Positions 1 to 51,290 of a DNA stretch of 51,290 nt are shown here, one piece after another. Source of the stretch: Thermoproteota archaeon (lineage in GTDB: Archaea > Korarchaeota > Korarchaeia > Korarchaeales > Korarchaeaceae); NCBI GenBank assembly GCA_015522685.1, contig WALU01000009.1, positions 1-51,290 of the forward strand, given 5' to 3'. Within the stretch, counting starts at the first letter, position 1. Each line of letters opens with the position of its first letter. A model generated the notes under the pieces. It saw nothing but the letters and a program-made list of their open reading frames with translations. It had not been told where the DNA came from and made no database searches. Both the position numbers and the translations under genes were made by a program.

Positions 1-69
1 AGCAAAGTATCCAATTAGTAGACCTATAATTAATAATATTATCCCTATAGTCCATGCTTTCGTATTCAT
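1..69 (-). CDS. N-terminus of a peptide ABC transporter binding protein (partial)
   Basis: Only the first 23 codons are inside the window; the gene runs off the left edge. An ATG at 69 opens a short polar start followed by a hydrophobic helix ending in IGLLIGYFA. The intact family 5 solute-binding protein at the right end of the window opens the same way (GLLIGYFA at nearly the same distance from its start). I infer a paralogous membrane-anchored substrate-binding protein, probably heading a second Opp-type operon to the left. A GAGGTG ribosome site lies 7 bases upstream. With so few residues, any protein with an N-terminal anchor is possible, but the shared helix makes the paralogue reading more likely. 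Confidence 0.6.
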   Translation of the reverse strand, partial: MNTKAWTIGIILLIIGLLIGYFA

Positions 70-76
70 AGAACGA

Positions 77-120
77 CACCTCTAAGGTGCTTGGCTGATA
101 GCATACAACTATAATATAAA
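77..120 (-). promoter_or_regulatory. TATA box and ribosome site of the left-edge gene
   Basis: On the minus strand TTTATATTAT lies at 120-111, about 25 bases before a likely transcript start near 90. GAGGTG lies at 82-77, 7 bases before the ATG at 69. The spacing fits an archaeal promoter with a short leader. Confidence 0.5.
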
Positions 121-239
121 TATTAGAGTAGTAATATAAGTATAGAACAGCTAAAGAAGACGCACCATTAATTTCAGCTAAAAAAATGAAGCTATTCTCC
201 TTTTTTATGCTACAGCTAAAAAATAAAAAGTTTTCATAT
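121..239. other. AT-rich spacer, nothing recognised
   Basis: No coding frame, RNA gene or clear terminator is visible. The motif CAGCTAAAAAA occurs twice (about 176 and 213). The two copies are short and have no assigned function. Confidence 0.4.
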
Positions 240-925
240 ATCTGTATATGTATTTCCAACGGCCGCGCGCGTCAATAGCACCGATTGCCTGATTCATTTG
301 ATCCTTTGCTATAATAAGTAGTAGATTTATTCTTACTCTCAATTCGGTCCGACTAGGTGAACCTATTATAATATCCCTTCCCTGAGCTCTATCCTAACTT
401 AGCTGTCTCATCTACAGACGGCTCCTTCATCTTTTCTGTCCTTTACGAGCTCCATTTCTATAAGGAGATCTTTCTTATTAACTTCTTCCATAATTTCGTG
501 GCCATTCATGAGTTCTCTGAGCTTCTTAATTAATATTCGCCGTTCTTAGCTGCTTTATCAACGAGATAGCCTTCTATCACTTCTATGGCAGCGAGAGCGG
601 CCGCCGTTGTGATAGAATTGTTACCATAAGTAAGATAATAGTTTAATTATCTAAAGCAGTATTTACCACCCTTATTCGCTATTTGCTGTAGTACAGAGAC
701 CACCGAGGGCCATCATCACTGTATCAGGTTGTATATCAGAATACTTTTATTGTGAACATTTTTCCTGCCTTACCGAAACCAGCTATTCCATTATCTATAA
801 AGAGTATTCCATACCAATCAAACAAGCAAGCATATTCTTTACAGCTCTAAAGTAACTTCGAAGGAACTATGTTACCAGCAATTCTCTGAATAGGTTCAGC
901 TATGAATGTGGCTAGCCACATTCAT
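240..925 (-). pseudogene. Decayed class III aminotransferase (4-aminobutyrate/acetylornithine type)
   Basis: Reading the minus strand across three frames recovers an ordered series of class III aminotransferase motifs. They are FIAEPIQRIAGNIVPSK (near 915-855), YGILFIDNGIAGFGKAGKMF (near 810-735, matching the usual IDEVQTGFGRTG), PDTVMMALGG (near 725-695), YGNNSITTAAALAAIEVIEG (near 630-570), LIKKLRELMNGHEIMEE (near 530-485), LLIEMELVKDRKDEGA (near 470-420) and a C-terminal AKDQMNQAIGAID (near 310-270). At least three frameshifts and several stops separate them. The DE of the PLP-binding region has become DN, and the N-terminal half is missing. It is a different copy from the intact gene at 43998. 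The ends are approximate. Confidence 0.85.
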
Positions 926-957
926 CAAGCATAAAAGTATGCTAGAGATTATACAAA

Positions 958-1554
958 CTATCTCCTTCTATATAGCCCAATTAACTGCGTTTGAGCTAAT
1001 ATATGACCCTTTATGGCATTTTCTACTTCTCTCTTGCTGGCTCCAGGAGGAAGACTTAGTTTAACATCTATGGCATACAGCTTAAAGAAGTATCTGTGAG
1101 ACTTACCTCTAGGTGGGCAGGGTCCTCCATATCCTATCCTCCCAAAATCGTTTCTTCCTTGAATACCATAAGCAGTTTCCTTTTGCTTGGGAACGTTCTC
1201 AGGTAGAGAGTTTATGTTTGTAGGTATATTATAGAGAACCCAGTGAGTGAATATCCTTCCAGGAGCGTCAGGATCATCTACTATAAGCACATAGCTAACA
1301 ACTCCACTAGGCTGGCCCCTCCAGCTCAGCGGGGAAGAGATGTCTTCTCCATCACATGTATATTTAACAGGGATTCCTTCCATATTCCCAAAAATAGACC
1401 TTAAAATGAAATTTTCACTCATATTACCACCTCCAGAGGTAGATGTCTGGCTGGAAACTTTAATGTTCTTCCTTGCCCAACCATAATAGGCTGCTATAAG
1501 GGCAATCAATATTATTAGAGCTAGTACCAGAGTATTACCTCTCATTATGTTCAA
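958..1554 (-). CDS. PEBP / YbhB-YbcL family protein, membrane-anchored
   Basis: A 198-residue protein. Residues about 7-25 form a hydrophobic helix, followed by a short Ser/Thr/Gly linker, so the domain should sit outside the cell on an uncleaved anchor or behind a signal peptide. The rest carries the phosphatidylethanolamine-binding protein signature: TCDGEDISSPLSW, then LIVDDPDAPG and THWVLYNIP, and GYGGPCPPRGKSHRYFFKLY, which together form the conserved anion-binding pocket. Prokaryotic members have no firmly assigned substrate; inhibitor or small-ligand-binding roles have been proposed. It stands alone between the aminotransferase remnant and the nuclease/ATPase pair. Family assignment is secure, function is not. 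Confidence 0.9.
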   Translation of the reverse strand: MNIMRGNTLVLALIILIALIAAYYGWARKNIKVSSQTSTSGGGNMSENFILRSIFGNMEGIPVKYTCDGEDISSPLSWRGQPSGVVSYVLIVDDPDAPGRIFTHWVLYNIPTNINSLPENVPKQKETAYGIQGRNDFGRIGYGGPCPPRGKSHRYFFKLYAIDVKLSLPPGASKREVENAIKGHILAQTQLIGLYRRR

Positions 1555-1575
1555 GCAAAGAAAAAAGAGAAAAAG

Positions 1576-2190
1576 TTAACTCTCAAAAAGATTAACGAGC
1601 ATTGAGGCCCACTCTCTTATCTGAGTGTAATCTTTAGCCCATCTTGGTATCACTCCTTCCTTCTTCATTCTCCCTAACTCTCTCCCTAGAGCTTCTGGCG
1701 TTAATTTAAGCTTCTCAGCAGCATTAAAGAAGCTTTTAGATTCGGATAATATCTTTACTACTGTCACATTATCTTCAGTTAATTTATGAGGCCTTAAAAT
1801 ACTTGGTAATACTTCAATTAGGACAGATCTTATCTCCTCCCTAATTAAAGTTCTAAGCTCTTGGGGATCTGAGATAAATAAATCCTCAAGTTCTATTACT
1901 TCTACGCCTAGCTCTTCAGCGAGAGCTTCGGCTGATGGATCAGAAAAACCTCTGCACATAATTAGAGGCTTGGCCTTAAGGAGGAGGGCATTAACATAAG
2001 CCTGCCTCAAGCCTCCAACGTCTACTCTACCACTCTTAACCTCTACTGCATATAATCTTTCATTCTTCTTAGCTAAAAGATCAACGTCGCTAACCTGAAA
2101 GCCTGATATCTTAATAGGCTGGTTATATGCAATTATTTCGAATCCTTTATCTCTCAGAATTCCCTTTGCTACCTTTAGCGAGTTTTTCAT
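1576..2190 (-). CDS. Predicted RecB-family (PD-(D/E)xK) endonuclease
   Basis: A 204-residue protein. The N-terminal 100 residues have a restriction-like nuclease core: D37 in VSDVDLLA, E50 and K52 in YAVEVKSG, and a following QAY helix (Q63), which together form the metal site of RecB-type and Holliday-junction-type nucleases. The C-terminal 80 residues (KLTPEALGRELGRMKKEG) resemble a winged-helix DNA-binding domain. The gene starts inside the last 44 bases of the KaiC-like ATPase gene, so the two are probably translated together. Known crenarchaeal relatives are predicted nucleases or recombinases without an established target. I infer DNA processing; the substrate is unknown. Confidence 0.75.
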   Translation of the reverse strand: MKNSLKVAKGILRDKGFEIIAYNQPIKISGFQVSDVDLLAKKNERLYAVEVKSGRVDVGGLRQAYVNALLLKAKPLIMCRGFSDPSAEALAEELGVEVIELEDLFISDPQELRTLIREEIRSVLIEVLPSILRPHKLTEDNVTVVKILSESKSFFNAAEKLKLTPEALGRELGRMKKEGVIPRWAKDYTQIREWASMLVNLFES

Positions 2191-2974
2191 CCTTACTTTT
2201 CACCTCCAAGGTCACCAGTCCTTTTTCCCTTTCAACCTCAAAGGTAATCCAACCCGGATAGTGGTAGGAGCCGCTCATCCTCCTGACCCTCATCTGTTTT
2301 ATTAGATACATCTTTATCGTATCAGGATCGAACCTCAGGTCGATAACTCCATCAGAGGCAACTTCTAATGTATATCTGAATTCATCAAAGAAGCCGAAGT
2401 GAAATGTGTAGATGAGAGGGACCAGATAGTATTTGCAGACCACCGCCTTAGATGCCTTGAGGAGATCGAGCAGCGAATCCGGATCTGTTGATATTGTGAG
2501 GCACTCAGTTAGGGAATCCATAAGGATTAGCCCCTTCCCTCTCATCATTCGTCCTTCCCTCTCTAAGTGAGACCATATCTCATCTATGTCCCTTGGATTC
2601 TCTATTTCTACCACCGATCCCTTTATCCTTTCCTTCAGCTCGAGAAGTTGTTTGGGAAATTCAAATCTCCTTTCAGCTAGCCTGAAGGAGAAGCAGTCTA
2701 GGAACCTGAGTTTATCCCTTTCTAGATAAGGAATGACGTCAAAGCCCAGATGCTTCATATTAGATATTCTAGAGAGAGGGGTATCCTCCAATAAAATGAA
2801 AGAAACGGTCTCACCCTCCTGGAGAGCTCTATAGGCTATTTCATTCAAGAGAACACTCTTCCCTGTACCTGTCTCTCCAAATATCCCAATCATACTGTTC
2901 CTAAGGATCCCCTCAGGTAGCAGCTTATCTAGGAGATCCATGTGAAAGGAGAACCTCTCAACATTCATGGCCAT
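2147..2974 (-). CDS. KaiC/RadA-like RecA-superfamily ATPase
   Basis: A 275-residue single-domain ATPase. Walker A is GETGTGKS at residues 33-40 and Walker B is about 149-154 (LILMDS). The region between them (FILLEDTPLSRI) has the layout of archaeal KaiC-like proteins. The C-terminus is charged and probably flexible. Archaeal stand-alone KaiC domains act in signalling, motility or DNA transactions rather than in a clock. The 3' end overlaps the RecB-like nuclease gene by 44 bases, so a shared DNA-related job is plausible but inferred. Two possible ATG starts lie two codons apart; the first is used here. No clear ribosome site is seen. Confidence 0.8.
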   Translation of the reverse strand: MAMNVERFSFHMDLLDKLLPEGILRNSMIGIFGETGTGKSVLLNEIAYRALQEGETVSFILLEDTPLSRISNMKHLGFDVIPYLERDKLRFLDCFSFRLAERRFEFPKQLLELKERIKGSVVEIENPRDIDEIWSHLEREGRMMRGKGLILMDSLTECLTISTDPDSLLDLLKASKAVVCKYYLVPLIYTFHFGFFDEFRYTLEVASDGVIDLRFDPDTIKMYLIKQMRVRRMSGSYHYPGWITFEVEREKGLVTLEVKSKDEKLAKGSKGNSER

Positions 2975-3076
2975 GAAAAGTGTATAGTAGGGGTAAGGTA
3001 TAACTGTAGATGAATTAAATTACTGCAATTCTCTTCAATTAATCGGGTTAATTATTAAAGAAGCTTTATGAAGTGA

Positions 3077-3730
3077 TCATTTATTAGCAATAACAACGTG
3101 ATTTTCGGCAAATAATCTTGATCTGAAGTTTCTCTTGTAGTATCTCATATTAGTACCAGAGAAACCTGCCTCTCTCACAAGGCTGAGGAGTTCTCTCCTC
3201 GTGAAAAGGTGATAATAACGTTGATAGGTCTTCTTTTTTGTCCTCCAAGGAATATAGAGATTACCTAGCTCTCTTCCTCTAAGAGAATTAAGTACTATTT
3301 TAGGGAGTTTTCTAAAGAATCTAGGTTGAAATAAGGCCCAAACTGATATTACAGCTTTACCATCCTCCTTTAAGACCCTTCTAACTTCTCTGAGGGACTT
3401 TAATCTAAGCTCTCTTGAAGGAATATGATGCAGGGTTGCCAAATATAAAACCGTAGAGAATGACTCATCCCTGAAGGGAAGATGCGCAGCATTGCACTGC
3501 ACCTTCTCCCCCTTAAATTTCATCTCTGCTACCTTCAGCATACCCCAGGATATGTCAGCGCAGACGACTTCAAATCCTTTCCTCTCTAGGTAGGCTGCAT
3601 GTCTCCCATTGCCGCAGCCTAAATCAAGGACGGGGGGTCTCCTAACTAGCTTAACCTCTGGCCATGGCCTGCCTCGAGTATGATCAAATCCTCTAGCTAT
3701 TGCATCGTATACCTTTTGAACCTCTTTCAT
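3077..3730 (-). CDS. Trm9/ABH8-like SAM-dependent methyltransferase
   Basis: A 217-residue class I methyltransferase. The N-terminus (VYDAIARGFDHTRGRPWPEV) and the segment RYYHLFTRREL match the Trm9 group, which methylates the carboxymethyl group on the wobble uridine of tRNA. The SAM-binding motif LDLGCGNG is at 35-42, with an acidic residue in the following VVCADIS and a later LATLHHIP. Archaea usually lack the full eukaryotic mcm5U pathway, so the substrate may be a related tRNA carboxymethyluridine or something else. The fold is certain; the tRNA role is a family-level inference. Confidence 0.8.
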   Translation of the reverse strand: MKEVQKVYDAIARGFDHTRGRPWPEVKLVRRPPVLDLGCGNGRHAAYLERKGFEVVCADISWGMLKVAEMKFKGEKVQCNAAHLPFRDESFSTVLYLATLHHIPSRELRLKSLREVRRVLKEDGKAVISVWALFQPRFFRKLPKIVLNSLRGRELGNLYIPWRTKKKTYQRYYHLFTRRELLSLVREAGFSGTNMRYYKRNFRSRLFAENHVVIANK

Positions 3731-3928
3731 CTAGCTATATTGTTATATAAGAACTTAAGGCTTCCTCTTTCATACGATAAGACCAGAGGCGTACCAGCTC
3801 CAAAGAAAGAAGTTAGAGGAATAAGAGTTTTTATTTTATAATGGAGTTCAGATTTCGGTAAATGAGAGTTTTTTTATCAACAACCAATTTTTACATACTA
3901 TCGTCTATACAATTTTCAGGGTGGTCAT

Positions 3929-4255
3929 ATGCCGATGGCTGAGATAACAATAGTGCCAGTAGGTGTGGGAGCTAGTGTGAGCGATTATGTGGCTGAAGCT
4001 TTAAAGATCATAGAGAGGAGCAGATTGAAATATAGGATAACTCCAACTTCTACCATAATAGAAGGGGGTCTAGACGACTTGTTTAAGATAATGAAAGAGA
4101 TGCATGAGTCTCCTTTTAAGAAAGGAGCTCCTAGAGTTGTTACTGTAATAAAAATAGATGATAGGAGAGATAAATCCATTACCATGGAATATAAGGTGAA
4201 GATAGTAGAGGAGAAGATCAAGATGGGATCGAGGGGATTCTCCTCGACTCCGTGA
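3929..4255 (+). CDS. MTH1187-family thiamine-binding protein
   Basis: A 108-residue protein of the MTH1187/YkoF group (formerly DUF77). It has the characteristic ITIVPVGVGASVSDYVAEAL opening, a central TPTSTIIEGGLDDLFKIMKE segment and a VTVIKIDDR strand, forming a ferredoxin-like fold that binds thiamine or its hydroxymethylpyrimidine part. The start is the ATG after GGTGGTC; a second ATG lies two codons in. Its last 38 bases overlap the 3' end of the convergent dehydrogenase gene. It is monocistronic. Likely role: cytosolic thiamine binding or salvage. Confidence 0.85.
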   Translation: MPMAEITIVPVGVGASVSDYVAEALKIIERSRLKYRITPTSTIIEGGLDDLFKIMKEMHESPFKKGAPRVVTVIKIDDRRDKSITMEYKVKIVEEKIKMGSRGFSSTP

Positions 4256-5381
4256 TCCTCTCAATTATCCTTATTCCTCTCCATGAAAGCCATTCAGCAA
4301 TCGATGAGAACAGGCTTTCATCCATCCCTATGATTTCAGGAGGTATAACCCCTGGGCCTGGAATAGCTCCCTCGGTTATGAGTTTTAGTATTCCTGAAGC
4401 TGTGAAGGCAGTAGTTCTAGCTACGGCGCTGAAACTTGTAGATTCATCGTATCTGTCCACCATTCTATATTCTATCTCCACGTTATCGAGACTAGACCTT
4501 CCAATGGCAATTACCTTAAGAACTACCATGTCTTTACTATCTCCCTTCAGCTTCTCTCGGAATAACTTTGCTGTAACATCGGCAGGGGTTACATTTGAGT
4601 CATTCAAGTTAAGAGATATCTTATCAAGATATCCTAGGGTTTTAAGGAGCTCTATTTTCTCAGCATGACCAGGCCAGCGAAGAGTTTTTTCTTCCATTGT
4701 ATCCACTCCCTTGAGGGTCCTGAGCATAGTCCTAAGCCCGTCGGTTAGGAATGCTTCTAGTTCGCCAACTCCTGGCATGAATATCTTCTCAAGTTCGCTA
4801 ACAGCTGGTTTTTCTACGACCTTCCCACTATGGATAACTCTTGCAGGCCTTACATACTCCTCAATTAAATCTTCAGGACTCCAAGTTACTAGATAGCCAA
4901 GAGGAGGTATTGGTCTTTCAGGAATACCTCCTACATATATTTTGAGTTCTTTTGCTTCTTCTAGCTGGGCATACGCCCTACCAGCCATCATACTACTAAG
5001 CCCGGGGGCGACACCAGCGTCGGGAACTATGGTAACTCCCGCATCGTTTGCTTGAACGTGGTATTGAGTGGGGTCATTCGGTGAGTATGAGACATCCACT
5101 AGATCAACACCCGCCTTTATCGCAGTAAGCCATGAATACTTTCCAAACTTGCCAGGAAGGGCATTTACAACTACATCCACATCTTTAATCGATCTATATA
5201 TATCTTCTGTATCCTTTAGATATACATTCCTCGTTTCGACCTTATTGATCAACATTGCTACTTCCTCTAAACATTTACGACATCTATCTAGGATGATCAA
5301 ATCTGATCCGGTCACTCTCTCATACAGATCAAATGCTATTGCTTTACCAACAGGTCCGGCACCCAAAACTGCTGCTCTAAT
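4218..5381 (-). CDS. Saccharopine dehydrogenase family enzyme (lysine 6-dehydrogenase-like)
   Basis: A NAD(P)-dependent oxidoreductase with an N-terminal Rossmann GAGPVGKA motif, DVVVNALPG, then DVSYSPNDP and VPDAGVAPGLSSMMAG, as in lysine 6-dehydrogenases and saccharopine reductases. The only ordinary start in frame is a TTG at 5366, which removes the first beta strand. An in-frame ATT at 5381-5379 adds IRAAV and restores the usual V-L-G-A-G-P turn, with GGGGGTG 9 bases upstream. The frame holds no ATG, GTG or TTG between the upstream TAA and that TTG. I therefore place the start at the ATT. Substrate is uncertain among lysine and related amino acids. The 3' end overlaps the convergent thiamine-binding gene. 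Confidence 0.8.
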   Translation of the reverse strand: MRAAVLGAGPVGKAIAFDLYERVTGSDLIILDRCRKCLEEVAMLINKVETRNVYLKDTEDIYRSIKDVDVVVNALPGKFGKYSWLTAIKAGVDLVDVSYSPNDPTQYHVQANDAGVTIVPDAGVAPGLSSMMAGRAYAQLEEAKELKIYVGGIPERPIPPLGYLVTWSPEDLIEEYVRPARVIHSGKVVEKPAVSELEKIFMPGVGELEAFLTDGLRTMLRTLKGVDTMEEKTLRWPGHAEKIELLKTLGYLDKISLNLNDSNVTPADVTAKLFREKLKGDSKDMVVLKVIAIGRSSLDNVEIEYRMVDRYDESTSFSAVARTTAFTASGILKLITEGAIPGPGVIPPEIIGMDESLFSSIAEWLSWRGIRIIERITESRRIPSIPS

Positions 5382-5598
5382 GGGAGGACACCCCCTCCTC
5401 TCATTCTGAAGGGATTACTTAAAAAATCAGATTGAAGCGAATATTACAATTTTTGAAATGAAACTGTGTATATCTAATAAATTATCCACATGTAAAATGA
5501 AATTTCTTACTCTGCTTGATAGTTTTTCTATCATAAGAGTATCTTTGAATAAATTTAAGGGAGCGTATTCCCCTTAGATATACTCGATTTGCGCACGC

Positions 5599-6021
5599 TT
5601 ACTTGCCATCCGATTCACCTTCCTCAATCCCGTAATACTTCTTAACCAACTCGTAATAACTTTCAATGCTACCATATCTCTTTAGGAAACTTTCTACCAA
5701 ATCATAGCCAAATAGCTTCTTAAACTGTTCTTTTCCCTGCTCAGTCATTTCAAATGGGGTCCAAGGTGGAAACACTTCCAGTTCTACTTTAACCTCCTGT
5801 AGCTCCGGTATTGCTGCCTTAATGCCTTCTTCCACCTGTTGTAATATCATAGCTGAGTAGGGGCATCCAGGAGCAGTTAGTACAACCTTCACATAAACCT
5901 TAGAATCTTCAACCTCCATCTTCCTTATCAGGCCCAAATCTACAATACTTATCGGAATCTCAGGATCTGTAACGAACTTAAGAGCATATAATATCTTAGA
6001 CTTTATCTCATCTGGATTCAT
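5599..6021 (-). CDS. MIP18/PaaD-like (DUF59) iron-sulfur assembly protein
   Basis: A 140-residue protein. Residues 1-95 are a DUF59 domain with FVTDPEIPISIVDLGLIRK and the conserved cysteine C53 in LTAPGCPYSA, followed by VKVELEVFPPWTPFEMTE. Relatives (SufT, CIA2/MIP18, PaaD) help mature iron-sulfur proteins. The C-terminal 45 residues form a charged helical extension not found in minimal DUF59 proteins; its role is unknown. It is probably transcribed alone, separated by more than 50 bases from the protease gene downstream. The many iron-sulfur proteins in the window (AmrS, GlcF-like) are plausible clients, by inference. Confidence 0.85.
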   Translation of the reverse strand: MNPDEIKSKILYALKFVTDPEIPISIVDLGLIRKMEVEDSKVYVKVVLTAPGCPYSAMILQQVEEGIKAAIPELQEVKVELEVFPPWTPFEMTEQGKEQFKKLFGYDLVESFLKRYGSIESYYELVKKYYGIEEGESDGK

Positions 6022-6078
6022 CAGCTATGCACCAGCATTAACTTATATAATAATGAATAAAAATAACTATTGTGATTA

Positions 6079-6918
6079 TCAAGTGCCTCCTTTCTCACTG
6101 CGAGGAATTGCCGGAAAGAACTCAACACTTTGAGTTCTAGTCTTCAGCGGCTGCGGAAATAGGTCCATGAGCTGATAGACTTCAGGTGGAACGTCGGTGG
6201 AGACAAGCAAGCCAATCTCCTTAGCTGCTTCAACCGTTATTGGATAATCATGCGTCCATCTTCCCTCCGTAAGGATCTCAGCGACTTTTTCTGCTTTTTT
6301 CTTCCCCAATTTATCCTCTAGAAGCCAAGCCACTAGCTCTCTAACTTGTTTTATTGCCTTCTCCGCTATGTCCGCAAGTATTAGCGTCTGATCGTCCACC
6401 TTATCTAGTTCTTTCTTATTGATAACCCTCACTAGGGAAGGAGCTGGATACTGACCTAGTTGAGGATCAACAGGACCTAGCACTGCATTTTCATCCATAA
6501 TTATCTCATCTGCTGCTAGAGCTATTAAAGTACCGCCGCTCATTGCATAATGAGGCACTATCACCGTAGTTTTAGCAGGATGTTTCTTCAAAGCTCTGGC
6601 TATCTGAGTTGCCGCTAGAACCAGCCCTCCTGGTGTGTGAATGATAAGATCTATGGAAGTATCAGAGGGCGTGGCTCTTATAGCCCTAAGAACACTTTCA
6701 GAATCATCTATATTTATGTACCTATAGAATGGGATGCCAAAAAGTCCTATAGATTCCTCCCTGTGGATTAGGGTAATGACGCTACTCTTTCTTTTTTTAG
6801 CAATTAAAGCCATTACCTTCCTCCTAGCTGATTGAATCGACCAATGCCGAAACTGAGGCGCCATGAGTAAGTAAAAGATGAATAGCCACCATAGCAGAGA
6901 TATCGGATCGAACCACAT
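6079..6918 (-). CDS. SDH_sah family ClpP-class membrane serine protease
   Basis: A 279-residue protein of the SDH_sah (DUF114) family. An N-terminal membrane helix (about residues 7-22, LLWWLFIFYLLMA) is followed by a ClpP/crotonase-like fold. HTPGGL at 94-99 forms the oxyanion turn, and YAMSGGT places the likely nucleophile at S127. DENAVLGPVDPQLGQYP is typical of the family, and its VDPQ segment probably carries further active-site residues. The enzyme should sit on the membrane with its catalytic domain on the cytosolic side. The founding name, serine dehydrogenase proteinase, is historical. The CPBP protease remnant lies immediately upstream. Confidence 0.88.
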   Translation of the reverse strand: MWFDPISLLWWLFIFYLLMAPQFRHWSIQSARRKVMALIAKKRKSSVITLIHREESIGLFGIPFYRYINIDDSESVLRAIRATPSDTSIDLIIHTPGGLVLAATQIARALKKHPAKTTVIVPHYAMSGGTLIALAADEIIMDENAVLGPVDPQLGQYPAPSLVRVINKKELDKVDDQTLILADIAEKAIKQVRELVAWLLEDKLGKKKAEKVAEILTEGRWTHDYPITVEAAKEIGLLVSTDVPPEVYQLMDLFPQPLKTRTQSVEFFPAIPRSEKGGT

Positions 6919-6948
6919 GAGATAAATATGTAAGAGGATAACCTTAAA

Positions 6949-7527
6949 CTAACCGGTTCTATCATGCAGATATAAAATCACTGCAAATGCTAAGAGAAAT
7001 TCTAAAAGCGATATTATGAAGGTTTCGGGCCCAAAATATCCTCCAGAGAGGGGAGTTGGCACATGAAGCGTTAATATGAATATGCTTTCCTCTCTGATAT
7101 CGTTTAGGGTAAACTTCTATATATAACCTATCACTATATTCCATGTTAGATGAAAGGATATCGTTGATAGCAGCCCCAAAAGCATCTTATGATACCTAAT
7201 GGATAGGCTTGCTGAGAATATACTTATAAAGGCCATGCTAGGATTAAATGCGTGTATTAAGGAGAACAGGAGAGAAGAGAAGATGAAAGGGATTAGGGTT
7301 CTCTTGTGCAAGGGCTCTATATAAACGATCCCCTCTCATGTAAAGACAAATAGGAGGGAAAGAATCGTAATAGAGACAAGAAAGGAAGCTTCAGCCATAC
7401 CAAGTAAATTACTCAAGCTAGCATTGAACTTCTCAAATTTAATGATCATTAGAGGAGATGCTACCAAAATTAGGGCTCTTAAATAGAAGGAAGGGCTTGC
7501 TGCAACTATAAATGTCATAGCTAGCAT
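6949..7527 (-). pseudogene. CPBP (CAAX/Abi) membrane protease, two in-frame stops
   Basis: One uninterrupted minus-strand frame of 192 codons, the size of a small CPBP protease, is cut by TGA at 7338-7336 and TAG at 7119-7117, with no frameshift. The pieces are hydrophobic. Expected motifs appear in order: the first active-site motif as EGIVYIEPLHKR just after the TGA, SLLFSLIHAFNP with its histidine, FHLTWNIVIG just before the TAG, and a C-terminal SGGYFGPETFIISLLEF. The first motif is damaged: the usual EExxxR reads E-G-I-V-Y-I, each change one base from consensus. It was probably inactivated recently. Readthrough is conceivable but unlikely given the lost catalytic residues. Confidence 0.8.
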
Positions 7528-7569
7528 ACAGTCTTATAGCTCTAGTATCGTGGTCTAAATCTAGTCCTC

Positions 7570-8319
7570 TCATTTGCTTTTCTTATACTTCTTCTTTTTC
7601 TTCAGCTTCTTGGTCTCATGTGCCTTTAACGTTTTGAAGTACCATAGGCCGAATATTAAGAGGACAATTACTGCTAGAGCTATTAGCATCATTACTCCCA
7701 TACTCATTCCCTTGCTCTCGCTGCGCTCCTTCGTTGTAGTTGATTGAGATGGAGTTGATGCATATGTAACAGTTGATTTGGTCTGAGTTTGGGTCTGGGT
7801 ATTGTTTACCTCCGGAGGCGAAATGCCAGCAAGCAATGCTACAGTTCTCAAAATGGTACCTGGAGGAACCTCACCTACTTTTACATCTGCTACAGCACTA
7901 TTCTTGTCTAGAACTATTACCGTAGGAACTCCACTAACTCCATACTTCTCAGCAATATAGTTAGCATCGGTCACAAGCTCCCAATTTGATGGAGGATTAG
8001 TAGCTTTAAAGAATCTAATTGCCTTATCCTCCTGGCTTGATACTATCATAACTATCCCTATGACATCCTTTACTTCTAATCCCATCTCCTTCCAGGCAGA
8101 AGATAGAGTAGGAATCTCCCTCCTGCAGTGAGGGCACCACTCAGCCGCAAACATCAGTACAACGATTTTGCCCTTTAACTTATAGAGAGAGATAGATCCG
8201 CCCCCGTAAGTCGGCGCTAAGAAGTTCGGAGCTTCCGTTCCTTTCTTAGGAAGAGCAAAAGCAATATTTAACGGTAGAAGAATGAGTAGTAGAAGAAAAG
8301 CTTCATATTCTACGTTCAT
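7570..8319 (-). CDS. TlpA-like thioredoxin-fold membrane protein
   Basis: A 249-residue protein. It has an N-terminal signal or anchor (about residues 5-23) and a TlpA/AhpC-type thioredoxin domain with redox cysteines C62 and C65 in AEWCPHCR and a cis-proline in SGVPTVIVLD. A Thr/Gln/Ser-rich linker (residues about 170-200) leads to a C-terminal membrane helix (about 205-228) and a very lysine-rich cytosolic tail. The redox domain therefore faces outward, anchored at the C-terminus. Likely role: disulfide reduction or exchange outside the membrane. It overlaps the phosphatase gene by 4 bases, so translation is probably coupled; a functional link is not otherwise evident. Confidence 0.85.
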   Translation of the reverse strand: MNVEYEAFLLLLILLPLNIAFALPKKGTEAPNFLAPTYGGGSISLYKLKGKIVVLMFAAEWCPHCRREIPTLSSAWKEMGLEVKDVIGIVMIVSSQEDKAIRFFKATNPPSNWELVTDANYIAEKYGVSGVPTVIVLDKNSAVADVKVGEVPPGTILRTVALLAGISPPEVNNTQTQTQTKSTVTYASTPSQSTTTKERSESKGMSMGVMMLIALAVIVLLIFGLWYFKTLKAHETKKLKKKKKYKKSK

Positions 8320-9239
8320 AACCTTACGACCTCCATCCTATTCCCATTGAATACCGCCACTGTTGGGGGTATTCCATAGTACCTGCAGGTGAATATAGAT
8401 AAGAGTATATGGTCCATGCCCTCTGTACTTGTCTTCCCTTTAAAGAGCCAAGCAAATCCATCAGGATATGCTTCGTGTGCTCTTACCAAACCTTCTAGCT
8501 TATTTCTATGTAGAAATCTCTCTAGAGCCTTTTTACCATAGTACCTCGTATCTCCTCCCCTACTGATGTTATCAGCAAATTCCTCAACTTTATCCGATGG
8601 ATCATTCCAGAGGATCTGAAATGCTATTCTGTTACTTGGGATCATATCTTTCTTCGGTAGGCTCTCTATCTGCTTAAGATCCCCAAGCTCCTCAGCAATA
8701 CCTCCATGAACTGCTAGCAATTTCTTTACCTTAGCAGCATACGGGAGATTGGCGAAGATCTCGTTATACCTTATAAAAAGAAAGGGCCATTCCGAGCTGT
8801 AAGTATGATAGAGTACGTCCATAAATCCATAATTCATATTCACAACAGGAGATTCATGATTTCCTCTAAGGAGAACAACTTTTCCATTTGATTTAAGGTA
8901 CTTGGCCAGCAAAAAATTTGCATTCTCAAGTTGCTGCTTTCCCCTATCAACATAATCTCCCAAGAAGATTATAGTATATTCCTCTGTCGAAAACTTCTCG
9001 AACACTTGCCTAGATGAATCTAGATCTCCATGAGTGTCGCCGACAAATACCGCTTTACCATCCAATTTAATTAGTTGAGACTCCTTAGAAAGCCTTTCCT
9101 CTGAGGAATTGAGGAGCGCCATTAATTCATCGAAACTAAGGATATTGCCTTTTAATGATTTGCCAATTACCTTCTCAAGATCAATTTCGGTGATTTTCCG
9201 TCTTCTTATAAGGGATATTATTTTACCTAGCAGCTTCAT
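8316..9239 (-). CDS. PPP-family Ser/Thr protein phosphatase
   Basis: A 307-residue metallophosphatase with the complete PP1/PP2A motif set. GDTHGDLD gives D68 and H70, GDYVDRG gives D95, RGNHE gives N127 and H128, and VHGGI and RAHEAYPDG supply the last metal ligands. The N-terminal 60 residues form a helical extension. The enzyme dephosphorylates Ser/Thr residues using two metal ions and should be cytosolic. Its stop overlaps the ATG of the thioredoxin-like gene by 4 bases. No kinase is nearby. Confidence 0.92.
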   Translation of the reverse strand: MKLLGKIISLIRRRKITEIDLEKVIGKSLKGNILSFDELMALLNSSEERLSKESQLIKLDGKAVFVGDTHGDLDSSRQVFEKFSTEEYTIIFLGDYVDRGKQQLENANFLLAKYLKSNGKVVLLRGNHESPVVNMNYGFMDVLYHTYSSEWPFLFIRYNEIFANLPYAAKVKKLLAVHGGIAEELGDLKQIESLPKKDMIPSNRIAFQILWNDPSDKVEEFADNISRGGDTRYYGKKALERFLHRNKLEGLVRAHEAYPDGFAWLFKGKTSTEGMDHILLSIFTCRYYGIPPTVAVFNGNRMEVVRL

Positions 9240-9291
9240 AAGGTAGCTCGACCTTCCTCAACGATAAGCATTTTTGAGGCTTTTGTTGTTA

Positions 9292-10002
9292 TCACGGTTC
9301 GAGGGTGAAGTGAATTCTCCTGTTATTTTTCCCTTTATTCTCCAGTTTTAGGAATACTATTTTTCCAATTTCCTTGGTGTTGCCAACATGGGGCCCACCG
9401 TCAGCTTGTATATCAACACTTTCTATCTCTACTATCCTCAGTTTATCTACATTAGGAGGGAGAGCTTTCGCGAGCTTCACTATCCCTGGAATCTTCATAG
9501 CCTCTTTCCTAGGAAGGTAGTATATCTTCACGGGCAATCCCTCTGCTAATATTTGGTTTGTCTCTTCTATAGCTTCCTTCACCAGCTCCCTATCGGGCTT
9601 TTCCAAGTTCACATCTACCCTGCTTCTCTCTGGAGATATCTTGTTTCCGGTAACAAGCACGCCATATTTCTTATTCATTATTGATATGAGGGCATGAAGA
9701 GCTGTATGCATCCTCATAACCCTGTATCTCTTGTCCCAGTCGATTATTCCCCTGATCTCATCTCCCTTCTTGAGAGAATGCCCTAGAACTTTATGCCAGA
9801 TAATGCCGCTCTCCTTCCTCACATCTACAACCTTGTATTCTTTGCTGCCCTTTCTAATAACTCCAGTATCGCTAGAAAGCCCTCCTCCTTGGGGGTAAAA
9901 GGCAGTCCTATCGAGCCATACTTCATCTTGCCTCACATCCAAGACTCTAGCATCAAATTCCCTGAGATAGCTGTCATCCATATAGAGGAGTTCAGTACTC
10001 AT
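9292..10002 (-). CDS. alaX: AlaX-type alanyl-tRNA editing protein
   Basis: A 236-residue stand-alone editing domain that hydrolyses Ser-tRNA(Ala) in trans. The N-terminal part has DRTAFYPQGGGLSSDTG. The zinc-binding HxxxH is HTALH (H99, H103), and the second half of the site is QADGGPHV with H205. Q199 stands where other AlaX forms have cysteine. The family's closing GKIVFLKLENKGK is present. The length fits the AlaX-M group. The gene is at the head of its strand run, with the divergent CARDB gene 111 bases away. Confidence 0.9.
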   Translation of the reverse strand: MSTELLYMDDSYLREFDARVLDVRQDEVWLDRTAFYPQGGGLSSDTGVIRKGSKEYKVVDVRKESGIIWHKVLGHSLKKGDEIRGIIDWDKRYRVMRMHTALHALISIMNKKYGVLVTGNKISPERSRVDVNLEKPDRELVKEAIEETNQILAEGLPVKIYYLPRKEAMKIPGIVKLAKALPPNVDKLRIVEIESVDIQADGGPHVGNTKEIGKIVFLKLENKGKNNRRIHFTLEP

Positions 10003-10113
10003 CTGATCACCGAGTTATAGTAGAGCTGAGATAACATAATCATGTTGGTTGCAATTACATGCATAGGCTAAGAGCGAGAAAAGATATTTAAGGAGCCTTG
10101 AGAGTAGAAATAG

Positions 10114-11535
10114 ATGAAAGTGTGGAGAAAGGGATTTATCATTCTCTTAATAGCTTTATTATTCAATACCCTCCCTGTAATGTCCCAAAATCAATGGGAC
10201 TTGGGAATAGATACCGTTAAGCTGTTTCCCATAAATGGTGAGGTTCAGCAAGGTGAACCATTATACCTCTCAGTTTATATCAGGAATCATGAGCGCAAGC
10301 TATTCTCCGGTATAGTAAAGGTCAACGTGTATGTGGATGGCTCACTGAAGGTCGTGGAATTCTGGGATATAGGTAATTTATCGAAGGGCTCGATACCTAT
10401 ACCAGCTGGAGGTTATACTACTATTACAACTGAGATGAAGACATCCAACCTTACAGTAGGCATTCATGACCTCCGTGTTTCAATAGAGGTAAGGGATTAT
10501 GAGGACCCCAGACCAGAGGATAACTCTTTCAGCCTGAAGTTCTCAGTAATACCCTTTGTCAATGCATTTATGGAAGCTAAGAAGGAGATGATCCAAGGAA
10601 GGGAGTATTATATCAAGGTTCATGTCCCTAATCCTTCAGATGAGCCTCTGAATCTTAAGGTGAGGCTCTTCGTTAATGAAACGGAAGTCGACTCCAAGGA
10701 TATATATGTGCTTCCTAGGTCAATATCCTTAGCGGAATTCCCATATACTCCAAGGAGAACTGGAACCGAGGAGATAAAAGCTACTATAACAAAAGAAGGA
10801 CAGCCTTACAGTCAAGCATCGATATCTATTAAGATAAGGCCATCCTGCGATATGAAGATAGAGGAGATATTCATCTCGAGTAGTGTTTTTAAGGGAGGTC
10901 CTCTCAGAGGAAGGATAAGGATATATAATAATGGATTCTCCTCCTCAGCAGTAAATCTCACTATTCAGGTTGACAGTAAAACTGTTAATTCGCAGGTATT
11001 AGGGATAATACCCCCAAAGAAAGATAAAGTTATAGAGTTGGTAGTACCTACAATTAATATAGGCGTCGGGAATCATACTCTGACCGCATTAGTTTATCCG
11101 ACGGATGCCACGGACTTGGATGAATCGAATAATATTTACTCTCTCTCCTTCATTGTAAAGCCTCTTCCAGTTTCCCTCTCAATTGGAGGAGAGAATGGGA
11201 TAATTAGGACTAATGTAACGAACATGGGCGAGGTGCTTGGTAACTTCGACGTGATACTGCTAGAGAAAGGGAAGAAGGAGATAGATCGCAGTTCCCTAAC
11301 TTTGGAGCCTAAGACAAGCCAAGTAGTTATATTTAAGGGGATTGAACCAGGGAACTATTCTGTAATCGTTCTAAGTTATGGATTTCAAGTGGCTTCGGCT
11401 AATATTTTTATAGAGCACTCTCTACAGAGGAATGCTACATCTCCATACTGGACGCTTGTCTTAGGGATCTTGGTATCAGTTATCTTATATCTAGCATTCA
11501 CAAAGTGGCATAGAAAGAAGTGGCCATCTTCATGA
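10114..11535 (+). CDS. Secreted CARDB-repeat protein with C-terminal membrane anchor
   Basis: A 473-residue surface protein. An N-terminal signal peptide (hydrophobic about 7-22, ending LPVMSQ) precedes repeated beta-sandwich domains of the CARDB/NEW3 kind. Repeated signs are LYLSVYIRNH, LKVRLFVNETEVDS, GRIRIYNNG, VNLTIQVDS and a DLDESNNIYSLSF turn. Residues about 446-463 form a C-terminal membrane helix followed by a basic tail. CARDB domains are adhesion or scaffolding modules in archaeal cell-surface proteins. It lies 68 bases before the cluster of small membrane proteins on the same strand and may belong with it. A TATA-like TATTTAAG about 30 bases upstream suggests a short leader. Confidence 0.85.
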   Translation: MKVWRKGFIILLIALLFNTLPVMSQNQWDLGIDTVKLFPINGEVQQGEPLYLSVYIRNHERKLFSGIVKVNVYVDGSLKVVEFWDIGNLSKGSIPIPAGGYTTITTEMKTSNLTVGIHDLRVSIEVRDYEDPRPEDNSFSLKFSVIPFVNAFMEAKKEMIQGREYYIKVHVPNPSDEPLNLKVRLFVNETEVDSKDIYVLPRSISLAEFPYTPRRTGTEEIKATITKEGQPYSQASISIKIRPSCDMKIEEIFISSSVFKGGPLRGRIRIYNNGFSSSAVNLTIQVDSKTVNSQVLGIIPPKKDKVIELVVPTINIGVGNHTLTALVYPTDATDLDESNNIYSLSFIVKPLPVSLSIGGENGIIRTNVTNMGEVLGNFDVILLEKGKKEIDRSSLTLEPKTSQVVIFKGIEPGNYSVIVLSYGFQVASANIFIEHSLQRNATSPYWTLVLGILVSVILYLAFTKWHRKKWPSS

Positions 11536-11603
11536 AATTTTTATCTCCCTTGTAAGTTTGATTCATTACTTCTATTAGAAATTGCTGAAGAAATTGATGT
11601 AGT

Positions 11604-11732
11604 ATGAGGGAATATGCCTATCTTGTAATGCTTCTAATAGCTCTTGTCCTCTTCTTAATGCTTGATCCGTTACTTTATCCAGCTGTAGCTGGCCTCGGTT
11701 ATTTCATTATATGGTGGAGGGTTAGAAAGTGA
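11604..11732 (+). CDS. 42-residue membrane protein opening the small-protein cluster
   Basis: An ATG at 11604 opens a 42-codon frame dominated by one or two hydrophobic segments (YLVMLLIALVLFLM, then YPAVAGLGYFIIWW) and ending in a basic tail. Its TGA overlaps the GTG of the next gene (GTGA at 11729-11732). The same coupling recurs along the cluster, which supports it as a real gene. No family is recognised. It could be a small pilus or secretion accessory membrane protein. Confidence 0.6.
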   Translation: MREYAYLVMLLIALVLFLMLDPLLYPAVAGLGYFIIWWRVRK

Positions 11733-12118
11733 AGGGAACCTTGGAAAGAGCACTTCTTATGGCGACTGGCCTCTCTATAATAGCTTATGCTGTAGCTGGA
11801 CCTATAGGTAATGCAGCCAATTTATTTGAGGAAAAAAGAGCAATAAATTGCGTAAACATAGCATTGAAATCGCTTGATTTGGCAATAACGAATTCCATTG
11901 GAGGAGGAACCGCTAGCGGGTATGTATACTTCCCATGTAATGTGATCTATGAAGCTGAAGGAACAGATGTAAGGGTGAGGTCTGGAAATTACTCGGCCTC
12001 AATCACATATCCCTTTGAAGTGGAAGGAGGTGGAAAAGCCATTGGTTATGGTAGGTTCGCTGCCATTTGGAGAGCCAAATATATATCTATAAGGTGGGAG
12101 AGTTGGAGGAAGGGTTAA
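11729..12118 (+). CDS. Pilin-like exported protein, unknown family
   Basis: A 129-residue protein starting with GTG. A short basic N-terminus (MKGTLER) is followed at once by a hydrophobic helix (ALLMATGLSIIAYAVAG), then a mostly beta-forming, glycine-rich region with two cysteines (INCVNIA and YFPCNV). That layout, an N-terminal helix carrying a small extracellular beta domain, resembles archaeal class III signal or pilin-like subunits, but I see no definite prepilin cleavage motif. It is coupled to the 42-residue gene by GTGA and overlaps the next gene. Function unknown. Confidence 0.65.
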   Translation: MKGTLERALLMATGLSIIAYAVAGPIGNAANLFEEKRAINCVNIALKSLDLAITNSIGGGTASGYVYFPCNVIYEAEGTDVRVRSGNYSASITYPFEVEGGGKAIGYGRFAAIWRAKYISIRWESWRKG

Positions 12119-12309
12119 GCTTCACTTTATCTGGAATTGGAGTTTTAGCCTTAATGGTCATTATATTCTTCTCTCTAAATCTTATTATTCCTCTAGTGAA
12201 GGCGAATAAATGCTGTGAGAGGAGAAAGATCGCTGAAAAGCTACAATCTCTATCTAATTACCTCCATATAAATGCAGCCAGCTATATAAAATGGGTGAGA
12301 AGATGCTGA
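12094..12309 (+). CDS. 71-residue membrane protein of the cluster
   Basis: One strong membrane helix (about residues 14-33, GVLALMVIIFFSLNLIIPLV) is followed by a basic, cysteine-bearing tail (NKCCERR) and a short amphipathic helix. Several starts are possible: TTG at 12067, GTG at 12094 or TTG at 12103. I chose the GTG, which gives a 25-base overlap with the preceding gene. The overlap into the next ATG (12303) suggests co-translation. No recognised family; like its neighbours it may be part of a membrane assembly. Confidence 0.55.
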   Translation: MGELEEGLSFTLSGIGVLALMVIIFFSLNLIIPLVKANKCCERRKIAEKLQSLSNYLHINAASYIKWVRRC

Positions 12310-12386
12310 CGGAATTGATGGAGGGAATCATCACGATGGTTCTTCTGGTTCTAATGCTAGCTGCCTTAGTAGGTGCCTTGAGTTGA
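12303..12386 (+). CDS. 27-residue membrane peptide of the cluster
   Basis: The frame runs from ATG at 12303 to TGA at 12384-12386. A short acidic start (MLTELMEG) is followed by a single hydrophobic helix (MVLLVLMLAALVGALS). It overlaps the previous stop by 7 bases and the next TTG start by 4 bases (TTGA at 12383). Its size is marginal. The two tight junctions and the hydrophobic composition argue that it is translated. Confidence 0.45.
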   Translation: MLTELMEGIITMVLLVLMLAALVGALS

Positions 12387-12664
12387 AGTGGATTATCGCT
12401 TCTATATCAGCCTTAATCTTAATATCAAGCTTCCTTGCCTTACCTTCTCGCATATATCCTGAGTGGCAAGTTTTTAGTAAGGCTTATGCATGCTCTAAAT
12501 CGGTTAGAATACTGAATGAGCTTGGCTATAGAGTCTTGCTGGGAGAGAGTGGGGATGGAGAGCTTACGGTAAGATGTATTTTTAATAATAAGAAGATCTA
12601 TTACTGCCTGTTCATTCCAGGAGCACAACCTTCTAGGTATCTAGCTGTGGTGGGTAGGCCTTGA
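12383..12664 (+). CDS. Small exported cysteine-bearing protein
   Basis: A 93-residue protein starting with TTG. It has a hydrophobic N-terminal segment (about residues 3-20), then a small domain with three cysteines (YACSKSV, VRCIF, YYCLF) that could form a disulfide outside the cell. The gene is joined to both neighbours by TTGA overlaps (12383-12386 and 12661-12664). No family recognised. The single N-terminal helix plus small domain fits a minor pilin-like subunit or a secreted factor. Confidence 0.55.
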   Translation: MKWIIASISALILISSFLALPSRIYPEWQVFSKAYACSKSVRILNELGYRVLLGESGDGELTVRCIFNNKKIYYCLFIPGAQPSRYLAVVGRP

Positions 12665-13479
12665 AGGAGATATATCTGCTAATAATAGCTCTGATGATGT
12701 CCTCTGTCATATTAAGCGTCCCTGAGAGGGATAGTGATTGGGTCTTATACAGAGGCGAATTAAGGATGTGGGAAATGCATGCAGAGGCTGATTCCTTGAA
12801 AGCAAGATCTATCATATTCGCCAGGTATTCTCTAGATTCCTGGTTATACAATGCGAATGGTAGCTCGTGCTATGCCGACCCTCCACCTCCGAATGGTTCG
12901 GCATTTCTAACGCTTCTAAGCAAGGATTGGGCAAGAAAGGAATTTTCATATAGAGGATCAATCTCATACAACATTTTTAGGTCGAAGGAAGGACAGAAGT
13001 CAGATCCTTTATTTGGTGGGCAATGCAGGGAAGGAGGTATAGGACTAGGGATTATGGGAAAGATGAGCATAGTAGATAACATGCTCTATATGAAAGCTGA
13101 TAGAAATTTCAAGGATCAAGCATGCCAGCCGACAGCATATTTCTCCTTGAAGGGATCTTTAGATTACTTAAAGCTTGAAACCTCTAGAATAGTGAGAAGA
13201 TCTTTCCTCATCAATAAAAACTTATCAGATGCCTTGAATGATATTAAATTGAACTTGAAGCATCTAGTTATTAAAATGAGAGCTAGACTCCTTCCTGAGG
13301 GCATAGATCTCAAGCTTTACTATTATACGAAAGTGGTTCTGAGGAGAAATGGAAAAGAAATCTCATTCGTATTCAATGTCATACTTAGAGATAATTTAGC
13401 TGAATATATACATCTTGGAAGGATCATGAGAAAATTTTACTGTATCAGGAACTGGGAAGTCAAGGTGAGAACTTCATGA
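12661..13479 (+). CDS. Large exported protein of the cluster
   Basis: A 272-residue protein starting with TTG and coupled by TTGA to the preceding gene. It has an N-terminal hydrophobic helix (about residues 4-20) followed by a long extracellular region. A helical stretch (LRMWEMHAEADSLKARSI) continues the N-terminal helix, as in pilin-like proteins. A loop with proline and cysteines follows (SSCYADPPPPNG, GGQCREGG), and the C-terminal half is rich in basic beta strands. No known family. It is the largest member of the coupled set and could be a tip or major surface component. Confidence 0.6.
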   Translation: MKEIYLLIIALMMSSVILSVPERDSDWVLYRGELRMWEMHAEADSLKARSIIFARYSLDSWLYNANGSSCYADPPPPNGSAFLTLLSKDWARKEFSYRGSISYNIFRSKEGQKSDPLFGGQCREGGIGLGIMGKMSIVDNMLYMKADRNFKDQACQPTAYFSLKGSLDYLKLETSRIVRRSFLINKNLSDALNDIKLNLKHLVIKMRARLLPEGIDLKLYYYTKVVLRRNGKEISFVFNVILRDNLAEYIHLGRIMRKFYCIRNWEVKVRTS

Positions 13480-13539
13480 AAGTTTCTCCTCATCACTATA
13501 ATTGTCTAAGCCGTAATCTAAACAGGCCTCAGTCCCTTG

Positions 13540-13836
13540 ATGAGATCAACCATCTACATTGCATCTTTAATAATTGCTTTGTTAATATCTCCTCTCATGG
13601 TTAGCGCCCAAGATCCATTTTCCGGCTTTCAGAATGCCATTCAAGATCTAACCCAGGATATCATAAATATCCTAAACACCTTGAAGGAGTCAGCCATTTC
13701 TATCGGGAGAGTAATGGCCGGCACCTTAATAGCTCTGGGCGTTATCCTATGGGCAAGCGATATATTCTCTTACAAGGGAAAGAGGCTTATACTTGCAGGT
13801 ATAATACTACTGATACTTATGGAACTGATCCCATGA
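13540..13836 (+). CDS. Small two-helix pilin-like protein (VirB2/TedC/CedA1-like candidate)
   Basis: About 98 residues from the ATG at 13540 (a TTG lies one codon before). It has a signal peptide ending MVSAQ (about residue 23), a short helical region (FQNAIQDLTQDIINIL), then two membrane helices (about 55-71 and 80-96) joined by a short basic loop (FSYKGKR). Signal peptide plus two helices with a charged hairpin is the architecture of conjugative VirB2 pilins and of the archaeal DNA-exchange pilins TedC and CedA1. That is inference from architecture; no sequence signature proves it. CedA/TedA and a HerA-type ATPase are not in the window. Confidence 0.6.
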   Translation: MRSTIYIASLIIALLISPLMVSAQDPFSGFQNAIQDLTQDIINILNTLKESAISIGRVMAGTLIALGVILWASDIFSYKGKRLILAGIILLILMELIP

Positions 13837-13846
13837 GTGTTAATAG

Positions 13847-14023
13847 ATGTCCATGAAGAGAATAGGTAGGTTCCATTCGGCCTTTGTTAAGATAGTAGTT
13901 TTATCGATCTCATTATTCCTAGTAACTTTACCTTCCATTCTCTTGCTTGAGATGAGAATACATCTTTATTCAGTAGTAGATTGTTATATCATGAGCTGGG
14001 AGCCTGAATGTCTCCTACTCTAG
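13847..14023 (+). CDS. Small exported protein at the end of the cluster, possibly frameshifted
   Basis: A 58-codon frame starts at ATG 13847, 10 bases after the pilin-like gene. It has a basic N-terminus (MSMKRIGRF), a hydrophobic helix (VKIVVLSISLFLVTLPSILL) and an extracellular tail with two cysteines. The frame ends at TAG 14021-14023. A second frame continues without a break from 13995 to TAA 14175-14177. Its residues (SYSRSIILSVSREIEAL, then GFDLSDLQILPFSK) look like a natural continuation, so this may be one protein split by a frameshift between 13995 and 14020. Confidence 0.45.
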   Translation: MSMKRIGRFHSAFVKIVVLSISLFLVTLPSILLLEMRIHLYSVVDCYIMSWEPECLLL

Positions 14024-14033
14024 ATCAATTATA

Positions 14034-14177
14034 TTGAGCGTTTCCAGAGAAATTGAGGCCCTTGAGTCGAGAACTCTCATAGGATTTGACCTAAGTGATT
14101 TACAGATATTACCTTTCTCTAAGGTGAAAAAGGTACTTTCAAGCCATAGCGGACCTTTTTCGAGATCCCTCCTCTAA
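14034..14177 (+). other. Possible 3' part of the preceding gene in another frame
   Basis: TTG at 14034 begins a 47-residue frame ending at TAA 14175-14177. It has no signal or membrane segment and no ribosome site. It reads best as the out-of-frame continuation of the 13847 gene, or as a short unassigned peptide. Direct repeats of CATTCTATTC follow at about 14183-14200, before the speE start. Confidence 0.3.
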
Positions 14178-14231
14178 GCTCATTCTATTCCATTCTATTC
14201 TATTTTTATTGTATCAAAGCGAGGGATACAT

Positions 14232-15167
14232 ATGCCCAGATTACCCAAGCCCGGATTAAGAAATATAGATGGACAGCTCTTCTACTTAGAGCATGCTGGT
14301 CCTTTATCAATCCTTACTCCTGTAAGCAAGATACTCTCGTCAGAAATGACCGAAGCCGGTCAGTTAGTTGAGGTAGTAGAGCTTCCTTTCTATGGGAAGT
14401 CTTTATTTATTGAGCATATAATCATGCTATCCCTTTACGATGAGTTTATATACCATGAAACGCTCGTTCATCCAGCTCTTTTAACTCTAGATAAACCAGA
14501 TAGTGTTTTAATAATAGGAGGAGGAGATGGAGGTGCCCTCAGGGAAATATTAAAACATCCTGTGAGGCAGGTTACTATTGTGGAACTAGATAAATCTGTG
14601 ATTGAGCTTGTGAGAAAGTATCTCCCAGAAGTTCCCTCCGGAGCCTTTGAGGATAGTAGACTAAAGTTATTGATAGGAGATGGCAGGAAGTTTATAGAAG
14701 AAACGAGTGAGAAGTTCGATCTAGTCATCTTAGACCTAACAGATCCTTATGGCCAGGCAGCAAGGCTCTATACTAAGGAGTTCTATGAGATGGTAAGGAG
14801 AGTACTGAGAGATGGCGGACTCATGGTTACTCATAGCACGGGCCTTCATATTAATAGGAGAACGTTCCCACGCATCTATAAGGCAGTAAGCAAGGTTTTC
14901 AGGAAGTATGCAATGGCCAGAGCTTATATACCCTCATTCACTGATGAATGGACCTTCTCATTCGGTTCAGATTCGATGGTTCCATCTGAATTAGACATCA
15001 ACTTATTAAGGAAGAGATTTGAGGAGAGAAACTTGAGAGAGAGAACCAGGTTCTACTCACCGGAGATTCATTCATCTTTATTTAAGCATCCTGTGTTTGT
15101 TAGTGAACTATTGAAGGAGAATGTTATACCAAGCATGGATTCCAATCCAGCTGAAATAGAGGGATAG
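14232..15167 (+). CDS. speE: Polyamine aminopropyltransferase (spermidine synthase family)
   Basis: A 311-residue enzyme that transfers an aminopropyl group from decarboxylated SAM to a polyamine or agmatine. Visible motifs: YHETLVHPALL, the nucleotide-binding IIGGGDGGALREIL, VELDKSVIEL and the catalytic DLTDPYGQAARLY (a version of the D[SL]TDP active site). The C-terminal half continues typically, with a longer tail (EIHSSLFKHPVF) than the mesophilic enzymes. Substrate choice among putrescine, agmatine and longer polyamines cannot be read from the motifs. The stop at 15167 directly abuts the stop of the convergent tyrA gene. Confidence 0.92.
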   Translation: MPRLPKPGLRNIDGQLFYLEHAGPLSILTPVSKILSSEMTEAGQLVEVVELPFYGKSLFIEHIIMLSLYDEFIYHETLVHPALLTLDKPDSVLIIGGGDGGALREILKHPVRQVTIVELDKSVIELVRKYLPEVPSGAFEDSRLKLLIGDGRKFIEETSEKFDLVILDLTDPYGQAARLYTKEFYEMVRRVLRDGGLMVTHSTGLHINRRTFPRIYKAVSKVFRKYAMARAYIPSFTDEWTFSFGSDSMVPSELDINLLRKRFEERNLRERTRFYSPEIHSSLFKHPVFVSELLKENVIPSMDSNPAEIEG

Positions 15168-15959
15168 TTAGTCCTCATAGAGAGAGCTATAAGCTTTGTA
15201 AGGGTCTTTTATCTTCACCCATTTGCTATCATTCATCATAGCAATGTCTCTACGCAGTAGAGCCTTGGTGAATTTCTCAAATGTCTCAGGGAAGTAAGGG
15301 TTGAGAGAGATGAGCTCTTCAGTGAGTTCACTGCTTTGAGTTAATGAAGAGACTGCTAGCTCCAAAAACTTATTTAAAGTCGTAGTGAGGAGCTTGGATA
15401 TCAGATCTGCATACATATCAGAGGATTTGAGGAAGGCACGAAGTATGAGGTGTATTAAAGCAAGCCAAGCCATTGCACGATCGTGCTCCTTAGCATCTAC
15501 AGGGATTAGATGAAAAGGGAATATTGTAGAGGCAAGGGAGAGTTCTTCTCTCAGATCATTGACACGAATTAAGGCAGCTTTACCTCTCGTTAAGTCCTTC
15601 AATCCTGGGCCGAAGAGCGGATGGAGCGAGATTACTCTCATCCCTTCCCTCGATGCTTTCTTCAGGGAATCCATAATAGGCAATTTCAGAGATGAAATCT
15701 CTATTATAAGAGATCCCGAATTCATTCCTTCAGACAGGGAGTACACTACGCTTGAGGTTTTAGATATGGGAGTACATACAAGCGCTGCATCATAGTCCTT
15801 CAATTCCCTTAAGTCCCTCAGCGATGTACCTCCTATCTCCTGAGCTAGCCTCTCCGATTTAGATTTATCTATATCATATATACTCAAATCGTGATTTTTA
15901 CTGAGATAGGAGCTAAGAAGAGATCCCATAGCTCCAGCTCCTATGAGGAGTACTTCCAT
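15168..15959 (-). CDS. tyrA: Prephenate dehydrogenase
   Basis: A 263-residue protein with an N-terminal NAD-binding fold (LLIGAGAMGSLLSSYL), VCTPISKTSSVV, and the prephenate dehydrogenase signature SLHPLFGPG, followed by a helical C-terminal dimer domain (HDRAMAWLALIHLILRA). It oxidatively decarboxylates prephenate to hydroxyphenylpyruvate, or arogenate to tyrosine. It is the last gene of the aroC / chorismate mutase-aminotransferase / tyrA operon, and its start overlaps the fusion gene by 19 bases. Whether it prefers prephenate or arogenate depends on the aminotransferase encoded next to it. Confidence 0.88.
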   Translation of the reverse strand: MEVLLIGAGAMGSLLSSYLSKNHDLSIYDIDKSKSERLAQEIGGTSLRDLRELKDYDAALVCTPISKTSSVVYSLSEGMNSGSLIIEISSLKLPIMDSLKKASREGMRVISLHPLFGPGLKDLTRGKAALIRVNDLREELSLASTIFPFHLIPVDAKEHDRAMAWLALIHLILRAFLKSSDMYADLISKLLTTTLNKFLELAVSSLTQSSELTEELISLNPYFPETFEKFTKALLRRDIAMMNDSKWVKIKDPYKAYSSLYED

Positions 15960-17290
15960 TCCATCAGTGCCTCCCTGAGCAGGTCTAGTCCGGGATTTGC
16001 ATATAGGCTCGCAAATGTGATCCTAATTCTGTCTGGGTAGGGACCGAAGCCTATTCCTGGAGCAACTGCTATGCCCTTCTTCCTTAAAGCATAATTGGAG
16101 AACTTCATTGAGTCAAATTCATCTATTTTTACCCTTGGAAATAGATAAAGACCTCCATCTATTCTCCCTATCTCGAGGGGAGCTCCAGACAATGAGTTCA
16201 TTGCTAAGATTAGGTAGGAATGTAGCTCTTTCCTTACCTTCCCGACCCACTTGTCTCCCACCTCTAAAGCTCCAGCTGCAGCTTCCTGTATGAATTCCGG
16301 GACATTTGTTATTGTCAGTCCAATGAACTTAACCAGCTTATTTATTTTCTCCTTAGAACCATATATATAGCCTACCCTAAATCCAGTCATTCCGAAGGCC
16401 TTTGATAGGCTTCCAACGCTCAATGAATTCTCATATATAGATGGTGGAGCTCTCCTCCTAACAAAAGATAGTTCTGCATAAGCATCATCACTAATTAAAA
16501 TGGAATCGCTTTCCCTAAGAACTTCAGCTAACTTCTCAAGTTCTTTATCGCTCCAAACTTTTCCATCAGGGTTATTTGGAGAACATAGAATGAATGCGCT
16601 AACCCCTCTCAGCTTATCCACTTCCTCAGGAGATCTTATCTCTACTAACTCTAGTGAGAGGTTAGCGGCCATTCCTTTGTAGGTAGGCCAAGCTGGCAGC
16701 ATTATTCCTATCCTATCTCCAGGATAAAGGAAGGTCGATAAAATGGAGAAGATAGCATATTTAGAACTAGGGGTCGGTAATATTTGATCTGGTGATATTT
16801 GAATCTCATCTCTCCTAGATACCCACTCGCTTGCAGCTTTCCTGAATCTTTCATTGCCTGATGATATACCATACCTTGTCTTTCCTTCGTTCAAAGCCTC
16901 TAGCATTGAATCTATAGATTCCGGTGGAGGAGACCATGGTGGTTCCCCCACCTCTAAATGGTAAATCTTCTTTCCTTCCCTCTCCATTTCCTTAGCTTTC
17001 CTGAAGATTTCTATGTGAGGACCAGCTCCAACGTTCTTGGGTATCTGAGCCCTTAATGAGGACGATATTAAAAAGTTGAAGACTCTTCTACAGTTCCATT
17101 CATTAAGACCAACTTTAGCGCATTTCCCCTTCATATCATGCCATATGCCCTTCTCAACTTCCTCGTTCCTCACTGGAATATTTTCCCTAGCTTTTATTGA
17201 AGAAATTTTCTCAGCTAATGAAATCCTCTCCTCATAAAGCTCTATAATCCTCAAAGTTATTGCCTTAATCCTGCTCCTCAGTTCCTCCAA
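15941..17290 (-). CDS. Chorismate mutase - aminotransferase fusion
   Basis: A 449-residue two-domain protein. Residues 1-84 form an AroQ-type chorismate mutase: R5, R22, K33, E46 and Q82 match the catalytic Arg/Lys/Glu/Gln of the E. coli enzyme, while its Asp48 is N42 here. From about residue 88 it is a fold-type I aminotransferase: YHLEVGEPPW, TPSSKYAIFS, CSPNNPDGKVW, the PLP lysine in SLSKAFGMTGFRVGY, and the substrate arginine in PDRIRITFA. The fused activities would convert chorismate to prephenate and then transaminate prephenate or an aryl-pyruvate. It sits 4 bases after aroC and overlaps tyrA. Confidence 0.9.
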   Translation of the reverse strand: MEELRSRIKAITLRIIELYEERISLAEKISSIKARENIPVRNEEVEKGIWHDMKGKCAKVGLNEWNCRRVFNFLISSSLRAQIPKNVGAGPHIEIFRKAKEMEREGKKIYHLEVGEPPWSPPPESIDSMLEALNEGKTRYGISSGNERFRKAASEWVSRRDEIQISPDQILPTPSSKYAIFSILSTFLYPGDRIGIMLPAWPTYKGMAANLSLELVEIRSPEEVDKLRGVSAFILCSPNNPDGKVWSDKELEKLAEVLRESDSILISDDAYAELSFVRRRAPPSIYENSLSVGSLSKAFGMTGFRVGYIYGSKEKINKLVKFIGLTITNVPEFIQEAAAGALEVGDKWVGKVRKELHSYLILAMNSLSGAPLEIGRIDGGLYLFPRVKIDEFDSMKFSNYALRKKGIAVAPGIGFGPYPDRIRITFASLYANPGLDLLREALMEWKYSS

Positions 17291-17294
17291 GAGA

Positions 17295-18380
17295 TCACCT
17301 TAAGATACTTGAGATGAGGCCTGCCCTGATGGCATGATCCGCTAATATAAAGGCAAGCATGCTCTCTACCACCACTACAGCTCTCGGAACTATACAAGGA
17401 TCGTGCCTACCTTTAACTTTTATCTCTGTTTCTTTCATCTCCTCCAAGTCAACGGTTCTTTGAGGCTTAGCTATGGATGCAGTTGGCTTGAATGCAGTTC
17501 TAACTACTACTGGTTCTCCTGTTGTTATACCGCCTATAACTCCTCCATGGTCATTTTTCAGATAAGAAATCTTACCATTCTTCAAGATTAGGGGATCATT
17601 ATGCTCCGATCCCTTCATTCTGGCAGCTCTGAATCCAGATCCAAATTCCACTCCTTTAACGGCTGGAATCGAGAACATTGCCTTGGATATATCGCCCTCG
17701 ATTGTATCGAAGATAGGATCTCCTAGTCCAGGGGGAACTTTTAAAGCTACAGCCTCAACAATCCCTCCTACACTATCTCCCTCAGCTCTATCAATGGCTG
17801 ATGACATCCTCAGATAACTCTCTTTATTGGGAGCCCTAAGTGGATTAGAGTACCTATAGCTCTTTGCTTCTTCGAGAGTAAACTCCTTTGCCCTTTCGCC
17901 ACCTATTTCTAAGGAATAAGCTATTACTTCCACTTTAAGGGTTTCTAGGAGCTTCATGGCAACTGACCCAGCCATGCACATGGATATGGTTATCCTTCCT
18001 GAGAACCTTCCCCCTCCCCTGTAATCATTAAATCCTCCATACTTCAATCTAGCAATATAATCAGCATGCCCTGGCCTAGGTTTGCGCCTAAACTCCTCAT
18101 AATAAGAGGAGACTACATCTTCATTCCTAACAATCATAGTTAGAGGAGCTCCTGTTGTATATCCTCTAAAGATCCCGCTTACTATTTCAACCCGATCGCT
18201 CTCATGCCTTTGAGTCACGTACTTGGATTGGCCAGGCCTCCTTAAGTCCAAAATTCTCTGAATGTCCTCCTCAGCGAGTGGAAGGCCTGCAGGTACTCCC
18301 TCAAGTACAGCACCAATCAATTTTCCATGGCTTTCCCCGAAGGAGATTAAGCGGAGAGATCTCCCTAAAATATCTCCCAT
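17295..18380 (-). CDS. aroC: Chorismate synthase
   Basis: A 361-residue enzyme that converts EPSP to chorismate using reduced FMN. All family signatures are present: LRLISFGESHGKLIGAVLEG at the start, RRPGQSKYVTQRHESDRVE, RPGHADYIARLKYG, FNDYRGGGRFSGRIT, GGVIGGITTGEPV, FKPTASI and the closing GRHDPCIVPRAVVVVESM. The length is standard. It is the first gene of the aromatic operon and supplies the substrate of the fusion protein 4 bases downstream. The transglutaminase-like gene lies 11 bases upstream on the same strand and may be co-transcribed. Confidence 0.97.
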   Translation of the reverse strand: MGDILGRSLRLISFGESHGKLIGAVLEGVPAGLPLAEEDIQRILDLRRPGQSKYVTQRHESDRVEIVSGIFRGYTTGAPLTMIVRNEDVVSSYYEEFRRKPRPGHADYIARLKYGGFNDYRGGGRFSGRITISMCMAGSVAMKLLETLKVEVIAYSLEIGGERAKEFTLEEAKSYRYSNPLRAPNKESYLRMSSAIDRAEGDSVGGIVEAVALKVPPGLGDPIFDTIEGDISKAMFSIPAVKGVEFGSGFRAARMKGSEHNDPLILKNGKISYLKNDHGGVIGGITTGEPVVVRTAFKPTASIAKPQRTVDLEEMKETEIKVKGRHDPCIVPRAVVVVESMLAFILADHAIRAGLISSILR

Positions 18381-18391
18381 GGTTATACCAC

Positions 18392-20005
18392 CTAGGGATG
18401 GAAGGGCTTCATCCTTATGAAATCCAAGTCAGATCCCTGATAAGATACTGAGATGCTGGCTCCCATTTCAGAGGTCCCCGTATAAAAGTTCATGCTTACT
18501 ATCTTCACATCGCCTGGACCTATCTCACCTATATTATAGGATCCCCACCGACTCCCAAGGAGGAACTCGTTCCCAGCCTTTCCGAGCCTTACCAGATGAG
18601 GATCATTTCCTCCGACCTTAACCTTACTTAGTGGATAAATTTGGGAGTTAAGCCTGAGATCTACGCTCCCTCTTTCCCCTATATTCGCCACTTTAGCTAC
18701 TACTGTTATACCATAACCTTTTCCTACTTTCCTGCTAACTATTGTATAATTAGCTATTAGGGGAACGGCTACATCATTCATCTTAACAACAAATACCGGA
18801 AATTCAGAGTAGTTCCAGCCTATCTCGTTTGCAAGCCATGCTAAGTCAGGTAGAACTCCCGGCTTAAAGAAAGCCGTTGTCTCCACATAATAGTACTTCT
18901 CGCCATCCATATTAAACTCTAAGGCGACTTTTCTTCCCTTCATTAGCTTTTGCTGTAGGTCTATAAGATTAATTAGAACTATAGGAGTTCCACCGTACTC
19001 AACTGTTCTATACTTGACTTTAGGCAGCTTCACCCATTTGGGAGGCATTGAGACAGCAACAGCTGCATGAGTCGGCATTATGAGTAAGACTGGATTATAG
19101 CCAGCCTGTCTATAGAGAGATATGAGGAGTATTGATAGATCCTCACAGTCACCAGCTCCCCTATATAAGGTCTCTATCGGATAGCTCGGATAATCCCCAG
19201 TTGGAGAGAACTCATTAGCTAGAGAGTACTTCATGCTCTGTACAAAAGAGGCTATGAACCAGAGCTTGTTATATCCTTCAATACCATTCTTTTCAGCCAA
19301 GTCATTGAGTTTTCTGACAAGCGTTGAAATGTAGGGATCATCATGAGGTGTCCTTACCATGAGATACCATGTGAAGATTAGGCTTTTTTTACTCTTATTG
19401 AACTCCGAAAGCCTCATTCTAGGCTTAACCTTGAAGAAATCTACTAATGGGAGTGGTACTTGAAGAGAAAGATTATATTCTTTACCTACTTTGGGAGGAA
19501 ATCTCCATTCATATTTCAATGTTGTTAAGTTTCTCCTTTCCTGAGGGGAGAGGGGGGGTGTCATACTAATGCTCTTATTCATGATAAAGCGTATGATCCC
19601 TTCATTTATCATAGACTTAGTTGCCGAGAATGTCTCCTTTCTCGTGTTACCTGCAATGACTATAATTTGGCTTTTTTCAGGCTTTATAACGAAAGTCCAA
19701 TATCCTTTAATCCCAATGAGAGCTTGGATCTCCAAACTAGGTAGGTATTTCTTAGATACCCTCCCAACGTCTTTAGCTAAGGGACCGCCTAGAATGAAAT
19801 AGCAATTATAACCATTATTCATCTTTGAACTTATCTCGACAGAAAGATTCAATTTGCTTAGCTCCTCTTTCAATAAATCTGCCGCTTTCATATCGTAATC
19901 ATTGGATATTATTAAAACTTCCTTACTAGCTTTAGTTGATGTAAACAGAAACAGCGAGGTTAAAAGCAGTAGAGCGAGTAAGATCTCCATTAAATGAAAT
20001 TTCAT
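18392..20005 (-). CDS. Secreted transglutaminase-like protein
   Basis: A 537-residue exported protein. It has a signal peptide (about residues 7-25). An N-terminal domain includes ILGGPLAKDVG and IVIAGNTRKETFSATK, which resemble the ligand strands of archaeal S-layer-associated domains. The transglutaminase-like core has C287 in YRGAGDCEDLSILL and H313 in MPTHAAVAV; a third catalytic acid lies somewhere after it. The C-terminal part is beta-rich (ITVVAKVANIGERGSVDL). Such archaeal proteins may act as cysteine proteases or cross-linkers at the cell surface. No C-terminal anchor is visible. Confidence 0.75.
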   Translation of the reverse strand: MKFHLMEILLALLLLTSLFLFTSTKASKEVLIISNDYDMKAADLLKEELSKLNLSVEISSKMNNGYNCYFILGGPLAKDVGRVSKKYLPSLEIQALIGIKGYWTFVIKPEKSQIIVIAGNTRKETFSATKSMINEGIIRFIMNKSISMTPPLSPQERRNLTTLKYEWRFPPKVGKEYNLSLQVPLPLVDFFKVKPRMRLSEFNKSKKSLIFTWYLMVRTPHDDPYISTLVRKLNDLAEKNGIEGYNKLWFIASFVQSMKYSLANEFSPTGDYPSYPIETLYRGAGDCEDLSILLISLYRQAGYNPVLLIMPTHAAVAVSMPPKWVKLPKVKYRTVEYGGTPIVLINLIDLQQKLMKGRKVALEFNMDGEKYYYVETTAFFKPGVLPDLAWLANEIGWNYSEFPVFVVKMNDVAVPLIANYTIVSRKVGKGYGITVVAKVANIGERGSVDLRLNSQIYPLSKVKVGGNDPHLVRLGKAGNEFLLGSRWGSYNIGEIGPGDVKIVSMNFYTGTSEMGASISVSYQGSDLDFIRMKPFHP

Positions 20006-20093
20006 AATAAGCTCAAGAATTTAGGAATTAAAAAGTTAGATACGCAAGATGGGTGGAACAAAATAAAAATGGGAAAAGAAGAGAAAAGGGAGA

Positions 20094-21476
20094 TTATGAT
20101 CCATAGCTCTCCAAGATCTCTTCCTCTGGAGGTGGGGAAGGTATCAACCCCTTCTCCATGAGAAGTTTGGTTGCCTCTCTTACGTTCTTTATCATATTGA
20201 CAGCTCTCTCATAGAGTTCATTTCTGCTTAAGATTTTCCTAGCAACCCCCTGTTTTATAGATTGCTCCGCTGCTGCTACTGCTTCAAGAGGATATACTTC
20301 CCATTGATCCATAGTTGGTATTATATAGTCTTCATGCAGCCCCTTTTCCTCCGCAAACTTAGCTAGCGCGTTTCCGGCTGCTATGCACATTTCATCAGTC
20401 ACTGTCTTAGCTCTTACATCCAATACTCCCCTGAATATAGCTGGGAATCCCAAGCTATTGTTAACTTGATTTGGGAAATCACTCCTTCCAGTAGCTACTA
20501 TTCTAGCTCCTGATTCCTTGGCTTCCCATGGCCATATTTCAGGTATGGGATTAGCACCGGCGAATACTATTGCATTGTTATTCATAAGTTTTATCCAGTC
20601 CTTCTTTATGACTCCAGGCCCTGGAGTGCTAAATGCTATGACGGCATCAGCTCCCTTAAATGCTTCTTCTATAGTTTTTGCTCCTTCTCCATTTGTTTTC
20701 ATTGCCAAATCATAATTCCATGGATCTTCCACCTTCATTTTTTCTATGTCCGGCCTATCAGCATAGAGCACACCATTGATATCTATCATTACAATATGCT
20801 TCGGCGGGACACCAGCCTTCATCATTATCATAGCGCTCCTAGTGCCTGCAGCTCCGGCCCCAAAGAATACTACCTTTGATTGCTTCATGTCTTTTCCTAA
20901 TAGCTTGAAAGCATTTACAGCTCCAGCATATACAACGGTGGCAGTTCCCTGCTGATCATCGTGCCATACTGGAATATTCAACCTTTTTCTTGCTTCCTCA
21001 AGGATATGATAACATTTAGGTCTCTCTATATCCTCTAGGTTAATTCCTCCAAAGCTTGGCTCAATCCATTCCAATAGTTTAAGTATCTCCTCGGCCTTAT
21101 GTGCTCTAATAACTATTGGGAAAGCATCAACCCCCCCAAGATATTTGAAAAGAAGAGCCTTACCCTCCATAACAGGGAGACCAGCCTCAGGTCCTATATT
21201 ACCTAAACCTAGAACTCTCGTACCATCGCTAACAACAGCAACATAATTCCATCTATTTGTATGATAAAATGATTGATCAGGGTCCTCCTTTATGACTTTA
21301 CATGAAGCTGCAACGCCTGGTGTATACCATATTGAAAAATCACTTACATCTCTTATTGCGCATTTTGGCATAACTTGGACCTTACCTTCGTAAAATGGAT
21401 GATAAGCAAGAGCCAGCTTAGAAGGCTTTTCAGCCTTCTTAAGGAGTTCTTCAACAGTCGGCTTATGCTCTGGCAT
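20094..21476 (-). CDS. Malic enzyme (malate dehydrogenase, decarboxylating)
   Basis: A 460-residue enzyme that oxidises malate to pyruvate and CO2. Signatures: SIWYTPGVAASC with YTPGVA, SDGTRVLGLGNIGPEAGLPVMEGKA, IEPSFGGINLEDIERPKCYH, PVWHDDQQGTATVVYAGA, the NAD(P) site VVFFGAGAAGTRSA, and FANPIPEI-like FAGANPIPEIWPWE. The catalytic lysine is in MEGKALLFKYLGG. It lacks the phosphotransacetylase domain of MaeB proteins. It is transcribed alone and supplies pyruvate and reducing power. Cofactor choice between NAD and NADP is not clear from the sequence. Confidence 0.93.
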   Translation of the reverse strand: MPEHKPTVEELLKKAEKPSKLALAYHPFYEGKVQVMPKCAIRDVSDFSIWYTPGVAASCKVIKEDPDQSFYHTNRWNYVAVVSDGTRVLGLGNIGPEAGLPVMEGKALLFKYLGGVDAFPIVIRAHKAEEILKLLEWIEPSFGGINLEDIERPKCYHILEEARKRLNIPVWHDDQQGTATVVYAGAVNAFKLLGKDMKQSKVVFFGAGAAGTRSAMIMMKAGVPPKHIVMIDINGVLYADRPDIEKMKVEDPWNYDLAMKTNGEGAKTIEEAFKGADAVIAFSTPGPGVIKKDWIKLMNNNAIVFAGANPIPEIWPWEAKESGARIVATGRSDFPNQVNNSLGFPAIFRGVLDVRAKTVTDEMCIAAGNALAKFAEEKGLHEDYIIPTMDQWEVYPLEAVAAAEQSIKQGVARKILSRNELYERAVNMIKNVREATKLLMEKGLIPSPPPEEEILESYGS

Positions 21477-21782
21477 AGCTAAACACCAAATATTTGTTCT
21501 AAGTACATTTGAAATAGTTTCCTTATTTTCATATATAAAATGATATTCTCTACTTATAATCTATTGGATTTAGTTTCATCGGTTATCATAACATTTTTAA
21601 TATTATAAATTAATTTGAGATAAAGACCAGAAATTAATATTATCCCAGCATAGAAGGCATTCCTCTCATACTCAGGGATATAGAGTTGTCTCTAGAGTTG
21701 AGGAAAGTAATGTAATCATGGAAATTTTAGTGTGTACTAGCAGGGGAATCGTTTTGAAACGTTATAGAACGATTTTATTCAA

Positions 21783-21795
21783 TTTATATATAAAC
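21783..21795 (+). promoter_or_regulatory. TATA box before a small membrane frame
   Basis: TTTATATATAAAC lies 26-38 bases before the GTG at 21821, the usual distance for an archaeal TATA box driving a leaderless or nearly leaderless transcript. It is one of the cleanest TATA elements in the window. Confidence 0.45.
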
Positions 21796-21820
21796 CTTAA
21801 GTGAATAGGATTAATAGGTG

Positions 21821-21997
21821 GTGGCGTTGAGAATCTTCAGTATAATGATAGGAAATGCCCTCGCTTATAATGCTGGATTGATTCTCACATTGATGGGTGT
21901 GGGTTGTGGAATTAGTTTAATGATAGCCACCATCAACTTTGCTTTGATATATCTAATCAGCAGGTACAGTCACGAGATTCAGGGGATTATATGTTGA
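21821..21997 (+). CDS. Possible 58-residue membrane protein
   Basis: GTG at 21821 opens a frame with hydrophobic stretches (ALAYNAGLILTLMGVG and LMIATINFALIYLI) ending at TGA 21995-21997. A TATA box lies just upstream and AGGTGG overlaps the start, so it could be a real small membrane protein. It could also be the surviving 5' piece of a decayed gene, because clear pseudogene sequence follows immediately. No family recognised. Confidence 0.4.
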   Translation: MALRIFSIMIGNALAYNAGLILTLMGVGCGISLMIATINFALIYLISRYSHEIQGIIC

Positions 21998-22781
21998 GGA
22001 CCCTCCAGTGGTAAGAGAGAATATCGGTGGATTCATGCACTTGAGGTACGATCGAGTGATTAACTTCGTAGAAATCACTCTAGATAAAGCGAGTGAGCTA
22101 AGATCTTCCTAGGAATAACTTCCAAGTATACAGGAGGTACTATATCTATTAGAAAGGGGATGAGGGATTTAGGAGTTGATGGTGTGGTAGTTGCGCGCCT
22201 TACTTCTTCAAACGGAAGGTAGGTTGGATTATCACTTCAGTAGGATAATTACTAAAGTCAATTTACCTGTAATAATCTATATATACGCCCTCCTTACAGA
22301 CGATATATCCGTAAGCGTTTATGTCAAGCTATCTCAGGAGTACTCCAATGTAGTTGGAGCTAAGGTATCTAAGGATATGTCTCGTACATTAGATCTTTGA
22401 TAAGTAGAGTTAAGACAGCAAGACAAGATTTTTCCGTGCTTACTGGCAATGGATGATCATCCTCTTGAACGTTCTAGCATTAGGAGGAAATGGCAGAATA
22501 ATGACTTTGGTAAATATATCCCCCAGCTCAGCTTCATCTCTTTGTCTATAATCCATGGATCGATGGCAGATTGGATGATGTCGATAACAGTTTCAAAAAG
22601 CTAGCAAATCTTGCTAGAGTGCATGAGTAGCTTTCTCATCTCCCAATGCAATAGTAATAGCTCTCTAGATATTGAGATCCCCAGTGAAGGAAGTTTATAT
22701 CCCCTTCTCATTATGGAATCTACCAAGGTGAGAATTAGGATAAGGAAGATCTTAGAGGAAGTTAGTATATCACTTGATTGA
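21998..22781 (+). pseudogene. Decayed DapA-family aldolase (dihydrodipicolinate synthase / KDG aldolase type)
   Basis: Pieces of a DapA/KDG-aldolase TIM barrel occur in order on the plus strand in shifting frames. They are RYDRVINFVEITLDKASEL (near 22050-22100), FLGITSKYTGGTISIRKGMR and LGVDGVVVA (near 22110-22195), FSRIITKVNLPVIIY (near 22240-22285), YSNVVGAKVSKDM (near 22340-22380), DFSVLTGNG (near 22425-22455), NVLALGGNGRIMTLVN (near 22465-22515), WIDGRLDDVDNSFKKL (near 22560-22605), FSSPNAIVIAL (near 22635-22665) and a C-terminal RIRKILEEV (near 22735-22765). Five or more frameshifts and several stops separate them, and the N-terminus and the lysine-bearing core are degraded. The end overlaps the 3' end of the MFS gene. 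Confidence 0.85.
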
Positions 22782-23915
22782 CTTAGAGAGGATTAATACT
22801 GCAGCAGCTTGTAGAATCAATGAAAAAATTGCGCCCTGCATAGTCCATTTCATTTGAAGGAATAAACCAAACATAGCTCCACTGACTAGAAATCCGAGAC
22901 CATAAAAAGTGTTAAAGACCCCATAAGCTGTTCCTCTTATGCTAGGGGATACCAAATCCGAAACTGCTGCTCTGTATATGGATTCCTGCATTCCATATAC
23001 AATTCCAAATGTTACCACGGCTCCTATCAGAAGGTTAGAACTTCCATATAGGGTGAGAATTGAGGGAATGGGGGAGAGTAAGAAGGGAATGTATAACACC
23101 TTCCTGCCTATCTTATCGTAGGATAATCCAGCAAGAGGAGCCGATATGGCATCCACTCCCTGCATTAGTACATAAAGGAAAGCTGCTAACCATGGAGAGA
23201 ATGTTATACTGGAGACTAGGACAATTAGGGATACTTGTATCAGGCCCATTGTGTTCAGAAGGACTGAAATTGAGTAAAACCAGAAGAGGATTGGAAGACT
23301 CTTGAGTTTCACAGTCTTGCTTTCTCCTAGTGGCTTTGTATGTCTATATCTTGAATATATGTAAGAAACTGTCAGGATAAGAAGTACATAAGGAATTAGA
23401 AGTATGAAGAAGGCCTCATTATACCTCCCTGGCATCCACATTAGGATTAGTCCCAAGATAGCTGGTCCTAAGACTGATCCAGTCTGATCTAGGAGCTCAT
23501 GCAGACCAAATGCCTTACCAGCACCTACTCCTTCCGAAACCGAGGATATAAGGACATCCCTAGCTGGAGATCTCAACCCTTTGGCGGCTCTCTCTATGAA
23601 GATTAGAAAAGCAACAACAATCCATAAATTAGTAAATCCCATGAGGGGAATTGATATAAGTAGACCATACCCTAATGAATAAAGAGACCAGTAAGCCTTA
23701 GTTTTATCTGCGAGTACTCCACTTACTAACCTCAAGGATAGACCTAAAAATTCAGAAATACCGAATGTAAGCCCAACTATGAGAGTTGTAGCCCCTAAAG
23801 CATTCAAGTAGGAGGGAGCAACTGCTCTTGCCCCTTCATATATCGTATCGCCCAGCAAGCTCACAAGCCCAAAGGATAGTATAGCCCTGTAGGCATCCCT
23901 CCTACTCAATAGCAT
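22770..23915 (-). CDS. Major facilitator superfamily transporter
   Basis: A 381-residue protein with about 12 membrane segments. It has MFS features: an early LLGDTIYEGARAVAP loop, GLADKTKAYW-like motif A (SGVLADKTKAYWS), RAAKGLRSPARDVL between helices 4 and 5, and a second-half copy SYDKIGRKVLY. This subgroup, with GDTIYEG and KGLRSPARD, is common in archaea and bacteria but has no firm substrate. It follows the DUF998 gene by 7 bases and thrS further upstream on the same strand. Its 3' end overlaps the aldolase remnant. Confidence 0.85.
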   Translation of the reverse strand: MLLSRRDAYRAILSFGLVSLLGDTIYEGARAVAPSYLNALGATTLIVGLTFGISEFLGLSLRLVSGVLADKTKAYWSLYSLGYGLLISIPLMGFTNLWIVVAFLIFIERAAKGLRSPARDVLISSVSEGVGAGKAFGLHELLDQTGSVLGPAILGLILMWMPGRYNEAFFILLIPYVLLILTVSYIYSRYRHTKPLGESKTVKLKSLPILFWFYSISVLLNTMGLIQVSLIVLVSSITFSPWLAAFLYVLMQGVDAISAPLAGLSYDKIGRKVLYIPFLLSPIPSILTLYGSSNLLIGAVVTFGIVYGMQESIYRAAVSDLVSPSIRGTAYGVFNTFYGLGFLVSGAMFGLFLQMKWTMQGAIFSLILQAAAVLILSKSIK

Positions 23916-23922
23916 GATATCA

Positions 23923-24471
23923 CTAGCTCCACTTCAACGATCTCTGCAGCTTTATCATGGAATCTAGGAACCATATTAAGGTGACGAAGACTGATATTAT
24001 CTCAGGAATTGCCGCTCCGCAGCTACACAATCCAGATAGCGGGATTGCCCATACTATTGCTATAATTACAGCAATAGCAATGGGATAATTTGCCTTTTCC
24101 TCAAAACTATAAGTTAGAGAGGCAAAAGCTAATGTTAGGAAGAAAGCGAGGGACGCGAAGAAATGAAGCCTTCCATAAACTTCATCAAACGTTCCAATCA
24201 GTATTAGGAAGTAAGAATCTACTGCCACAAGCTTAGCTGTTAGGGGGAACCTCCTAGACATGTAATTCACAGAGTAGAACAGTAAGAGAAGTCCACCAGT
24301 TACCAGTCCAAAATTGAAAATTGGAGCAGCGGGACTCTTTATTGAATGACCTAAATCACTAAGAGCATTATTCATCCAGCTAAACCATGGAGAGAGCACT
24401 ATCGATATAAATATGGTAATTAAGGGCAGGAAAAATGATGATAATCCTAAGATTAAAGGCTTTAATTTCAT
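23923..24471 (-). CDS. DUF998-family membrane protein
   Basis: A 182-residue integral membrane protein with about six helices. It has the DUF998 pattern WFSWMNNALSDLGHSIKSPAAPIFNFGLVTGG in the first third (split here only for description) and an acidic DEVYGRLHFFAS loop that is also typical. A cysteine pair (LCSCGAAIP) lies near the last helices. The family has no known activity. It lies between thrS and the MFS gene, 7 bases from the latter, so it is probably co-transcribed with it. Confidence 0.75.
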   Translation of the reverse strand: MKLKPLILGLSSFFLPLITIFISIVLSPWFSWMNNALSDLGHSIKSPAAPIFNFGLVTGGLLLLFYSVNYMSRRFPLTAKLVAVDSYFLILIGTFDEVYGRLHFFASLAFFLTLAFASLTYSFEEKANYPIAIAVIIAIVWAIPLSGLCSCGAAIPEIISVFVTLIWFLDSMIKLQRSLKWS

Positions 24472-24507
24472 AAGGAGTAAAAGAAAGGAAGACTAAAAAA
24501 GCTGAAG

Positions 24508-26424
24508 TTACCTCATATCTGGTGGAATGAAGTCCTTCCTATAAGCATTTAGAAATTCCTTAAGCTCTATATCTCCTATGTTACCCTCTCCTTTTCGCCT
24601 CACGGCTACCTTGCCAGATTCTACTTCCCTGTCCCCTATGATCAGAAGGAGAGGTACCTTCCCAAGTTCTGCTTCCCTTATCCTATATCCTAAAGTTCCT
24701 CTGGCTTCATCTAGATCTGCTCTAACTCCTGCCTCATCTAACACTTGAAGGATTTCCCTTGCCCTGCCTACATGCCTGTCCGCCACTGGAAGTATCCTAA
24801 CCTGAATGGGTGCAAGCCATAGGGGGAAGTTGCCTTCATAATGCTCAAGTAGAATACCGAAGAACCTTTCTATAGATCCCAAAAGAGCTCTATGTATCAT
24901 TACAGCGGTCTTCTCATTACCGTCAGCATCTACATAGGTAACGTTGAACCTCTTGGGCAGATTGAAATCTAGCTGTATAGTACTAAGCTGCCATTCCCTT
25001 CCTATTGAATCAACAAGCTTTACATCTATCTTAGGACCATAAAATGCTGCTTCTCCTTCCATTATATCGTAATCATACCTTTTCTTCCTAAGAGCTCTCT
25101 CTAAAGATGATTGGGCTCTAAGCCAATCCTCTTCGCTTCCCATATATTCTTCCGGATGGCCCGGATCCCAAGTTGACAACTCTACCTTGAACTCCTTGAA
25201 ACCAAAGGACCTGAGCAGGTATTCATCAAGCTCTATAACATTGTATATCTCCTTCTCTAGATCTTCAGGAGTTGTAAATATGTGAGCATCATCCTGGGTG
25301 AATCCTCTAGCTCTCAGGAGACCATGCAAGACCCCAGATCTTTCATATCTGTACACGGTCCCAAGTTCAAAGAATCTTAGGGGCAGCTCCCTATAACTCC
25401 TCCTTCTAGACTTATAGACTAAGATATGGAAAGGACAGTTCATTGGTTTGACAGCATGCTCTATGCCTTCCTTATCGAACACATACATGAAGTCTCTATA
25501 GTAGCTGAGATGCCCTGATGTCTTCCACAAGTTTGTATAGGCTATGTGAGGAGAATAAACAAGCTTGTAGCCCCACTTAAGGTGAACTCTAACAAGGAAA
25601 TCTTCTATTATTCTCCTAATAATCGCCCCCTTTGGATGCCATATAACTAGCCCAGGTCCAATTATCTCTGAGGGCATTGAGAATAAATCCAGTTGGGGAC
25701 CTAATATCCTATGATCTCTCCTTTTAGCCTCTTCTCTCCTCTTTAGATATTCTTCCAATATTTCTTTCCTTGGAAAAGAAATTCCATAGATCCTCTGCAT
25801 GACCGGATTCCTTTCATTGCCTCTCCAGTAAGATGATGATGCATATAAGATCTTTAAATATTTTATATAGCCTGTTGAGGGTAAATGAGGGCCTCTGCAT
25901 AGATCCATGAACTCTCCCTGTCTATAGATGGATACAATTTTATCTTCAATCTCCTTAAGTAGTTCTACCTTGTATGGCTCTCCTCTTTTCTCAAATAAGA
26001 CCATCGCATTATCTTTCCTGATCTCCTCTCTGACTATCGGGAGATCTTCTTTTACTATGTTCCTCATCTCGTTCTCTATCCTCTCTAGGTCTTCAGGGGA
26101 GAAGGATTTTCCAGAAGTGTCGAACTCATAGAAGAATCCCTCGTCTATGGCAGGTCCTATCCCCAGCTTAGCATTTGAGAATAATCGCTTAACAGCTTGG
26201 GCCATGATATGAGAAGATGTATGCCAGTATACCTGCCTTCCCTCCCGAGAGTTGAAATTTAGTATGATGATCTCATCCACACCTTCACTCACTTGGGAAG
26301 TTAGGTCAACTAGTTGACTATTTATCTTAGCAACAAGACCTAAACCTTTTGGTATTGCATCTATTATTCTCTCTCCCGGTCTAGCTTCTAGCCTCCCTCC
26401 ATCTGGTAGCAATATTCTGACCAA
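24508..26424 (-). CDS. thrS: Threonyl-tRNA synthetase, bacterial-type domain layout
   Basis: A 638-residue class II synthetase. It has an N-terminal TGS-like domain (about 1-60), a second additional domain with YWHTSSHIMAQAVKRLF and its HxxxH-type editing motif and GEFMDLCRGPHLPSTG, the catalytic core (KPMNCPFHILVYKS, RFFELGTVYRYERSGVLHGL, RARGFTQDDAHIF, IHRALLGSIERFFGIL) and a C-terminal anticodon-binding domain. Most archaeal ThrRS instead carry a DTD-like editing domain, so this looks bacterial in layout, as in some crenarchaea. The start is TTG behind GGTG. It is the first gene of a run with the DUF998 and MFS genes. Confidence 0.95.
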   Translation of the reverse strand: MVRILLPDGGRLEARPGERIIDAIPKGLGLVAKINSQLVDLTSQVSEGVDEIIILNFNSREGRQVYWHTSSHIMAQAVKRLFSNAKLGIGPAIDEGFFYEFDTSGKSFSPEDLERIENEMRNIVKEDLPIVREEIRKDNAMVLFEKRGEPYKVELLKEIEDKIVSIYRQGEFMDLCRGPHLPSTGYIKYLKILYASSSYWRGNERNPVMQRIYGISFPRKEILEEYLKRREEAKRRDHRILGPQLDLFSMPSEIIGPGLVIWHPKGAIIRRIIEDFLVRVHLKWGYKLVYSPHIAYTNLWKTSGHLSYYRDFMYVFDKEGIEHAVKPMNCPFHILVYKSRRRSYRELPLRFFELGTVYRYERSGVLHGLLRARGFTQDDAHIFTTPEDLEKEIYNVIELDEYLLRSFGFKEFKVELSTWDPGHPEEYMGSEEDWLRAQSSLERALRKKRYDYDIMEGEAAFYGPKIDVKLVDSIGREWQLSTIQLDFNLPKRFNVTYVDADGNEKTAVMIHRALLGSIERFFGILLEHYEGNFPLWLAPIQVRILPVADRHVGRAREILQVLDEAGVRADLDEARGTLGYRIREAELGKVPLLLIIGDREVESGKVAVRRKGEGNIGDIELKEFLNAYRKDFIPPDMR

Positions 26425-26641
26425 TCATGACACCTTCTTGAGATATATGTAGAGAGATCTTGCTCCTTTGGGAGGTTCATCTCTCAACTCTTCACCCAAA
26501 TAGTGAAAACTCGGTTCAAGCATGAAGAAAATGAGTTTCTCGATCCCCCCTCAGCGAGATCACCTCTTAGCATTTCAGTAAGCCAATTTATAAACCTATC
26601 GAAGTAATCTCAACCAACCGAATGATCTAGCGGGTATCTTA

Positions 26642-26907
26642 GAGGATGTTGGGATAAGAGTAGTATGGTCAGACAGCTTAGGAGCTAAGAGCTTCTCCTT
26701 ATCCATAGAGATAAGCAGGAAGAATATAACAATAGATTCAGGAGTCATGAAGATACAACCTAGTTATCTTTTATCTCCCATAGAGAAAGAAAAGCTGAGG
26801 AGAATTGCTTTAGGCTTCATAAAGAAGGAATTAGCTAATGTCATAGCTGTAGTCATTATTGCCGTCGTAATCATTACTTTCTTCCAGAGAAAGAGTCCTC
26901 ATAAGTA
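26642..26907 (+). pseudogene. Fragment of a UPF0282-type metallo-beta-lactamase-fold protein
   Basis: A plus-strand frame (IRVVWSDSLGAKSFSLSIEI, then IDSGVMKIQPSYLLSPIEKE) matches the N-terminus of UPF0282 MBL-fold hydrolases (SLGVRSMATFVE, IDPGVALGP, LPPHPIE). Near 26850-26905 the HxHxDH region survives only in a neighbouring frame as SHYCRRNHYFLP, so a frameshift and substitutions destroyed the metal site. Nothing downstream continues the family. The 5' end is unclear and no start codon with a ribosome site is evident. Confidence 0.65.
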
Positions 26908-27162
26908 AGCCTTCTCTTAGGAAGAAAGCTCATTTTAAAGGATCCTAGCAAATACATAAATAAAAGTCAGTGGAGAATAGCTCATCTTTTCCTTTCTATA
27001 ATTCTACAATCATCTGAAATACTTATAAGGGATCTTTTAGAGCCTCCTAGGAAGAGAAACCTCTCAGATCAACAGATCACCTTAAAAATAGGTTTATATC
27101 ATCGAGCTTTCAACGATACTAAAGGGAATTCTAAGGCGGTGACTGAGTGACAAGGGGAGGAG
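26908..27162. other. Spacer with likely promoter of the iron-sulfur oxidoreductase pair
   Basis: No coding frame is seen. TATA-like CTTATAAGG (near 27023) and GGTTTATATC (near 27091) could each serve as promoter for the gene at 27163. GGGGAGGAG directly precedes the ATG, unusually close for a ribosome site. Confidence 0.35.
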
Positions 27163-28551
27163 ATGGAGCTGACGGTTATACCTCAGATCGTGAAATTTGC
27201 TTCAGAGAATACTAGAGAGATAGGAGATGTGCTAGGCATAGGACCTGAATTGAGAGTTAGATGGGCTGAGGGCCTCTTAGATAAGGGACCTGTGGAAGAT
27301 ACTATCTTTTATGCTGGTGAAATGTATCCTGTGATGGGATATGCTGAAGGAGCTTTTAGGCTTACGAAAAGACTGGAAGGGTTGATGAACATAAATTCTT
27401 TGGCGAGGATAGGGCCCATTATGAAGAAACTTAGGGTATATGCTATAGGAGCTAGGGCCCTATGGGGTAAGAACAATGAGATATATGAGAATGCTCTTCG
27501 AGATGCTGTTTACGTATTAAGGAACTTAGGAGTTAAGATGAGCTACCTTTTCGAGGAAGAACCTCCGTCGGGTGTGGCTCTTCATACATATGGTCTCCTC
27601 AAGGAGTTTAAGGAGCATGCTAAGTGGGTCCAGAATAGATTCAGGGAATTAGGCGTTAAGAGAGTGATAACATTAGATCCTATAGTAACTACGGCCTTTA
27701 GACTTTATTATCCAGAGTTTTTAGAAGATTGGGACGTTGAGGTATTGCATTTCGTCGAAATAGTTGCTAAGAGGATCGCTGAGCTAGGAATTAAGCTTAA
27801 GCTAGGGAGAAAGGAGAAGGTGACGTATCACGATCCCTGTTATTTAGCTAGGACTTTGGGCATAGTTGATGAAACTAGGTTCATACTATCGAGAATAGAT
27901 GGTTTAGAGTACTTAGAACCACCTAGACATGGAGTTAATACTGGTTGTAGTGGAGATGGAGGATTAGAATTAACACAACCGCTTCTCGCTAGAAAGATAT
28001 CTTTGGATAGGGTTAAGGAGCTAAGGGAGACGGGCGCCGAGAAGGTATACACATCGTGCCCAGCATGCATAATGATGCTCAGAACAGGTTTCAATGCTCT
28101 AGGTTACAGGACTGATGTGAATGATCTGGCCTCTCTGATAGCTGAGGCCATGAGAAATGGTATCATTGAAGAGAAACCGGCGACTGTGAAATTTAGGAGA
28201 TATCATGTCCTTCCTGAAAGTCCTAAGCCTAAGAGCCTAGATTCTGACGATCTAGCCGAGCTCCTCCTCAGAGAGACAGATAGGTGCAAGAAATGTGCTT
28301 TCTGTAATGTAGAGTGCCCAGTTGCTAGGGCCTTGGATAAGTTGGAGAGCCGCTCTGCTAGAGGTAGAATGACTTTGATCAATTCCCTCGTGAGAGGTGA
28401 TCCTGTAAGACCAGAAGCAGTACTTGACAGGCTATATTCCTGCGTCCTCTGTGCTCAGTGTTCGCAAACATGCCCTGTCGGCCTCCATGTCCAGGAACTG
28501 ATAATATATGGCAGAGCTTATGCTATATACTCCGGTAAGGCTGGTGTCTAA
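27163..28551 (+). CDS. GlcF-like iron-sulfur oxidoreductase subunit with inverted domain order
   Basis: A 462-residue protein. Residues 45-330 resemble the two CCG (cysteine-rich) domains of GlcF/HdrD proteins. The first has lost its cysteines (EEEPPSG and LDPIVT where CCG and CxxC are expected). The second keeps DPCYLAR (C226), GCSGDGG (C262) and TSCPACIMM (C299, C302). At the C-terminus are two ferredoxin motifs, CKKCAFCNVECP (C375-C385) and CVLCAQCSQTCP (C427-C437). Usual GlcF/GlpC proteins have ferredoxin motifs first and CCG domains second. The flavoprotein gene follows and overlaps, so the pair should oxidise a 2-hydroxy acid and pass electrons to a membrane acceptor. Confidence 0.85.
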   Translation: MELTVIPQIVKFASENTREIGDVLGIGPELRVRWAEGLLDKGPVEDTIFYAGEMYPVMGYAEGAFRLTKRLEGLMNINSLARIGPIMKKLRVYAIGARALWGKNNEIYENALRDAVYVLRNLGVKMSYLFEEEPPSGVALHTYGLLKEFKEHAKWVQNRFRELGVKRVITLDPIVTTAFRLYYPEFLEDWDVEVLHFVEIVAKRIAELGIKLKLGRKEKVTYHDPCYLARTLGIVDETRFILSRIDGLEYLEPPRHGVNTGCSGDGGLELTQPLLARKISLDRVKELRETGAEKVYTSCPACIMMLRTGFNALGYRTDVNDLASLIAEAMRNGIIEEKPATVKFRRYHVLPESPKPKSLDSDDLAELLLRETDRCKKCAFCNVECPVARALDKLESRSARGRMTLINSLVRGDPVRPEAVLDRLYSCVLCAQCSQTCPVGLHVQELIIYGRAYAIYSGKAGV

Positions 28552-28597
28552 TGAGCTAACCTATTATTTATCACTCCTTTTAGAGGTAGGTGTCTAC

Positions 28598-29992
28598 ATG
28601 AATGGAAATTCCTTTGATGATGCTATCTCAGAGATAAAAAGGAAGATTGGGAAGAAAAAAGTGCTTATAGAGCCGGGAGATCTCTATGCCTACTCCCTTG
28701 ATGCAAGCACTGAGAGAAGGGAGGCCCCAGGAGCGATTGTTAGGACATATGCAGATGAGGATGTTATAACCACACTGAAAGTTGCTGATGAAAAGCGTAT
28801 ACCGGTCATACCTAGAGGCGGAGGGACTTCCCTTACAGGAGCTTCTATTCCAGTGGTTCCCAAGTCAATAGTTCTAGATCTCACGCCGATGGATGATATC
28901 CAAGTGAATATAGATGATGGTTATGCAATGGCAGAGGCTGGAGCAACAGTTCTTCAGGTAGACCAAGCATGTAGAAACGAGGGATTCTTCTTTCCACCGG
29001 ATCCCGCTAGCTCCAGATACGCTACCATTGGAGGAGCATTAGCTGAGAATGCTGGTGGATTAAGAGGAGCCAAATTTGGGGTCATGAAGAACTGGGTTCT
29101 GGCAATGGAAGTAGTTATACCGGGAGGTAAAAAGCTCAGGATAGGAGAGCCCGTACTTAAATGGAGATGGGGACCTGATCTAATTTCCCTATTCATAGGC
29201 TCCGAAGGAACTCTCGGCGTCATAACTAGGGCTTGGCTTAGGATCTATCCATTGCCTGAAAAGGTAGTTAGAATAATGGGTGTATTCAATAAGTTAGAGG
29301 ACGCTGGAAGGGCTATCTCAGAGATAAGGAGAAGAGGTTACTTGCCCATGATGCTAGAACTTTTAGATAAGGAGACTGTTGATATAGTTGAAGAGGTGTT
29401 AGGCTATAAGTTTCCAAAAGGAGAAGCGATGGTAATCGTCGATGTTGATGGACCTATCGAAGCCGTGTGGAGATTGGCAAGGCAAGTTGAGAATGTTATG
29501 AAAGAGAATAGAGGAAAAACAGAGACCAGTGATGATCCGGAGAAGATGAAGAATCTTTATTTAGCGAGACAGGGAGCTTATGCTGCTGTAACGAGAGCTT
29601 ACCCAAGTGTCCTCCACGAAGATATAACAGTCCCCTTATCAAAGCTTGTAGATGCTTTGAGGGAGCTTGACAACCTTAGGAGGAAATATGGATTGAGAAT
29701 GCCTGTCTTCGGACATGCAGGTGATGGAAATCTCCACCCCGATATATGCTTTGATCCGTCAGATAAGGCACAGGCTAGAAAGGCTAAGGAGATGTTCAAA
29801 AAGGTCGGAGAATTAGCAGTAAGGTTAGGAGGGGCGGTAAGTGGGGAGCATGGTATAGGTTTCGTCAAGAAGGAGATCTTTTTAGAAGAGATAAAATCTG
29901 TAAGAGGAGAGAACTATCTAGAGCTTGTGAGAAAAGTAAAGAGAGTACTAGACCCTAATGGTATAATGAATCCAGGAAAATTGTGGTTCTAA
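28598..29992 (+). CDS. FAD-linked 2-hydroxyacid oxidase subunit (GlcD / D-lactate dehydrogenase family)
   Basis: A 464-residue flavoprotein. The PCMH FAD-binding domain has VIPRGGGTSLTGASIPV, MDDIQVN, and AENAGGLRGAKFGVMKNWVL; the C-terminal substrate domain has FGHAGDGNLHPDI and VSGEHGIGFVKK, ending NPGKLWF. The start at 28598 follows AGAGGTAGGTG and matches the family N-terminus (SFDDAISEIKRKIG). An upstream in-frame ATG at 28508 would overlap the previous gene by 44 bases and is less likely. It acts with the iron-sulfur protein to oxidise D-lactate, glycolate or a similar acid; the exact substrate is not visible. Confidence 0.92.
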   Translation: MNGNSFDDAISEIKRKIGKKKVLIEPGDLYAYSLDASTERREAPGAIVRTYADEDVITTLKVADEKRIPVIPRGGGTSLTGASIPVVPKSIVLDLTPMDDIQVNIDDGYAMAEAGATVLQVDQACRNEGFFFPPDPASSRYATIGGALAENAGGLRGAKFGVMKNWVLAMEVVIPGGKKLRIGEPVLKWRWGPDLISLFIGSEGTLGVITRAWLRIYPLPEKVVRIMGVFNKLEDAGRAISEIRRRGYLPMMLELLDKETVDIVEEVLGYKFPKGEAMVIVDVDGPIEAVWRLARQVENVMKENRGKTETSDDPEKMKNLYLARQGAYAAVTRAYPSVLHEDITVPLSKLVDALRELDNLRRKYGLRMPVFGHAGDGNLHPDICFDPSDKAQARKAKEMFKKVGELAVRLGGAVSGEHGIGFVKKEIFLEEIKSVRGENYLELVRKVKRVLDPNGIMNPGKLWF

Positions 29993-30016
29993 TGAACACA
30001 ACGCTCTAAAATAAAA

Positions 30017-31390
30017 TCATTCCTTTAAGGGCTTTTCCTTCAGAGGTATTATCTCCTCCTTTGGGGCTGCTTCAAATATCTTCAAATATTTCCTGAGGAT
30101 CTTAGGTATCTTAACGGTGCCATCTTCCCTTTGATGATTCTCTAAAATAGCGCAGATCGTCCTAGTGGTTGCTAAAGCCGTACTATTCAGTGTGTGAACA
30201 AACTCCCTCCTACCTTTTCTATCCAACTTTATCCTTAGCCTGTAACTCTGCCAATCAACACAGTTGCTGCAGCTCACCAGCTCTCTGTATCTCCCTTGAG
30301 CGGGAAACCATGCCTCAAGATCATATTTCTTCGCTGCAGGTGCTCCAAGATCTCCTGCGGCAATATTTACAATTCTATAAGGTATCTCAAGGGCCTGGTA
30401 TAATTCTTCAGCATTTTTTATCAGCCTTTCATGCCATTCCCAGCTCTCTTCTGGCTTAGAATAGACTACTTGTTCCACCTTATTAAACTGATGAACTCTG
30501 AATATCCCTTTAGTGTCCTTTCCATGAGTTCCTGCTTCCTTCCTGAAGCAGGGGCTCACACCGACATATAGTCTGGGAAGTTCTTCCTCTCTGAATGTAT
30601 CTCCAGCGTGCATCGCTATTAAGGGATGCTCTGATGTAGCTATAAGGTAAAGATCTTCTCCTTCTATCTTGTATATGCTGTCCTCAAAAGTTTCTAGATC
30701 CGTCACGCCAAGGTAGTACTTCCTTCTTAGCATGTAAGGAGGTATCACGGGTATGAACCCCTTGCTTGTAATGTGATCCAATGCAAACATTATCAGAGCA
30801 TGTTCAAGCCATACAATATCTTTAAATAGATAAAAGAATCTTTTTCCAGATAAATCTGCAGCTTTTATTGTATCCCCTTGCCTAAGAATGATTTCGAGCT
30901 GGTCTGCATGACCCTTTGGTTCCCAATCTAAGATCATATGCTCTACGTCGAACCCCTTAGTCTCTTCCCTAAATTTATCCAGTTTACTTCTTAGCACCTT
31001 GGGAATCCCCCAAAATCTTATTGGGACATTATACGTCTCGTCTGGTCCTTCTGGTACACTTTCATGAATTATTGAAGGCAGCGAGGCTAATATTCTATCC
31101 CTCTCCTCAGATAGAGTTTTCATGGTATTTTCAAGGTTCTTAATCTTAATGCCCAGTCCCTTGGATTCATCAATTAGCTTTTCCCTTTCTTCGTTCTTCG
31201 ATTTAGGTATCTCCTTATTTATCTCGTTTCTCCTCTCTCTTAACTTGTTTATCCTAGTGATTGCTTCTCTCCATCTAATATCTAGTTCTAGGGCTCTATC
31301 TACTAACTTTGTTGGTTTATACCTTTTCTTTAGGCTGTCTCGAAGCAGATCTGGATTTTCTCTTAGAGCTTTCAGTGATGACCAAGCCAT
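30017..31390 (-). CDS. serS: Seryl-tRNA synthetase
   Basis: A 457-residue class II synthetase of the common (not methanogenic) type. An N-terminal coiled-coil arm (about residues 25-110, rich in Lys, Glu and Arg) binds the long variable arm of tRNA(Ser). Catalytic motifs: TSEHPLIAMHAGD, FRKEAGTHGKDTKGIFRVHQFNKVEQ, LVSCSNCVDWQSYRLRI and TLNSTALATTRTICAILENHQ. The C-terminus carries a short Pro/Lys/Glu extension. It is convergent with the GlcD-like gene, 24 bases apart. Confidence 0.96.
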   Translation of the reverse strand: MAWSSLKALRENPDLLRDSLKKRYKPTKLVDRALELDIRWREAITRINKLRERRNEINKEIPKSKNEEREKLIDESKGLGIKIKNLENTMKTLSEERDRILASLPSIIHESVPEGPDETYNVPIRFWGIPKVLRSKLDKFREETKGFDVEHMILDWEPKGHADQLEIILRQGDTIKAADLSGKRFFYLFKDIVWLEHALIMFALDHITSKGFIPVIPPYMLRRKYYLGVTDLETFEDSIYKIEGEDLYLIATSEHPLIAMHAGDTFREEELPRLYVGVSPCFRKEAGTHGKDTKGIFRVHQFNKVEQVVYSKPEESWEWHERLIKNAEELYQALEIPYRIVNIAAGDLGAPAAKKYDLEAWFPAQGRYRELVSCSNCVDWQSYRLRIKLDRKGRREFVHTLNSTALATTRTICAILENHQREDGTVKIPKILRKYLKIFEAAPKEEIIPLKEKPLKE

Positions 31391-31454
31391 GTGACATCTA
31401 AGCTTCTTATATTATATCCTAATAATTTTTGCCTAAAGATGTAAAGAGAGAGGA

Positions 31455-31832
31455 TTATTTGATGTAGAGCGCTATAAATCCCCCTACTGCTCCTATAATA
31501 GCACCAACGACTAGACCAATTACTATTGCATTCAGCAAGATGAAAGAGGAGTATACAGCAGGCATCGGGACTATCGTACTCCATGTGAAGATATCTATTA
31601 TTATGCCTATGATAGCTACTATCAGGCCCATCATACCTCCTCTCTTAATGGATTCTATTTGATCCTTTGGAATATCTCCGAAATATATAGAGAAGTATGA
31701 GTAAAGAAAGCCGCCAGTTAAGGGACCTAAGGCTCCTATTGCCGGTATTATATCTATTATAAACCCAATTATTAGAGACATAATGAAATAATTTTCTTTC
31801 TTAATGAATGAGAGAGATTCAGCTAATGTCAT
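31455..31832 (-). CDS. Small glycine-rich membrane protein (DUF5518-like)
   Basis: A 125-residue protein with about four hydrophobic segments and a gly-rich first hairpin (IIPAIGALGPLTGGFLYSY). A charged loop (PKDQIESIKRGG) separates it from the last two helices. The arrangement resembles archaeal DUF5518-type membrane proteins, whose function is unknown. It reads alone on the minus strand, divergent from the CLC gene. Confidence 0.6.
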   Translation of the reverse strand: MTLAESLSFIKKENYFIMSLIIGFIIDIIPAIGALGPLTGGFLYSYFSIYFGDIPKDQIESIKRGGMMGLIVAIIGIIIDIFTWSTIVPMPAVYSSFILLNAIVIGLVVGAIIGAVGGFIALYIK

Positions 31833-31981
31833 TCTATATCACCAGTCCAGATGAGAATCCTTGGATATAGTAGTTACCTATGTCATATTATTTAAATGAT
31901 TCTCTCGGATACTCCACCAAAAATGAAGATGTATGTATTGATTTTTTATTTATAGCTGGAAGTCTGTTCAATGAAACGAAA

Positions 31982-33679
31982 ATGCATTGGAGAAGAAAAC
32001 CGCCGTCTGGGCTTTATAAGCTTCTGGTAAAGTGGGTCACTATATCCACTCTGATTGGTATTATAACTGGAGCTTTAGTCTCTTTGTTAGAGCTTTCTGT
32101 GTTAGATGTATCCGAGTTTGCATTAAGGAGAGTTGCTGAGAGCGGTTATTTCTGGTTAGTACCTATAGTACCTCTCATTGGTTTAATGATCACAGGCATT
32201 TTGAGGGATAAGTGTACAAAGATACCTAGCCTACATGGAACAGAAGAGGTTCTCGATGCTTATCATTACAGAGATGGGGATTTAGTACTCAGGGATTCGA
32301 TACCCAAAACGATAGGTTCTGTTCTTACTATAGGATCTGGAGGAAGCGCTGGATTGGAGGGACCAAGCATACACATCGGAGGCGCTGTGGGAGTGGGCAT
32401 TAGAAGACTTCTGAAGAGACTTGGTATCGAGGAGGATGGGAGGGTACTACTACTTACAGGGGCAGCTTCAGGCATAGGTGCCATATTCAAGGCCCCTCTG
32501 ACGGGGCTCATGTTCTCCCTTGAGGTTCCTTACAAGGATGATATGGCCCATCAAGCAGTAATTCCAGCTCTTATATCTTCAGTAGTCTCCTATTTAACTT
32601 TAGTTTCAATTGTAGGTCCAGAACCGATTTTCAAGCATTTCAAACCTTTCGGTGAGGTCAATTTATATATCTTATCTATAGGATTGGTTGAGGGTCTTGT
32701 TATAGGAGCTGCATCTGTTCTCTTTGTTAAGCTTGTTCATATTGTAGAGAGAATTTTAGAGAGTAAAAGCTTCACTGTAAGGGGAATTATAGGAGGTATT
32801 TCCCTAGGAGCTTTGGCGATCCCTACCTTCTTCTCAACTGGGACTTTATACCCCTTTGGGCTTAGCTACGATTTAGTTAGACTCTCATTTAAGGGGGGGA
32901 ATTCTGCCTTTTTCTTAGGGATGGCTATTTTAAAAATGATAGCTACAGCAATAACCCTTGGAACAGCTGGTATAGGAGGTGTATTTATACCATCAATAGT
33001 AATAGGATCCTCCTTAGGCTCTTCCTTTAGCATAATCAATCCAAAGGATACAAGCCTCTTTGTAGCTATAGGAATGTCTGCCTTTCTATCGGCTGCATTT
33101 AAGACTCCTCTAACAGCTGTAACATTTGCAGCAGAGACAACCGGTTCAGAGGCTTACATAATTCCTGGATTGGTAGCTTCTGCTGTAGCTTACATAATAT
33201 CAGGCAAGCATTCCTTACCCAAAAATCAGAAGATAGTAGAAACTACTAAGATAGAGGAATTGGAGGGAACTAAAGTTAAGGAGCTGATGACACTCCCCCC
33301 TCCAGCTCTGATATGCGATACGACGGTAAAGGAATTCTTCAATAAGGTATTCCTCAAGCATAGGGAATATTTCATATTCCCAGTTAAATCAAGGAAAGGG
33401 AAGTTCGTTGGAGTAGTTGCCTTGAGGGATATAAATAAGCTACCACCTTCTAAATGGGATAAGGTTAAGCTCATAGATATAGTAAGAGAAGTAGAATTTC
33501 TGAAGCCCGATGACAACCTCATGACCGCTCTAGATAAAATGTATGAGTTTAGGGTTCTATGCATGCCTGTGATGGATCCAAAAACGAGGAAAGTTATAGG
33601 GATGATCTCAGCAGATTCCATAGCTATGCTCCTAGAACAAAAGAGAAAGCTAAAGAGAGCGGCTCTCTTCTTCAGATAG
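31982..33679 (+). CDS. CLC-family chloride channel or transporter with CBS domains
   Basis: About 565 residues from the ATG at 31982; an earlier in-frame ATG at 31880 adds 34 residues unlike the family. The membrane part has CLC signatures GSGGSAGLEGPSIHIG (the gating glutamate is E126 from this start), GIGAIFKAPLTGLMFSLEV and GTAGIGGVFIPSIVIG. The position of the inner proton glutamate of CLC-ec1 (E203) is valine here, as in channel-type CLCs. The usual GSGIP near the first helices reads LHGTEE. Two C-terminal CBS domains (about 430-560) probably sense nucleotides. The last 30 bases overlap the convergent cysS. Confidence 0.92.
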   Translation: MHWRRKPPSGLYKLLVKWVTISTLIGIITGALVSLLELSVLDVSEFALRRVAESGYFWLVPIVPLIGLMITGILRDKCTKIPSLHGTEEVLDAYHYRDGDLVLRDSIPKTIGSVLTIGSGGSAGLEGPSIHIGGAVGVGIRRLLKRLGIEEDGRVLLLTGAASGIGAIFKAPLTGLMFSLEVPYKDDMAHQAVIPALISSVVSYLTLVSIVGPEPIFKHFKPFGEVNLYILSIGLVEGLVIGAASVLFVKLVHIVERILESKSFTVRGIIGGISLGALAIPTFFSTGTLYPFGLSYDLVRLSFKGGNSAFFLGMAILKMIATAITLGTAGIGGVFIPSIVIGSSLGSSFSIINPKDTSLFVAIGMSAFLSAAFKTPLTAVTFAAETTGSEAYIIPGLVASAVAYIISGKHSLPKNQKIVETTKIEELEGTKVKELMTLPPPALICDTTVKEFFNKVFLKHREYFIFPVKSRKGKFVGVVALRDINKLPPSKWDKVKLIDIVREVEFLKPDDNLMTALDKMYEFRVLCMPVMDPKTRKVIGMISADSIAMLLEQKRKLKRAALFFR

Positions 33680-35098
33680 CTCCTCTATTCTCCATTTTGT
33701 CCCTTGAGGCGTGTCTTGTATTTCCACTCCTGTTTCCCTTAGTCTTGCTCTTATCTCATCAGCTAGCTCATATTCTCTTCTTTTCCTAAGTAAGGACCTA
33801 ATTCCTATTAGTATTGTTATCAGGTTGTTCAGCATAGAGATATCTGTTCCTCCTTTTATTCTCAGCCCTAGGATGTTTAAGAGATCATTGTAAGTAGAAG
33901 CTAAACTAAGCTTTCCTCCCTCAGTTATAAGGCCATGACCGTCGGCATATGCGTTAACAAGTTTCATCATCTCAAAAAGATCTGCTAACGCCTGAGCAGT
34001 ATTTATATCATCCTTCATAGAGTTAAAGAAATTCTCCTTAAGTTCTCCTATCTTTTTTATTAGCTTTAACTCACCTTCACTCGCTTCATCTGTTATATCC
34101 ATTTCTAGGAGATTATTATAACTATTTACTATTCTATCGAAGTTATTCTTCGCTTGATCCACTAGATCCCACCTGAAATCTATTGGAGAGCGATAATGCC
34201 TCGATAATAGAAATATCCTGAGGACATTAGCATCATATCTCTCCAATGCATCCCTTATGGTCACGAAGTTCCCGAGAGACTTGGACATCTTCTCTCCCTC
34301 AACTGTGAGGAGACCTGTGTGAACCCAGTATCTTACGAAAGGTTTAACTCCAGTGAAGCTCTCTGCTTGAGCAATCTCGGCCTCATGATGGGGGAAGGAC
34401 AGCTCTATAGCCCCTCCATGAATGTCATACTGCTTCCCAAAATGTTTCAGAGTTATAGCTGTATCCTCTATATGCCATCCAGGCCTTCCATAACCCCATG
34501 GAGACTTCCATCCAAATTCGTCTCTGGGCCTCGCCCTCCATAAGGCAAAATCTCCTGGATTCCTCTTTGTTAGATCTGGTTCTATCCTATGAACCCTGAG
34601 TTCCTCTGGTTTCTGACCAGACAGCTTCCCATAATCTGAGAAGGCTGTTATATCAAAGTAGACTCCAGTTTCAGTTACATAGGCATATCTGTTCCTTAGA
34701 AGTCCTTCTATCTGTTCAAAGATCTCAGGGAGGTAGTCCGATGCTCTAGCGTACAGATTCACGCTTGTGATGTTCAAGACTTTCATATCCTCATAATAAT
34801 GCTGTTCAAATTCCCTAGCCAGTTCCAATGGATGCTTCCCTTCCTCTTTAGCTCTGTTGACTATCTTATCATCGACGTCGGTTATGTTCTGTAGGTAAAA
34901 AACCGAGTAGCCTGCCCTTCTGAGAAACCTAGCCAAAGTATCGTAGAATACATAGGTCCTTGCATGCCCTAAGTGAGAGTAATCGTATACAGTAGGGCCG
35001 CAGACAAACATGAACACTCTTTTGCCATATAAAGGCTTGAATTCTTCCAAGGAACGAGAAAGTGTGTTATATACCTTTATCTCAGCAAAGATAGTCAC
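33650..35098 (-). CDS. cysS: Cysteinyl-tRNA synthetase
   Basis: A 482-residue class I synthetase. It has the zinc and HIGH region FMFVCGPTVYDYSHLGHARTY, then LQNITDVDDKIVNRAKEEG, GRPGWHIEDTAI, GGAIELSFPHHEAEIAQAES, YWVHTGLLTVEGEKMSKSLGNF (KMSKS), and a helical C-terminal domain with the zinc ligands typical of the family. Length is normal. It is convergent with the CLC gene, overlapping by 30 bases. The 1 kb upstream holds no intact gene. Confidence 0.97.
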   Translation of the reverse strand: MTIFAEIKVYNTLSRSLEEFKPLYGKRVFMFVCGPTVYDYSHLGHARTYVFYDTLARFLRRAGYSVFYLQNITDVDDKIVNRAKEEGKHPLELAREFEQHYYEDMKVLNITSVNLYARASDYLPEIFEQIEGLLRNRYAYVTETGVYFDITAFSDYGKLSGQKPEELRVHRIEPDLTKRNPGDFALWRARPRDEFGWKSPWGYGRPGWHIEDTAITLKHFGKQYDIHGGAIELSFPHHEAEIAQAESFTGVKPFVRYWVHTGLLTVEGEKMSKSLGNFVTIRDALERYDANVLRIFLLSRHYRSPIDFRWDLVDQAKNNFDRIVNSYNNLLEMDITDEASEGELKLIKKIGELKENFFNSMKDDINTAQALADLFEMMKLVNAYADGHGLITEGGKLSLASTYNDLLNILGLRIKGGTDISMLNNLITILIGIRSLLRKRREYELADEIRARLRETGVEIQDTPQGTKWRIEELSEEESRSL

Positions 35099-35225
35099 CC
35101 ATATTCAGCACCGTTTCATTGCTACATTTGTAAATTAAAAAGTTAGCAATCTATAGAGTGAATTGAATAGCCATATTGGAGAGATCTTAATAAAGGAGGT
35201 CCTAGGGATCTAGCTTGAGATATGT

Positions 35226-36023
35226 ATGTTTAGGGTAGAAAGTCAAAGAGAGTGGGAAGATCTAGTACTTAGAGGCCTTAAAGAAGAGCTTTGGGCATTG
35301 GAAGTCGCTGCTGAGATGTCTCTTGATGTGATCGAGGAGCCCGAAAAGCTAAAAATGAAGTTAGAGATTTCTTTTCCCACCTAGTTTGACTAGCTGATAA
35401 TTGCGAATCGCTGGTTTCTTAGGTAACGAAACCATCTTGTGCTAAGCTTAAGGAGAGGTTTATTAAACCTAGAGTCCTGCCTAGGAGGATGAACTTATCA
35501 ATACCCGATCTCGTACTCTTAAGAAGGATGTTTAACTCTATTCCAGTCCTCTAGAGGAGTCCATATGAGGAAGTTCTAGGAATGGCTCCCCACTCTCATA
35601 TCATTTTATCCAGTTCTAAGTAAGCGAATTCCAACCTTAATATAATGGTTCTTAAATCCTCGCAGTTGTTCAAGGCTTAGATGTGACTAGTAAGGATATA
35701 GGTCTTCTCTCCCCAGGAGTGACCCTCAATACTATAGAAGAGATTTATCAGGAATCTTCTGGTAGAGAAGAGATGAGGATAGAATTGTTTGGAGATAAGA
35801 AGAGGTCATGTTTTTACTATATATTATCTTCTCGATGAAAGACCTATTCCTATAGAGATATTCACGACTACTCTCTTAGAAGATCTATCACCGATGTTTG
35901 AAGGGCATATAACAGAAATTATAAGGTAGAGTGTAAAATTCCTCTCACTATCTGTGGAAGCTTATATGTTGCTTGAGGTAGCTAGGGGATTGAGATCTCT
36001 ATTGAAAGATTTAGGGGAGTAAT
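35226..36023 (+). pseudogene. Decayed locus of unrecognised genes
   Basis: No complete gene fits the 1 kb between cysS and the DUF4430 gene. A 52-codon frame starts at ATG 35226 (MFRVESQREWEDLVLRG) and stops at 35384. From GTG 35683 a frame gives GLLSPGVTLNTIEEIYQESS and breaks near 35810. A shifted frame continues as HVFTIYYLLDERPIPIEIFT and FEGHITEIIR. It passes an in-frame TAG, and ends LSLSVEAYMLLEVARGLRSL at TAA near 36021. The second part therefore looks like one protein of about 113 residues with one frameshift and one stop. I do not recognise either family. Confidence 0.5.
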
Positions 36024-36122
36024 AATTGACTGAGAACGTGTGGAAGATTTAACAATAAAGTTAAATTTAGAGGAAAAACTTAGAAAATTGAAGGAGATTG
36101 TTCAAAGCTAGTCTATATGCAT

Positions 36123-36566
36123 TTAAGGCTTACTTGGTGGATAACTGTTTGTATTTTCATAGTACCACAGGAGGGTTTCTCCTTTGGAGACAACATATTT
36201 ATCGGCTGCCACTGGACCAAGGATCCATCCGGAACGCCCAGCCCAGTACCACCACATCCAATAATAAGGTTTCTTATTTTCAATGCCGTTAATTGAATTC
36301 ACGAAAGAGCCGGACGGGTAGGTCGTGTAGTTCACGTTAGCTGCAATCTTAGTTACATCAAGTAACGTGTTTCCCTTTATCACTTTAGTGTCATTATGCC
36401 AGAAAATCGTGCCATTCTTGCATTTGAATCCTATATTTACTGTTATTCCCTGCTTACTTTTGACTATCTTTATTTGCTGATTAATTTCATTAATCCATAG
36501 AGCTGTAGCAGCTATTGCCCATATCAAGAACAGGACAGAAAGTACTTTCCATCCCTTCTCACTCAT
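36123..36566 (-). CDS. DUF4430-domain exported protein
   Basis: About 147 residues from the ATG at 36566, which follows GGTGATG; two more ATGs lie 6 and 9 bases upstream. An N-terminal membrane anchor or signal (about residues 8-26) is followed by a DUF4430 domain, the transcobalamin-like C-terminal fold. It shows SFVNSINGIENKK, YYWMWWYWAGRSGW and a closing ETLLWYYENTN. DUF4430 domains are found outside the cell in cobalamin-related and other surface proteins. No ligand can be assigned. It stands alone next to the decayed locus. Confidence 0.75.
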   Translation of the reverse strand: MSEKGWKVLSVLFLIWAIAATALWINEINQQIKIVKSKQGITVNIGFKCKNGTIFWHNDTKVIKGNTLLDVTKIAANVNYTTYPSGSFVNSINGIENKKPYYWMWWYWAGRSGWILGPVAADKYVVSKGETLLWYYENTNSYPPSKP

Positions 36567-36637
36567 TAACATCACCTTGGATGGATTATCCGTCCATAAT
36601 CTATTTAATAAATATATGCTAGTGTTACTGGATCGAA

Positions 36638-37252
36638 TTGGAGATCCTAGATAAACTCAAATCTGCGCTGGAAAGAATGCCTGGACCTACTCCAAGCTTC
36701 AGCCTAGTACACGCCGTCTTGATGCTTCTAGTCTTAGAAAATGAATCAGTAGGGAGGAAAAGACTATCATCCATGGTGGACATTGGAGAGGGAAGTACTA
36801 GAAGCCTAATCAAACGTCTAAGGGAAATAGGATTGGTAAATGCGGATAGAAGTGGCTGCTTTTTAACTGAAAGGGGTAAAGAAGCAGTTAGAAAAATTAG
36901 AAGGGTAATGGTTGGTCCTGAGAAGCTTAGGTTGAGCATGATTAGCGATGAGGCATATGTCATGCTCATCAGAGGATTGAGGAGTAAGATAAATGTCTTA
37001 GAGATGAGGGATGAGGCCGTTAGGGTGGGAGGTAGAGGAGCTATAATACTAGTTAGGTCAGGCAATGCGATATTGTTTCCAGAGACAGGAGAGCCCCTGT
37101 CTAAGTACCATCCAGAGGATGAGGAAGTCATAATGGGGCTATCTCCATTAGAAGGAGATATCATTGTTATAGGAATAGGCAACGATCTAAAGGGATCTAG
37201 GACCGCTTCCATTGCAGCTTCTTTGAAGGCCTTGGAATATGCTCATGGCTAG
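36638..37252 (+). CDS. Winged-helix regulator with C-terminal domain (DUF4443-like)
   Basis: A 204-residue protein starting with TTG. Residues about 20-90 form a winged helix (GRKRLSSMVDIGEGSTRSLI and RLREIGLV). The C-terminal half has glycine-rich beta segments (RVGGRGAIILVRSGNAILFP) and GDIIVIGIGND, as in archaeal regulators of the DUF4443 type. TATA-like TTAATAAATATATGC lies about 25-40 bases before the start, so the transcript is short-leadered or leaderless. The CysK-like gene follows by 66 bases on the same strand and is a possible target, by position only. Confidence 0.75.
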   Translation: MEILDKLKSALERMPGPTPSFSLVHAVLMLLVLENESVGRKRLSSMVDIGEGSTRSLIKRLREIGLVNADRSGCFLTERGKEAVRKIRRVMVGPEKLRLSMISDEAYVMLIRGLRSKINVLEMRDEAVRVGGRGAIILVRSGNAILFPETGEPLSKYHPEDEEVIMGLSPLEGDIIVIGIGNDLKGSRTASIAASLKALEYAHG

Positions 37253-37317
37253 TTATATACTCAATGTCCCAATGCGCAACTTTCTTTATGTTCTCTAACG
37301 AAAAATAATTGATCGCT

Positions 37318-38187
37318 ATGAGAGATCTCCAGGAGCTTGTGGGTAATACCCCTATTTTGGAAGTAGAGGAGAATATTTTATTTAAGCTTGAGTATATAAA
37401 TCCAAGCGGGAGTCATAAGGACAGAATGGCCTTATCCATGCTTCTCGATTTAATAGATAGGAAGGGAGAAGATGGCGCCATAGTCGAAGCTACAAGTGGG
37501 AGCACTGGTGTTGCGCTTTCCCTTTACGGTAATCTAATGAGATTCAATGTCTACATAACAGCTAAGGAAGAGACGAGCCCTGTGAAGATATCTCTAATGA
37601 GAAAACTTGGAAGTAATGTGATGCTCTGCCCTGACGTCCCACCTGATGATCCAAGAAGTATCCACTCAGTAGCTAAGAGGATAGCCAAGGAGAAAGGAGC
37701 TTACTTCTTGGAGCAGGATTCAAATCCTGCTAATCCTAAAGGACAAGAAACTATGGCAGATGAAATAATGAAACAAGTTAAGCATGTAGATATATTTGTA
37801 ATGGGCGTAGGGACCGGAGGGACCGTAACGGGAGTTGCTAGAAAGCTAAAGAAGGAATTTGGAACTAGAATAATAGCCGTTACTCCAGAAGGATCTGCTC
37901 TGGCGAAGAAATTCGGGCTAAGTGGCGAGTTTAAGGGAGATATAGAAGGATATGGAGCCTTTGATATACCTGAAAACCTCGATCTGTCGCTGGTCGACGA
38001 GGTTTATGCCGTTAGTCCTCAGGAAGCAATGAATTGGACCTCTAAATTGGTTTCTAAGGGAGTCTTAGGAGGAATGTCATCGGGCGCTCATTACAAGGCA
38101 GCCCGATATGCCCGTGAGAAGTATGGAGGGACTGTGATCACTGTAGCAGCAGATCACGTTTTATTCCACCCCAGGCTGCTAGGATAA
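37318..38187 (+). CDS. CysK-family PLP-dependent enzyme
   Basis: About 289 residues from the ATG at 37318; a TTG lies 9 bases earlier. It is a fold-type II PLP enzyme: the PLP lysine is in NPSGSHKDRMALSM, phosphate binding in VEATSGSTGVALS and VMGVGTGGTVTGVARK, and the Ser near the C-terminus in GGMSSGAHYKAA. It is shorter than most O-acetylserine sulfhydrylases and has His instead of the usual Val/Phe before Lys in the active-site loop. Cysteine or cystathionine-type beta-replacement is likely. The donor (O-acetylserine, O-phosphoserine or another) is not clear. Confidence 0.8.
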   Translation: MRDLQELVGNTPILEVEENILFKLEYINPSGSHKDRMALSMLLDLIDRKGEDGAIVEATSGSTGVALSLYGNLMRFNVYITAKEETSPVKISLMRKLGSNVMLCPDVPPDDPRSIHSVAKRIAKEKGAYFLEQDSNPANPKGQETMADEIMKQVKHVDIFVMGVGTGGTVTGVARKLKKEFGTRIIAVTPEGSALAKKFGLSGEFKGDIEGYGAFDIPENLDLSLVDEVYAVSPQEAMNWTSKLVSKGVLGGMSSGAHYKAARYAREKYGGTVITVAADHVLFHPRLLG

Positions 38188-38267
38188 TTCGGAATATTTC
38201 AAACTTTTTCTCACATATTTTTATCCTTCAATTGGATAAAATCTTATGGAAGTTTATTCATTTTTTC

Positions 38268-38564
38268 TTATAGTGATTTTATGTAGCTCTCATAGTGGTC
38301 GGTTACTTTTACTATCCTAATGTTAAGGAAAAATTCTTCCTTCAAAGCAAATCTGTAGATGATTTCCAGAGCTACTACTATTATCATTATCTCAGCCATC
38401 GGAGCTCTCCAAATGAGTAGATCTAATATAAGTAAGAAGAGAGCTCCCACAATAATCAGGGACAATGGAATCATAGCACCTGGGAGGAAGATTTCGGTAA
38501 CAGTTCGCTTGACATTTACCATAAAGATGCCAAGGCAGTAGCAATGAAGGAAGGCCACGAGCAT
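38268..38564 (-). CDS. Small hydrophobic protein, unknown
   Basis: A 98-residue frame with three hydrophobic stretches (VAFLHCYCLGIFMV, LIIVGALFLLILDLLIW, IMIIVVALEIIYRFAL), so probably a membrane protein. GAGGGGG lies just upstream of the ATG but is very close to it. No family recognised. It stands alone between the CysK-like and AmrS genes. Confidence 0.45.
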   Translation of the reverse strand: MLVAFLHCYCLGIFMVNVKRTVTEIFLPGAMIPLSLIIVGALFLLILDLLIWRAPMAEIMIIVVALEIIYRFALKEEFFLNIRIVKVTDHYESYIKSL

Positions 38565-38802
38565 AGCCCCCTCGCTTGGAGGATATGTTCAATCTTCTAG
38601 CATACCAGACAAAGGAGATTATACTACCTTAGAGGTTCCAAGAGAGAGATTAAGCTAAACTCTCGTCATTAAAGTCTCTAGACAAGCTGGAGAAAGAGGA
38701 GTTCAATATGATCGATCTTACAAATAACATTATAGACATGGATGCCAGTTATTATAGTACTAGTTAATATACTATATCAGTAAGGAAACTAAAGGAGACA
38801 GG

Positions 38803-39891
38803 TTAAAGAAAGCTCATCCGCCCTCTACTTTCCCTACACCTGCCAACTATAGGTATTGATTGTCCGCACTTTGGACATTTATTATTCTCAGTAATATTGC
38901 ACTTCTCAACCGTAAACCCGTACCTCTTTATCAAGAGAGTTCCACAATTAGGGCAGTATGTATTCTCGTTTGGGTCTCCTGGCAAATTTCCTGAATATAC
39001 GTATTTGACTCCCTCCTCTCTTGCTATTCCCGTGGCCCTTTCTATGGTTTTTATAGGAGTGGGGGGTAGGTGCTTCATCCTGAAGTGAGGATAGAATCGA
39101 GAGAAGTGAACAGGAGTCTCATCTCCAACTTCGTTCACAACCCACCTAGCGAAGGCTTTTATTTCATCAGGATTGTCATTAAGCGTAGGAATTATTAGAT
39201 AGGTGACTTCTACATGTTTTCCAGCCCTTTTAAGAGCTATAACTGTATCTAACACAGGTTTAAGGAACGGGGTTTTCGTAACTTTCCTATAAAACTCGTC
39301 CGTAAATGCCTTTACATCGACATTGGCTGCATCTATCAACGGAATAAGCCTCCTTCTAGCTTCTTCACTCCAGTAACCATTAGTAACACTTAGAGTTGCA
39401 AGTCCGTGCTTCTTAGCGAGCTTAGCTGTTTTCACAACCCATTCCATACTTACTATAGTAGGTTCATTATAGGTAAAGGCTATACTCGAGGCTCCAAGCT
39501 CTATAGCCTCCTTGACAGCTACATCAGGCTGGAGATCTCTTAAATAGGAGAAGGTCTCTGGGTCTGATTGACTTATTATCCAGTTCTGACAATGGTCACA
39601 GAATAAGTTGCAGCCAACTGTTCCTATGCTGTAAGCATAAGTGCCAGGCATGAAATGGAAGAATGGCTTCTTCTCTATTGGATCCATGGCAACGCTACTT
39701 ACTTTCCCGTAATTTACCTCGCACAAAACTCCATCAACATTTAATCTAGTTTTACAGACTCCATACATTCCAGGAGGAATTATGCACTTCCTAGGGCATG
39801 CTAGACATCGAACTCTTCCATCTCCCAAAGGTTCTTGGAGCTCGGCAACAACATGATATGGATTATCATCTGGGCACTTCTTGACCATCAC
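38803..39891 (-). CDS. amrS: AmmeMemoRadiSam system radical SAM protein
   Basis: A 362-residue radical SAM protein. It has an N-terminal cysteine cluster (CLACPRKCIIPPGMYGVC), the SAM motif CNLFCDHC in IGTVGCNLFCDHCQNW, then SIAFTYNEPTIV, LSVTNGYWSEEA, and two zinc-ribbon pairs at the C-terminus (YCPNCGTLL and CPKCGQSIP). This layout is typical of AmrS, which usually occurs with MEMO and AMMECR1 proteins. Neither partner is visible in the window. The AMMECR1/MEMO/AmrS set is associated with protein or RNA modification, with details unsettled. Confidence 0.88.
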   Translation of the reverse strand: MMVKKCPDDNPYHVVAELQEPLGDGRVRCLACPRKCIIPPGMYGVCKTRLNVDGVLCEVNYGKVSSVAMDPIEKKPFFHFMPGTYAYSIGTVGCNLFCDHCQNWIISQSDPETFSYLRDLQPDVAVKEAIELGASSIAFTYNEPTIVSMEWVVKTAKLAKKHGLATLSVTNGYWSEEARRRLIPLIDAANVDVKAFTDEFYRKVTKTPFLKPVLDTVIALKRAGKHVEVTYLIIPTLNDNPDEIKAFARWVVNEVGDETPVHFSRFYPHFRMKHLPPTPIKTIERATGIAREEGVKYVYSGNLPGDPNENTYCPNCGTLLIKRYGFTVEKCNITENNKCPKCGQSIPIVGRCRESRGRMSFL

Positions 39892-39974
39892 TATTTAAGC
39901 AAGTGAAGAGATTAAATGCTTTCCTTCCCTTAAGTTTATTTCTAACCTAAAGCCGTTGCTTAGGAGGGATAGCT

Positions 39975-41096
39975 ATGCCTATTGGAAGAATAGAAGTCTA
40001 CACTGTAGAGCTTCCGTATATGCAGCCCTTTACCATTTCCTTAGGAACGTCCACGAGAAGCGTAGATGTCGTTGTTAAAATGATAGATGATGAGAGTAGA
40101 GTTGGATGGGGAGAGGCCTCCCCGGCAAAAAGGATTATTGGCGAGAGTGAGGAGACGATAGTAGCAGCTATGCATACCCTTGCACCTACGATAATAGGCG
40201 AGGATCCTATAAATATTGAGAGAATAGAGGAGAAAATGGATAGAGCCATATTAGGAAATACATCAGCTAAACTATGCTTAGAGATAGCTGCTCTTGATTT
40301 AAAAGGGAAGATCCTTGGAGTTAGGATGAGAGATCTCCTAGGCGGATATAGAGATAAAGTTGAGACCGATTTTACGATAGGGATAAAGAGCCCAGAGGAT
40401 ATGGCCAAAGAAGCATTATCTATCGTAGAGAGGGGCTTCAAGATAATAAAGCTTAAGGTTGGTACAAATGTGGAAGAGGACATTGCTAGAGTCAAAGCTG
40501 TGAGGGATGCCGTTGGTAAGGATATAAGGCTCAGGATAGATGCTAATCAGGGATGGACTGTAAAGCAAGCAATAAAGGCATTGATAGAAATGGATCGTTA
40601 TGACCTAGAACTGGCTGAGCAGCCTGTTAAATGGAATGATCTCGATGGAATGGCTGTTCTAACTAGCACGAGCCCTATACCAATAATGGCCGATGAGACA
40701 GTTCACACACCAGAGGATGCCCTTAGAGTTGTAGAAATAGGAGCAGCAGATTATATAAACATAAAACTCACAAAGGCTGGAGGGCTATTCAAGGCTAGAA
40801 GGATAGCTGCCATAAGTGAGACAGCAGGCATACCAAACATGATAGGATGTATGATGGAGGGGGGAGTTAGCATTACAACAGCTGTCCACTTCGCAGCTGC
40901 AACCAGAAACGTGGTAACTACGGATCTAGATTCCGACCTCTCGCTCAAGGAAGACTTTGTTGAAGGAGGATCTGGTTGTAGCAATGGATATAGAACGCTG
41001 CCAGAAGGCTCAGGACTCGGAAACCTCAAGATAAAAGAGGAAAAGCTAAGGTCAAGAGCTGTATTCGAGGAGGGTGGTACCTCTCAAACCTTCTGA
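39975..41096 (+). CDS. Dipeptide epimerase-like enolase superfamily enzyme
   Basis: A 373-residue member of the muconate-lactonizing/mandelate racemase branch. The catalytic layout is that of L-Ala-D/L-Glu epimerases: KLKVG (K159, K161), DANQGW (D189), EQPV (E215), MADET (D240), the acid/base lysine in NIKLTKAGG (about K264-K267), and GCMMEGGVSI. It would interconvert stereocentres in small dipeptides. The Opp operon at the right end is a plausible source of peptides. The last 13 bases overlap the convergent exported-protein gene. Exact substrate unknown. Confidence 0.85.
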   Translation: MPIGRIEVYTVELPYMQPFTISLGTSTRSVDVVVKMIDDESRVGWGEASPAKRIIGESEETIVAAMHTLAPTIIGEDPINIERIEEKMDRAILGNTSAKLCLEIAALDLKGKILGVRMRDLLGGYRDKVETDFTIGIKSPEDMAKEALSIVERGFKIIKLKVGTNVEEDIARVKAVRDAVGKDIRLRIDANQGWTVKQAIKALIEMDRYDLELAEQPVKWNDLDGMAVLTSTSPIPIMADETVHTPEDALRVVEIGAADYINIKLTKAGGLFKARRIAAISETAGIPNMIGCMMEGGVSITTAVHFAAATRNVVTTDLDSDLSLKEDFVEGGSGCSNGYRTLPEGSGLGNLKIKEEKLRSRAVFEEGGTSQTF

Positions 41097-41647
41097 TTCT
41101 TATATGAGTTCAATATCGCTCTCTTGAATGCCGATATAGCTTCAATTCCTTTTTTCTTTCCTGAATTTACTAAAATTTCGAAGTACCATGAATTTCCATA
41201 CCAGAGAGCCAATGTCTGGTTATCTCCTTTATAGGTCAGGTAGCCTCCTTCATTAGTCACAAGGTATTGGATCTTATCTTCAGGCACAGTTTCCTTTAAT
41301 GCCGTTAGCGCCCTTGCTCCAAATTGTATAGCTGATTGTTGATCAGGAAGCTTGGCTATTACGAAGGCTAGAGGTGTTTCATTTTTATAGCTTCCTAGGT
41401 AATAATAAGCTTCACTTCCCCAAGGAAAGTCAAACCCTTGACCCAAGCTTGTTACTGGCTGTCCTCCAAAGAAAGTGAAATCTGAGATATTTAGGCTGAA
41501 TGTAACGTTCTTAGTAGAGCATTCTATGGGAGGAAGGGGCCATTTATCACTTCCTATGGGAGAAGGAGGGGAGCTGAAGGCTAAGACCCCTAACATCATT
41601 ATTGCAGCTAATATTACTGAAGCAATAATCTTAATGTTAAGCTTCAA
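41084..41647 (-). CDS. Exported protein of unknown family
   Basis: A 187-residue protein with a signal peptide or anchor (about residues 6-24) and a soluble extracellular domain without recognised motifs. It has several aromatic beta-strand signs (FTFFGGQPVTSLGQGF, YLTYKGDNQTLALWYGNSW) and a helical C-terminus. It converges with the epimerase gene and overlaps it by 13 bases. No function can be assigned. Confidence 0.6.
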   Translation of the reverse strand: MKLNIKIIASVILAAIMMLGVLAFSSPPSPIGSDKWPLPPIECSTKNVTFSLNISDFTFFGGQPVTSLGQGFDFPWGSEAYYYLGSYKNETPLAFVIAKLPDQQSAIQFGARALTALKETVPEDKIQYLVTNEGGYLTYKGDNQTLALWYGNSWYFEILVNSGKKKGIEAISAFKRAILNSYKNQKV

Positions 41648-41699
41648 GCCACCACCATGGTGGAAGCATTTTCCAAGTATTTAATTTAAGGGTGTTCGA

Positions 41700-42854
41700 T
41701 TGAAGGTGTCAGGAGTAGACTTAGGAGCTATAGCTGAAGAGTTTGGCACACCTACTTATATTATTGATTTTAAGAGAGTTAGAAAGAATTACATGAGGCT
41801 AGACAAGGCATTGAACTGTCCTCATGTTATAGCATATGCTTACAAGGCCAACTATGAACCTCAGCTCGTGAGAATGTTGGCGCTCATGGGATCAGGAGCT
41901 ACAGTCCCATCTGCCTATGGAGTAATGCTTGCAATGTGGGCAGGGGTTCCACCCGAGAAGGTTGTTCTTGTTGGTCCCAGTCCTTCTAGGCAAGATCTGG
42001 AGGAGGCTGTAATGTATAAAGCTTTGATTTCCGTAGAGAGCGAGTCAGAAGTGGAGGCTCTTGGAAGGATAGGCAAGGCTAGAGTAATGATCAGGGTGAA
42101 CACGGGTGTCGGTGCGGGTGCCCATCCCAGTCTAATTACTGGAGGGCAGAAAACCAAGTTTGGCTTACCTCCTTCTAGAGCTCTAAGCTTAGCTAGATTC
42201 CTTGGTTCTACTATGGAAGTTGAGGGCTTTCACACACATATCGGAAGCCAGATATTATCTGCGGAGCCTTTCAAGAAAGCAGTCGAGCTTCTCACGAAAC
42301 TAGCCAGAGATCTAGGCAAAGTGAACGTGATTGATATGGGAGGAGGACTGGGAATTCCCTACCTCAATGAAAAGAAGTTCCCTCTTGAGGAATATTCACA
42401 GGTAGTATGCAGGGCTTCTGAGAATATTGGAGCCCTCCTCGTCATTGAATCAGGGAGGTATATAGTTGGGGATGCTGGCTATCTGTTAACTAGGGTGAAT
42501 TATGTAAAGGAAGTTGGTAAGGAGAAATGGTTACTAATTGATGCAGGCATGAACGACTTCCTCAGGCCAGCTCTCTATAATGCCAAACATAGAATTACGG
42601 TTGATAAGGAGAAACCCAAGGAAAAGTATTTAGTAGCTGGGCCTATATGCGAATCAGCCGACTTATTTGGAGAATATGACCTACCTAAGCTTGGGGAAGG
42701 TGATCTCGTAGTGATAAGAGATGTCGGTGCTTATGGCTTCTCCATGGCAAGCAGGTATAACCTAAGACCATTGCCAGCGGTCGTAGCGGTTGACAATGGG
42801 AAGTACAACTTACTGAGAGAAAGAGAAAACTTCGGTCGGGCAATCTTTGGCTAA
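41700..42854 (+). CDS. lysA: Diaminopimelate decarboxylase-like PLP enzyme
   Basis: A 384-residue fold-type III enzyme. The PLP lysine is in VIAYAYKANYEPQ; HTHIGSQ and MGGGLGIPY bind phosphate. GPICESADLFGEYDLPKL is the conserved catalytic segment, and the second active-site block is ESGRYIVGDAG, where E-P-G-R is usual. It matches diaminopimelate/ornithine-type decarboxylases. The start is TTG at 41700, with TATTTAATTTA about 20 bases upstream, so translation may be leaderless. A role in lysine synthesis is most likely; a related amino acid is possible. Confidence 0.85.
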   Translation: MKVSGVDLGAIAEEFGTPTYIIDFKRVRKNYMRLDKALNCPHVIAYAYKANYEPQLVRMLALMGSGATVPSAYGVMLAMWAGVPPEKVVLVGPSPSRQDLEEAVMYKALISVESESEVEALGRIGKARVMIRVNTGVGAGAHPSLITGGQKTKFGLPPSRALSLARFLGSTMEVEGFHTHIGSQILSAEPFKKAVELLTKLARDLGKVNVIDMGGGLGIPYLNEKKFPLEEYSQVVCRASENIGALLVIESGRYIVGDAGYLLTRVNYVKEVGKEKWLLIDAGMNDFLRPALYNAKHRITVDKEKPKEKYLVAGPICESADLFGEYDLPKLGEGDLVVIRDVGAYGFSMASRYNLRPLPAVVAVDNGKYNLLRERENFGRAIFG

Positions 42855-43274
42855 TCATATAAATCTTATCCTATCTAAGAAGACTAGCTCACAAGTATTA
42901 GAAATACTTTTTCCAGTCTATCCCAAGCTATTCCATCTCAGGAGAAGGGATATATTACTCAAAATGAATCTTGTGCCCATTAGGGTGAATACTACGAATC
43001 TCCGGATTTTCTCATTATTGGGTATTACTTCCTTTACTTGAACATCATTTTTCTTTTCCCTATGAAGAGCTTTTATATGATATGATATGAGAGATATCTA
43101 AGAGGCATGTCCATGCCTAAGAATATGAACATCACAAAAAACAATCTGAAGGAATCCTCCTTACTCTTCATTTAACCACTCTATAATAGGTTTAAATGAG
43201 AGAATAAAAGATAAGATTCTCGTGAGGAAAGCTAATAAGCTAGATAAAGTTATTCCCGAAGGAGGATTCAAAGG
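42855..43274. other. Intergenic region before phoU
   Basis: 420 bases with no convincing gene. A 64-codon plus-strand frame at 42847-43041 is basic and aromatic, overlaps the lysA end and has no family features, so it is not called. TATA-like GGTTTAAATG lies near 43190 and GGAGGATTC at about 43260, before the phoU ATG. A short palindrome occurs at 43103-43118. Confidence 0.4.
43103..43118. promoter_or_regulatory. Perfect 7-base-arm palindrome upstream of phoU
   Basis: AGGCATG-TC-CATGCCT is an inverted repeat with 7-base arms and a 2-base centre, preceded by tandem TATGA copies. It lies about 90 bases before a TATA-like element and 160 bases before the phoU start. It could be an operator for a dimeric regulator; no specific regulator is implied. 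Confidence 0.3.
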
Positions 43275-43919
43275 ATGCCTTCCTTGCTAGACATGGAGAT
43301 AAGATCGATATTTGCTGAGGTAGTTAAATCTAGTGAACTATCTTTATCTCTTACAAAAAAGTGCGTTTCAGCCTTTTTGGGAAAGGAAGATCCGCAGTCA
43401 GTACTGAGAGAGGTTGACAGAGAGGCTCAAGTCTTATCTTTCACTCATAGAAAGTTAAGGACCAAGATAAGTGAAGTTTTGGCAAGGTTTCAGCCTATGG
43501 CTTCGGATCTCAGAACCTTAATTTCCTTGATGGAAATAAGTTATGGATTAGTGAGGCTAGGGAGATATGCTAGGAATATAGCTCAGACTTTGGTCCTCTT
43601 TGAAAAGGTAGGGAACTGCGATATAAATATCGTAGTGGAGCCGGCCAGAGTAACTGAGGAGATGGTAAAGAAGGCTATGAGGTCCGTTAAAGTGAAGGAC
43701 GTAGAACTAGCTAAAGAGGTTATAAAGATAGATGATGAGGTGGATGGAGCTTATGAGTCCTATCTTAAGGAGAGAGTACTAACAGGAAAGGAGAAAATCC
43801 CAGCATGCGCCGTTTCAATAACTCTTATTCTGAGATATTTGGAGAGGATGGCTGATCATGCCGTTCAGATAGCAGAGGAGGCAATGTACATAGCAGGTAA
43901 TCCTCGTCCTCAATCTTAG
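43275..43919 (+). CDS. PhoU-family protein
   Basis: A 214-residue helical protein with two PhoU-like three-helix repeats. The first covers MEIRSIFAEVVKSSELSLSL and LREVDREAQVLSFTHRKL; the second has VKDVELAKEVIKIDDEVDGAY and YLERMADHAVQIAEEAMYI. The E/DxxxD metal-type motifs of PhoU are present. Such proteins regulate phosphate uptake or ride along with ion transporters. No phosphate-transport genes are adjacent, so its partner lies elsewhere. Confidence 0.8.
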   Translation: MPSLLDMEIRSIFAEVVKSSELSLSLTKKCVSAFLGKEDPQSVLREVDREAQVLSFTHRKLRTKISEVLARFQPMASDLRTLISLMEISYGLVRLGRYARNIAQTLVLFEKVGNCDINIVVEPARVTEEMVKKAMRSVKVKDVELAKEVIKIDDEVDGAYESYLKERVLTGKEKIPACAVSITLILRYLERMADHAVQIAEEAMYIAGNPRPQS

Positions 43920-43997
43920 CTTTGATTCAGATTGGGAGATTTTACTATACTTATCTGATAATAGAAGAGGTTTAATTAATGAGTCCCTTGATTCGTT

Positions 43998-45278
43998 ATG
44001 CCTAATCAATTTTGGACAGATATATTCAAATGTGATCCTTCTTTTCCAATAATAGTAAATAAGGGATTCAAAGCAGAGGTATGGTCTGTTGATGGACGGA
44101 GGTTTCTAGATTTCAGTGGTGCAGCAACCTCCCTTGGGCAGGCTCATCCTAAGGTAGTGGAGAGTATTAAGAGAGGAGTAGAGAGAATAACTGGATTCTC
44201 TGGTCTATTAGCTCCTACTGAACCTTTTCTTAAGCTGGGAGGGGAGCTAAGCAGGCTAGTTCCAATTAGTGAAGCATCCATAGCTTATGCTACCACTGGA
44301 AGCGAAGCAAGCGACTTCGCCATCCAGTTAGCTAGATATTCCACTAAGAGATCTGTTATTTTATCCTTTTATGGAGCTTATCACGGGCTCACTGGATATG
44401 CGCTCATGTCATCACCAACTGAGGGTATGAGGAGAGTTCCTCCTAGAATTTCTGAGACAGTCTTTTCACCTTACCCTAATTGCTTCAGATGCCCAATACC
44501 TGCTTCTGATTGCGAAGATTGCGTACAGGCGGTTCTTTCGTTTATAGAAGAGGAGATACTGGGAAGAGCTGTAGAAGAGGAAGATCTCGCTGGAATTATA
44601 GTTGAACCCCTTCAGTCACATGGCGGTATCTTATTCCCACCTAAGAGCTTCTTTGGGGGGTTAGAGAAGATTGCTAGGGAGGTTGGTGCGCTCTTACTGG
44701 TAGATGAGGTTTATACAGGATTTGGAAGGACGGGTAGATGGTTTGGAATAAAGCATCACAATACTACACCGGATATACTAATTATGGGAAAAGGGATAGC
44801 GGGAGGGATGCCTCTCTCTGCTGTAGCTTTCAGGAAGGATTTGGTGGACAAATGGTATCTCTGCAGCGGAGGAAGTCTAGGGACATATGCCGGCCATTTT
44901 CTCTCCGTTTTGGCTTCCCTTTCAACAATAGAAGCAATAAGAGAGGAAAATTTACTAGAAAATGCGAGAAAAAGAGGCGAAGAACTGAAGAAGGGACTAA
45001 ATGAACTGAAGGAAAAGTATGAATTTATCGTAGATGCTAGAGGAGTGGGGTGTGTCCAGGGGATTGAAATCTATGAGAAAGGTAAACCATCAGGAAAAAT
45101 AGCTGGTCAAATAAGAGAGAGCCTCTTCAGGAGAGGCTTACTTGCGATAGCTGTAGGAAGACACCATAATGTGATAAAGCTTACTCCTCCGATCACGATT
45201 ACGGAAGAGCAAGTGCAGGAATCAATAGATATTATAGGCAGATCAATAAAAGAAGTTAGCCAAGGAGCTGCACAATGA
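43998..45278 (+). CDS. Class III aminotransferase (4-aminobutyrate/acetylornithine type)
   Basis: A 426-residue PLP enzyme. Motifs: FLDFSGAATSLGQAHPKV, YATTGSEASDFAIQLARY, YHGLTGYAL, EPLQSHGGILFPPKSFF, LLVDEVYTGFGRTGRWFG and the PLP lysine in ILIMGKGIAGGMPLSA, ending with LTPPITITEEQV. A cysteine-rich insert (CFRCPIPASDCEDC) is found in several archaeal relatives. It probably deaminates an omega-amino acid such as 4-aminobutyrate or ornithine; the substrate is uncertain. It is a more complete copy of the pseudogene at the left end. The 3' end overlaps the convergent 52-residue gene by 23 bases. Confidence 0.9.
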   Translation: MPNQFWTDIFKCDPSFPIIVNKGFKAEVWSVDGRRFLDFSGAATSLGQAHPKVVESIKRGVERITGFSGLLAPTEPFLKLGGELSRLVPISEASIAYATTGSEASDFAIQLARYSTKRSVILSFYGAYHGLTGYALMSSPTEGMRRVPPRISETVFSPYPNCFRCPIPASDCEDCVQAVLSFIEEEILGRAVEEEDLAGIIVEPLQSHGGILFPPKSFFGGLEKIAREVGALLLVDEVYTGFGRTGRWFGIKHHNTTPDILIMGKGIAGGMPLSAVAFRKDLVDKWYLCSGGSLGTYAGHFLSVLASLSTIEAIREENLLENARKRGEELKKGLNELKEKYEFIVDARGVGCVQGIEIYEKGKPSGKIAGQIRESLFRRGLLAIAVGRHHNVIKLTPPITITEEQVQESIDIIGRSIKEVSQGAAQ

Positions 45279-45414
45279 GATAGGACAGTAGGATTACAAG
45301 AATAGCTATAATGAAAAGAGGAAGTAGATTTGTAGTAAGTAGGGCTATTATGAAAGCTAGATAATCTTTCCAACACATTTTCTTCTTATTGTCTTCTCCC
45401 TCTGCTTCTGTCAT
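45256..45414 (-). CDS. 52-residue membrane protein at the end of the Opp operon
   Basis: From ATG 45414 it has an acidic start ([12 protein letters not shown]) and a hydrophobic helix (YLAFIIALLTTNLLPLFI, then ILVILLSYLIVQLL). Its ATG overlaps the stop of the ATPase gene as TAATG, the same arrangement that joins the two ATPases. It is therefore a translationally coupled member of the operon. No family recognised; probably a small stabilising or regulatory membrane subunit. Confidence 0.6.
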   Translation of the reverse strand: MTEAEGEDNKKKMCWKDYLAFIIALLTTNLLPLFIIAILVILLSYLIVQLLG

Positions 45415-46394
45415 TACCATCTCCCTGCTATCTCTTCCCAAAAGTGACAAGCTACGAAATGACCTGGCTTTACCTCAACAAGAGGAGGCTCTTCCTTTTT
45501 ACATATATCTTTGGCATATGGGCACCTAGTGTGAAAACGACAGCCAGTGGGAGGATTAAGAGGACTTGGTATTTCACCCTTAAGCGCTATCTTTTCTCCC
45601 TTCTTAGCTAGCTTTGGATCTGGTACTGGAATAGCAGACATTAATGCATGTGTGTAGGGATGGAGGAGATTCTTAAATAGCTCATCTGAGTCAGCAACCT
45701 CTACTAGCTTACCTAGGTACATGACACCTATACGGTGACTCATATATTGAACCACAGCCAAATTATGGCTTATTAGGAGGAAAGTAAGCTGAAATCTCTC
45801 CTTAAGGTCATTCAATAAGTTTAGTATCTTGGCTTGTACACTGACATCCAAAGCTGATGTGGGTTCATCCAAAACTATGAATTTGGGCCTCGATATGAGG
45901 GCTCTAGCTATAACTATTCTCTGCCTCTGGCCTCCTGAGAACTCGTGAGGATATCTATCCATATGTTCAACATTTAGACCTACAAGTTTAAGCATCTCAG
46001 CAACTCTTTCCCTTATCTCGGATTCACTAGCTTTCTCATGTATTACTAGAGGCTCTCCAACTATATCTTTCACTCTCTTCCTAGGATGAAGTGCTCTATA
46101 TGGATCTTGAAATACTATTTGCATTTCTTTTCTTAAGGAAGTCAGTTCCTTGCCCTTCAGATGAGTTATGTCTTTACCATCGAATATTATATGGCCCGAT
46201 GTAGGCTCAATAAGCTTTAAAACAGTTCTTCCTAGTGTTGTCTTGCCGCTTCCAGATTCTCCTACAAGCCCAAATGTCTCTCCTTTCTCTATTGATATAG
46301 ATACTCCGTCTACAGCTTTAACATATCCTATCACTCTCATGGCTACGCCTCCTCTGACAGGGAAGTACTTCTTAAGGTCTTGAACCTCAAGCAT
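45414..46394 (-). CDS. Oligopeptide ABC transporter ATPase (OppF/DppF type)
   Basis: A 326-residue ATPase from ATG 46394, which overlaps the OppD stop as TAATG; an upstream ATG 27 bases earlier lies inside oppD. Motifs: Walker [11 protein letters not shown]-loop QDPYRALHP, signature SGGQRQRI, Walker [14 protein letters not shown], and the OppD/F C-terminal domain with the iron-sulfur-type [15 protein letters not shown] cysteines. It pairs with the OppD-type protein to power peptide uptake. Confidence 0.93.
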
Positions 46395-47356
46395 TAGGAA
46401 GCGCCTCCAAAGAGAAAGCATGCTACTTGGTGACCACGTTCTACTTCTTTCAGCTTTGGTACTTCTTTATCGCAGGGATCAAACCTCTTTGAGCAGCGAG
46501 GGTGAAAACGACATCCAGGAGGAGGATTAATAAGTGGAGGTATTTCTCCTTCCATTGAGAAAAGTTCCCCTTTACGCCCCAGTTTTAGAATTGATTTGAG
46601 GAGCCCTTGCGTATATGGATGAAGAGAATTCTCAAATATTGTTTCGGTATCGGCAATTTCTACAATTCTGCCAGCATACATAACAGCTATTCTATCGGAT
46701 ATCTCTGCAGCGAGAGCCATATCGTGAGTTATGTAAACCACACTTGTTCCAAGTTCATCTATTAACTCTCTAAAGAGATCCATTATCTGAGCTTGTATAG
46801 TGACATCTAAAGCAGATGTGGGCTCATCAGCTATTAGAAGCTTAGGTCTAAGAGCCAAGGCCATGGATATTACTACCCTTTGAGCCATTCCTCCGCTTAG
46901 TTCATGAGGATAGCTTTTATAGATCCTATCTGGGTCTGGTAGTCCTACTTTCGCGAACATTTCAAGGACTCTTTTTCTGGCTTCTCCCTTGGATATCTCC
47001 TCATGAATTAGAAATGATTCAGCTACTTGATCTCCCACTTGTATTACTGGATTAAGAGCTGATTTAGGCTCTTGAAATATCATGGATATATCTCTACCTC
47101 TTATCTTCAGTAGATCCCTCATAGAAAGCTTCAATAGATCTCTACCTTCGAATATTATCTCCCCACTCTTAATCTCAGCATTCTGTCCTAATAATCTGAG
47201 GATGCTCAAACCGGTCACAGTTTTACCGCTCCCTGTTTCTCCTACCAAACCCAATACTTCTCCCTTACTTACATCTAGATTAACACCATCTAGAGCCTTT
47301 ACTATTCCTCTCAATGTATGAAAGTGCGTATAGAGGTCTTTTATCTCTAACAGCAT
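46394..47356 (-). CDS. Oligopeptide ABC transporter ATPase (OppD/DppD type)
   Basis: A 320-residue ATPase with Walker [20 protein letters not shown], signature LSGGMAQR, Walker [14 protein letters not shown] and the C-terminal [15 protein letters not shown] cysteine cluster of the OppD/F branch. It is coupled to the OppF gene by TAATG and follows OppC by a 5-base gap. The two ATPases form the cytosolic motor of the transporter. Confidence 0.93.
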
Positions 47357-47361
47357 CTAGA

Positions 47362-48249
47362 TCATCTCCTAGCTCTTACATTTAGGATATCGTTAATTCC
47401 GTCCCCCATTAAATTGAAACCTAAAGTCGCTAAGAGAATGGCTAAGCCTGGAAATGTGGAAACCCACCACTGCTCCACTATAAATCTTCTACCTTCGCTG
47501 ACCATAACTCCCCATTCTGGAGTTGGAGGTTGTGCTCCTAGGCCAAGAAAGCCAAGACCAGCTGCAGTGAGTATTACTCCACCCATATCTAGGGTCGCTT
47601 GCACTATTACAGGAGCCATAATCATAGGAAGTATGTGTAGGAAGAGTATTCTCTTATCACTAGCTCCTATTGCCCTAGCCGCTTCTATATATGTCTCTCC
47701 TCTTACCTGCAAGGTGCTGGCCCTAGCCAGTCTAGCATAGTAAACCCAAGAGACGAATGCTATGGCTATCATTGTATTGAACAAGCCAGGCCCTAGGGCT
47801 GCAGCAACAGCTAGCGCTAATACTAGCCTAGGAAATGCCATAAACATATCTGTTAACCTCATCAGAGTTTCATCTATTTTTCCACTGAAATATCCTGATA
47901 CTATCCCAATATTGGTTCCTACAACAAATGAAAAAGCAACGACTACCATGGATATGGATAAAGATATTCTAGAGCCCCAGATAACACGACTGAGTATATC
48001 CCTTCCCAGCTGATCGGTACCAAAGGGATGTTGCCAGCTTGGTGGTTGAAGCCTATGCTTCAAATCCTGTTTTAGAGGATTATATGGAGATATGACAGGA
48101 GCAAGAATTGCCACTGAGAGGAGAAATATTACTAATACTATTCCCAAGACAGTAAGTGGACTCTTCCTAATTAAGATCAGATTTATCCTGAAATCCTCCG
48201 ATTTAAAATATTCTAAGGTTCCCTTTAACATAAGCACCACCTTATGCAT
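47362..48249 (-). CDS. Oligopeptide ABC transporter permease (OppC/DppC type)
   Basis: A 295-residue inner-membrane permease with about six helices. It shows the short-chain OppC_N start (NLILIRKSPLTVLGIVLV), SPYNPLKQDL, PFGTDQLGRDILSRVIWG and the EAA loop EAARAIGASDKRILFLHILP, which contacts the ATPases. It overlaps oppB by 8 bases and precedes oppD by 5 bases. Confidence 0.93.
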   Translation of the reverse strand: MHKVVLMLKGTLEYFKSEDFRINLILIRKSPLTVLGIVLVIFLLSVAILAPVISPYNPLKQDLKHRLQPPSWQHPFGTDQLGRDILSRVIWGSRISLSISMVVVAFSFVVGTNIGIVSGYFSGKIDETLMRLTDMFMAFPRLVLALAVAAALGPGLFNTMIAIAFVSWVYYARLARASTLQVRGETYIEAARAIGASDKRILFLHILPMIMAPVIVQATLDMGGVILTAAGLGFLGLGAQPPTPEWGVMVSEGRRFIVEQWWVSTFPGLAILLATLGFNLMGDGINDILNVRARR

Positions 48250-49255
48250 ATCTTATCCTAGGATCTAGAAATGCGTAAAGTATATCTACGATAAGATTCG
48301 CTAAGGAGTATACTACTGCAATTAGCAATGTTGATCCTATAACTGCCATGAAGTCAACAGATAAGAAAGAACCAGTTGCATATCTCCCTAAGCCTGGCCA
48401 TGCGAATATAGTCTCAGTGAGTACAGCTCCCTCTAACAGGCTCCCATATGTCATTCCTATAACAGTAGTAGTTGGAATCAAGGCATTCCTAAGGGCATGT
48501 CTAAAGAGCACTATTCTCTCCGGTAGCCCCTTAGATCTGGCTGTCCTTATGAAGTCTTGAGCAAATGCTTCTAATAGAGCTGATCTGGTTATTCTAGCTA
48601 TAGAAGCTGATGCATAGTAACCTAGAACAAAGGAAGGGAGTATGAGATGCCAAACAGCATTTAGAAATGCTGTAATATTTCCTGTGAGAAGGCTATCTAT
48701 GGTAAGCAATCCTGTTATCCTAGGTGGTGGAGTGATCGATGGATCGAGCCTACCTGGACCAGGAAATATACCAAGCTGATAATAAAGTATAAATAGCATT
48801 ATTAAGCCGAGCCAGAAGACTGGCATACTTACACCTAGTAAGGCGAATATCCTAGATATATGATCTGGCCACTTATCCTTCTTTACTGCAGATATTATTC
48901 CTAGAGGAATTCCAATTGCTATAGCTACTATCATTGCTGCTGTCGCTAATTCTATTGTAGCTGGGAAGAATCTAATCAAATCCTGACTGACAGGTCTATT
49001 CGTCCTTATAGATTTACCTAGATTACCTTGAAGCAAATTTATCACATACTCAATAAATTGCTCATGCAGTGGTCTATCGAAGCCCCACTCCTTTCTAATT
49101 TTTTCTACAAGTTCAGGAGGAGCTTGTGGCCCGAGTATAGCTCCAATGGGATCAGCAGGTATTACATGCGATACAATAAATGTAATAACAATTATCCCAA
49201 ATAATACAAAGGTCATTAAAGCCAGACGCCTTAATACATAAGTCCTGAGATCCAA
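48242..49255 (-). CDS. Oligopeptide ABC transporter permease (OppB/DppB type)
   Basis: A 337-residue permease with about six helices. It has the OppB start (YVLRRLALMTFVLFGIIVI), VIPADPIGAILG, GFDRPLHEQFIEY, the long periplasmic-side loop typical of DppB, and the EAA motif RTARSKGLPERIVLFRHALR. It lies 36 bases after the binding-protein gene and overlaps oppC. Confidence 0.93.
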   Translation of the reverse strand: MDLRTYVLRRLALMTFVLFGIIVITFIVSHVIPADPIGAILGPQAPPELVEKIRKEWGFDRPLHEQFIEYVINLLQGNLGKSIRTNRPVSQDLIRFFPATIELATAAMIVAIAIGIPLGIISAVKKDKWPDHISRIFALLGVSMPVFWLGLIMLFILYYQLGIFPGPGRLDPSITPPPRITGLLTIDSLLTGNITAFLNAVWHLILPSFVLGYYASASIARITRSALLEAFAQDFIRTARSKGLPERIVLFRHALRNALIPTTTVIGMTYGSLLEGAVLTETIFAWPGLGRYATGSFLSVDFMAVIGSTLLIAVVYSLANLIVDILYAFLDPRIRYA

Positions 49256-49291
49256 AAGCTACACCCCGAAAAAAGATAGAAGAAAGAAGAT

Positions 49292-51004
49292 TTACCCTCT
49301 AGATACCTTTGAGACAGTAGATAAATCTTCAATGAAGAATGTTGGGTCAGGCAAATAGTTCTTTACGTAGTCTCTAGTTACATGCTGAGCTATAACTTGG
49401 TAGAGGATCGCAAATGGACCATGATCAAGCATATAATCATCGATCTGGAGATAAAGCTGCTCTCTCTTCTTGGTATCAAATTCCACAGCAGCCTTCTCAA
49501 TGAGATCGGCTGAATGATTATCATACCAAGAGTTTCTCCAAGCAAGTTGGTGTACCCTGTAATCACCGAATGCCTTAGCATTATCATCCGGATCTGGATA
49601 ATCAGACCCCCATCCAGCAAGGACAAGCTGAAGGCCCTGCTTTCTATACTTTTCATACATCTCGGATTGCGTCATCTGGACTATCTTAACCTTAATTCCA
49701 CATTCTGCAAGATCTGATTGTATCTTTGTAGCTATATCTATCTGAGGATATGTTGGTGGTGTCGTTAGTTCTACTGAGAAGCCGTTAGGTACCCCAGCCT
49801 TGACAAGCAGTTCCTTGGCCTTGGCTATATCCTTATGATATGGAGTCTTTGGACTCGCACCCATTATTCCCTTTGGTATAATTGTCTGCCATTTAATCGC
49901 TGCCCCAAGCAGTATATCATTTACAATTCCATCGTAGTCTATACAGTATCTTATAGCATCCCTTACTTCCTCTTTATCTAAGGGTTTCACCGCTACATTC
50001 ATTCCTAAGTACTCTACAAACGTTTCTGCAGTCCTCACTGTATCTATTCCAGGCTGACCTTTTACTTGATTTACTTGTTCTGCAGTAAGATCTGTGGCTA
50101 TATCAATGTCTCCCTTCTTTATGAGGAGAAGCTGATCTGTTGGTTCAGGCACATGCTTAATTATTACCTTCTTAAGCTTCGGCTGTCCAGGCTTCCAGTA
50201 GTATGGATTAGCCACTAGGTCTATCTCAGCCTCTCTTGCCCATTTTGCCAGAACATAAGGTCCGCTACCAGCACTGTGGTCAGTCATCCAATCACTGCCC
50301 ATATCACCATTCTTAGCATGAGCTTCAGCAACTTTTCTATCTACTACTGCAGAGGTAGTGAAGGTCAAGGTAGATAGGAAGAAGCTAGGCGCTACAGGCT
50401 TATCTAAAGTTATTTTGACTGTATAGTCGTCGATTTTCTGTATCTGCTCTGGCTTTGATACAAATTGGGTAAGAACCCATGAAGCAGTTTGCTTGAGCTT
50501 TATGACTCTTTGGAGGGAGTATACTACATCATCCGCTGTTAAGGGATTACCGCTTGCGAACTTCACGCCCTTCCTTATATGAAAGGTCCAAACCTTCCCG
50601 TCAGGACTCACTTCCCAGCTTGTGGCAATTTCAGGCTTAATATGTACAAGATCAGGCAATTGATAGTCTACAAGTTTATCATAAATTTGATTTACTACAT
50701 AGCATGAGGAGAACTCATAGGCTCTAGCAGGATCCATTGAAACGGCATCAGAGGTATCCATGGCTATTACTAGAGTATCAGAAGGAGTTTTCATCTTAGA
50801 TATTGGCTTCGTGGTTGTTGTCGTTTTTGTAGTTGTAGCTGGTGGAGCTCCAGTGGTTTGAGTTACAGTAACAGTCTTTACAGATGTTTTTGTTGCAGTA
50901 ACGGTGGTAGTCTTAGCAGGTCCTGAGGCAACTGCAGCGAAGTAGCCTATTAGAAGGCCTACTATTAGAAGGATTATGAAGATTCCCCAATCCTTTCCAG
51001 TCAT
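49292..51004 (-). CDS. Family 5 peptide-binding protein, membrane-anchored
   Basis: A 570-residue extracellular solute-binding protein. An N-terminal hydrophobic helix (residues about 8-27) anchors it, followed by a Thr-rich, probably glycosylated linker of about 40 residues. The rest is the OppA/DppA fold: DTSDAVSMDPARAYEFSS, VWTFHIRKGVKFASGNPLTA with DVVYSLQR, and SAGSGPYVLAKW, ending with WGSDYPDPDDNAKAFGDY. The anchor resembles the left-edge partial gene. It heads the complete operon of binding protein, OppB, OppC, OppD, OppF and the 52-residue protein. Peptides are the likely ligand, as for most of the family; nickel or sugars are possible. Confidence 0.93.
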   Translation of the reverse strand: MTGKDWGIFIILLIVGLLIGYFAAVASGPAKTTTVTATKTSVKTVTVTQTTGAPPATTTKTTTTTKPISKMKTPSDTLVIAMDTSDAVSMDPARAYEFSSCYVVNQIYDKLVDYQLPDLVHIKPEIATSWEVSPDGKVWTFHIRKGVKFASGNPLTADDVVYSLQRVIKLKQTASWVLTQFVSKPEQIQKIDDYTVKITLDKPVAPSFFLSTLTFTTSAVVDRKVAEAHAKNGDMGSDWMTDHSAGSGPYVLAKWAREAEIDLVANPYYWKPGQPKLKKVIIKHVPEPTDQLLLIKKGDIDIATDLTAEQVNQVKGQPGIDTVRTAETFVEYLGMNVAVKPLDKEEVRDAIRYCIDYDGIVNDILLGAAIKWQTIIPKGIMGASPKTPYHKDIAKAKELLVKAGVPNGFSVELTTPPTYPQIDIATKIQSDLAECGIKVKIVQMTQSEMYEKYRKQGLQLVLAGWGSDYPDPDDNAKAFGDYRVHQLAWRNSWYDNHSADLIEKAAVEFDTKKREQLYLQIDDYMLDHGPFAILYQVIAQHVTRDYVKNYLPDPTFFIEDLSTVSKVSRG

Positions 51005-51009
51005 TCAAT

Positions 51010-51060
51010 ATCACCCCTAAGGATGTAAGACTTACCATTGCCATTAACAAATATAAGTTT
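51010..51060 (-). promoter_or_regulatory. Promoter and ribosome site of the Opp operon
   Basis: GGGGTGAT at 51017-51010 lies 5 bases before the ATG at 51004. AAACTTATATT at 51060-51050 fits a TATA box with a transcript start about 25 bases downstream and a short leader. Confidence 0.5.
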
Positions 51061-51290
51061 TTATGTTTTAGGATTGTATCTATGTAATTATTATTAACTA
51101 AATCGTCTAGTATTCTCCATTATATTTCTTTTGAATTCGTCATTCGTCTATTCTAAAATAAATATATTGCCTTTAATTCATATAAGCTTATTAAAATTAT
51201 AAAAAATTAGTAAACGCTAAAGAATATAAGTTATTTGGGCCATAACAATAATTCATAGGGTGAATTAGTAATTCCAATGATTCTTTATAT
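51061..51290. other. AT-rich sequence upstream of the Opp operon
   Basis: No gene is seen up to the window end. The strand is highly AT-rich with T-runs and A-runs; no repeat or regulatory palindrome was noticed. Confidence 0.4.

Follow-up and report, generated by a model that had tools for sequence, protein, structure and literature searches.

A conserved six-gene cassette of Korarchaeota that includes a leaderless pilin homologue and probably encodes minor subunits of a Tad/Epd-type filament

The window analyzed here (the whole 51,290-nucleotide stretch) is contig C9 of a 1.48 Mb Korarchaeota genome in 63 contigs, designated G000. The relatives used for comparison included G009, a single contig of 1,590,757 bases, and Candidatus Methanodesulfokora washburnensis; many of these genomes are incomplete. 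The locus contains the following features:

10114-11535, plus strand: A, exported CARDB-repeat protein with a C-terminal transmembrane (TM) segment (Pfam CARDB, 5.8e-12)
11604-11732, plus strand: B, 42 aa, two hydrophobic stretches; first gene of the cassette
11729-12118, plus strand: C, 129 aa, apparent leaderless type IV pilin homologue; GTG start overlapping the stop of B
12103-12309, plus strand: D, 68 aa, single TM; TTG start overlapping the end of C
12303-12386, plus strand: d2, 27 aa, hydrophobic, MLTELMEGIITMVLLVLMLAALVGALS; between D and E
12383-12664, plus strand: E, 93 aa, N-terminal anchor; TTG start overlapping d2
12661-13479, plus strand: F, 272 aa, N-terminal anchor; TTG start overlapping E; signature of the cassette
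13540-13836, plus strand: G, signal peptide and two TM, VirB2/TedC-like topology
13942-14127, plus strand: leftover part of a larger gene for an exported protein, 66% identical at the DNA level to the intact copy in L027

The plus-strand frames A (the CARDB protein) to G that underlie the first-pass annotation were present in the sequence, as were the three overlaps it gave (GTGA at 11729-11732, TTGA at 12383-12386 and at 12661-12664), which recur across species and genera. The start of D was moved to the TTG at 12103, in agreement with the ATG, GTG or TTG starts of D in relatives and sister genomes, and the 27-aa gene d2, which overlaps both of its neighbours and joins D to E, had been overlooked. 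The core is composed of six overlapping genes (B, C, D, d2, E and F) at 11604-13479.

Comparison showed that the frames of the cassette and their overlaps are genuine and conserved, with purifying selection acting on them. Orthologues of B measured 41-46 aa at 11 loci of the genus; E was kept at 15 loci, and d2 ranged from 27 to 39 aa across all 15, with exactly 27 aa in seven of them. Of 15 related loci from several genera, 14 retain the four-base overlap between E and F and 11 the d2/E overlap; that between B and C is retained in nine of 11. This degree of conservation exceeds chance. Further, dN/dS was approximately 0.33 or lower for every cassette gene, including B (0.14-0.33) and the 27-aa d2 (0.15-0.31), with the ratio for E being unusable in the pair of the window and L027, where pS is saturated. 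D, d2, E and F begin at their TM segment or within a few residues of it, and the overlaps fix these starts. Conservation of gene order, which had been proposed as a check on the cluster, extends over the phylum.

A and G flank the cassette, lie outside the coupled set and are neighbours even when the cassette is elsewhere. A had been counted as part of the coupled cluster; it is indeed present upstream, but in the K. cryptofilum clade A and G are adjacent without B-F. In G004 and G009-G012, A lies directly before G in an intact neighbourhood (AlaX, A, G, nitrilase, an exported protein of ~540 aa and SpeE), which makes A a positional neighbour. G is present in 25 of the 29 Korarchaeota genomes and is probably an accessory part of the filament system, since it adjoins a Flp-like pilin in five genomes from two classes (G019, G022, G023, G026 and G027). 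An entirely different reading would be that G and A form a DNA-transfer pilus of the VirB2/TedC type (Ced/Ted-like), with the cassette as an unrelated neighbour. It draws on the layout that G shares with TedC (signal peptide plus two helices; the predicted SPase I site of TedC is AVA↓QA, PMC9905601) and on the pairing of A and G even without B-F. We consider it improbable, as the G profile retrieved no CedA1/TedC chain from the PDB and nothing relevant up to an E-value of 10, no CedA/TedA-like, VirB4-like or VirB6-like gene lay beside G in the loci inspected, and G stands next to a Flp-like pilin in the five genomes named above. In L035-L038 and L040, a short two-TM protein lacking a signal peptide is found 3' of F, where the true G is elsewhere or was not found, and distant G-like two-TM proteins occur near a glmS-like gene in another archaeal family (f42; L115-L117).

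The run of at least seven frames described previously holds for A-G, but not for the frames at 13847-14023 and 14034-14177. These match, with frame breaks, the beginning of the ~540-aa protein, whose gene sister genomes have retained in full (66% DNA identity to the L027 copy over 197 columns); the segment 13847-14177 is a remnant and contains no functional genes. In the lineage of the window, a deletion between G and the spermidine synthase-like gene (SpeE), at 13837-14231, removed the nitrilase, most of the ~540-aa gene, an aldo/keto reductase and a 361-aa gene, all of which are kept in sister genomes.

Pfam and NCBIfam returned no useful match for B-G. The pilin homology of C had escaped notice in the first-pass annotation. 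Of the profile and structure searches that had been suggested, a profile-profile comparison matched C to pilin, whereas Foldseek returned nothing from the PDB at E ≤ 0.001 for F or, as described below, for C. The AF2 model of F (pLDDT 90.8, pTM 0.80) consists of a large α/β domain after a short N-terminal anchor. No homology of E or F to C or to the pilin was detected by profile comparison.

C aligned with the pilin from its Met1, which corresponds to residue +1 of the mature protein (probability 89.8, E 1.8e-6; N-terminal stretch MKGTLERALLMATGL). When 3905 ORFs were scored with a mature-pilin HMM, C was the best non-pilin ORF, first after the true pilins (E 1.7e-4). In its AF2 model (pLDDT 85), a helix of 55 residues (2-56) is followed by five strands, which is the element order of a pilin (a long N-terminal helix, then β strands). 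Foldseek retrieved nothing from the PDB for C at E ≤ 0.001, and a pilin fold is proposed for it from the order of these elements. An in-frame TAG lies two codons upstream of the start of C, so that no leader is possible. No class III leader was found on any of the cassette proteins, with C beginning at mature +1 and D-F at or near the TM. C therefore looks like a homologue of the filament's pilin whose start codon sits at the mature N-terminus, i.e., a leaderless pilin. That C might instead be an ordinary prepilin cleaved after a three-residue leader (MKG↓TLE) is suggested by the K-G ahead of the hydrophobic stretch, which in the window copy resembles a class III site. This is very unlikely, as the orthologues carry MKE, MRA, MILS, MNET or MHQV at this position and cleavage would place Glu at +3, out of the pilin register.

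The pilin profile detected one copy in nearly every genome searched. These proteins are short and Flp-like (67-96 aa), without room for a globular domain. The copy of the window's genome, on contig C54, carries a class III leader (MALRKRRG↓ITGTLEQALL), in line with the short leader of the window's clade (M..RRG↓(I/V)TGTLEQALL); leaders are longer in other genera, e.g., DDESG↓. In G009-G012, by contrast, the initiator Met is aligned to the first mature residue, and in-frame stops are found a few codons upstream in several of these pilins. Judged from these starts, the main pilin itself is leaderless in the K. cryptofilum subclade, where the leader has been lost, and a single genus has both leadered and leaderless forms of one pilin. 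A link between leader loss and loss of a linked peptidase throughout the genus was considered and dropped, as the window's clade combines a leadered pilin with an unlinked peptidase.

Other candidates of this kind were observed. A 66-aa hydrophobic ORF opposite the ATPase in G026 (L157, 6795-6995; mature-pilin HMM E 3.6e-4) is possibly another leaderless pilin. In the window's own genome, a second T2SSE ATPase locus (contig C40; L051, 2428-7618) encodes four pilin-like proteins, two of them with large C-terminal parts, which start at the hydrophobic stretch or a few residues before it (MENVIGIL, MNEAIALL and MQLTIETI, among others); starts of this leaderless kind may be widespread in the lineage.

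That a dedicated peptidase removes the leader is regarded as a defining feature of type IV filaments, and FlaFind-type searches detect pilins by this leader. Leaderless subunits would be overlooked by leader-based searches such as FlaFind, and they raise the question of what prevents premature assembly. No report of leaderless pilins was found in the open-access literature, which does not prove that there is none. With leadered and leaderless forms of one pilin in one genus, the change would be open to direct study. We tentatively put forward, as a possibility that we hold with some doubt, that the Korarchaeota filament is built partly, and in the K. cryptofilum subclade wholly, of pilins made in mature form; if this is true, the superfamily could do without leader cleavage, which is regarded as one of its hallmarks, and the step from leadered to leaderless would be visible within a genus.

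The first-pass annotation had suggested a pilus or secretion system whose ATPase and platform would be encoded elsewhere, and both points were borne out: in related lineages these genes are contiguous with C-F, and in the window's genome both lie on contig C21. There, an Ig-like surface protein, a 227-aa protein, the ATPase and the platform adjoin an SMC gene, an order also present next to the SMC gene in sister genomes and in the Methanodesulfokora genus. The C21 ATPase matched T2SSE (E 5.2e-13), with VirB11/TadA as the nearest curated families at scores far under their cut-offs. T2SSF matched the platform of the K. cryptofilum clade just below the cut-off (7.7e-5), and gave no match to the C21 platform, which is 36% identical to that orthologue. 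Peptidase_A24 was above the cut-off in 22 of 26 genomes, including the window's own (contig C3). ATPase, platform, pilin and peptidase thus lie on contigs other than that of the cassette, with the system spread over four contigs and no physical link of the cassette to C21 or C54. The HerA/DUF87 genes of this genome were rejected as partners, having ordinary-looking neighbourhoods; a HerA-like ATPase of G002 (L034, 11128-13650) has an apparent intein after its P-loop.

The physical link is found in relatives. C-F were contiguous with the ATPase and platform in G009-G012, G021, G024, G026 and G028, and within 3 kb of them in G020, so that in other genera and in another class a type II/IV secretion ATPase and a TadC-like platform are encoded at the same locus as C-D-d2-E-F. 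In G009-G012, an Ig-like surface protein, a 211-aa protein, the ATPase, the platform and, on the opposite strand, a pilin stand immediately before the cassette. In G021, the prepilin peptidase, two platform genes, the ATPase and the pilin all lie on the strand opposite the cassette, while in G024, G026 and G028 the ATPase, platform(s) and C-F all run in the same direction, in G024 together with the peptidase. G021, G026 and G028 have two platform genes each; the K. cryptofilum clade and the genome of the window have a single one. Next to the locus, G016/G020 encode a protein carrying a MinD-like Walker motif. In the ATPase tree, the genus is held together (99/98), with both gene arrangements inside it.

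Within the genus, 14 of 16 genomes have an orthologue of F. A wider profile detected F in 26 of the 29 genomes of Korarchaeota, and the three without a match are 63-78% complete. Outside Korarchaeota, there were two marginal matches among ~365 other archaea. F, and with it the C-D-d2-E-F set, appears to be restricted to this phylum, and the cassette could serve as a phylum-wide marker of a surface-filament system in these hot-spring archaea, almost all of which are uncultured.

Taken together, we consider it probable that B-F encode the minor subunits of a type IV filament of the Tad/Epd type that is predicted to occur throughout Korarchaeota and for which the following assembly scheme can be drawn. 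The filament subunit would be the short Flp-like pilin of contig C54, its leader presumably removed by the A24 prepilin peptidase of contig C3; the TadA/VirB11-like ATPase and TadC-like platform of contig C21, where the Ig-like surface protein is also encoded, would assemble it. C, as a pilin paralogue that starts at the mature N-terminus, and the anchored D-F would have no need of the prepilin peptidase; C-F may be inserted N-in/C-out and together make up a membrane complex at the platform, where it would initiate, cap or anchor the filament. The four-base stop/start overlaps suggest that the cassette proteins are made together by coupled translation.

A variant of this scheme places C-F outside the filament, as a membrane-anchored collar or stator around it. 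For the archaellum, this role is played by ArlF/ArlG, duplicated archaellins that form a stator derived from pilins (PMC8667602), a precedent that would suit a pilin paralogue without a leader, the large α/β domain of F behind its short anchor, and the CARDB and Ig-like surface proteins close by. We regard the stator role as the less likely of the two, in that neither Pfam nor Foldseek showed similarity to ArlF/ArlG, and lean towards minor subunits of the filament.

The cassette proteins resemble ArlF/ArlG (PMC8667602) in that C is pilin-derived and the set is membrane-anchored and placed beside a type IV filament motor, with a role that may be comparable, although their similarity to ArlF/ArlG is undetectable. 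G has the topology of the CedA1/TedC/VirB2 pilins (signal peptide plus two TM helices; PMC9905601), but no profile match to them, and no VirB4/VirB6-like neighbours were seen. The closest likeness is to archaeal Epd-like and bacterial Tad pili (Denise 2019, PMC6668835; Makarova 2016, PMC4858521), with which the korarchaeal system shares a VirB11/TadA-type ATPase, a putative TadC-like platform (with two platform genes in several korarchaeal lineages), a short Flp-like pilin, a prepilin peptidase and several small N-terminally anchored proteins. As in those systems, where the ATPase/TadC module is separable from the pilin sets (PMC4858521), this module can be apart from the pilin set. The korarchaeal system differs from them in that its genes are spread over four contigs in the window's genome, C-D-d2-E-F are unmatched in Pfam and NCBIfam, and C, like the main pilin of the K. 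cryptofilum subclade, lacks a class III leader. The predicted filament is of a known type, and what is new is the C-D-d2-E-F set and its putatively leaderless pilin C.
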